Positions 1 through 29,308 of a stretch of DNA of 29,308 nt are shown here, one piece after another. Under the pieces are notes generated by a model. The model saw only the letters and a program-made list of their open reading frames with translations, was not told where the DNA came from and ran no database searches. The DNA lies in the IMG/VR virus record IMGVR_UViG_3300044825_001165, positions 1 through 29,308 of that record; one strand, given 5' to 3'. This stretch comes from a virus. The stretch's first letter is position 1; every line of letters begins with the position of its first letter. A program made the translations under genes and the position numbers.

Positions 1-2253
1 GAAGACGTTCCGGTAGCACCTTTGTCTCAGCCTGCCTCTTATGACTTTGAAGCGCCACAGTCTCCTTTAACTTCTGTGGCATCTACGATGACTGGCGGTA
101 AAGATCGTTACACGCCAGAAGAAATGGCTGAGATATTAAAAAATAGTGGCTTAATGGGTTCCGCAACAGGACCTGCCCCAACTCAAGTTTTTGACGAGCC
201 GGTCTACACCCCGCGTGGAGAGGACGTTCCGGTAGTGCCGCTTGCGGCTCCAACTCCTTCTGGAGCAGCGCCATCGAATTGGCTTGAAAACATGAAGCAA
301 TTTACTGGGGGCGCTACACCATCTCCGCTTGCTTACCTTACAACCAAAGGAACAGGCGGCGCTGGACTTCAAGAAGGTACTGCTCAAAAAACGCTTTCTA
401 ATCTTCTTAAATCAAACAAATTTGAAGAAGCATTTAAATTTGCTGAAGCAAACAATCTTCAGCAATTGCTTGCTGTTCCCGCTTATCTTAGGGACCTTCG
501 TGATCCATTTACAAAAGAAGAAGCGCAACAGTTTTTAAACGCTGCTCCAGCAAACTTTTTGCCAAACCTTTCCGGTACTGGGGATCTTGAAAAGTTTACA
601 TTTGATCCGCGTGGTGCGGCAGAGCGTGGCGCTTTTGGGTGGATGGGTTTTGACGAAAAAGGTCAACCTATTGCATCTGAAACTGGGTTTCCAAGACTTG
701 ATGCGGCTTGGAAAGTTGAAGAACTCGATCCTAAAACAAGCATCTTTGAAAAGATATTTAAAGCTGCTGCGCTTGCCGCTGCCGTTGCTGGGGGTGCGCA
801 AGCACTCGGCGCTTTAGGAAAAACCGCTGGAGCAACCGCTGCCGGTGGCGCAGGCGCAGGTGCAGCAGGAGCGGGTGCTGGCGCATTGGCTCCGATTGTT
901 CCCGCTGGTGTTCTTCCCGGCTCGGCTGCGGCTGCTGCGCTTCCAACTTTTACGGTTGCTACAGGCGCAGGTGGACTTGGCGCAGCCGGAACCGCTGGTC
1001 TCATTGGCGGCGGACTTGCTGCTTCGCAACTTGGCGGCGGGGCGGCGGCGGGTACGCCTACGGCACCGACTGCTCCAACCACGCCTGTTGATCCACTTCA
1101 AGAAATTCTTGTCACCGGATCAAAAGTTCCCTCCACTAGTTTAAGTGCAATTGGCCCCGGAACTTTGGCATCTACAAATTTGATTCGCGGTGTCAGCGAT
1201 ATTCCTGTAGATATTTACGGAAGACCCGTTGAGCCACCTCCGGCAGAGGCTCCGCCTGAAACGCCGCCAGAAGAGCCGCTTAAGGAAATCCTTGTTACCG
1301 GATCAAAACCAATTTCTGCTTTGGATATTGCAGCGGGGGCTACAGTGCCTGCGCTTTCTAAAGCCATTGCAGACATGGGGTACAGAGCACCTGCCTTTGA
1401 AGGAACTCCGATTGAGGATATTCCTGAAGTTGTAGTTCAGGGAACCGCTCCGAAGCCGATTGACTTAACTTCGGTTGTTGGCCCTTTGACCGCTGCTCAA
1501 CTAACGCAGGGCTTTACGCAGCCTCAGGTTGATCCAACAACGGGCGAACTTAAAGAGCCGCCTAAGACGCAGCAGGAGTTGGATGCTATTGAAGAAGCCT
1601 TGAAGACCGGCGCTCCAATTCCGGGCACAGAAACCGCCCTAGACAAACTAGGCAGACTTCTTTCCGGCGCTGGAAAAGTCAATGACCTTATGAAGTTGTT
1701 AGGCACTTTGGGCGCTTTAAAGGCAGGCAGTAAGGCTGTCTCTGGCGGCGGCGCAGGCACAGGCGCAGTCCCTACCGGCTTCGGCGGCGCGTTACCTAAG
1801 TACGAATTTAAGCGTACCCAGCTTCAACCGCAGATTGACTACTACCGTTATGGCCTTGGCCCTGAGGCAAGGTTTTTTTCGGATGTTCTTGTCCCACCTC
1901 CGCCGCCTGAGCCGCCGCAACTTCCGCCCTCTAAGCCACCGGGTGATGAACCGGTCTTTGCCGCTGGCGGTCTGACGGGTTATGCCAAGGGCGGAAGCAA
2001 TAAGTCCCGGTATGTTGCCGGTCCCGGCTCTGGTCGGGATGACAAGATCCCGGCGTTGCTAAGCGATGGGGAATACGTGATTGACGCGGAGACTCTGGCC
2101 CTGCTGGGCGACGGGTCTACCAAAGAGGGGGCGAAGCGTATGGACGAATTCCGTGCTAATATCCGGCGACACAAGGGTCGTGCCCTTTCGCGTGGCCGGA
2201 TCAGTCCAAATGCGAAGTCGCCTAATAAATATATGGGCGGAGGGTTGACCTAA
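1..2253 (+). CDS. Large virion protein, 5'-truncated
   Basis: The reading frame is open from base 1, so the true start lies upstream and about 750 residues are visible. Order: a low-complexity Pro-rich N-terminal part with a repeated EDVPV(A/V)PL segment (bases 1-24 and 220-243); a charged helical part; a long Ala/Gly-rich hydrophobic stretch (about residues 254-357) that could contact membrane; three spaced EILVTGSK-like repeats (about residues 366, 426 and 474); Pro-rich linkers; and a C-terminal segment with GPGSGRDDKIPALLSDGEYV followed by LGDGS. That C-terminal signature is familiar from phage virion proteins. The stop overlaps the next ATG (TAATG). It is the first visible gene of a late rightward operon. 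The exact role (tail, internal or injection protein) cannot be assigned. Confidence 0.8.
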   Translation, partial: EDVPVAPLSQPASYDFEAPQSPLTSVASTMTGGKDRYTPEEMAEILKNSGLMGSATGPAPTQVFDEPVYTPRGEDVPVVPLAAPTPSGAAPSNWLENMKQFTGGATPSPLAYLTTKGTGGAGLQEGTAQKTLSNLLKSNKFEEAFKFAEANNLQQLLAVPAYLRDLRDPFTKEEAQQFLNAAPANFLPNLSGTGDLEKFTFDPRGAAERGAFGWMGFDEKGQPIASETGFPRLDAAWKVEELDPKTSIFEKIFKAAALAAAVAGGAQALGALGKTAGATAAGGAGAGAAGAGAGALAPIVPAGVLPGSAAAAALPTFTVATGAGGLGAAGTAGLIGGGLAASQLGGGAAAGTPTAPTAPTTPVDPLQEILVTGSKVPSTSLSAIGPGTLASTNLIRGVSDIPVDIYGRPVEPPPAEAPPETPPEEPLKEILVTGSKPISALDIAAGATVPALSKAIADMGYRAPAFEGTPIEDIPEVVVQGTAPKPIDLTSVVGPLTAAQLTQGFTQPQVDPTTGELKEPPKTQQELDAIEEALKTGAPIPGTETALDKLGRLLSGAGKVNDLMKLLGTLGALKAGSKAVSGGGAGTGAVPTGFGGALPKYEFKRTQLQPQIDYYRYGLGPEARFFSDVLVPPPPPEPPQLPPSKPPGDEPVFAAGGLTGYAKGGSNKSRYVAGPGSGRDDKIPALLSDGEYVIDAETLALLGDGSTKEGAKRMDEFRANIRRHKGRALSRGRISPNAKSPNKYMGGGLT

Positions 2254-3257
2254 TGTCTGTTCTAGATTTCCTATTTGAAGGCCAAGCGCCAACGCCGACG
2301 ACCTTAACTGGCACGGCCACCTCTCAACTTCCCGAGTGGTACAACGAGTACACCCGCAACATGCTGGGCCGTGCTCAGGCCATTGCAGACATTCCCTACG
2401 CTACTTACGGCGGTCCCAGAATTGCGGGTTTTACCCCGACTGAACAGGCGGGGATGGCGGCTACTCAGAAAGCTGCGGGAACGTTTGAACCGTTCTTAGA
2501 AGGGGCCAAGACGGCGCTTGGGCGTGCAGGCGAAACGACCGGCATGGGTGCCGCAGCCCCCTATTTGCAAGCCGCTGGTACGACCTTCCCCGGGGCGGTT
2601 TCTCAGTACATGAGTCCGTACACGCAGAATGTGGTCAACCGCATTGCGGACGTTGGCTTACGGCAGTTGCAAGAAAAGTTTCTTCCAGCAATTGGCGAAG
2701 AGTTCACCAAAGCCGGTCAGTTCGGCGGCTCGCGGATGGGAGAATTTGGTGCAAGGGCGCTGCGCGATGTGGGCGAGGCGGTGCTTAGCGAACAAGCTAA
2801 GGCGTTGGAGTCAGGTTACAAGACGGCTGCGGACATCTACGGTGCCGACGTAAGTCGCATGGCAGATCTTGCCCGCATCTCAGGCGGTCTGGGTGCGCAG
2901 GACGTTCAGTCGCTTATGGGCCTTGCGGGTAAGTACGGCGAACTGGGTGGCACGGCTCAAGAACTGGGTCTGCGTGGCGCCGAAGCCATCACGGGCGTGG
3001 GCGCTGCCGAGCGGGGATTGCAGCAGCAGAATCTTGCGCTGGCTTATCAGGACTTCTTGCGTCAACAAGGTTACCCGGCGGAACAGGCAAAATTCTTGTC
3101 GGGCATGCTGGAAGGTGTGCGGTTGCCTGAAACCAAGATTGAACAGACACAGACGCTTCCAAGAGATTGGGAGTATGGTACGACTGGCGCTGGAAAAGTG
3201 ATCGGCGGAATTAAAGATCTTAAAGATCTTTACGACCTCATCAAAAAGTTTGGGTGA
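2253..3257 (+). CDS. Virion-associated protein, probable DNA-injection type
   Basis: 334 aa, starting at ATG within TAATG, one base over the previous stop. The N-terminus has LPEWYNEYTRNML and GGPRIAGFTPTEQAGM, followed by long Ala/Gly/Gln-rich helices. A middle segment (GQFGGSRMGEFGARALRDVG, about residues 150-170) and QQGYPAEQAKFLSGMLEGVR near the end recur in phage structural proteins of unknown function, as far as I recall. No signal peptide, enzyme motif or clear membrane segment is visible. Its position between the large virion protein and two coiled-coil proteins supports a role in the particle, perhaps ejected with DNA. That role is inferred from context. Confidence 0.75.
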   Translation: MSVLDFLFEGQAPTPTTLTGTATSQLPEWYNEYTRNMLGRAQAIADIPYATYGGPRIAGFTPTEQAGMAATQKAAGTFEPFLEGAKTALGRAGETTGMGAAAPYLQAAGTTFPGAVSQYMSPYTQNVVNRIADVGLRQLQEKFLPAIGEEFTKAGQFGGSRMGEFGARALRDVGEAVLSEQAKALESGYKTAADIYGADVSRMADLARISGGLGAQDVQSLMGLAGKYGELGGTAQELGLRGAEAITGVGAAERGLQQQNLALAYQDFLRQQGYPAEQAKFLSGMLEGVRLPETKIEQTQTLPRDWEYGTTGAGKVIGGIKDLKDLYDLIKKFG

Positions 3258-3263
3258 TTCACC

Positions 3264-4454
3264 ATGGACGATAACGAACCGATCTCTGGTCTTGATGTTC
3301 TTGAAGAATCTATAGACGATGCCTTGGAAGAAGAAGGTCCATTGGCTTCTGTCATTAAAGAGTCTTTGCCATCTTCAAGTGTTGAAGCTGCTGCTCCTGC
3401 TGCTCCTCGTCAGACTCAGTACCGTGATGAGTTGATGCGTCAATTGCAGAGCACGACGCAAAAACTGCTTGCACCAAAGCCGGAGCCGAAGAATCTGCTT
3501 GAGGCGCTGTCTCGTCAGTTTGTGATGCCAACCGGAAAAAGCGGTAATCTTCTAATTGCCCGACAAGAGCGGGCGGAAAAAGAAGCGGAAGATGATTTAA
3601 AGCGTCGAGAGGCTATTCTTACAATTCTTGATAAACAAGCACGATTGGAGCGTGAGCAGGAAGAAGATCTTGCTAGGGCGCGTGCAGTGGAGGCTCAAGC
3701 CATTGCAAGAGCCAGAACACCATCGCAAAGATCGAGCGAACTTGAGCGTTTGATGGCTCTTTTGGAAACCTTGGAAGAAAATGACCCTAGAGTAAAAACT
3801 ATAAAAGATAGGATAACTCTTTTAACAACTCGCGCCCCTCGCTCTGAAAAAGAACCTCCTGATCCGGATAGACCATCTTCTGTTGTTATTAACAGAGTTA
3901 CGGGCGTTGTTAACAGAGATTTAAATCCAATTGGCGCTCGACTTGGTGCACTTAACGAAACCCGTGCAGCGATTGCTAATGCAAGAACGAACCCTGCTCA
4001 GGTTCCGCAAGTTGATCGTTTCTTCGCAAGACTTAGCGGAGATAGTCAGTTGAGTCAACTTGAAGTTCAATCTGTTGCCAACGCTGGATCTTTCCCGGCA
4101 AGAATCTCAAGCCAATTAAGTAAATTCTTCACTGGCGTACCAACTGATCTTTCTCTTGACGATAAAGCTCTTGTTCTTGATGTATTAGAAGAGGTTCTTG
4201 CGCCTTCATTTAATTCAAGAAGAAATCAAATTATTAATCAATTTTCTGTTGCTTCTGATATTTCACCGGAAGTTGTTGAAAGAATTGTCCCGCCCAGATA
4301 CATGACTGCGGCAGAAAGAAGAAGGCTACGTGAACAAACTGCAAAAACTCCTACTCCAGAGGCAATTGCGTTTCTTAAAAAGAATCCAAACCTTGCACCA
4401 GATTTTGATAAAAAATACGGCGCTGGAGCTTCTAAAAAGTATTTGGAGCAGTAA
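3264..4454 (+). CDS. Coiled-coil virion-operon protein, unknown function
   Basis: 396 aa. The acidic N-terminus (about 30 residues) leads into a charged helical region rich in Glu, Arg and Ala (about residues 95-190, with runs such as RQERAEKEAEDDLKRREAIL) that looks like a coiled coil. A more globular helical half follows and ends in a basic Lys/Tyr-rich tail. I do not recognise a family or active site. It lies 6 nt after the previous gene and directly abuts the next ATG (TAAATG), so it is in the same late operon. A structural or internal virion role is the most economical reading. Codon use here is more AT-rich than in the preceding gene. Confidence 0.72.
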   Translation: MDDNEPISGLDVLEESIDDALEEEGPLASVIKESLPSSSVEAAAPAAPRQTQYRDELMRQLQSTTQKLLAPKPEPKNLLEALSRQFVMPTGKSGNLLIARQERAEKEAEDDLKRREAILTILDKQARLEREQEEDLARARAVEAQAIARARTPSQRSSELERLMALLETLEENDPRVKTIKDRITLLTTRAPRSEKEPPDPDRPSSVVINRVTGVVNRDLNPIGARLGALNETRAAIANARTNPAQVPQVDRFFARLSGDSQLSQLEVQSVANAGSFPARISSQLSKFFTGVPTDLSLDDKALVLDVLEEVLAPSFNSRRNQIINQFSVASDISPEVVERIVPPRYMTAAERRRLREQTAKTPTPEAIAFLKKNPNLAPDFDKKYGAGASKKYLEQ

Positions 4455-7337
4455 ATGGCTAATCCATTTGACCAGTTTGACGAGACTAAACCGCCTGACG
4501 TTACGGTTACTAAGATCGGTGAGCGAGAGATTGCTCAGGCTGGTCAAAACCCTTTTGATGCTTTTGATGAATCTTCTGCTCAAATTCAAACCGAAAAACA
4601 AGCAGAAGAAGAAAAAGCTAGTGTTGGCGAGTATTTGATCAATGCTATTAAGCGCGGCGTAATTAGTTCAACGGCAGCGTTGGATGCGCTGCTGAGTGCT
4701 GGATTCAGTCGCATGGCTGCTACGGAAATGATCAAGACCGGAGCGTTGCCTAAAGAAGAAGCCATGCGTAGAGCTTACGGCATTGGTGAAGATTCAAAGC
4801 CAATTATTCAATCTGTTTCAGAAGCCCTTGCTAAGTCGGAAAAAAAGTATGCCCCACTGGTTGGGGCGGACGTTGAAATGCAGGCTCCGGGGCCCATTAG
4901 CAAATTTGTTGGCGCTGGCCTGACAGCCGTTGCCGATCCACTTACTTATCTTGGTGGCGTTGGTCTTATTAAGACTCCAGTTCGTGCAGGTGGCGAGTTT
5001 TTAACTGGCGTTGCATCCGAGGCTGGCGGCGAGCTTGGAGAGGCTGCTGAAAAAGTCATTACTGGCGGCGAAACAACTGGTGCAGGGCGACTTCTTGGCG
5101 CTATTACGACGGGCGTTGCAACCGCAGCCCCAAGGCAAGCCGTTACAGATGTTGCAGAAAATACGCTTGAGCAAATTCGTCGAAACAGACAGATTCTTAA
5201 GCAAGCTCCGGGCGGTGCCGAAAAGATGTACGCTTCAGGGGCTGCGAAAAGCCTACTTGAGCTTGCGGCTAAAGAGCAAGGCGCGGAATCTGTCAATGCA
5301 CTGATTCAGTTGGCTAATGAAGCCTCTCAGTTTGTGAATAAGGCTGACTCTCCGCTTGTTATTGCAATGGCGGATAATCCGGTAATTCGTCAGCAAGTTG
5401 AACGCTTGGCCAAGATCAATCCAACTTTTAGGCAGCGCATAAATTCAGTAATTGAGCAAGCATCTAAAGACATCGAAGCCAAAACGACTCGTATGTTTGG
5501 CGAACGGTATGCAGTAGAAGTTAAGCCTGATGCTGGACTTAAAGTCTCTCCGGTCGTTACTCGTCGCCGTAATCAGATTGAACGCGACCTTGAAAACTTA
5601 ACTGAAGGTGTAACCCCTAGAGTTGATCCAGAAACTTTGGGTTCTAGAGTAGAGGCGCTTGTTGAACAACGTAAAAAACTTGCTCGCGCTGAAGTTTCGC
5701 CAAAATACGATGATCTTCTTAATGAAGCGCGGGCTAAGAAAATTGAAATGCCATCCGAAGGCGTTGGCTCAATTCACAGGTTTGTAGTAGAAAACAATCT
5801 TCGTGACATCTTCGGTAAAGGTACTGCGCTTGATCGAAAGATCATGTCTTACCTTGAGCCTAAGGTAGTTGAAGGAAAGCCGGGTCCGGCTATTCTTGGC
5901 CCTGATGGTCAGCCCATTACCGCACCTGCAAAGGCTGAGGTTCAGTACCCGACTCTTTCTTTTGACAACTTAGACTCGCTTAAGAAGGCCATAAACGAAG
6001 TTAAGCGTGGCCGCATGAGCGATGACGCTCGACGCAAGATTAATCAACTTGAAGGAGTTGTCGATCAGGCAAGAGAAACCATTCCGGGCGACTTCAGCAA
6101 GCGTCTTGCCGATATTGACCTTGAGTACTATCAAAAGGTGGGCATTCCGTTTGATGAGCAAGGCATTCGGGACATTGATGCTAAGAAGTATGCCACTCAG
6201 GTTGCACCTGTTATCGTCAAGAACCCCGAGTCTTACCGTCAGTTCATTCGCGCTGTAGGCGAAGACAAGGGAAATGTTCTTGCTGAAAACGCCATCATCT
6301 CTGAGGTTTATGACAAGGCTGTCAAGGATGGTCAGATAAACGCTAGACAGCTTGAGAAGTATCTCAAGGACAAACAAGAAATTATTTCTCAAATTCCGGG
6401 CCTTGAGGATCGGCTTCGTAAGGCTGCGCTGGATGATCGTGATCTTCGCGCAAAGCTTGACTCGCTTAACGACTCAGCAAAAGTTGCTGAAGCGCGGGTT
6501 GCCAACAATGCTTTGACTAAGTTTGAAGTACCTGACTACACGACGCTTGCCTCTAGCATTATTAACAACCCTGGGCAGCGTCAAAAAATCATGCGAGACA
6601 TTAGCGATCTTGACCCAGATACCGCTAAGGCTGTTCGCAATGCGCTTCGTGTAGAGGCTATAAACCTTGGCCGTCGTAATGCTGGTGGGTTTATGGCTTA
6701 TATCAACGATCCTGCCAATAAAGCGGGCGTTGAAGCTATTTTTGGCACTGCCTTTCAACCCGCGCTTCGCAAACTTGCCTTGTTTTCCGACAAAGTTTCT
6801 CAGGCAGATATCTCTAAACTTGGTGTTTCCCTTGATAGAAGGGAGCTTGATGCTTTGCAGAAACTTGTTCCGGGCGTGGACATTCCTTATATCTCCTCTA
6901 CTCTTCGTGATCGTATTACAAGCCTTCCGCAAAAAGTTGTTCGCGTTTTATCAAAGTACAACAGCGCAAAACTTGCCGAGGCTACGGATGATGCCATCAT
7001 TGAATTATTGCTAGACCCGAATGGCGTGCAAAAACTGGCAAACACCATTACCGATGTAAAGTTTGATATTAAAAATCCTGCTTCTATCGGAAGGCTTGCT
7101 GATTCTTTATCTCGTTCTGTTCCAAGATCTTTTTACACAAGCACTAAGACGGCTTTGATTGGGGAAGAGCAGCAACGTCAAGAAGAAGAAAGACGCAGAA
7201 AAGAGGCTAGTGATCTTGTTCTTGGCGGCTTTGAAGAAGCGCCTCCGACGCCTTTTAAGAAGGGCGGAATAGTGAAGCGTCGTCCCGCCTACACAATGGA
7301 TGAAGAACTCTTGCTAAGACGCTACTCAAGCAGGTAG
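4455..7337 (+). CDS. Giant internal-virion-like protein with NPFDxFDE repeats
   Basis: 960 aa. The N-terminus carries NPFDQFDE (residues 3-10) and NPFDAFDE (residues 32-39), short repeats typical of phage internal or ejected proteins as far as I recall. A Gly/Ala-rich hydrophobic region follows (about residues 140-215), then some 600 residues of mostly helical charged sequence with several predicted coiled-coil stretches. The C-terminus has a Lys/Gly turn (FKKGGIVKRRPAYTMDEELL) like the ends of other phage virion proteins, and the first gene here also ends with GG(L/I) turns. No lysozyme or transglycosylase motif is visible. Size, helical content and position suggest a DNA-ejection or internal core protein; this is inferred. 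Confidence 0.75.
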   Translation: MANPFDQFDETKPPDVTVTKIGEREIAQAGQNPFDAFDESSAQIQTEKQAEEEKASVGEYLINAIKRGVISSTAALDALLSAGFSRMAATEMIKTGALPKEEAMRRAYGIGEDSKPIIQSVSEALAKSEKKYAPLVGADVEMQAPGPISKFVGAGLTAVADPLTYLGGVGLIKTPVRAGGEFLTGVASEAGGELGEAAEKVITGGETTGAGRLLGAITTGVATAAPRQAVTDVAENTLEQIRRNRQILKQAPGGAEKMYASGAAKSLLELAAKEQGAESVNALIQLANEASQFVNKADSPLVIAMADNPVIRQQVERLAKINPTFRQRINSVIEQASKDIEAKTTRMFGERYAVEVKPDAGLKVSPVVTRRRNQIERDLENLTEGVTPRVDPETLGSRVEALVEQRKKLARAEVSPKYDDLLNEARAKKIEMPSEGVGSIHRFVVENNLRDIFGKGTALDRKIMSYLEPKVVEGKPGPAILGPDGQPITAPAKAEVQYPTLSFDNLDSLKKAINEVKRGRMSDDARRKINQLEGVVDQARETIPGDFSKRLADIDLEYYQKVGIPFDEQGIRDIDAKKYATQVAPVIVKNPESYRQFIRAVGEDKGNVLAENAIISEVYDKAVKDGQINARQLEKYLKDKQEIISQIPGLEDRLRKAALDDRDLRAKLDSLNDSAKVAEARVANNALTKFEVPDYTTLASSIINNPGQRQKIMRDISDLDPDTAKAVRNALRVEAINLGRRNAGGFMAYINDPANKAGVEAIFGTAFQPALRKLALFSDKVSQADISKLGVSLDRRELDALQKLVPGVDIPYISSTLRDRITSLPQKVVRVLSKYNSAKLAEATDDAIIELLLDPNGVQKLANTITDVKFDIKNPASIGRLADSLSRSVPRSFYTSTKTALIGEEQQRQEEERRRKEASDLVLGGFEEAPPTPFKKGGIVKRRPAYTMDEELLLRRYSSR

Positions 7338-7347
7338 AGTCAAGTCC

Positions 7348-7563
7348 ATGAAAAAGCGGGAGAAGTACATCCCCGTTCAGATAGAGGACGGGAAGTGGTA
7401 CCGCATGAGGGGTTACACGCACACGGAGTGCTGTGACTGTGCACTTGTACACAAGGAAGAGTTCCGCGTGGTAGACGGCCATATTGAATGGCGGGCTGTT
7501 AGGGATGACAAGGCTACGGAGAAACGCCGTCAGGAACTCGGCATCAAAATCACCAAGAAGTAA
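7348..7563 (+). CDS. Small Cys-containing phage protein
   Basis: 71 aa, starting 10 nt after the giant virion gene. It has a central THTECCDCALVHKEEF segment with three cysteines and two histidines, which could bind metal. A basic tail follows (RRQELGIKITKK). I recall comparable short proteins with an HTECCDC-like core in phage genomes but cannot name a function. It precedes the metallophosphoesterase by 2 nt, so the two are probably co-transcribed and translationally coupled. Confidence 0.7.
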   Translation: MKKREKYIPVQIEDGKWYRMRGYTHTECCDCALVHKEEFRVVDGHIEWRAVRDDKATEKRRQELGIKITKK

Positions 7564-7565
7564 TC

Positions 7566-8564
7566 ATGCCTAGATATTCAGAAGATTCCGAGTTTATAGA
7601 AGCTTGGAGACGGTTTAAGAAAGCAAGTTTGATCTCTGAACACTTCAAGATGGACATCAGGTCTGTCTATGAAAGGCGACGGAAATTAGAGCAAAAATAC
7701 AACATCTCTCTTGAAAGCAGTCAAGAAAACACTGCCTTAACAAGCACTAGAACTATCATTGGAAATAAGCTCAACGAATTGGCCAAGATTCGACAAGAGA
7801 AGTACGAATCGGAAATGTCCGATACGGTCACCGATGGCGTCGTGCTGATTGCCTCGGACTGTCATTACTGGCCCGGTGTCGTGACCAAGGCGCATCAAGC
7901 CTTTTGTAAGTTAGCTAAGCAGCTTAGTCCGAAAATGGTGATCCTGAACGGGGACATCTTGGACGGCGCTCGCATCAGCCGCCATGCGCGGATCATGTGG
8001 GAAAAACAGCCCCAGATGAAAGACGAAATCGCTGCCGTTCAAGACCGATGCGCAGAGATTGAGCGGGCTGCGGGTAAGGCCAAGTTGATCCGCACCATTG
8101 GTAATCACGATGCTCGGTTTGAAAACTACCTCTCCAGCCGCGTTGGTGAACTGGAAGAGATGACAGGCATGACCCTGCTGGACTACCTGCCCCGCTGGCG
8201 TGCGGGGTGGTGCGTGCATTTAAACAATCATACAGACGGCTGGACCACGATCCGGCATCGGCCTGTCGCGGGTGGCGTTCACTCGGCCTACAACAGCACG
8301 CTCAAGGCGGGTGTCTCGTACGTACACGGGCACCTGCATAAGCTTCAGGTTACGCCGTGGTCGGATTACCGTGGCCGCAGGTACGGTGTAGATACCGGCA
8401 CCATGGCTGAGCCGTATGGTCCGCAATTTAACTATACCGAAGCCGGTCCCGTTAACTGGGCCTCAGGTTTTGCGGTGCTGACATTCCACAAGGGCAAGCT
8501 CTTGCAGCCGGAACTCTGTGTTGTCGAGCACGGGGATGCGTGGTTTAGAGGGAAGAAAGTGTGA
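7566..8564 (+). CDS. Calcineurin-like metallophosphoesterase with N-terminal HTH
   Basis: 332 aa. The N-terminal 45 residues look like a helix-turn-helix (EDSEFIEAWRRFKKASLISE and DIRSVYERRRKLEQ), followed by a linker. The rest has the metal-binding series of the calcineurin-like phosphoesterase superfamily in order: SDCH (97-100), NGDILDG (128-134), GNHD (179-182) and VHGHLH (253-258). All expected metal ligands are present, so it is probably an active phosphoesterase or nuclease acting on nucleotides or nucleic acid. Its substrate is not evident. It sits at the end of the late operon, and phages often place such HTH-phosphoesterases near structural genes. Its stop overlaps the next start as TGATG. 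Confidence 0.88.
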   Translation: MPRYSEDSEFIEAWRRFKKASLISEHFKMDIRSVYERRRKLEQKYNISLESSQENTALTSTRTIIGNKLNELAKIRQEKYESEMSDTVTDGVVLIASDCHYWPGVVTKAHQAFCKLAKQLSPKMVILNGDILDGARISRHARIMWEKQPQMKDEIAAVQDRCAEIERAAGKAKLIRTIGNHDARFENYLSSRVGELEEMTGMTLLDYLPRWRAGWCVHLNNHTDGWTTIRHRPVAGGVHSAYNSTLKAGVSYVHGHLHKLQVTPWSDYRGRRYGVDTGTMAEPYGPQFNYTEAGPVNWASGFAVLTFHKGKLLQPELCVVEHGDAWFRGKKV

Positions 8565-8755
8565 TGCGCTGCGAGTCGTGTAAGCACTTTATTAAGACGT
8601 ATGAAGGCGAAGGTTGGTGTTCACATCCCAAATACTCAGGGATCGTGCTGACATCGTTCAACCAAGAGATATGCCGGGGCAACGGCTACGTCAGGGGAAG
8701 CGAACCAGTTCGGATTCCTCCGTCTGATTCTGAAGAGACTCCACGTAAGCCGTAA
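8564..8755 (+). CDS. Cys-rich mini-protein
   Basis: 63 aa from the ATG that shares one base with the upstream stop (TGATG); a GTG three bases earlier is an alternative start. It has CESCKHF near the start, then C-SHP and C-RGNGYV, a four-Cys pattern (CxxC, C, C) plausible for a zinc knuckle. The C-terminal 20 residues are Pro/Ser/Glu-rich and disordered. Its last 65 nt overlap the end of the leftward DUF6511 gene on the other strand. It is the last rightward gene seen in the late operon. Function is unknown. Confidence 0.6.
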   Translation: MRCESCKHFIKTYEGEGWCSHPKYSGIVLTSFNQEICRGNGYVRGSEPVRIPPSDSEETPRKP

Positions 8756-9047
8756 TGATGGCTTCGATGAACTCGTCAAACTGATCCGGCGTGAACTTCA
8801 TAAAGTCGTAGACGCCCGTGGCCTCAATGAAGTGACCAGCGGCAGCGACTGCATCGTTGATGGCGACGACTTCTCTCGGTGACTTGTCGATCATGTAGGC
8901 ATCCATACATTTGATTGAGCAGAAACGTGCTTTGATTCGTTGGTAATCAACTGGCACGCGGGAGCGGGGTTCGTATATCCATCCCCGTTCTTCCCGATGG
9001 CATATCGGGCATAAACCTAAACTCCGTAACTTCGGTGTACTTTCCAT
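8691..9047 (-). CDS. DUF6511-like zinc-motif phage protein
   Basis: 118 aa. The N-terminal part has CPICHREERGW and FCSIKCMDAY, two CxxC/CxxxC pairs that make a zinc-binding core. Then comes AINDAVAAAGHFIEATGVYD and FTPDQFDEFIEAIITAYVES, which match my memory of the DUF6511 family of phage proteins. The biochemical role of that family is not known to me. It is the last gene of the leftward replication operon. Its start lies inside the helicase gene (101 nt overlap), and its 3' end runs 65 nt into the converging rightward gene. Confidence 0.75.
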   Translation of the reverse strand: MESTPKLRSLGLCPICHREERGWIYEPRSRVPVDYQRIKARFCSIKCMDAYMIDKSPREVVAINDAVAAAGHFIEATGVYDFMKFTPDQFDEFIEAIITAYVESLQNQTEESELVRFP

Positions 9048-10590
9048 TCTTACGAACCTTGATTTCAGCAGGCTTCAGCAGCGAATCAGATTGAGCGATG
9101 GCTTCGGCTGTGTTCTTCGGCAATACCCCGGGTCCAGCCATACGTCGCTGCCACCACTTGCGAGCCATTTCCTGCGCATACCCACGATGGTCAAAGCAGA
9201 TCCACTCGCGGTAAGTAATCAGCCCAGAGCGATATTCGACTCGCATGCTGTCGGGGCTACCGGGCTTCTGATGGCGGCGGTAGTACACCGCGTTGACCTT
9301 GACCCATTCCTCAGGAATGGCGGCAGACATGACAGGCAGCGTCGAAGCCGTGCGGTCAATCTTGATTTCGCGAGCAGGCCAGATATACCCGCAGTCCATG
9401 CACTCCATCGCCGCAGCGTGAACAATGCTTTTGCACTCGGGGCAGGTCTTGGTGGGGGCTTCTCCTGCCTCATCGCTACGTCGCGGCTTCTTGGGATTGA
9501 TGCGGTCCACCGGCCCATGGCGGGCGACGTTGCCTGCGAAGTCCAGCACCAAGCAATCCTGCTTCCAGTCATGGTTGCGCATGCCTCTGCCCATAATTTG
9601 GACATACAGCCCAACCGACTGGGTAGGCCGGAGCAGCGCAATCAGATCCACAGACGGCGCGTTAAAGCCCGTGGTGAGTACGCCCATGGAGGCCAGCGCC
9701 TGAATGCGCCCTGCTTTGAAGTCCGCCACAATGCGATCACGTTCTGCTTTAGGGGTATCCCCAAAGATCGTCTCGCAGGTCACCCCGTGGCTACGGATCA
9801 GTTCTGCAATGTGGGTCGCGTGGGATACGCCTGCACAGAAGAGCAGCCATGACTTACGCTGTTGCCCAAACGCGACAATCTCCTTAACGGCAGCGCGGTT
9901 TACATCGTCCTTGTCTACCGCTCGCTCCAACTCCCCGGCTACGAACTCGCCGCCTCGGGTGCTGACCCCGGTGACATCCAGCCGGGTCTTGGGTTCCTTG
10001 GAGACGAGTTTGGTCAGGTAGCCCTGCTTGACCATATCGGCAAGCGCCGCCTCGTAGGAGATGTCCGTAAAGAGCGCATCCTTGCCTGAGCAAAGCAGCC
10101 CGCTGTCCAAGCGATATGGTGTAGCAGTCAACCCAATCACTCGCATGTGAGGGTTCATCACCTTTAGGGTCTTGAGGAACTTTTGGTACATCGTGTTGGT
10201 CTTACGCGGAATCAGGTGCGCCTCGTCCACCAGCACCAGATCCACTTTCGTAAACTTGGTCGCGTGTTGATGCACCGACTGTATCCCACAGAATACGATT
10301 GACGGTTCAAAGTCGCGTTGATTTAAACCGGCTGAGTTGATACCTGCGTGGGCTTCGGGCCAGAGCCGCTTTAGCTCGTCGTAGTTTTGCTTAATCAACT
10401 CGCGAACGTGGGTCACAACCACGATCTTGCAGTCGCCCCAGTTGGTTAACACACGGCGGCAAAACTCTGCGATGACAAAGCTCTTGCCGGTGCCGGTCGG
10501 AAGAACGATCAGCGGGTTGCCATCGTTTTCCTCGAAGTATTTAAACGTGTACTCAATGGCTTCGTTTTGATAGGGGCGTAGCGTAATCAT
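8947..10590 (-). CDS. SF2 DEAD/DEAH-box helicase with zinc ribbon
   Basis: 547 aa. Superfamily 2 helicase motifs are complete: Q-motif-like RPYQNEAI, Walker A PTGTGKS (31-37), DEAH (122-125), TATP (155-158) and motif VI QIMGRGMR (331-338). This is the SSL2/RecQ-like fold expected for an ATP-driven DNA unwinding or remodelling enzyme. After the helicase core a CPEC...CMDC pair (C383, C386, C397, C400) forms a zinc ribbon. The C-terminal about 120 residues are specific to this protein and may bind partner or DNA. Its ATG overlaps the previous stop by 4 nt. With the Cas4-like nuclease, DUF669 protein and AAA ATPase it forms a phage replication/recombination cassette. Confidence 0.92.
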   Translation of the reverse strand: MITLRPYQNEAIEYTFKYFEENDGNPLIVLPTGTGKSFVIAEFCRRVLTNWGDCKIVVVTHVRELIKQNYDELKRLWPEAHAGINSAGLNQRDFEPSIVFCGIQSVHQHATKFTKVDLVLVDEAHLIPRKTNTMYQKFLKTLKVMNPHMRVIGLTATPYRLDSGLLCSGKDALFTDISYEAALADMVKQGYLTKLVSKEPKTRLDVTGVSTRGGEFVAGELERAVDKDDVNRAAVKEIVAFGQQRKSWLLFCAGVSHATHIAELIRSHGVTCETIFGDTPKAERDRIVADFKAGRIQALASMGVLTTGFNAPSVDLIALLRPTQSVGLYVQIMGRGMRNHDWKQDCLVLDFAGNVARHGPVDRINPKKPRRSDEAGEAPTKTCPECKSIVHAAAMECMDCGYIWPAREIKIDRTASTLPVMSAAIPEEWVKVNAVYYRRHQKPGSPDSMRVEYRSGLITYREWICFDHRGYAQEMARKWWQRRMAGPGVLPKNTAEAIAQSDSLLKPAEIKVRKNGKYTEVTEFRFMPDMPSGRTGMDIRTPLPRAS

Positions 10591-10784
10591 GCGTCAAGTC
10601 CAGTTTTAGGCGTTTTTTGAAAAATGTAGAGTGCAACTTCTTTTGTTTTAGCAAGTTCATAAAATGACCCTGAGGCGTGCATGGCATATCCGTAGAGGTC
10701 CAGCGCCCTCAAGATCAGTCTCAGTTCATCAGGCGATAAGAGAAACTCATCGTTGTCTTCCGTCAATTGTTCCCGTCCAGCCAT
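10587..10784 (-). CDS. Small helical protein between nuclease and helicase
   Basis: 65 aa. The sequence is mostly helical (SPDELRLILRALDLYGYAMH, then LAKTKEVALYIFQKT). I recognise no family. It overlaps the upstream nuclease end by 22 nt and the helicase start by 4 nt (ATGA), the arrangement of a genuine coupled gene rather than a chance frame. It may be a small accessory of the replication cassette, but that rests on position only. Confidence 0.65.
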   Translation of the reverse strand: MAGREQLTEDNDEFLLSPDELRLILRALDLYGYAMHASGSFYELAKTKEVALYIFQKTPKTGLDA

Positions 10785-11716
10785 TTGCTTCCATCGCTCA
10801 GCGTGTATTCCACCCAGCCTTCACCGTAATCGGTCTGCTCGCCGGGAACAAGGTCGGGGTGAAAAAGATGGTCGCCGCAGCCTCTGGCCTGTGCATCATC
10901 TGTGAGTAAGTAGTCATGCTTCTCACACTTCCACGTACCTTCAGGCAGTGGCGTTGAGTACATGCAAGTGCGGCAAGACTTCTCTCTCGGCAGTTCACCG
11001 TTGTGGCACATGCCGTGAAAGGAACAAAACTTACACTCGTACCACGCTGGGTTTTCAGAAATCTTGGACGCAGGGCGATTGGCGAAGATGACGCGCTTGG
11101 CTTTGGCAATGAACTTTTCGGCATCGGCCTGCACATACGGCGTGCGTACACTCACAATGTCCCGCAGCCCCGGTGAGCCAGCGGTCAAGTAGTGCCGATC
11201 TGCTTTGAAGTAGTGCATGTAGATCTGCGCTTGCGCGTAATAGATCGGGTCCCACTCCAGCAGCGCGTTGTCTTCGCCCTTGGACATCTTGAGCGCATGC
11301 AGCTTCTTGTGCTTTTGCTCGTTAACAACTTTGCATTCCCAGACATGCAGTCTCTTGGGCGACTGGATCAGCCCCGTAATAAGGCCGTCGCAGTTGCCGC
11401 GAAAGTGTCCGCCGAAATCTACAAAGTTGTGCTGAGCACCGGGTTCCTTTTCCGTGGAAAGATCCACTCCGGGTATGAGCCGAAGCCAACCTGCCAATAC
11501 CGTTTCGCCCCGGTGCCCATCTTCAATTCGTCGAATGCCCGCAGCCTCAATGAACGAACGCTTGGCCCAGCGAAAGTTGAGCCACAGTTTACGCTCGCAT
11601 GATTCACCAATGGCTGACGCGCCAAGGTATCGCCTGCGGTCTGTCTTTTGCGCCTTCTCAAGCGCCTCGTCCAGCGCCAATAGCGTTGGATCTTGTAACG
11701 ATGGAATCTTAACCAT
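10763..11716 (-). CDS. Cas4/RecB-like PD-(D/E)XK nuclease, Fe-S type
   Basis: 317 aa. The nuclease core shows GASAIGESCERKLWL (C40), GHRGE (67-71), GNCDG with D110, WECK (E127, K129) and AQAQIYM (Q162). C40 together with C228, C231 and C237 (ECKFCSFHGMC) matches the four-Cys iron-sulfur cluster of Cas4 and AddB-type nucleases. A second cysteine set follows (C248, C251, C264, C280) and looks like an extra zinc ribbon. Such nucleases resect or trim DNA ends in phage recombination. It is preceded by an SD-like GAGGGG 2 nt from the ATG and by a hairpin that might modulate expression. Confidence 0.88.
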   Translation of the reverse strand: MVKIPSLQDPTLLALDEALEKAQKTDRRRYLGASAIGESCERKLWLNFRWAKRSFIEAAGIRRIEDGHRGETVLAGWLRLIPGVDLSTEKEPGAQHNFVDFGGHFRGNCDGLITGLIQSPKRLHVWECKVVNEQKHKKLHALKMSKGEDNALLEWDPIYYAQAQIYMHYFKADRHYLTAGSPGLRDIVSVRTPYVQADAEKFIAKAKRVIFANRPASKISENPAWYECKFCSFHGMCHNGELPREKSCRTCMYSTPLPEGTWKCEKHDYLLTDDAQARGCGDHLFHPDLVPGEQTDYGEGWVEYTLSDGSKWLDGNN

Positions 11717-11736
11717 AACCCCTCAAAGGAAAGCGC

Positions 11737-11769
11737 GACACCCCGGAACTAAATGGTTTGGGGGGTGCC
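11737..11769 (-). promoter_or_regulatory. Intergenic hairpin before the nuclease gene
   Basis: In the 74-nt gap between the DUF669 gene and the nuclease gene, GACACCCC (11737-11744) and GGGGTGCC (11762-11769) can pair with a 17-nt loop. The single mismatch is a G-U pair in the leftward RNA. Flanking GCGCG/CGCGC could extend it with a bulge. No clean T-run follows, so it may be an attenuator, an mRNA processing site or a weak terminator that lowers expression of the nuclease and helicase. Confidence 0.35.
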
Positions 11770-11790
11770 CCGAGATGCCGCGCTCCCTAA

Positions 11791-12261
11791 TTACTTCTTA
11801 CGTTCCCAAGGCTTCTGCGCAGGAGCCGCAGCAGCAGAGGCCGGTGCCGCAGCCGGTGCTGCTTTAGCCGGAGTACCTGCAAGCGGTGAATACTTCGCAG
11901 AGTTTTGGAGCGTACCGTCGCGACCTTCGGTGACCTTGAGTTGCACGCGCAGGGGCTTCATGTGCAGTCGCTCGGAGTCATCCAGCGCAACGATGCCGAG
12001 GGCGTTGCAGATCGCGGACAACTGACGGTTCGCAATCTCAACGGTCTTCGGGTTTTCGTTGACGAGGTTAAGTCGCTCCCAGAACTTGCCCCGTGCGGGG
12101 CCATCAAGGATGTCGAACTCCAACCACAGGTACTGACCCGTGCCGGATTTGGTATCGCGCAGATCGCTGTTCACAATCTGCATCGTGTAATCGCCCGCAG
12201 GCTTCGGACCATTGTTGGTAGTTTGCGGGGCTTCGGTAACGTTGAAATTAAGCTTAGCCAT
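11791..12261 (-). CDS. DUF669 protein, SSB-like
   Basis: 156 aa. The pattern PAGDYTMQIVNSDLRDTKSG, then LWLEFDILDGPARGKFWERLNL and VEIANRQLSAICNALGI, matches the DUF669 family of phage proteins found beside Sak4-like ATPases. That family is thought to act with or as single-strand DNA-binding proteins in phage recombination. The C-terminal about 35 residues are Ala/Pro-rich and end PWERKK, lacking the acidic SSB tail of the bacterial type. The start is set by SD GGAGAATAAA-ATG; the SD lies in the end of the upstream ATPase gene, 1 nt from whose stop the ATG follows. Partner of the AAA ATPase is inferred from neighbourhood. Confidence 0.86.
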   Translation of the reverse strand: MAKLNFNVTEAPQTTNNGPKPAGDYTMQIVNSDLRDTKSGTGQYLWLEFDILDGPARGKFWERLNLVNENPKTVEIANRQLSAICNALGIVALDDSERLHMKPLRVQLKVTEGRDGTLQNSAKYSPLAGTPAKAAPAAAPASAAAAPAQKPWERKK

Positions 12262-12262
12262 T

Positions 12263-13027
12263 TTATTCTCCGATGATTTGATTCATAGCAATCCCGAGGG
12301 CTTCGGCAAACTTGCCGTAGTCCAAAGGCAGGGTGTCAGGCAGCGGCCAACGAGACTTAGCCTGCCAGCCCGGACGTTCTTGGGTGTACAACACGCGAGT
12401 ACCTGAACCCACGGCGCGAGTGACTTTCTGGTTAAAGCCGACATCACTCTTGACCGTGCTGTACTGCTGATTGGCGAACATCATAATGTCGCACCATTCA
12501 GCAATGACGCTGGCGCTGCCGTGGTGAAGGTCTAACTGATACCTGTCGTACGGGTCAGCCAACGGGTCATCAAAGCGTCTCACCTGCGAATGGGCGAGCA
12601 TAATGACCTGCATGTTCTTAGCCGAACGAAGGTGATCAAAGCCTTCCAGCAGTTGCTTCCAGTAATCGACCGCAGCCTTGTAGCCGCGACCGTAACCGAT
12701 AGCGTCAATGGTCTTGACGTTGTTGTCTTCAGCCACGCGCTTGTGGATGAGCTGCTCGGCCCAGTCTGCGCTATCAAGAACCACGGTTTCAAATTCGTGA
12801 TCCTCGTTTGCGAGAACGCCGACCGCTTCCATCATGTCATCAAAACTCTGAGCGACGGGGAACGCTGTTGCAGAGACAGCATCAAGTCCCTCTTCGGTCT
12901 GGATGAACACGGGCTTCGGAGCTTGTGCACCAAAGGTTGATTTGCCGATGCCGTGCGTGCCGTAAAGAACAATGCGCGGCGGACGGGCGGTGCCAGTCTT
13001 CTTGAGACTAGCAAGTGAGATCGCCAT
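12263..13027 (-). CDS. Sak4-like RecA/AAA ATPase
   Basis: 254 aa. Walker A is GTHGIGKST (23-31), and a hydrophobic strand ending in D85 (FETVVLDSADW) is Walker B. Later come QVIMLAHSQVRRFDDP and WPLPDTLPLDYGKFAEAL. This fits the phage Sak4/AAA_24 group, short RecA-like ATPases that promote single-strand annealing or strand exchange together with an SSB. It is directly upstream of the DUF669 gene, the usual pairing. The start is fixed by SD AGGAGT 5-8 nt before ATG, with a GTTTAAAC palindrome between SD and ATG. Confidence 0.87.
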   Translation of the reverse strand: MAISLASLKKTGTARPPRIVLYGTHGIGKSTFGAQAPKPVFIQTEEGLDAVSATAFPVAQSFDDMMEAVGVLANEDHEFETVVLDSADWAEQLIHKRVAEDNNVKTIDAIGYGRGYKAAVDYWKQLLEGFDHLRSAKNMQVIMLAHSQVRRFDDPLADPYDRYQLDLHHGSASVIAEWCDIMMFANQQYSTVKSDVGFNQKVTRAVGSGTRVLYTQERPGWQAKSRWPLPDTLPLDYGKFAEALGIAMNQIIGE

Positions 13028-13029
13028 GT

Positions 13030-13413
13030 TTAAACTCCTATTTCGATTTTGACGTAAGTTTTGGCTGGCTCAACAGTCAGCGCCCGTGAGAGCAGCTTGT
13101 AAAGTTGCGGCTCGTTGTTGGCGAGGTACTTGACTCCCGCTACGTCCAACTCACGCACAACTTTGACTGGCAGCAAGGACTCCGGAATCTTCGATGCAAC
13201 GTGAGCATCAAATGCCTTCCAGTCGATCTTGCGATTGAGTTTGCCTTGGATGGTGATGAGGTATTGCCCCACCTTGTGCTTCTCGCTGCCCTCTTCCTTT
13301 GCGCCAAGAAGGGCAATGAGTTCTTCTTCTAGTGCCACGCGCTTCTCGTTGGCTTCTTTTTCAGCGATCCGCGCTTGGTACAGTTCTTCAGCAATTTCAG
13401 TTTCGTTTCGCAT
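13030..13413 (-). CDS. Unrecognised coiled-coil protein heading the replication operon
   Basis: 127 aa from ATG 13413; an in-frame extension upstream would run through the control region and has no SD, so I reject it. Residues about 5-40 are a charged coiled coil (EELYQARIAEKEANEKRVAL), then a compact part with GQYLITIQGKLNRKIDWKAF and a Val/Pro-rich end. Proteins of this size and layout often precede the AAA/DUF669 pair in phages, but I cannot give a function. It is the first gene after the predicted leftward promoter, and its stop is 2 nt before the ATPase start. Confidence 0.75.
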   Translation of the reverse strand: MRNETEIAEELYQARIAEKEANEKRVALEEELIALLGAKEEGSEKHKVGQYLITIQGKLNRKIDWKAFDAHVASKIPESLLPVKVVRELDVAGVKYLANNEPQLYKLLSRALTVEPAKTYVKIEIGV

Positions 13414-13434
13414 ATTTAAGGTTTCCTGTAGTTG

Positions 13435-13449
13435 ACTGGCAATGCCAGT
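13435..13449. promoter_or_regulatory. Perfect inverted repeat, probable operator (left)
   Basis: ACTGGCA-A-TGCCAGT is a perfect 7-bp inverted repeat with one central base. It lies immediately downstream of the predicted leftward start site, where a bound protein would block transcription of the replication operon. The half-site TGGCAAT recurs once at 13490-13496. The adjacent double-HTH gene is the obvious candidate regulator, which is inference. Confidence 0.55.
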
Positions 13450-13456
13450 GAGACGG

Positions 13457-13485
13457 ACGATACACCCCCTTGTGACGGAATGCAA
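13457..13485 (-). promoter_or_regulatory. Leftward promoter of the replication operon
   Basis: On the minus strand, TTGCAT (13480-13485) and TATCGT (13457-13462) are spaced by exactly 17 nt. This predicts a start near 13450, at the edge of the ACTGGCAATGCCAGT palindrome. Matches are 3 and 4 of 6 to the sigma-70 boxes, so it is a moderate, probably regulated promoter. Confidence 0.5.
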
Positions 13486-13498
13486 TAGGTGGCAATAT
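13470..13498 (+). promoter_or_regulatory. Possible rightward promoter (weak)
   Basis: TTGTGA (13470-13475) and CAATAT (13493-13498) have 17 nt between them. The boxes match consensus poorly, so the site is offered only because a rightward start is needed here and it would fall near 13505, at the second inverted repeat. It overlaps the leftward promoter face to face. Confidence 0.3.
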
Positions 13499-13504
13499 GT
13501 CACT

Positions 13505-13520
13505 CGTTAGGGGGCTAACG
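13505..13520. promoter_or_regulatory. Perfect inverted repeat over the regulator leader (right)
   Basis: CGTTAG-GGGG-CTAACG is a perfect 6-bp inverted repeat with a GGGG spacer. It ends at the first G of the SD (GGAGG 13520-13524) of the HTH gene. As DNA it could be an operator for autoregulation; as RNA it would be a small hairpin next to the ribosome site. Either would control the rightward operon. Confidence 0.5.
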
Positions 13521-13529
13521 GAGGATGTA

Positions 13530-13898
13530 ATGACCCTGAATGACTACTTAAAGCAAAGAAACTTGACACACGAGGAATTTGCTGAACTTCTCGGCTGCGA
13601 CCGAACCACGGTCACCAAGTGGCTTGACGGTTCACGAGTCCCTTCTGCCCGATGGGCGCAATTGATTGAGGTGCGCACCGAAGGGAAAGTCAAAGCAAAA
13701 GACTTGCGATCCATTGATTCTTGTGGCGGCGGACAAAGACTCTACGGCGTGATTGTGACCCGTGGCCTGACAATCCAGCAGGCAGCGCATCTGATGAGCA
13801 TGTCGCGCAATGCACTTGCGGCATACATCAAAGATCAATCAAAGCCATCGCGCATTCACGTTGCCAAAATTAAGCACTACTTTGGAGTATCTCTATGA
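13530..13898 (+). CDS. Double helix-turn-helix regulator (Cro/CI-like)
   Basis: 122 aa from ATG 13530, chosen because GGAGG lies 5 nt upstream; a start at 13497 has no SD. Residues 1-50 form an XRE-type HTH (LTHEEFAELLGCDRTTVTKW). A second HTH-like part follows at about 70-118 (LTIQQAAHLMSMSRNALAAY). Two such modules in one short protein suggest a small DNA-binding switch protein, perhaps binding the inverted repeats just upstream. It overlaps the RusA start by 4 nt (ATGA). Because there is no integrase in view, it may control early replication rather than lysogeny. Confidence 0.82.
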   Translation: MTLNDYLKQRNLTHEEFAELLGCDRTTVTKWLDGSRVPSARWAQLIEVRTEGKVKAKDLRSIDSCGGGQRLYGVIVTRGLTIQQAAHLMSMSRNALAAYIKDQSKPSRIHVAKIKHYFGVSL

Positions 13899-14275
13899 TT
13901 GATATCGTTTTCCACGGCACACCAATTGGTAAAGCCCGTCCACGCTTTGGCCGCGCCAAGAACGGAAACGTCGTGACCTACACGCCAGCCAAGACTCGAC
14001 AGTTTGAACGCGACTTTAGATCGCTTGCTCAAGTTGCGATGATTGGGAAGACCGTGTTAGAAGGTCCTGTCAAGGTTACGATCACGGCGTACTTCTCCCA
14101 CAAGACCAAGACGGGATGGCACGTTTCCCGACCCGACCTTGACAACATTATCAAGGCAGTTCTTGACGCGCTGAACGGTATCGTCTTTGACGATGATGCT
14201 GCCGTGTGTGAACTTGTCGCTTCAAAAAAATACGACGACAACGAACGGGTTGAGGTTCAAGCAATCAATGTCTGA
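13895..14275 (+). CDS. rusA: RusA-like Holliday junction resolvase
   Basis: 126 aa. The signature RPDLDNIIKAVLDAL (79-93) and GIVFDDDAAVCELVASK supply the catalytic acidic residues of RusA (D81, D83, D91 and the D99-D101 cluster). N-terminal GTPIGKARPRFGR and a lysine-rich middle bind DNA. RusA cuts four-way junctions arising in phage replication and recombination. Length fits the family (about 120 aa). ATGA overlap with the upstream HTH gene and an 8-nt overlap with the primase gene show one operon. Confidence 0.93.
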   Translation: MIDIVFHGTPIGKARPRFGRAKNGNVVTYTPAKTRQFERDFRSLAQVAMIGKTVLEGPVKVTITAYFSHKTKTGWHVSRPDLDNIIKAVLDALNGIVFDDDAAVCELVASKKYDDNERVEVQAINV

Positions 14276-16505
14276 AGAATACATGTTTGAGTATGGTGCG
14301 AAGCTCGTTGACGCGGGCTACAGCATCATCCCGATCATGCCCGGGACCAAGCGGCCCGGACGGTTTGACGGTAATCAGTGGGCTGAGTTGCCACGATGGA
14401 CCACGGTCAAAAGCATGCAGTCGCATGTGGACATTTGGAACAAGTGGCCCGGCTGCGGTATCGGCATCCTGACGGGCAACGTCGTTGCAATTGACATCGA
14501 CGTACTGGATTCGTCCGTCGCCATTGCAGTCGGCAACGTCTTCCAAGAGAAGCTCGGTAAGACAGAGTTCGTGCGTATCGGGAAATCCCCGAAGGCACTC
14601 TATCTCTATCGCACCGATGAGCCGTTCTCCAAAATCAGCATGCACCCCATTGAGGTGCTCGGTGTCGGCCAGCAGTTCGTGGCCTACTCGACGCACCCCG
14701 ATACCAACAAGCCGTACCAATGGCCCTTCGCTGCGCCCCATGAGATGCCTCTGGAGGCGTTGCCCCTTGTGACCCGGGAGCAAGTGCTGGAGGCATGTGA
14801 AGCCGCTTATAAGGCGCTACCGCCAAACTTAAGAAGAACAAAACTCCAGACCTTTCTTCCCGACAAGGATGCCAAGACTTCCGCCGAAGGGTTAACCGGC
14901 ACTCTCGCTGCCGTACAGGACGCCCTTAAGTTTGTTCCCAACCCCGACCTGTCGTGGGATGACTGGAACCGTATCGGCATGGCGGTCTACTGCGCCACCG
15001 ATGGCAAAGGCTTCATCGTGTTTGACCAATGGTCACAAGCCTCGGGCAAGTACAACCAACTCGAAACGCGCCAGCGTTGGGACCACTACAGCAAGTCGCC
15101 GCCTTCCAAGATCGGAGCCGGGACGCTCTACTACTACGCCCAGCAGAATGGCTGGGTTCCTGCACCACATTTAAATCTCAACCCGACCAAGGAAATCCGG
15201 GTTGATCTCACGGGACTCGTAGACCAAAAGAAACTCCCGCGTAGCACCAAGGCTAATTTCCCGCATGAGTGGTTCGATAGTCCCTCACTCGTGGGCCGCG
15301 TGACGCGCTGGATCTTGGCCACCGCCCAGCAACCGCAGCCGACGTTTGCCCTAATGAATACGCTCTGCATGTTCGGCGCACTCTTCGGGCGGCGGTATGC
15401 CATGACCCAGCTCGGCACTCGCTGCAATCTTTTCTCAATTGCAGTGGCGACACCGGGCGCAGGCAAGGACCACTCTCGCCAGCAGGTCAAGAAAATACTG
15501 GAGAACGCGGGACTTAAGGACTATATCTCCGGCGACCGCTTCTCATCGGGCGTTGCGATCTTACGCACGCTGCACGACTTCCCTTCACGCATCTCGCACC
15601 TTGACGAAATGGGTCTGTACCTCCAGAGCCTCACCGGGAAGATGGCAGCGTCCCACCAAAAGGACATCATCAAGACCTTGCTTGAGGTGTACTCCAGCAG
15701 CGGCGGCACTTACCACGGTCAAGAATACGCCGACAACAAAGACCGCAAACGCTTTGACATCAAGCAGCCGAACTTCAACTTCTTCGGCACTACGACGCCT
15801 TCATCGCTCACCAAGGCACTCAACTTTGAGATGCTCGACAACGGCACCATGAGCCGTATCCTGCTTGTGCCGCCATTTGATGAATACCCCGACAGTCAGA
15901 TTCCCGAAGCAGACGAGAATCCGCCGGAGGACATCCTCAAGGATGTGACAGATGCAGCCTCGGTGGTCCCTGCGGGCATCGGAAATCTCACGAACCTGCA
16001 CCATGTGTCCTCGTCAGCCGTCATCCCCGTAATGATTAAATGGGAAGACACCGCCTTTGACGAATACAACAAACTCAAGCAATGGCAGATTGAATGCGCC
16101 CGTCGCAAGGACTATCTCTGGGTGCGCTTCTCTGAGATTTCTCTCAAGATCGCCATGATCGAAGCCGTTGCCCGTAATCCCGTCAGCCCTGTCGTGAGCT
16201 TCGACATCCTAAAGATGAGCGCGGAACTGGCGCGATGGTCGTTTAACTTTACCGCCGAGTTGCTGCACAAGGAAGTCGCGGAGAACGATATTGAAGCGGC
16301 GCACAAGAGGATCTTGAAACTCATCCGTGACTCAGGGAACGAAGGCATGAGCAGCACTCAACTTGCCAAGGCATGCCAAGGATTGAAGGCACGGGACCGG
16401 AGCGAGTACCTTCAGACGCTCTTGGAATCCGGCGACATCATGGAAGAAATCATCAAGGCCAATGGCCCCGGTCGTGACCGCCGCGTATATAAAAGCCGCA
16501 GATAA
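14268..16505 (+). CDS. Primase-polymerase fused to DUF3987-like helicase
   Basis: 745 aa from ATG 14268; an earlier in-frame start would lie deep inside rusA. Residues 1-170 are a Prim-Pol domain with the metal pair in VVAIDIDVLD (D76, D78) and GVGQQFVAYSTHP including H143. Residues about 213-297 resemble the PriCT-2 primase C-terminal domain. Residues about 340-640 are an ATPase/helicase module with Walker A TPGAGKD (395-401) and a Walker-B-like HLDEMG. The C-terminal part looks like a winged-helix DNA-binding end. The protein would prime and unwind phage DNA. Asp in place of Ser/Thr after the Walker Lys is seen in some of these phage enzymes. Confidence 0.88.
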   Translation: MSEEYMFEYGAKLVDAGYSIIPIMPGTKRPGRFDGNQWAELPRWTTVKSMQSHVDIWNKWPGCGIGILTGNVVAIDIDVLDSSVAIAVGNVFQEKLGKTEFVRIGKSPKALYLYRTDEPFSKISMHPIEVLGVGQQFVAYSTHPDTNKPYQWPFAAPHEMPLEALPLVTREQVLEACEAAYKALPPNLRRTKLQTFLPDKDAKTSAEGLTGTLAAVQDALKFVPNPDLSWDDWNRIGMAVYCATDGKGFIVFDQWSQASGKYNQLETRQRWDHYSKSPPSKIGAGTLYYYAQQNGWVPAPHLNLNPTKEIRVDLTGLVDQKKLPRSTKANFPHEWFDSPSLVGRVTRWILATAQQPQPTFALMNTLCMFGALFGRRYAMTQLGTRCNLFSIAVATPGAGKDHSRQQVKKILENAGLKDYISGDRFSSGVAILRTLHDFPSRISHLDEMGLYLQSLTGKMAASHQKDIIKTLLEVYSSSGGTYHGQEYADNKDRKRFDIKQPNFNFFGTTTPSSLTKALNFEMLDNGTMSRILLVPPFDEYPDSQIPEADENPPEDILKDVTDAASVVPAGIGNLTNLHHVSSSAVIPVMIKWEDTAFDEYNKLKQWQIECARRKDYLWVRFSEISLKIAMIEAVARNPVSPVVSFDILKMSAELARWSFNFTAELLHKEVAENDIEAAHKRILKLIRDSGNEGMSSTQLAKACQGLKARDRSEYLQTLLESGDIMEEIIKANGPGRDRRVYKSRR

Positions 16506-16540
16506 AAAAATGCCCCGAGGAGAAAATCTCAACCCGGGGC
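16504..16540 (-). terminator. Rho-independent terminator of the leftward early operon
   Basis: GCCCCG (16512-16517) pairs with CGGGGC (16535-16540), with an inner GAGA/TCTC stem. Read leftward the hairpin is followed by A and then seven T residues (complement of AAAAAAA 16504-16510). It ends the long small-gene operon. Read rightward there is no T-run, so it terminates only weakly the primase transcript. Confidence 0.8.
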
Positions 16541-16585
16541 GAACTCCCTAACAGGAGATAGCACAATCAGACTGTATCCGAACGG

Positions 16586-16804
16586 CTACAGTTTCTCAAG
16601 TTCCTCCGCTGCCCGATTGGCATACCACGCCGCCTTGCGCAAATCCTGTGCGTACTTACCCTTCTTCGGGCGACTGGCATACTTGATGATGTTCCCCGCG
16701 CAATAGGCGACGAAGCCCTCTTTGCCAAGAGCCGCACGGATGTAGTCAATCGTCTCAATCCCTTCCTGCTGATAGTGAACAGGATGATTGACCGGATCAC
16801 TCAT
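16586..16804 (-). CDS. DUF3310 protein
   Basis: 72 aa from ATG 16804, chosen because it overlaps the upstream stop (ATGAGTGA) and starts the conserved domain. DPVNHPVHYQQEGIETIDYI, then GFVAYCAGNIIKYASRPKKG and DLRKAAWYANRAAEEL match the DUF3310 phage family (SaV-like), often linked with nucleotide-metabolism genes. Biochemistry of the family is not settled to my knowledge. It is the last gene of the leftward operon before its terminator. Confidence 0.88.
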   Translation of the reverse strand: MSDPVNHPVHYQQEGIETIDYIRAALGKEGFVAYCAGNIIKYASRPKKGKYAQDLRKAAWYANRAAEELEKL

Positions 16805-16952
16805 CGGCCTTCGCCTTCTTCTTGCGCTTCTTCCGCCGCGCCTCGACCATCTTCTTGTAATGCTCGGGGCTACGGCGTTTCTTTTCACCTTTCGCAGCCT
16901 TGCCGCCCTTGCGGCCAATCTCGGCTAGGTATTCTTTAATCTGACTTTGCAT
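16797..16952 (-). CDS. Very basic 51-aa protein
   Basis: Starts ATG 16952 and ends TGA at 16797-16799. The sequence begins MQSQIKEYLAEIGRKGGKAA and continues with RRSPEHYKKMVEARRKKRKK, so it is strongly Lys/Arg-rich, especially in its last 25 residues. This composition suits nucleic-acid binding. Overlaps of 17 nt upstream and 8 nt downstream with neighbours in the same direction support a real gene. The phrase IGRKGGKA with SPEHY recurs in small phage proteins as far as I recall; function unknown. Confidence 0.7.
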   Translation of the reverse strand: MQSQIKEYLAEIGRKGGKAAKGEKKRRSPEHYKKMVEARRKKRKKKAKADE

Positions 16953-17115
16953 TCAACTTTCCCTTTAGTTCCCACACTTCTTTGCGCAGCCTTTCAATCT
17001 CATCGGCTGCGTCGTTTGCGATCTGCCCAAACGGCAAGAACTCATTCTCGTGAATGATGATCTGGCATTCCCTGTCGATCAACCGCAGGTCGTCAACGAG
17101 ATCTCTGAGCTTCAT
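16936..17115 (-). CDS. 59-aa helical protein
   Basis: Starts ATG 17115, ends TAA at 16936-16938. It begins MKLRDLVDDLRLIDRECQII and its second half is a heptad-like charged helix (DAADEIERLRKEVWELKGKL), a probable coiled coil for self-association or partner binding. It overlaps the neighbouring genes by 23 nt (upstream) and 17 nt (downstream). No family recognised; the short heptad tail is common in phage accessory proteins. Confidence 0.68.
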   Translation of the reverse strand: MKLRDLVDDLRLIDRECQIIIHENEFLPFGQIANDAADEIERLRKEVWELKGKLNAKSD

Positions 17116-17317
17116 CGGCTAACTCTTGCATCATTTTGACCTGCGCCTTGAGCGTCGTAATCTCTTGCTCAAGCACTGCCGCCTCGGTCCACATGCTTCT
17201 TAGGCGCATCGTAGCGAGCGCATCCTGCACCCGCTTATTCTGTTCCTGCCCGTAGCCCCAAGGTGCTCTTTCCATCTCTTCTTTCCATGCCCCGGGCGGC
17301 GATATGTTATCGTACAT
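17093..17317 (-). CDS. 74-aa helical protein
   Basis: Start ATG 17317 is preferred over an upstream TTG-type start because GAGGG lies about 7 nt before it. The N-terminus is MYDNISPPGAWKEEMERAPW, followed by coiled-coil sequence (TEAAVLEQEITTLKAQVKMM). It ends 23 nt inside the next gene. Unrecognised; like its neighbour it is probably an oligomeric accessory protein. Confidence 0.7.
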   Translation of the reverse strand: MYDNISPPGAWKEEMERAPWGYGQEQNKRVQDALATMRLRSMWTEAAVLEQEITTLKAQVKMMQELADEAQRSR

Positions 17318-17342
17318 GAAGCAACCCTCTTGTGTTAGTGTT

Positions 17343-17465
17343 TTAGTTTCTGTCAATCAGAATCAAAAGCAAGTACAACAAAACGGCATCAATCAATTCA
17401 CCACCCAAAAGCCACGACGCGGCAACGCATACCGCAGCCAACGCGACCGTTGGGAACCAACTCAT
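17343..17465 (-). CDS. 40-aa membrane mini-protein
   Basis: Starts ATG 17465, 4-nt overlap (ATGA) with the stop of the TPR-glycosyltransferase gene; ends TAA at 17343. It begins MSWFPTVALAAVCVAASWLL and ends DAVLLYLLLILIDRN, giving one or two hydrophobic membrane spans. Strict translational coupling to the glycosyltransferase argues for a real gene and perhaps a membrane anchor or helper. No family recognised. Confidence 0.62.
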   Translation of the reverse strand: MSWFPTVALAAVCVAASWLLGGELIDAVLLYLLLILIDRN

Positions 17466-18847
17466 AACCTGTTCTTCATGGTGTGCAACTCGTAAGCCAC
17501 CGCTTCAATCTGTGGCTTCCACGGCGCAATTACGTTGCCTCGGGGGAAGATCTTCACAGACGGATACCAAAGGCTATGACCCTCTGAGTCCTTGTTGCCC
17601 CAGTACCACAGTTTGTTCGCGTCCATCAGCATGACGGGTACGCCGATGCCACCGGCCATGTGCACGGTTGATGAGCTGATGGAGACAATGACATCACACG
17701 CTGCACACAGCGCCGCGAGTCCATCCAAGTCCTTCCAGTTGTCTACGCTTGACTGAAGAATCTTGATACCCGACTTCTCCTCAAAGTCTGCGATGTCCTG
17801 CTTCACATGACCGTATTGCAGATTGACAAAGCGAGCACCCTCCATCGACAAGATCGGCAGCATGTCCGTCAGCGTCATGCTCTTGTGCGGACCAATCTTG
17901 ATGGCCGCGCTGACCCAAGAGATACCGACCACAAACTCGCCGTTCTTGATGCCAAGTTCTTTACGCAGTTCAACCACCCGCTCTGGATCGGGCTTCAGAA
18001 AGTTGCGCTTGGCATAGGTTGGGATGTCCCGCAGCTCGCCAATGAGCGATGCCCCAAGACTCGCAAAAGGAATCTGCGCATCGTGTTTATCCGCTGGAAC
18101 CTGCGAGTTGTTCGGGATGAACTCAATGTCCGGCATTGAGCGTGAGAAAAGCGGAATCAATCGCGGCTCAACCATCGCCGTCACTTGTTTTGACAAGGCG
18201 CGAACAGCCGGGAGCAACGACGCATAGATCACTTGATCCCCGATGCCCTGCTCGCCCCAAACAAGGACGCTCTTGGCTCCGCTTGTCTTCGTCCACTCGG
18301 GCTTGTTCGTCGTCAGTCGCGGTGATTTAAATCGCTCGCTCTGCCACCGGGTGTGATAGTTCGGCCACCCCGTCTTGAAGTCGCCCATCTGTAGCGCAAG
18401 CAGCCCCAAGATCCAGTTGGAGTTCGGGTCGTCGGGTCTAAGTTCTTTCGCAGCCTTGAAGTCTTCCAACGCCTTATCCCATTGCCGCAGCTCCCAGTAC
18501 GCCGCCCCACGCTGCATGTGCGACATGTGGTACTTCGGGTCAACCTTGAGGGCAGCGGTCTGATCCGCAATCGCTTCTTCGTACTTTTGCAGTTCGTTAT
18601 GACACATGCCCCGGTTGTAAAAGTCTTCCGCTAACGTGTTATTGGCTTCGGTCAAGAGCGTGTAAGACTTGATCGCCTCACGAAACCGACCCATCGTTTG
18701 AAGGAGCTTGGCCTTGGCACGGTGCAGAATCCCACTCGTCGGATGCTTGGCGATGCCGTAGTTACACAAGTCGAGCGCATCGTCATACCGCTTGGCTTGA
18801 AAGCGTTTCTCGACTTCCGCAATGATTTCTTTCTTGGTCAGTTTCAT
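17462..18847 (-). CDS. TPR protein fused to GT9/GT-B-like glycosyltransferase
   Basis: 461 aa from ATG 18847 (4-nt overlap with the upstream stop; an in-frame start 24 nt earlier is less likely). Residues about 5-165 hold four or more tetratricopeptide-like repeats (for example YNRGMCHNELQKYEEAIADQ). Residues about 190-461 resemble a GT-B glycosyltransferase: VWGEQGIGDQVIYASLL (198-205 region), a conserved SSSTVHMAGGIGVPV with H396 and a final GxxLWYPSVKIF. Similar TPR plus ADP-heptose-type (GT9-like) proteins occur in bacterial O-glycosylation and in some phages. Target (virion, host lipopolysaccharide or nucleotide sugar) is unknown. First of a glycan-gene block. Confidence 0.85.
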   Translation of the reverse strand: MKLTKKEIIAEVEKRFQAKRYDDALDLCNYGIAKHPTSGILHRAKAKLLQTMGRFREAIKSYTLLTEANNTLAEDFYNRGMCHNELQKYEEAIADQTAALKVDPKYHMSHMQRGAAYWELRQWDKALEDFKAAKELRPDDPNSNWILGLLALQMGDFKTGWPNYHTRWQSERFKSPRLTTNKPEWTKTSGAKSVLVWGEQGIGDQVIYASLLPAVRALSKQVTAMVEPRLIPLFSRSMPDIEFIPNNSQVPADKHDAQIPFASLGASLIGELRDIPTYAKRNFLKPDPERVVELRKELGIKNGEFVVGISWVSAAIKIGPHKSMTLTDMLPILSMEGARFVNLQYGHVKQDIADFEEKSGIKILQSSVDNWKDLDGLAALCAACDVIVSISSSTVHMAGGIGVPVMLMDANKLWYWGNKDSEGHSLWYPSVKIFPRGNVIAPWKPQIEAVAYELHTMKNRL

Positions 18848-19527
18848 ATCGTTGCCGCAATGCGGTTCCATTCGTTGGCGTATTCGACGTTCTTATAGTC
18901 CATGAACCATGGACCGCCACGGGTGAAGTGCACCGCCTGTGGATTCGGGCAGTCGTTGCTCGTGTACCAACCTTCTAGGTAATTCCAAGTAATCGGCAGG
19001 TCGCCAATCACATCGTCGGTCAGCCATTGGAACCGATGCAGGAACATACCAGTTTCCCTGTTCACGACCTCCGGAGTCAACGCCTTGACTTGTGGGTGCG
19101 CACAGTTGATAAGCATCATCGAAGACCAGTTCTTTCGGGGATATTGATGTTGCGGCTTGTTGTCCATTTTGACGGCCTCGGTAGGCCGATAGTCGTGCTT
19201 TACAAGCATGCACGCTTTTGTCCGGTCGGCGTGATCAAGCAGTCCCGCAACGTCCCCGCGAAACAAAAAATCGCAGTCTACAAAGACCGCCCAGCCGGTG
19301 TACCCCGCGAGATATGGAGTCAAGAAACGGCTGAATGAAAACTCAGTCGATGACATCGTATCCACAGGCCGCGTATACACCCGCTGCCCACGCAACTCGT
19401 ACTGCTTAATCGGACGCACATCCGTCAAGATCGACGCATGCTTTTCAATGCTGCGCTTGCAGACTTGATACGCAATATCCTCGCGGCTGTCCCAGCCGAC
19501 AAAGATCCGCAAGCCTTCGTCACTCAT
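18844..19527 (-). CDS. GT8/GT-A-like glycosyltransferase
   Basis: 227 aa from ATG 19527, whose ATGAGTGA overlaps the previous stop. It begins DEGLRIFVGWDSREDIAYQV and has TEFSFSRFLTPYLAGYTGWA followed by VFVDCDFLFRGDV, whose D84-C-D86 is the DxD metal/nucleotide-sugar motif of GT-A enzymes such as GT8. A conserved end (VHFTRGGPWF) also fits. It probably transfers a sugar. The stop overlaps the TPR gene ATG by 4 nt. Confidence 0.82.
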   Translation of the reverse strand: MSDEGLRIFVGWDSREDIAYQVCKRSIEKHASILTDVRPIKQYELRGQRVYTRPVDTMSSTEFSFSRFLTPYLAGYTGWAVFVDCDFLFRGDVAGLLDHADRTKACMLVKHDYRPTEAVKMDNKPQHQYPRKNWSSMMLINCAHPQVKALTPEVVNRETGMFLHRFQWLTDDVIGDLPITWNYLEGWYTSNDCPNPQAVHFTRGGPWFMDYKNVEYANEWNRIAATI

Positions 19528-19825
19528 TATCAACCTCTGGCTCCTTTAGAAAGATCACGCTGCTATCAACGGTGTGCTCCTTGTACTTGTCAAGCACCCG
19601 CATACAGTTCTCAATGGTCTGCTCACGAATGAGCACCGCTAACTTGCAAATGATCTGCGCGTTATCTCTCGGCAGATTCGCCGGATGCCGGTCATACGCC
19701 GCAGCCTGTCGCTCCACGAAGTCCCATTTAAATACATCGAGCTTCCCTTCCTCGCCAATCGTGCACCAAACCTCTTCCTCCTGCTTGGCTTCGGGCAGTT
19801 TCAGATAATCAAATTCTTCGCTCAT
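19520..19825 (-). CDS. 101-aa acidic protein
   Basis: Begins MSEEFDYLKLPEAKQEEEVW and has a helical middle (DNAQIICKLAVLIREQTIEN). No known family. It sits between two glycosyltransferase genes and overlaps the next start by 8 nt, so it may be an accessory of that block, although nothing in the sequence proves it. An ATTTAAAT palindrome lies inside it at 19726. Confidence 0.7.
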   Translation of the reverse strand: MSEEFDYLKLPEAKQEEEVWCTIGEEGKLDVFKWDFVERQAAAYDRHPANLPRDNAQIICKLAVLIREQTIENCMRVLDKYKEHTVDSSVIFLKEPEVDNE

Positions 19826-19834
19826 CCTTGTCTC

Positions 19835-20512
19835 CTAAAACGAATTCAAAAAAGCTTGCTTACGAGCGGCACCTTTGAAGTGCATGATGTGGGGGACATG
19901 CCCCTCGGGAGCCTTGTCGGGCAGGCAAGCATAGTCGAGCTCCTGCATCTCGCCCACCTGTTCGGGGTACAGGATCTGCGAATACACCTTGAGGGCTTCT
20001 TGATCGCCATACCATGAGCGCAAGTTCCGGTTCATTAGCCCCATCAAAAGCGTCATGGCTTTCCACGCATGGTAGTTCTTGGTCACGGTCGCGCAGCCAA
20101 GGTAGGGGTAGAGCACCCCCAAAGGAATCCCGTCGTACTGCTTGAACATCCCATCGCGCTGCTTGCCGTTGAACCCCGCGTCCCGATCAAACGAGCGGCG
20201 GCAGAAGATCACCTCGCGCTCTGCCAATAACGCAGCCGGATTCACAGGCAACACGAATAGCATGTCCGTATCAATGTACATCGCAGGGCGCGTGATCTTG
20301 GCTTCGGCAAATGCCCGTGTGCGCCAGTACATCATCTCCGATGCGTCACCCTTGCTGCGCTTGACTTCGTTGACCCCCTCAACATTGGGCGTCGCCTCGT
20401 CGGTACACATCACCACTTCTGCGCTAGGCATCACAGACTTCAGCGACCCCACCATCTTGGTCGGCATCGACAAGTCTTCGCCCACATGAAAGAACACAAA
20501 TACACTCATCAT
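19835..20512 (-). CDS. Putative GT-A glycosyltransferase
   Basis: 225 aa; the first ATG at 20512 shares one base with the previous stop (TAATG), and a second ATG follows at once. It begins MMSVFVFFHVGEDLSMPTKM, then a Rossmann-like strand leading to YIDTDMLFVLPV, where D81-T-D83 fits a DxD motif. Later segments (KQYDGIPLGVLYPYLG, WYGDQEAL) resemble acceptor regions of nucleotide-sugar transferases. Family assignment is tentative; a role in glycan transfer fits the neighbours. Confidence 0.72.
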   Translation of the reverse strand: MMSVFVFFHVGEDLSMPTKMVGSLKSVMPSAEVVMCTDEATPNVEGVNEVKRSKGDASEMMYWRTRAFAEAKITRPAMYIDTDMLFVLPVNPAALLAEREVIFCRRSFDRDAGFNGKQRDGMFKQYDGIPLGVLYPYLGCATVTKNYHAWKAMTLLMGLMNRNLRSWYGDQEALKVYSQILYPEQVGEMQELDYACLPDKAPEGHVPHIMHFKGAARKQAFLNSF

Positions 20513-21282
20513 TACACCTTTATAAAAAGACCTTGCCCGGTCGGGAGTTCCAGAATCTTCTCCGGCTTGTCCGACAGGAACTCGCGGTGCGCTTCAGCCG
20601 ATTGCCGGTAACGCTTGAATCCAAAGTCATCAAAAACCGCGACCGCGCCACGCTCCATCCGTGCATACACCTCGGGGAACACATGCGCTTCGGCCTCGGC
20701 GTAATTTAAATCAATGTGCGCAAAACAAATCCGATCCGGCAACGCAGCCGGGGTTGTCTGCGTCACGTCCCCCGCAACGATGACAGGGCGATATGCCTTG
20801 AGCCGCTTCTCTACAACCGCTGCCAGATCAGGCCCGTGCGAAACCTTGCGGGACTCCTCAGGCGCGTTATCAAAGAAGTCAAAGATGTAAAGGTTGCGCC
20901 CCAGCATCTCAGGGCTGTTGTAGTTACAAAAAACCTTGGTCGTCTTGCCGTCGTAGCAGCCAATGTCTACGACATCTCCGGCTACGTTCAAGCCCTGATT
21001 CAACGCCCAGCACAAGTTGTAGATGCGCCACATGCGAGCGCGGAGGGTCGTGTCCTCGTTAAACTCGCTGAACGCTGCTTGAAACCGCTCGTCAGTTAGA
21101 AAGAACAGATTGCGAAACCACACCAACAAGTCATCGTGAAAGGTCGCGTGACCGTGGGCGGTATTGATCTGCAAGTCCTTGGCGATATGACTTACCGCAG
21201 CCGCAAAGGATTTAAACCGCTGCTCAGAATCAAAGAGAAGCTGGTAGTCCTTGTTCAAGAAGGCGGCGACGGGGAGGGTCAT
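20512..21282 (-). CDS. TylF-like SAM-dependent O-methyltransferase
   Basis: 256 aa. VVDIGCYDGKT (104-114) is the SAM-binding glycine loop of class I methyltransferases. FAHIDLNYAEAEAHVFPEVY and VAVFDDFGF (about 187-222) match the TylF/macrocin O-methyltransferase group, which methylates sugar hydroxyls in a metal-dependent manner. The N-terminal about 100 residues form a helical cap. It is adjacent to glycosyltransferase genes, so methylation of a transferred sugar is a coherent role. It overlaps the previous stop by 4 nt (ATGA). Confidence 0.85.
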   Translation of the reverse strand: MTLPVAAFLNKDYQLLFDSEQRFKSFAAAVSHIAKDLQINTAHGHATFHDDLLVWFRNLFFLTDERFQAAFSEFNEDTTLRARMWRIYNLCWALNQGLNVAGDVVDIGCYDGKTTKVFCNYNSPEMLGRNLYIFDFFDNAPEESRKVSHGPDLAAVVEKRLKAYRPVIVAGDVTQTTPAALPDRICFAHIDLNYAEAEAHVFPEVYARMERGAVAVFDDFGFKRYRQSAEAHREFLSDKPEKILELPTGQGLFIKV

Positions 21283-21473
21283 TCGTTACCTCTTGCGCGG
21301 ATGGCGGCGGCTTCTTTAGCAGCAGCAACACAATCATCGCAAGCGTAATTCCGCCCAATTCGGTTTTCTTGTGGCGAAGTTGGCATGATGTCGTTAAAGG
21401 CTAACGTCCAATCGTCTCTGAAAAAGACTTCACTACAAAAGTCGCACGTTATTTCGCGGGTAATCTTTAACAT
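21279..21473 (-). CDS. 64-aa zinc-motif protein ending in AIRARGNE
   Basis: Start ATG 21473 is supported by GGGGAGAG upstream. CDFCSEVFF and YACDDC (two CxxC pairs) suggest zinc binding. The end, KEAAAIRARGNE, is the same end module seen in two other proteins of this operon (21467-21814 and 22815-23063). Overlaps: 7 nt upstream, 4 nt downstream. Function unknown; recombination has evidently joined a zinc module to a shared tail. Confidence 0.72.
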   Translation of the reverse strand: MLKITREITCDFCSEVFFRDDWTLAFNDIMPTSPQENRIGRNYACDDCVAAAKEAAAIRARGNE

Positions 21474-21814
21474 GTCTCTCCCCTCGCACGGATGGCAGCG
21501 GCGCATTCTTCTGCGGAAGAACCAAAAATCATCCCGCTTAAGGACGATGAATTAATACGTTGATTTTCTAATTCTTCACACAACTTCGCGCATTGCTCTC
21601 GCTCATGTGCTACGGCTTCGCGCACTCGTACACAGAAAGGGTTCTGGCATTCCGCGTGGCAGGTGTGAATGGCATTCAGATCCATGCGCTCCCGCTCGGT
21701 TGCGGCAACGAGGGCGGCGAAGCGCTCAAGATGTGCGGGCATTTCAGACAAGCCAACAGCCCACTCACTAAAGCCAGCCTCTCGCGCCATTCGAATAATG
21801 TCGTAGCGGGTCAT
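21467..21814 (-). CDS. MTRxDIIRMA-family small protein
   Basis: 115 aa from ATG 21814 (ATGA overlap with previous stop). It begins MTRYDIIRMAREAGFSEWAV, followed by PAHLERFAALVAATERERMD, a Cys/His segment (HTCHAECQNPFC) and a tail with EQCAKLCEEL and CAAAIRARGETC. I recall this layout in many small phage proteins, chiefly of Burkholderiales. It is a paralogue of 22815-23063. Function is unknown; the helical LERFA core suggests oligomerisation. Confidence 0.75.
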   Translation of the reverse strand: MTRYDIIRMAREAGFSEWAVGLSEMPAHLERFAALVAATERERMDLNAIHTCHAECQNPFCVRVREAVAHEREQCAKLCEELENQRINSSSLSGMIFGSSAEECAAAIRARGETC

Positions 21815-21972
21815 TTTCCATCTCTCCATTCCCAACCAAGCAAAACACGCATCATCGTGCGGTGCAGCCAGTTGGGCTTGACCGTCATGTAAAACCGCAC
21901 GCTTTGTGCCGAGGTAGAACCTGGGAGAATCCAATACCCGCAGTGACTTGAGGCAAGTTGTTTAAAAGTCAT
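21811..21972 (-). CDS. 53-aa protein
   Basis: From ATG 21972 (ATGA overlap with previous stop). It begins MTFKQLASSHCGYWILPGST, contains VRFYMTVKPNWLHRTMMRVL and ends LGWEWRDGK. It is basic and aromatic-rich. The end GATGGAAAATGA combines its Gly-Lys-stop with the next start, a junction also used at 22319. No family recognised. Confidence 0.6.
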   Translation of the reverse strand: MTFKQLASSHCGYWILPGSTSAQSVRFYMTVKPNWLHRTMMRVLLGWEWRDGK

Positions 21973-22322
21973 TTCATGTTCCTCCCAATCTCTGCTGCGG
22001 CTCGCACAATCGCTCGGCGTGTGGCGGCGTATGGGTCGTCCCCGTGTGGTTGTTGCCAATCATTTGTTGGTGAGTTTCCTGCAACCACGCACCGTTCTTT
22101 AATGTTCACGCAAAAACCCAACTTCACCGCCAATCGCAGCGCATCGCCGTCGTCGTCAAGTGGGTTCCAAATTGCGCCGCAGGTGCAGAAATCATCGTCC
22201 CACCAACGGCAATCGTCTTGATGGGGCTGAATGCAAAACTCTCCATCCTCATCTCGTTCAATTCCAGCCGCCTTCGCAGCAAGTTTAAGTAGCTCAAGGT
22301 CGGTTATGTCGTCGTAGGTCAT
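21969..22322 (-). CDS. 117-aa conserved phage protein
   Basis: From ATG 22322, overlap ATGA. It starts MTYDDITDLELLKLAAKAAG, then has an acidic, Trp/Cys-rich stretch (DDCRWWDDDFCTCGAIWNPL) and ends with DPYAATRRAIVRAAAEIGRN. The combination DGDALRLAVKLG with DPYAATRRAIVRAAAEIG recurs in many phage proteins from memory, with no known function. The acidic surface and cysteines could bind metal. It shares the N-terminal start module with its neighbours. Confidence 0.72.
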   Translation of the reverse strand: MTYDDITDLELLKLAAKAAGIERDEDGEFCIQPHQDDCRWWDDDFCTCGAIWNPLDDDGDALRLAVKLGFCVNIKERCVVAGNSPTNDWQQPHGDDPYAATRRAIVRAAAEIGRNMK

Positions 22323-22822
22323 TTTCCTTCCCTCCACGCTTTTTCTTGGCACTCTCCCCACGCTTTCACTATCCACGAATCAAACTCGTGCGCACTCATA
22401 GGCGTGGCTTTACCCCGCTCTTGTTCAAGTACGGCGTTCAAATCTCTTTTTGCCGCGCTCGCCCGGTAGCGTTGCCATTCGCTGTTGTTGCTCCATTCAA
22501 TTTCTTTCAGCGCTTCCAATGCCATCTCAGCGGATTTACGTAAATCGTTCATAATTTGCTCATCTTTTTTGTTTGTTTGTTTGTTTTTCCTAAACATATC
22601 TTCAATCATTTCATGCACGCCACCCGTCACTTCCCTAACTGCTGCTTTACTTACAGAACTGTTCGTCCATGAGTCCCAGATATATTTTTTGTCGTTTCTG
22701 ATGGTTAGATCCCCATCAGCCCTGTGTTTAAGTAACAGACCTATTTCAACGCAACTTGCAGTGACCTGTTTTGGGTTAGGTTGATCAGGGTAGATGGTAA
22801 ATGTGTACGGTAACTTAGCCAT
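22319..22822 (-). CDS. Two-part protein interrupted by a TTTG microsatellite
   Basis: 167 aa from ATG 22822. The first half (begins MAKLPYTFTIYPDQPNPKQV) has no known match. Between the halves the coding strand has a run of four AAAC units (plus strand GTTT, 22571-22586), encoding KNKQTNKK. After it MNDLRKSAEMALEALKEIEW begins a module that also occurs in the 23338-23643 protein (DARKASEQALEALENV). Tetranucleotide slippage would shift the frame and separate the halves, and the internal ATG could then start the second part. Confidence 0.65.
   Translation of the reverse strand: MAKLPYTFTIYPDQPNPKQVTASCVEIGLLLKHRADGDLTIRNDKKYIWDSWTNSSVSKAAVREVTGGVHEMIEDMFRKNKQTNKKDEQIMNDLRKSAEMALEALKEIEWSNNSEWQRYRASAAKRDLNAVLEQERGKATPMSAHEFDSWIVKAWGECQEKAWREGK
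22565..22587. repeat. GTTT/AAAC microsatellite in a coding region
   Basis: Six T residues are followed by four GTTT units and further T residues. The four-base unit is inside a gene, so one-unit changes cause frameshifts. This is the feature used by phase-variable genes; with only about four units its mutation rate may be low. Confidence 0.55.
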
Positions 22823-23063
22823 TAGAACTCTCCTCTCCTCTTGCACGAATAGCGGCGGCGCAATAAATTGGATCAGGGCTGCGCGTCTCAAATGCATACT
22901 CTTCTGCAATGCTTTCACACACCTGAGCGCAATTTTCCCGCTCTTTTGCGGCAACAAGAATTGCAAAGCGTTCAAGTTCTGGCAAATACGGGTAGCCAAA
23001 TGCACCAATCTCATTTGACAACTTTGCTTCTTGCGCCATCCGAATGATGTCGTCGCGGGTCAT
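22815..23063 (-). CDS. MTRDDIIRMA-family small protein
   Basis: 82 aa from ATG 23063 (TTATGACC overlaps the previous stop). It begins MTRDDIIRMAQEAKLSNEIG, has ELERFAILVAAKERENCAQV and ends IYCAAAIRARGEESSNG. It is a clear paralogue of the 21467-21814 protein but lacks that protein's Cys/His insert. It overlaps the next start by 8 nt. Function unknown. Confidence 0.75.
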   Translation of the reverse strand: MTRDDIIRMAQEAKLSNEIGAFGYPYLPELERFAILVAAKERENCAQVCESIAEEYAFETRSPDPIYCAAAIRARGEESSNG

Positions 23064-23341
23064 AACTTCACCTCGTTTGTTACGTAAGTCTTGCAATAAA
23101 ACTCTTTATTTATAAGACGCCAATTGGCTTCTTCACGCGCTTCTTTTTCATTTGAAAATCTGCCAACGATCTTCCAGTTCCAATCCAGCCAAGCCCACTT
23201 TCCTTTTGGCAAAACCTCAACCTGATAATTTATTATCCTGCCGAGACACTCCACTGGAGCAACCCTCACCCTACAGATAGGTATGTATTCTTCGCGTTGC
23301 TCAAGAAACGGATACTCATCAGTGATGTCGTCGCGGGTCAC
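23060..23341 (-). CDS. 93-aa protein, GTG start, MTRDDI module
   Basis: GTG start at 23341 overlaps the preceding TGA by 4 nt. It begins MTRDDITDEYPFLEQREEYI and has mixed beta-like sequence (CRVRVAPVECLGRIINYQVE, KIVGRFSNEKEAREEANWRL). The first about 18 nt after the start codon's first base are identical to those of the next gene (TGACCCGCGACGACATCA), yet the remainder differs. No known family. Confidence 0.7.
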   Translation of the reverse strand: MTRDDITDEYPFLEQREEYIPICRVRVAPVECLGRIINYQVEVLPKGKWAWLDWNWKIVGRFSNEKEAREEANWRLINKEFYCKTYVTNEVKL

Positions 23342-23643
23342 CAGTCACCTCGGTTAAATGGTCCCATGTTCAACGATGCGCGAAAGCCGGAAATGACCTT
23401 ATCTAGTCCGTACAAATTTTCAATGTCGTGCTTTCTCACATTCTCTAATGCTTCCAATGCTTGCTCGGATGCTTTACGTGCATCTACCATTAAATATCTC
23501 CATTCAGCTTCCACTTTGTCCCGCTCATTTTTAGCAATGAGATTGGCAAAATGTTCCAACTGCTCCTGAGTAACAGTCCATACCTGCGTGTTGCTTGCGG
23601 TAATGGCTATGTTCAAAAGCATTTTTATGTGATCGCGGTTCAT
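23338..23643 (-). CDS. 101-aa helical protein
   Basis: ATG 23643, 4-nt overlap with previous stop. Begins MNRDHIKMLLNIAITASNTQ, then EQLEHFANLIAKNERDKVEA and VDARKASEQALEALENVRKH. It combines the LE-FA core of the MTRDDI family with the RKS-ALEAL module of the 22319-22822 protein, which shows how these genes are assembled from modules. Function unknown. Confidence 0.7.
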   Translation of the reverse strand: MNRDHIKMLLNIAITASNTQVWTVTQEQLEHFANLIAKNERDKVEAEWRYLMVDARKASEQALEALENVRKHDIENLYGLDKVISGFRASLNMGPFNRGDW

Positions 23644-23852
23644 ACGGGTACCTTGTAGTAACTAATAACCAATTTAAATGCGTCCATGTGCCGCTTGATC
23701 TCGGCAAGATCCGTTGCCCTGTTGGTGTGAAAGAACATGATCTTGTTGTTCTTCTTGCGCTGCTTGTAAGACAGGTCAAGTCCCTTCAAAGCGTGCTGCA
23801 ACTGAGCGAGCGTCACTTGCTCTGTGATGTCGGCGTCGATTTCAATTTTCAT
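23640..23852 (-). CDS. 70-aa protein
   Basis: ATG 23852 is preferred over an earlier start because it overlaps the previous stop (ATGA). Begins MKIEIDADITEQVTLAQLQH and contains basic KQRKKNNKIMFFHTNRATDL. No family recognised. It has an ATTTAAAT site near its end at 23672. Confidence 0.65.
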   Translation of the reverse strand: MKIEIDADITEQVTLAQLQHALKGLDLSYKQRKKNNKIMFFHTNRATDLAEIKRHMDAFKLVISYYKVPV

Positions 23853-24028
23853 GCGAGTGCCACCGCCAACGCCCACCCCGCTGCGAACATGATGATGCAC
23901 AGGATGATCTCACCAATGGTGCGTTCGCCTTCTTGATGGTCAAACTCCATCCGCATCCGCGTCTTTTCTTGACGGAGCAACTCGATCTCGTCGTTTAAAC
24001 GGTCGATCATGTATTCCTTGTGTCTCAT
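23849..24028 (-). CDS. 59-aa protein with C-terminal membrane anchor
   Basis: ATG 24028 to TGA 23849-23851. It begins MRHKEYMIDRLNDEIELLRQ, a coiled-coil-like charged helix, and ends with a hydrophobic span (IILCIIMFAAGWALAVALA). This is the layout of tail-anchored or small spanin/antiholin-like phage proteins, but no lysis partner is visible nearby. It overlaps the next gene by 4 nt. Confidence 0.68.
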   Translation of the reverse strand: MRHKEYMIDRLNDEIELLRQEKTRMRMEFDHQEGERTIGEIILCIIMFAAGWALAVALA

Positions 24029-24035
24029 GGGTGCC

Positions 24036-24347
24036 TCAGCGGTTGCTGTATTCCATCCACTCGCGGGTGAAGTTCATGTTCTCGATGTCGTACGAGAAGA
24101 TGTCCCCGTCTGACCAAACCACGAACACCTTGTTGTTGACCTTGCGCCAACAGCCGACGAGATAAATCTTTCCACCGCTGCCCTCGATGTAGGTGAGTAA
24201 CGTGCCGTCTTTGCATTGACCTTGATCGGTCGTGAATACGATCTGACCGTTCTCCTTGTTCTTCATGGACCCAATGATCGTCGGGGCGTCTTGTGCAAGC
24301 ACACTACCCGATGCCAAAAGAGCCAGTATTGCGATGATCTTTTTCAC
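24036..24347 (-). CDS. Secreted (signal-peptide) protein
   Basis: 103 aa, GTG start at 24347 with GGAG upstream. It begins MKKIIAILALLASGSVLAQD, a classical Sec signal peptide with probable cleavage after VLA. The mature part has two cysteines (one in DQGQCKDG, one in VGCWRK) that could form a disulfide in the periplasm, and a tail VWSDGDIFSYDIENMNFTRE. I recall similar small secreted phage or prophage proteins but no function. Periplasmic location suggests a role at the envelope, for example superinfection exclusion. That is inference. It is coupled to the 45-aa gene (GTGA). Confidence 0.72.
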   Translation of the reverse strand: MKKIIAILALLASGSVLAQDAPTIIGSMKNKENGQIVFTTDQGQCKDGTLLTYIEGSGGKIYLVGCWRKVNNKVFVVWSDGDIFSYDIENMNFTREWMEYSNR

Positions 24348-24481
24348 CAGTAATCTCCATATTTAGCATTCGTCTGCTTGCCGCGTGAGCAGCGGTAGTT
24401 GGGCGGGGGCACCCACCGCCAATCGGCTTTAGCGAGACGGTGGCCGGTTAAAATTAAAAGCTTCTCGATGATCCATTTCAT
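24344..24481 (-). CDS. 45-aa small protein
   Basis: Starts ATG 24481, ends TGA 24344-24346, which overlaps the GTG of the secreted protein. It begins MKWIIEKLLILTGHRLAKAD, a short hydrophobic-amphipathic N-terminus, then WRWVPPPNYRCSRGKQTNAK and an aromatic end. It overlaps the upstream gene by 53 nt, which is unusually long for this operon, so the call is moderate; the strict coupling to the downstream start favours it. Confidence 0.5.
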   Translation of the reverse strand: MKWIIEKLLILTGHRLAKADWRWVPPPNYRCSRGKQTNAKYGDYW

Positions 24482-24614
24482 TGAGTTTGCGCTCCAGTAA
24501 ATAGATTTGCCGTTGCAACGCTACGATCTGCTCGACCAACCGCTGTCGTTCGGTCGGGGGCGAGGCGGCATTGGCAACCCGTTCGTCAGAATCAATCGGT
24601 ACGTCTTGCTTCAT
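24429..24614 (-). CDS. 61-aa coiled-coil protein
   Basis: ATG 24614 preferred (GGAG about 9 nt upstream) over a TTG start 15 nt earlier. Begins MKQDVPIDSDERVANAASPP, then a leucine-heptad coiled coil (RQRLVEQIVALQRQIYLLER) and a basic end. Unrecognised; probably an oligomeric accessory protein. It overlaps the zinc-protein gene upstream by 23 nt. Confidence 0.62.
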   Translation of the reverse strand: MKQDVPIDSDERVANAASPPTERQRLVEQIVALQRQIYLLERKLNEMDHREAFNFNRPPSR

Positions 24615-24810
24615 CGACGAATTCTCCAAATCGTTTAATCAACTTGCGCATCGCAAAGTTGCGGCGGTATTGCTCCATTTGTTCTGGGGTGACTTTTGAG
24701 CGGTAGTTCTGACTCCTCAGAAAGAAACACCGCCCACGATGCTCAACGCCACAATCGGGGCAACGGGGCGATGCTTTCGGGGCAAGGCCGTACTGCTCGC
24801 GAAAGTTCAT
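24592..24810 (-). CDS. 72-aa zinc-knuckle protein
   Basis: ATG 24810 overlaps the stop of the upstream gene within TTTAAATGA. It begins MNFREQYGLAPKASPRCPDC and has CGVEHRGRCFFLRS, giving a CxxC-x8-C pattern for metal binding, then a basic helix (RRNFAMRKLIKRFGEFVDEA). Possibly nucleic-acid binding. Unrecognised. Confidence 0.66.
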   Translation of the reverse strand: MNFREQYGLAPKASPRCPDCGVEHRGRCFFLRSQNYRSKVTPEQMEQYRRNFAMRKLIKRFGEFVDEARRTD

Positions 24811-25001
24811 TTAAATATCAGTCTCGCAAAGTGATCGAACGCCGCCGCATATTGCAGGGTCGTGCGCTGTGCAGCTCTCGCCACCTCACGCTCCAACTCC
24901 TGCCGCGCCATTTGCTTCTCGTACTCCACAAATTCAGACATCGCAGCGTCTAACTCTTGAATCTGCTCGTCGTTCAAATCAGGCATTTGTTCGTGTGTCA
25001 T
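24807..25001 (-). CDS. 64-aa acidic helical protein
   Basis: ATG 25001 with SD AAGGAGATAAGCAC upstream. Begins MTHEQMPDLNDEQIQELDAA, then charged helix (EYEKQMARQELEREVARAAQ). No family recognised. It ends ...LIFK, whose TTT AAA TGA carries both the end and the next start, and one ATTTAAAT site. Confidence 0.68.
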   Translation of the reverse strand: MTHEQMPDLNDEQIQELDAAMSEFVEYEKQMARQELEREVARAAQRTTLQYAAAFDHFARLIFK

Positions 25002-25035
25002 GTGCTTATCTCCTTATTGTGCAATCGGCTTGAGT

Positions 25036-25188
25036 CTAGGCTTTCATCAGAAAGAACGCAACCGCCCCCGTCAGCGCCGTTACGAAGCCCCAAAAGAAAC
25101 CGGCTCCGTAGATCTGGCGATAAATCGCTCGCATCTCGTCCTCGATGAGCTTGTTAACGTACTCATGTGCGGGTGTGTATTTGTCCAT
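25036..25188 (-). CDS. 50-aa single-span membrane protein
   Basis: ATG 25188 to TAG 25036-25038; it starts 2 nt after the methyltransferase stop. Begins MDKYTPAHEYVNKLIEDEMR and ends with a hydrophobic span (GAGFFWGFVTALTGAVAFFL) and MKA. A C-terminal anchor with a charged N-terminal helix is again visible. No SD is obvious, so it probably relies on coupling. Function unknown. Confidence 0.6.
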   Translation of the reverse strand: MDKYTPAHEYVNKLIEDEMRAIYRQIYGAGFFWGFVTALTGAVAFFLMKA

Positions 25189-25190
25189 GG

Positions 25191-25907
25191 TTATTGCGCC
25201 GTCAGTCTAAAAAGAGTGTTCGGAAGGATGAGCGCGGTCGTGCATTGATCCCGCAGCCCAAAGCGGGCGAGCGTCTCCCGATCTGGCGGGTAGACCAGAA
25301 TGTGCGAGAAGGGCGGGGTCAGTCGCTGCAAAAGAGAATAATTCGCAACGCCCTTTTCCAGCCCCTCAAAGTCATCCAAGGCAAAGAACGTATCGCGGTG
25401 CTTTAGCGTCTTGATGAGGTCAACGTCGCCTTCGGGGAGCCGACCGTCTAGAAAGATCATGTCGGGCAGTATCCGTTTGGATATAACGTCCTCAAACATT
25501 TCGGTGCTGCTCTGGCGGGGATAGCGGCAGATTTCCGTCGAGGATGTTGTGAAGGCAGGGTCGTTCTCCAAAGCAATATCGTTGTTTAAATCGCAGGTGT
25601 AGATCAGCGGTTCGTCCACCCCCGCAAGGGTCATGCCCTCGGAGAGCGCGTAGGTGGAGCGACCGATATACGTGCCGACCTCCACCACCGTCTTGGGCTT
25701 GAAGTAGTACGCCGTAGCCGTCAAAGCCCAAATGGACGAGACAGAGATGCTGCCGGTGGGGTTTTCGGCCTTGGCCTCCAAGCGGCCCAAGTCATGCGCC
25801 ATCGCGGTGATCTCGGGACGGACGTACTCGACCATCTGCGCGTTCTCAAAGATGCGCTGCCAGATCAGTTGCGATAGGGCTTGTCGGTTTAAATTGAGCG
25901 GGTTCAC
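25191..25907 (-). CDS. Class I SAM-dependent methyltransferase
   Basis: 238 aa from GTG 25907, chosen because GGAGG lies 5 nt upstream; the longer frame upstream overlaps a small gene and lacks an SD. Begins MNPLNLNRQALSQLIWQRIF. TVVEVGTYIGRST (about 72-84) is the SAM loop, and later DMIFLDGRLPEGDVDLI and DTFFALDDFEGLEKGVANY match Methyltransf_24-like enzymes. Substrate unknown; small sugar or lipid acceptors are typical for such proteins. It could act with the glycan block or on nucleotides. Confidence 0.82.
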   Translation of the reverse strand: MNPLNLNRQALSQLIWQRIFENAQMVEYVRPEITAMAHDLGRLEAKAENPTGSISVSSIWALTATAYYFKPKTVVEVGTYIGRSTYALSEGMTLAGVDEPLIYTCDLNNDIALENDPAFTTSSTEICRYPRQSSTEMFEDVISKRILPDMIFLDGRLPEGDVDLIKTLKHRDTFFALDDFEGLEKGVANYSLLQRLTPPFSHILVYPPDRETLARFGLRDQCTTALILPNTLFRLTAQ

Positions 25908-25996
25908 AAGTGCCTCCGAAAGATAAAGACCAGAGCGGCAAAGAGGATGAGCAGGAACGCCATGTTTGCGGCGATCTCGTAGTCGGTGGGGGTCAT
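25904..25996 (-). CDS. 30-aa membrane mini-protein
   Basis: ATG 25996 to TGA 25904-25906. Sequence is MTPTDYEIAANMAFLLILFA with ALVFIFRRHL, one membrane span with a basic end. It overlaps the previous stop (ATGA) and the next GTG (GTGA), and the SD of the methyltransferase lies inside it. Very short, so it could be a translation-coupling leader, but its composition and phasing fit a real phage membrane peptide. Confidence 0.5.
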   Translation of the reverse strand: MTPTDYEIAANMAFLLILFAALVFIFRRHL

Positions 25997-26268
25997 GCCT
26001 TGGCCCTCCGCTTGTTAGGCTTCGCGCTGCCGTCAATCGTTTCGAGCAACTTGAGCGCGTCCTTCTTGATGAGCTTCTCCGCGCCAGTTTGCAAAGGCTT
26101 CGGAAGTGCGCGAATGATCGACTCCGCAAGTGAAGTCAGAAAGAAAGAGGCATCGTCACGGTTGGTGACAATCGCAGCCGTGGTGAGCAACGCAGCCACT
26201 TTGATGTCATTGTCAAGCGAGAGAACATCGTGGGCGGGTTTGCGGTCGGTGACTTTGCGCTTTTTCAT
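25993..26268 (-). CDS. 91-aa basic protein
   Basis: ATG 26268 inside the GGAGGCCGCATGA junction element. Begins MKKRKVTDRKPAHDVLSLDN, a helical middle (VAALLTTAAIVTNRDDASFF) and a Lys/Arg-rich end (KPNKRRAKA). Likely nucleic-acid associated by composition. No family recognised. Confidence 0.66.
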   Translation of the reverse strand: MKKRKVTDRKPAHDVLSLDNDIKVAALLTTAAIVTNRDDASFFLTSLAESIIRALPKPLQTGAEKLIKKDALKLLETIDGSAKPNKRRAKA

Positions 26269-26504
26269 GCGGCCTCCCTCTGGTTCAAAATGCTCAAGGC
26301 GACAAGCGTCAGCGTCTTACTGTCTGATCGTATGAACTCCTTGTCTTCTGTGGCACGCAATAGACTGTCAATAAGCTCGGCCTCTTTCTCGTTATTTGCA
26401 GTCAATACGCAATCAAGGCGTGTCAGAAATTCCACTTCCCTACGCTCCCCGTGGATGGTTGCGTAGTCGGACTCCATCGCGCCGACATAAAAGTGAGTCT
26501 TCAT
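26265..26504 (-). CDS. 79-aa protein ending REAA
   Basis: ATG 26504 in a junction element. Begins MKTHFYVGAMESDYATIHGE, has beta/alpha-looking sequence with FLTRLDCVLTANNEKEAELI. Ends in REAA because the SD for the next gene is encoded there. Unrecognised. Confidence 0.65.
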   Translation of the reverse strand: MKTHFYVGAMESDYATIHGERREVEFLTRLDCVLTANNEKEAELIDSLLRATEDKEFIRSDSKTLTLVALSILNQREAA

Positions 26505-26743
26505 GCTGCCTCCGCATCTTTAATTAAATACTCCGAAATAATCCATTGGGCGCGATTTATCGCCTGTCGTGCGTCTTTAATATCGCCCCATGTAATTTCG
26601 TCTTGTGCGTCCCCCAACAGACTCAATGCCATCATCGCCGCACCATTACCGCGCTGGAAGGCTAGTTTCTTCTGAACCTCCTCGCGCATTTGTTCTTCGG
26701 TGCAGCCAAAAATCTTAATGTGTTCAGCGTCTTTACCTTTCAT
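26501..26743 (-). CDS. 80-aa helical protein ending AEAA
   Basis: ATG 26743 in a junction element. Begins MKGKDAEHIKIFGCTEEQMR, then EEVQKKLAFQRGNGAAMMAL and a helical end (DARQAINRAQWIISEYLIKD). Unrecognised. The AEAA end matches the other three genes in this series. Confidence 0.65.
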   Translation of the reverse strand: MKGKDAEHIKIFGCTEEQMREEVQKKLAFQRGNGAAMMALSLLGDAQDEITWGDIKDARQAINRAQWIISEYLIKDAEAA

Positions 26744-26946
26744 GCGGCCTCCTCGCAGTCCTCTACCTCGTGCATTACAACGTCACGCCAATCGTGTTCT
26801 TCTTCGTCGTAACTGTCTTCGTGATCGGCCCAATCCTTGTCAATCAGTTTTTCACGCGCTTCCTGTTCGTTTTCAGCGGTGACGAAAACCAGTCGAACAC
26901 CGTAACTCACTACGGGAACGGTGAAGGTGTAGTACTTCTCGCTCAT
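26740..26946 (-). CDS. 68-aa acidic protein ending EEAA
   Basis: ATG 26946 in a junction element. Begins MSEKYYTFTVPVVSYGVRLV, a beta-like segment, then ENEQEAREKLIDKDWADHED and a very acidic end (DEEEHDWRDVVMHEVEDCEE). A DNA-mimic or metal-binding role is conceivable from the acidity. No family recognised. Confidence 0.62.
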   Translation of the reverse strand: MSEKYYTFTVPVVSYGVRLVFVTAENEQEAREKLIDKDWADHEDSYDEEEHDWRDVVMHEVEDCEEAA

Positions 26947-27137
26947 GCAGCCTCCTGCGGGAAATCCGCGTCAATCGTTTGCAGTTGGTACTCGTAAGCC
27001 CAATGGTCGTTATCAAGTATGTAAGCCAACTTGCCGCGCTTGTCGGTCAAGCTTGTAATCGTGGCGGGTTTAGGGGGTTCGGTTCCCCATGTCCCAGACC
27101 ACATGACTCGTTGTCCAATCTCGTATTGGTAGTGCAT
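26943..27137 (-). CDS. 64-aa protein ending QEAA
   Basis: ATG 27137 chosen by SD (AGGAGACATGAG). Begins MHYQYEIGQRVMWSGTWGTE, has ITSLTDKRGKLAYILDNDHW, consistent with a small SH3-like or beta-barrel fold found in phage proteins. Ends QEAA as above. Unrecognised by name. Confidence 0.62.
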   Translation of the reverse strand: MHYQYEIGQRVMWSGTWGTEPPKPATITSLTDKRGKLAYILDNDHWAYEYQLQTIDADFPQEAA

Positions 27138-27138
27138 C

Positions 27139-27321
27139 TCATGTCTCCTGTTGTTTAAATTCCGGCTCCGCAGCCGGTATCGGTTCAACTGTCGCTCCTT
27201 CGGGGAGCGGGCGTGTGGTGTCGTTGCAGTAGGCAATCAAATCAGACAACCGCTTGACGAGCTTGGCCTCGTCCTTCGTGGCTTTGCGCTTCGGGAAGCG
27301 CGGCGGGGGGATGAGTTCCAT
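27139..27321 (-). CDS. 60-aa basic/Pro-rich protein
   Basis: ATG 27321 follows GGAGG-TTTAA. Begins MELIPPPRFPKRKATKDEAK, ends PIPAAEPEFKQQET. Largely disordered with a helix in the middle. It adjoins the zinc-ribbon gene (TAAATG). Two RTTTAAAY sites (27153, 27320) fall at its ends. Confidence 0.62.
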   Translation of the reverse strand: MELIPPPRFPKRKATKDEAKLVKRLSDLIAYCNDTTRPLPEGATVEPIPAAEPEFKQQET

Positions 27322-27501
27322 TTAAACCTCCTCCCCGTTTTCATCAACCTCAACGTAGTTGGTGTTTTCGCAGTAAGGACAGACGTTGCCCTCGAAAAGC
27401 GTCACCCATTGTCTGCCGATGCCGTAGTCGATCATCTCGCGCTCGCAGATGAATTGCGGCTCGTCGAATTGGCGGGAGCAGTTGGAGCAGCGGTAGCTCA
27501 T
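27322..27501 (-). CDS. 59-aa zinc-ribbon protein
   Basis: ATG 27501 (overlaps previous stop, ATGA) to TAA 27322-27324. Begins MSYRCSNCSRQFDEPQFICE, then NVCPYCENTNYVEV near the end: two CxxC pairs forming a zinc ribbon. Such small proteins bind nucleic acid or RNA polymerase in phages. Position near the operon promoter hints at early regulation, which is inference. Confidence 0.68.
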   Translation of the reverse strand: MSYRCSNCSRQFDEPQFICEREMIDYGIGRQWVTLFEGNVCPYCENTNYVEVDENGEEV

Positions 27502-27773
27502 TGGGCTTCTCCCGTGGCTTTGGCGAGGGCGGCAATTCCTCGGTCAATGGCGAGATTCCATTGTGTTGGGTTGCCGTAGACGTTGCCGGTAACTATTGCT
27601 TGCAGCGCAGCCAGTAAGTCTGGAGCGGCTGCAATTAAACGAGCGTTTGCCTCCGTCTCTGCATCGTTGTGATCATCTTCAACAGAAGCAACGAAAGGCT
27701 TTATGAAGTCACCGTTGCCGTAGATGCAGCGACCGTTAGTAATAATCCATGGGCCTTGTGTGTGTTGTGTCAT
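27498..27773 (-). CDS. 91-aa conserved phage protein
   Basis: ATG 27773 with SD GGAG about 6 nt upstream. Begins MTQHTQGPWIITNGRCIYGN and has EANARLIAAAPDLLAALQAI, a helix recognised from many phage proteins of unknown function. It is the first gene after the predicted promoter at 27800-27829. Confidence 0.74.
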   Translation of the reverse strand: MTQHTQGPWIITNGRCIYGNGDFIKPFVASVEDDHNDAETEANARLIAAAPDLLAALQAIVTGNVYGNPTQWNLAIDRGIAALAKATGEAQ

Positions 27774-27799
27774 GTGCCATCTCCGTTGTTGTTATTGAT

Positions 27800-27829
27800 A
27801 GATTACGCAAGCCGCTTGCATGATGTCAA
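27800..27829 (-). promoter_or_regulatory. Leftward promoter with operator-like spacer
   Basis: TTGACA (27824-27829) has a perfect -35 match; TAATCT (27800-27805) is a partial -10; spacer 18 nt. The perfect palindrome GCAAGC-C-GCTTGC (27807-27819) occupies the spacer, where a bound repressor or MerR-like activator could control the promoter. Start near 27793, about 20 nt before the gene start. Confidence 0.6.
27807..27819. promoter_or_regulatory. Perfect inverted repeat inside promoter spacer
   Basis: GCAAGC-C-GCTTGC, a perfect 6-bp inverted repeat with one central base. It does not match the palindromes at 13435 or 28984, so a distinct DNA-binding protein is likely. Confidence 0.55.
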
Positions 27830-27858
27830 CACACAAGCGACCGCGTGGTGGATGGAGA

Positions 27859-28206
27859 CTAAAAAGGCAAGTTTAGCCTTTGTTTCATCTCCAGATCGTT
27901 TAAACGCTTTTCAATCGCGCTCAGACGATCCGTAATCTCAACTATTTGTTGGGGCAGGAAGTCTTTTGCAGAGCGCGAATATCCCAGAGGGACAGGCGTT
28001 CCCCTTGGAATTGAGATTCTGCCGTGAACGCTGCCGATCAAATTGCCGTTGCGGATATTCCCCGCAATCGCAGCGCGACAACTCGTGAGCGAACACTTGA
28101 TCCGCGCATTCTTCGAGCCGTAAACAAAAATCTCATTGGCAGAGGCCGTGCCACCTAAATCCCGCACAATCTCAACGTAGATGTTTGGCCTTCCTCGTGC
28201 GCTCAT
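27859..28206 (-). CDS. 115-aa wHTH-like protein with coiled coil
   Basis: ATG 28206 overlaps the previous stop (ATGA). Begins MSARGRPNIYVEIVRDLGGT; residues about 5-70 (SANEIFVYGSKNARIK, SCRAAIAGNIRNGNLI) look like a winged-helix DNA-binding fold. The end (VEITDRLSAIEKRLNDLEMK) is a coiled coil. The same architecture is present in the 28203-28517 protein beside it, so they may be diverged paralogues and regulators of this operon. Inference from layout only. Confidence 0.65.
   Translation of the reverse strand: MSARGRPNIYVEIVRDLGGTASANEIFVYGSKNARIKCSLTSCRAAIAGNIRNGNLIGSVHGRISIPRGTPVPLGYSRSAKDFLPQQIVEITDRLSAIEKRLNDLEMKQRLNLPF
27861..27881 (-). terminator. Possible weak terminator
   Basis: AAAGGC and GCCTTT pair with a 7-nt loop, and leftward reading continues in TT before TAG. 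It spans the end of the 27859-28206 gene. The stem is short and A/T-rich, so it may only partly stop early transcription. Confidence 0.35.
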
Positions 28207-28517
28207 TGTGCGCCCTCCAACTGTTCGCGCAGCCTTTTGTTTTCTTCCTCCAACGTGCCGACCTTTGTTTCCAACACGCGAATCTTGATTGTTAGCTCGC
28301 TAATCGGGTCAAACCCAAGGCGCGTGGCCTCGTACTTACCGTTGACCTTTTTTGCTCTGCCGTGAGCCACTTGACGGTCGAGCGAGAGACGGCACGATCC
28401 CCGATCCCCCTTTACGGCCTCGCCAAACATCTCCCGCGCTTTGTCGTGGATCTCTCTGACCGTTGCCAATGAATCGAACTGAAGTAAGGCTTCCAAGTAA
28501 TAAGACGTATTCGCCAC
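28203..28517 (-). CDS. 104-aa wHTH-like protein with leucine zipper
   Basis: GTG 28517 follows GGAGG by 8 nt. Begins MANTSYYLEALLQFDSLATV, a helical part (REIHDKAREMFGEAVKGDRG) and a basic wing-like strand (HGRAKKVNGKYEATRLGFD), then a leucine zipper (IRVLETKVGTLEEENKRLRE). Nearest gene to the strong leftward promoter, so it is probably an early regulatory protein. Not matched to a named family. Confidence 0.65.
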   Translation of the reverse strand: MANTSYYLEALLQFDSLATVREIHDKAREMFGEAVKGDRGSCRLSLDRQVAHGRAKKVNGKYEATRLGFDPISELTIKIRVLETKVGTLEEENKRLREQLEGAQ

Positions 28518-28553
28518 GTTTAAATCCTCCGAGGTAGTAAACAGTCAGCGGCA

Positions 28554-28582
28554 AGGATACAGAGACAAAAATTCATTGTCAA
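28554..28582 (-). promoter_or_regulatory. Strong leftward early promoter
   Basis: TTGACA (28577-28582) and TATCCT (28554-28559) on the minus strand with exactly 17 nt between. This is the best sigma-70 match in the window; start near 28547, 30 nt before the gene. An inverted repeat GACAA...TTGTC (28564-28580) overlaps its -35 and could be an operator. Confidence 0.72.
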
Positions 28583-28598
28583 ACTTTGATTGCTAAAT

Positions 28599-28649
28599 TT
28601 GCTTTGCTTTTTACGATGAATTCTTGCTTTCGTTCATATTTCTTGCTTT
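28599..28649. repeat. TTGCTTT direct repeats upstream of early promoter
   Basis: TTGCTTT occurs at 28599, 28604, 28624 and 28643, the last three spaced 20 and 19 nt, about two helical turns. They lie just upstream of the early promoter -35, so they could be activator sites, an UP-type element or origin iterons. Confidence 0.5.
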
Positions 28650-28919
28650 TGGGCCTTTTGCATGATCAACGCATTCGTATGTCCTTGTAATTTAAATTGA
28701 AATTTAGAAAAATTTTTTCTCACCTTTCAAATTCTTTCTTGCATACGATATACACACAAACTCACTCAAAAGTGTTGCTACGCCGCCACAGAGGGAGGCA
28801 CACACTCTCTCTTGTAGAAAGATATATAATAAAAAAATATAATCTTTATAAGAGGGGGGCTGTTTTTGAAATCAAGGGGTTACGAGCGCAAATATGAGAT
28901 GATAAATTTCATTTGCCCG

Positions 28920-28935
28920 CTTTTGAACTTTTGAA
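28920..28935. repeat. Tandem CTTTTGAA repeat
   Basis: Two adjacent copies of CTTTTGAA, just upstream of the predicted rightward promoter -35 (28941). A protein-binding role is possible. Confidence 0.4.
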
Positions 28936-28940
28936 AGAAT

Positions 28941-28968
28941 TTGCAGGATAGTAAACGAATGATATGAT
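28941..28968 (+). promoter_or_regulatory. Rightward promoter for the terminase gene
   Basis: TTGCAG (28941-28946) and TATGAT (28963-28968), spacer 16 nt. The -10 is 5/6 and the -35 about 4/6 to consensus. A start near 28975 would place the palindrome at 28984-28995 just downstream and the ATG at 29031. Confidence 0.52.
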
Positions 28969-28983
28969 GCCCCTAATTCGGGT

Positions 28984-28995
28984 GGGTGATCACCC
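28984..28995. promoter_or_regulatory. 12-bp perfect palindrome, probable operator
   Basis: GGGTGATCACCC is a perfect palindrome in the leader of the terminase gene, downstream of the predicted start. A bound regulator would block late transcription. Confidence 0.5.
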
Positions 28996-29030
28996 TTAGG
29001 CTACGGGCTAGAGCAAGGGAGCGCGTAAAG

Positions 29031-29308
29031 ATGACGGAGAAGTCAGCAGAGGCTACGGCGACAGAGGGGCGCGGGGTAGGTAACGGGGTGGCTACGGAGA
29101 CGCTCAAAAGCGATTTAAATGCGAATGATGGTGTTGTAGTGAACCACACCACTACAACCATAGCACCCTTAAAAGACAACAGGCGACACCCCGACCCTGC
29201 CGTGGCGCAGACGGTGGCAAACATGGTGTTTGCGGGAATGACGCAGGACACAATCTGCCGTGTTCTCAAGATGGGCCTCGACACTCTCCACAACCATTAC
29301 AAGCACGA
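29031..29308 (+). CDS. Probable small terminase subunit, 3'-truncated
   Basis: 92 codons visible before the window ends. The SD AAGGGAG lies about 9 nt upstream of ATG. The first 50 residues are low-complexity (MTEKSAEATATEGRGVGNGV). Then VAQTVANMVFAGMTQDTICR and VLKMGLDTLHNHYKH form a helix-turn-helix similar to the DNA-binding part of phage small terminase subunits. It would start the packaging/late operon that, in a circularly permuted genome, leads around to the left end of the window. Since the 3' part and the large subunit are missing, another HTH protein cannot be excluded. Confidence 0.6.
   Translation, partial: MTEKSAEATATEGRGVGNGVATETLKSDLNANDGVVVNHTTTTIAPLKDNRRHPDPAVAQTVANMVFAGMTQDTICRVLKMGLDTLHNHYKH

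Follow-up and report, generated by a model that had tools for sequence, protein, structure and literature searches.

Comparison of a 29-kb virus fragment from IMG/VR (29,308 bases, hereafter the window) with its relatives shows, as read from aligned sequences, that small genes joined by a short, near-uniform stop/start junction (GGAGGCNGCATGA, hereafter the seam) are gained, lost and replaced as whole cassettes whose edges lie at seams, and that seams are alike within phage lineages and different between them. Exchange at seam borders is well supported by these comparisons, the relevant evidence being a three-gene replacement relative to locus L097, a step in identity at the junctions, an excess of homology edges at seams, and 22 clean cassette insertions or deletions. 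That the 13-nt homology itself drives such exchange is, by contrast, something that we infer.

A pattern search of both strands located four copies of GGAGGCNGCATGA in the 29,308 bases, all on the minus strand (26265, 26501, 26740 and 26943, with N = C, A, C and T, respectively) and no further copy on either strand, thereby confirming the GGAGGC(C/A/T)GCATGA that a preliminary description had placed at four consecutive junctions. The motif was absent from the adjoining junctions at 25996, 27501 and 28206. Each of the four copies is an ATGA overlap joining consecutive small genes, and each combines the elements previously ascribed to it: in the upstream reading frame, G-GAG-GCN-GCA-TGA specifies a C-terminal -Glu-Ala-Ala (the four proteins end in QEAA, EEAA, AEAA and REAA) and the stop, while for the downstream gene the same bases provide GGAGG as Shine-Dalgarno sequence (SD), a 4-nt spacer and the ATG. 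A looser seam, GAG GCN GCATGA, takes in the 13-mer as well as SD-shifted forms. The genes and seams concerned are as follows.

26943..27137, minus strand: gene A, 64 aa, family F5, the left anchor common to relatives; no Pfam or PHROG match
26943..26955, minus strand: seam 1 (A/B), GGAGGCTGCATGA, left edge of the swap relative to L097
26740..26946, minus strand: gene B, a cassette, 68 aa, family F10, with relatives in L006 and L007-L010, where its neighbours are others
26740..26752, minus strand: seam 2 (B/C), GGAGGCCGCATGA, the end of B, after which L006 and L007/L100 carry different genes
26501..26743, minus strand: gene C, a cassette, 80 aa, without a relative among the compared haplotypes
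26501..26513, minus strand: seam 3 (C/D), GGAGGCAGCATGA
26265..26504, minus strand: gene D, a cassette, 79 aa, without a relative among the compared haplotypes
26265..26277, minus strand: seam 4 (D/E), GGAGGCCGCATGA, the first base of which is the right edge of the swap relative to L097, L095 and L096
25993..26268, minus strand: gene E, 91 aa, family F11, the right anchor of the swap
25191..25907, minus strand: conserved downstream gene, family F1, 238 aa, SAM-methyltransferase-like by eye only, with no family match in Pfam or PHROG

A short ORF sits between gene E and the F1 gene. All-against-all blastp assigned genes A-E to different families or left them as orphans, and no two of these joined proteins grouped, a result consistent with the original claim that the joined proteins are unrelated. 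The array proteins gave no informative match in Pfam or PHROG, gene B having a weak match to PHROG 13997, a family without assigned function. No promoters or terminators above chance were detected in the array region. The window also holds rightward tail genes, together with replication and recombination genes; a minus-strand block at 17462-21282, downstream of the array, by eye contains genes resembling glycosyltransferases and methyltransferases and one for a TPR-type protein.

Dinucleotide shuffles of the window predicted 0.01 copies of GGAGGCNGCATGA, as against the four observed. Since the SD and the ATGA are functional, a fair null concerns the CNGC spacer and is harsher than the shuffles: among viral GGAGG-4nt-ATGA junctions no spacer class is commoner than CNGC, with a share of 10-17% (the higher figure coming from stricter gene calls in viral contigs), and three further identical junctions in succession then have a probability of ~0.001-0.005. 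The run of four seams is hence unlikely under this null, not astronomically rare, and the comparative evidence is the stronger. An origin of the repeated seam from chance and composition can draw on that prevalence of CNGC, but in view of both nulls, and of the recurrence of the array in relatives, is considered most improbable.

Approximately 100 loci were collected using A, B, the 238-aa gene and the cassette families V and F9 as queries. Ten related records (~330 kb) contained 26 copies of the 13-mer, confined to a single strand within each record, and no copies of a reversed-pattern control. In those relatives checked directly every copy lay where the stop of one open frame overlaps the start of another, and the motif is thus junction-bound there as it is in the window. 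Identical arrays were present in four separate IMG/VR records (L007-L010), which argues against misassembly. The same relatives also bear out the suggestion that gene content switches at seams. Where the window has A-B-C-D-E, L097 and L095/L096 have A-V-E, the B-C-D block of the window taking the place of the single gene V; relative to L097 (flank identities of 84% and 91%), homology stops at the TGA of A and restarts with the initial G of the E seam. Similarly, L100 and L106, with flanks 93-97% identical, differ by the swap of three genes as a block, the edges again falling at seams. Gene families recur in new orders, V being preceded by four different families and followed by five or more.

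Neither gene V nor the exonuclease had a relative in 84,980 prokaryote genomes searched for a host, no close phage was found in INPHARED, and gene B and family F1 had no match in the phage collection. By eye, B (26740-26946), V and F9 share a short beta-strand start followed by V-x-A-x-d-x-x-E-A; they may be remote relatives, in which case some cassettes could be old paralogues.

Junction identities, derived from comparisons that are not independent and are dominated by family F0, changed abruptly at the seam. When the same gene stood behind unrelated upstream genes (31 comparisons), identity was ~0.28 upstream of -13 and 0.87-1.0 at -8 to -1, with only 0.39 at N; when one gene stood before differing genes (59 comparisons), identity fell to ~0.3 directly past the TGA. 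Unique homology edges in tight arrays were correspondingly concentrated, 29/56 left edges lying 0-7 nt after the ATG (3.1 expected) and 44/74 right edges at -16 to +1 (9.4 expected), with the remaining 27/56 and 30/74, respectively, outside seams. A joint of another sort is evident in gene E: the window (25993-26268) and L006 (5738-6001) share the seam and the first 27 nt of the gene, a block of 36 bp at 97% identity encoding MKKRKVTDR (nine codons), past which they encode unrelated proteins, the remainder in L006 belonging to family F2. As aligned, this joint is inside a gene and not at its border.

In the 22 clean insertions or deletions, both of whose ends lie at seams, insert lengths were mostly 3n+2, corresponding to one ATGA-overlapped cassette. 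Their edge overlaps were bimodal: nine had direct repeats of 14-21 nt, in two different seam dialects, and in 13 the flanking seams shared just 4-7 nt, approximately what keeping the ATGA demands. Full-seam homology is consequently not required, and a preference for it in cassette gain and loss was not demonstrated among these 22 events. The proposal that seams serve as recombination points accordingly divides: content does switch there, while service as the recombining substrate is a possible role of the seam, overlaps being long in nine events and short in 13. The sole freely varying base of the seam, N, is the synonymous third base of an alanine codon, which suggests that some coding constraint would act on the seam besides.

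Other lineages carrying homologous genes of the array deploy seams of their own: GGAGGAC(A/G)A(G/C)GCATGA in L263, L264 and L272-L274, GAGGAGGTG(C/A)AGTCATGA in L265-L268, and GGAGGTCGCATGA in L261, L262 and L279. The protein tails of families F9 and V vary by phage lineage (EAA, EVA, EVQP/VQP, EVQS/VQS and DEA), and since the tails within a family change with lineage, the seam tracks lineage rather than gene; it was therefore correctly supposed that the junction, and not the protein tail, is conserved. The two seams of family F9 at one locus resembled each other to a significant, if modest, degree (3.70 versus 4.26 mismatches in 9 nt). In a single array (L229:4600-5500), GGAGGCNGCATGA was seen together with another repeated seam, GAGGTGCGA(A)C preceding GTGA/ATGA. 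The seam GGAGGTGATCGCATGA, at L100:5360-5380 and in L106, matches the complement of the 3' end of E. coli 16S rRNA over ten bases.

The pattern proved to be widespread. From viral contigs, GGAGGNNNNATGA junctions lying 213-243 bp from one another were paired regardless of spacer; of the 119 pairs, 31 had identical spacers compared with 1.7 expected, and the matches came from many unrelated phages with many different spacers. The excess was centred on the spacer and was gone within a few nucleotides to either side. Spacer identity decayed with distance (39% below 400 bp, 15% at 1.5-4 kb, 0/18 above 4 kb and 1.7% between contigs), and was strongest for ATGA junctions and much lower at non-ATGA starts of the same genomes. 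The flanking positions, and a spacer match of just 4.5% for in-frame motif copies inside genes, ruled out composition or codon usage as the source of matching spacers; a genome-wide ribosome-binding-site preference was disfavoured by the much lower sharing at non-ATGA starts and distant junctions.

The reading that we favour, with modest confidence, is that of an interlocked cassette array in which exchange is assisted by pairing between seams, the local seam being copied in the process, and selection removes other joints. The array would consist of translationally interlocked small accessory phage genes, each cassette beginning at its ATG and ending in GAG GCN GCA TGA, and each seam would supply the next gene with its SD and the previous protein with a neutral Glu-Ala-Ala tail, and would contain the stop and start codons in overlap; with a like seam at both ends of a cassette, any cassette order would keep reading frames and ribosome-binding sites. 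Against this reading, lengths of 13-16 nt are short for ordinary homologous recombination. Seams would probably pair through the annealing machinery of the phage itself, for which the window encodes the following candidates.

12263..13027, minus strand: Sak4-like single-strand annealing protein (PHROG 124, E 1e-42), candidate recombinase for the exchanges
11791..12261, minus strand: single-strand DNA-binding protein (SSB) adjoining sak4 (PHROG 6015, E 1e-33)
10763..11716, minus strand: Cas4-domain exonuclease (PHROG 1990, E 3e-72)

The Sak4 of phage HK620 is an ATP-dependent annealase that is stimulated by its SSB and anneals DNA up to 20% diverged (PMC5928155). Seam pairing would imprint the resident seam onto incoming cassettes, and joints elsewhere would be purged by selection for intact genes. 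By extension, and tentatively, a lineage dialect could be a junction phrase that makes accessory genes interchangeable, is spread and maintained by seam recombination, and partly decides with which partners genes are traded.

The short overlaps, the synonymous free base and the almost half of edges lying off-seam make illegitimate recombination at random, followed by selection for intact frames and SD, the main rival; seams would then be alike by convergence and not by pairing, translational coupling and a C-terminal tail that does no harm both favouring the one form. The prevalence of CNGC among viral GGAGG-ATGA junctions, where it leads all spacer classes, is in keeping with such convergence, as are the lambdoid nin genes of unrelated phages that carry GCNGCATGA and the exact 13-mer at ninH of phage As3. 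This account nevertheless leaves unexplained why spacer matches are local and become rarer with distance, why homologous genes carry differing dialects in different lineages, and why identity is focused in the spacer between unrelated genes, and it is at odds with the lower spacer sharing at non-ATGA starts; we regard it as a serious though less probable alternative.

Old tandem duplicates that have diverged save for a functional junction would also leave repeated seams, and paralogues are present in certain arrays (two F0 members in L219 and L222). However, genes A-E fall into different families or none, downstream identity is at background within a few nucleotides, an unconstrained spacer would be expected to diverge first, and the excess was unchanged in junction pairs with downstream 30 nt less than 47% identical (22/71 spacer matches versus 1.4), so that duplication is thought very unlikely. 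The exact, repeated, strand-specific occurrence of the motif at gene starts could signify a dedicated site-specific recombinase, or a regulatory RNA or protein, acting at the 13-mer, as has been proposed for start-associated sequences; against this, the four seams had no common or unusually stable RNA structure (fold z-scores of 2.1, 1.2, 0.3 and -0.95 relative to shuffles), and other lineages use other sequences for the same job. The probability of such a factor is accordingly judged to be slight.

The seam has parallels in known systems. Boundary sequences were reportedly described by Susskind and Botstein in 1978 for P22, and by Clark and colleagues in 2001 for HK620. In the parts of the literature consulted, those of lambdoid phages are presented as short conserved border sequences proposed for homologous module exchange (PMC2327257, PMC3029335). 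The seam resembles them both as a short conserved sequence bordering exchangeable modules and in that modules of relatives switch at it, but, as far as those accounts extend, differs in lying inside a coding overlap, in recurring along one array, and in having lineage dialects. The ninR region of lambda comprises interlinked small genes with ATGA overlaps (Kroger & Hobom 1982, as cited in PMC8022706), and the window array is likewise a tandem of small accessory genes that overlap as ATGA and differ in content at borders. Genes A-E and their neighbours had no nin family match in Pfam or PHROG, and thus gave no sign of homology to lambdoid nin genes. When lambda, HK97, HK620, epsilon34, As3 and ev245 were tested alike, genes again switched at starts, whereas the spacer was shared only weakly (0.27-0.77 at -8 to -1, compared with the high values of the window family, N excepted). 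Lambda ninC, ninD and ninH begin with GCNGCATGA (L233:1082, 1951 and 3041), and ninH of the Salmonella phage As3 carries the exact GGAGGCCGCATGA (L238:2377), which indicates that the phrase recurs in unrelated phages.

The start-associated sequences (SAS) of cluster K mycobacteriophages, a 13-bp asymmetric repeat just upstream of many starts that is associated with differing gene families from phage to phage (PMC3203893), are similar to the seam as a repeated 13-bp motif at gene starts. The two nonetheless differ in sequence, GGAGGCNGCATGA not matching the SAS GGGATAGGAGCCC; half of the SAS copies have an inverted-repeat extension (PMC3203893), and the description of SAS does not place them where the stop of one gene overlaps the start of the next, while the seam includes the start codon. 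A limited search of the open literature found no description of lineage-specific seams: boundary sequences and interlinked ninR genes are already known, but the near-uniform form of the seam, together with its dialects, appears to be new.

It has long been debated whether phage mosaics are products of random joining with subsequent selection or of pairing between short borders that the partners share, and boundary sequences have been reported as not findable at most mosaic joints (PMC3029335). The widespread identity of spacers renders the question of mosaic formation testable by computation and by phage crosses. In Island3 an extra gene at 67/68 lies between ~50 bp shared tail copies, and was read as recombination of the boundary-sequence type (PMC3029335). 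Compared with that one event at a longer repeat, the window family presents many events at repeats of 13-21 nt or less; its natural cassette switches, of which there are dozens, have edges resolved to the base and span several dialects.
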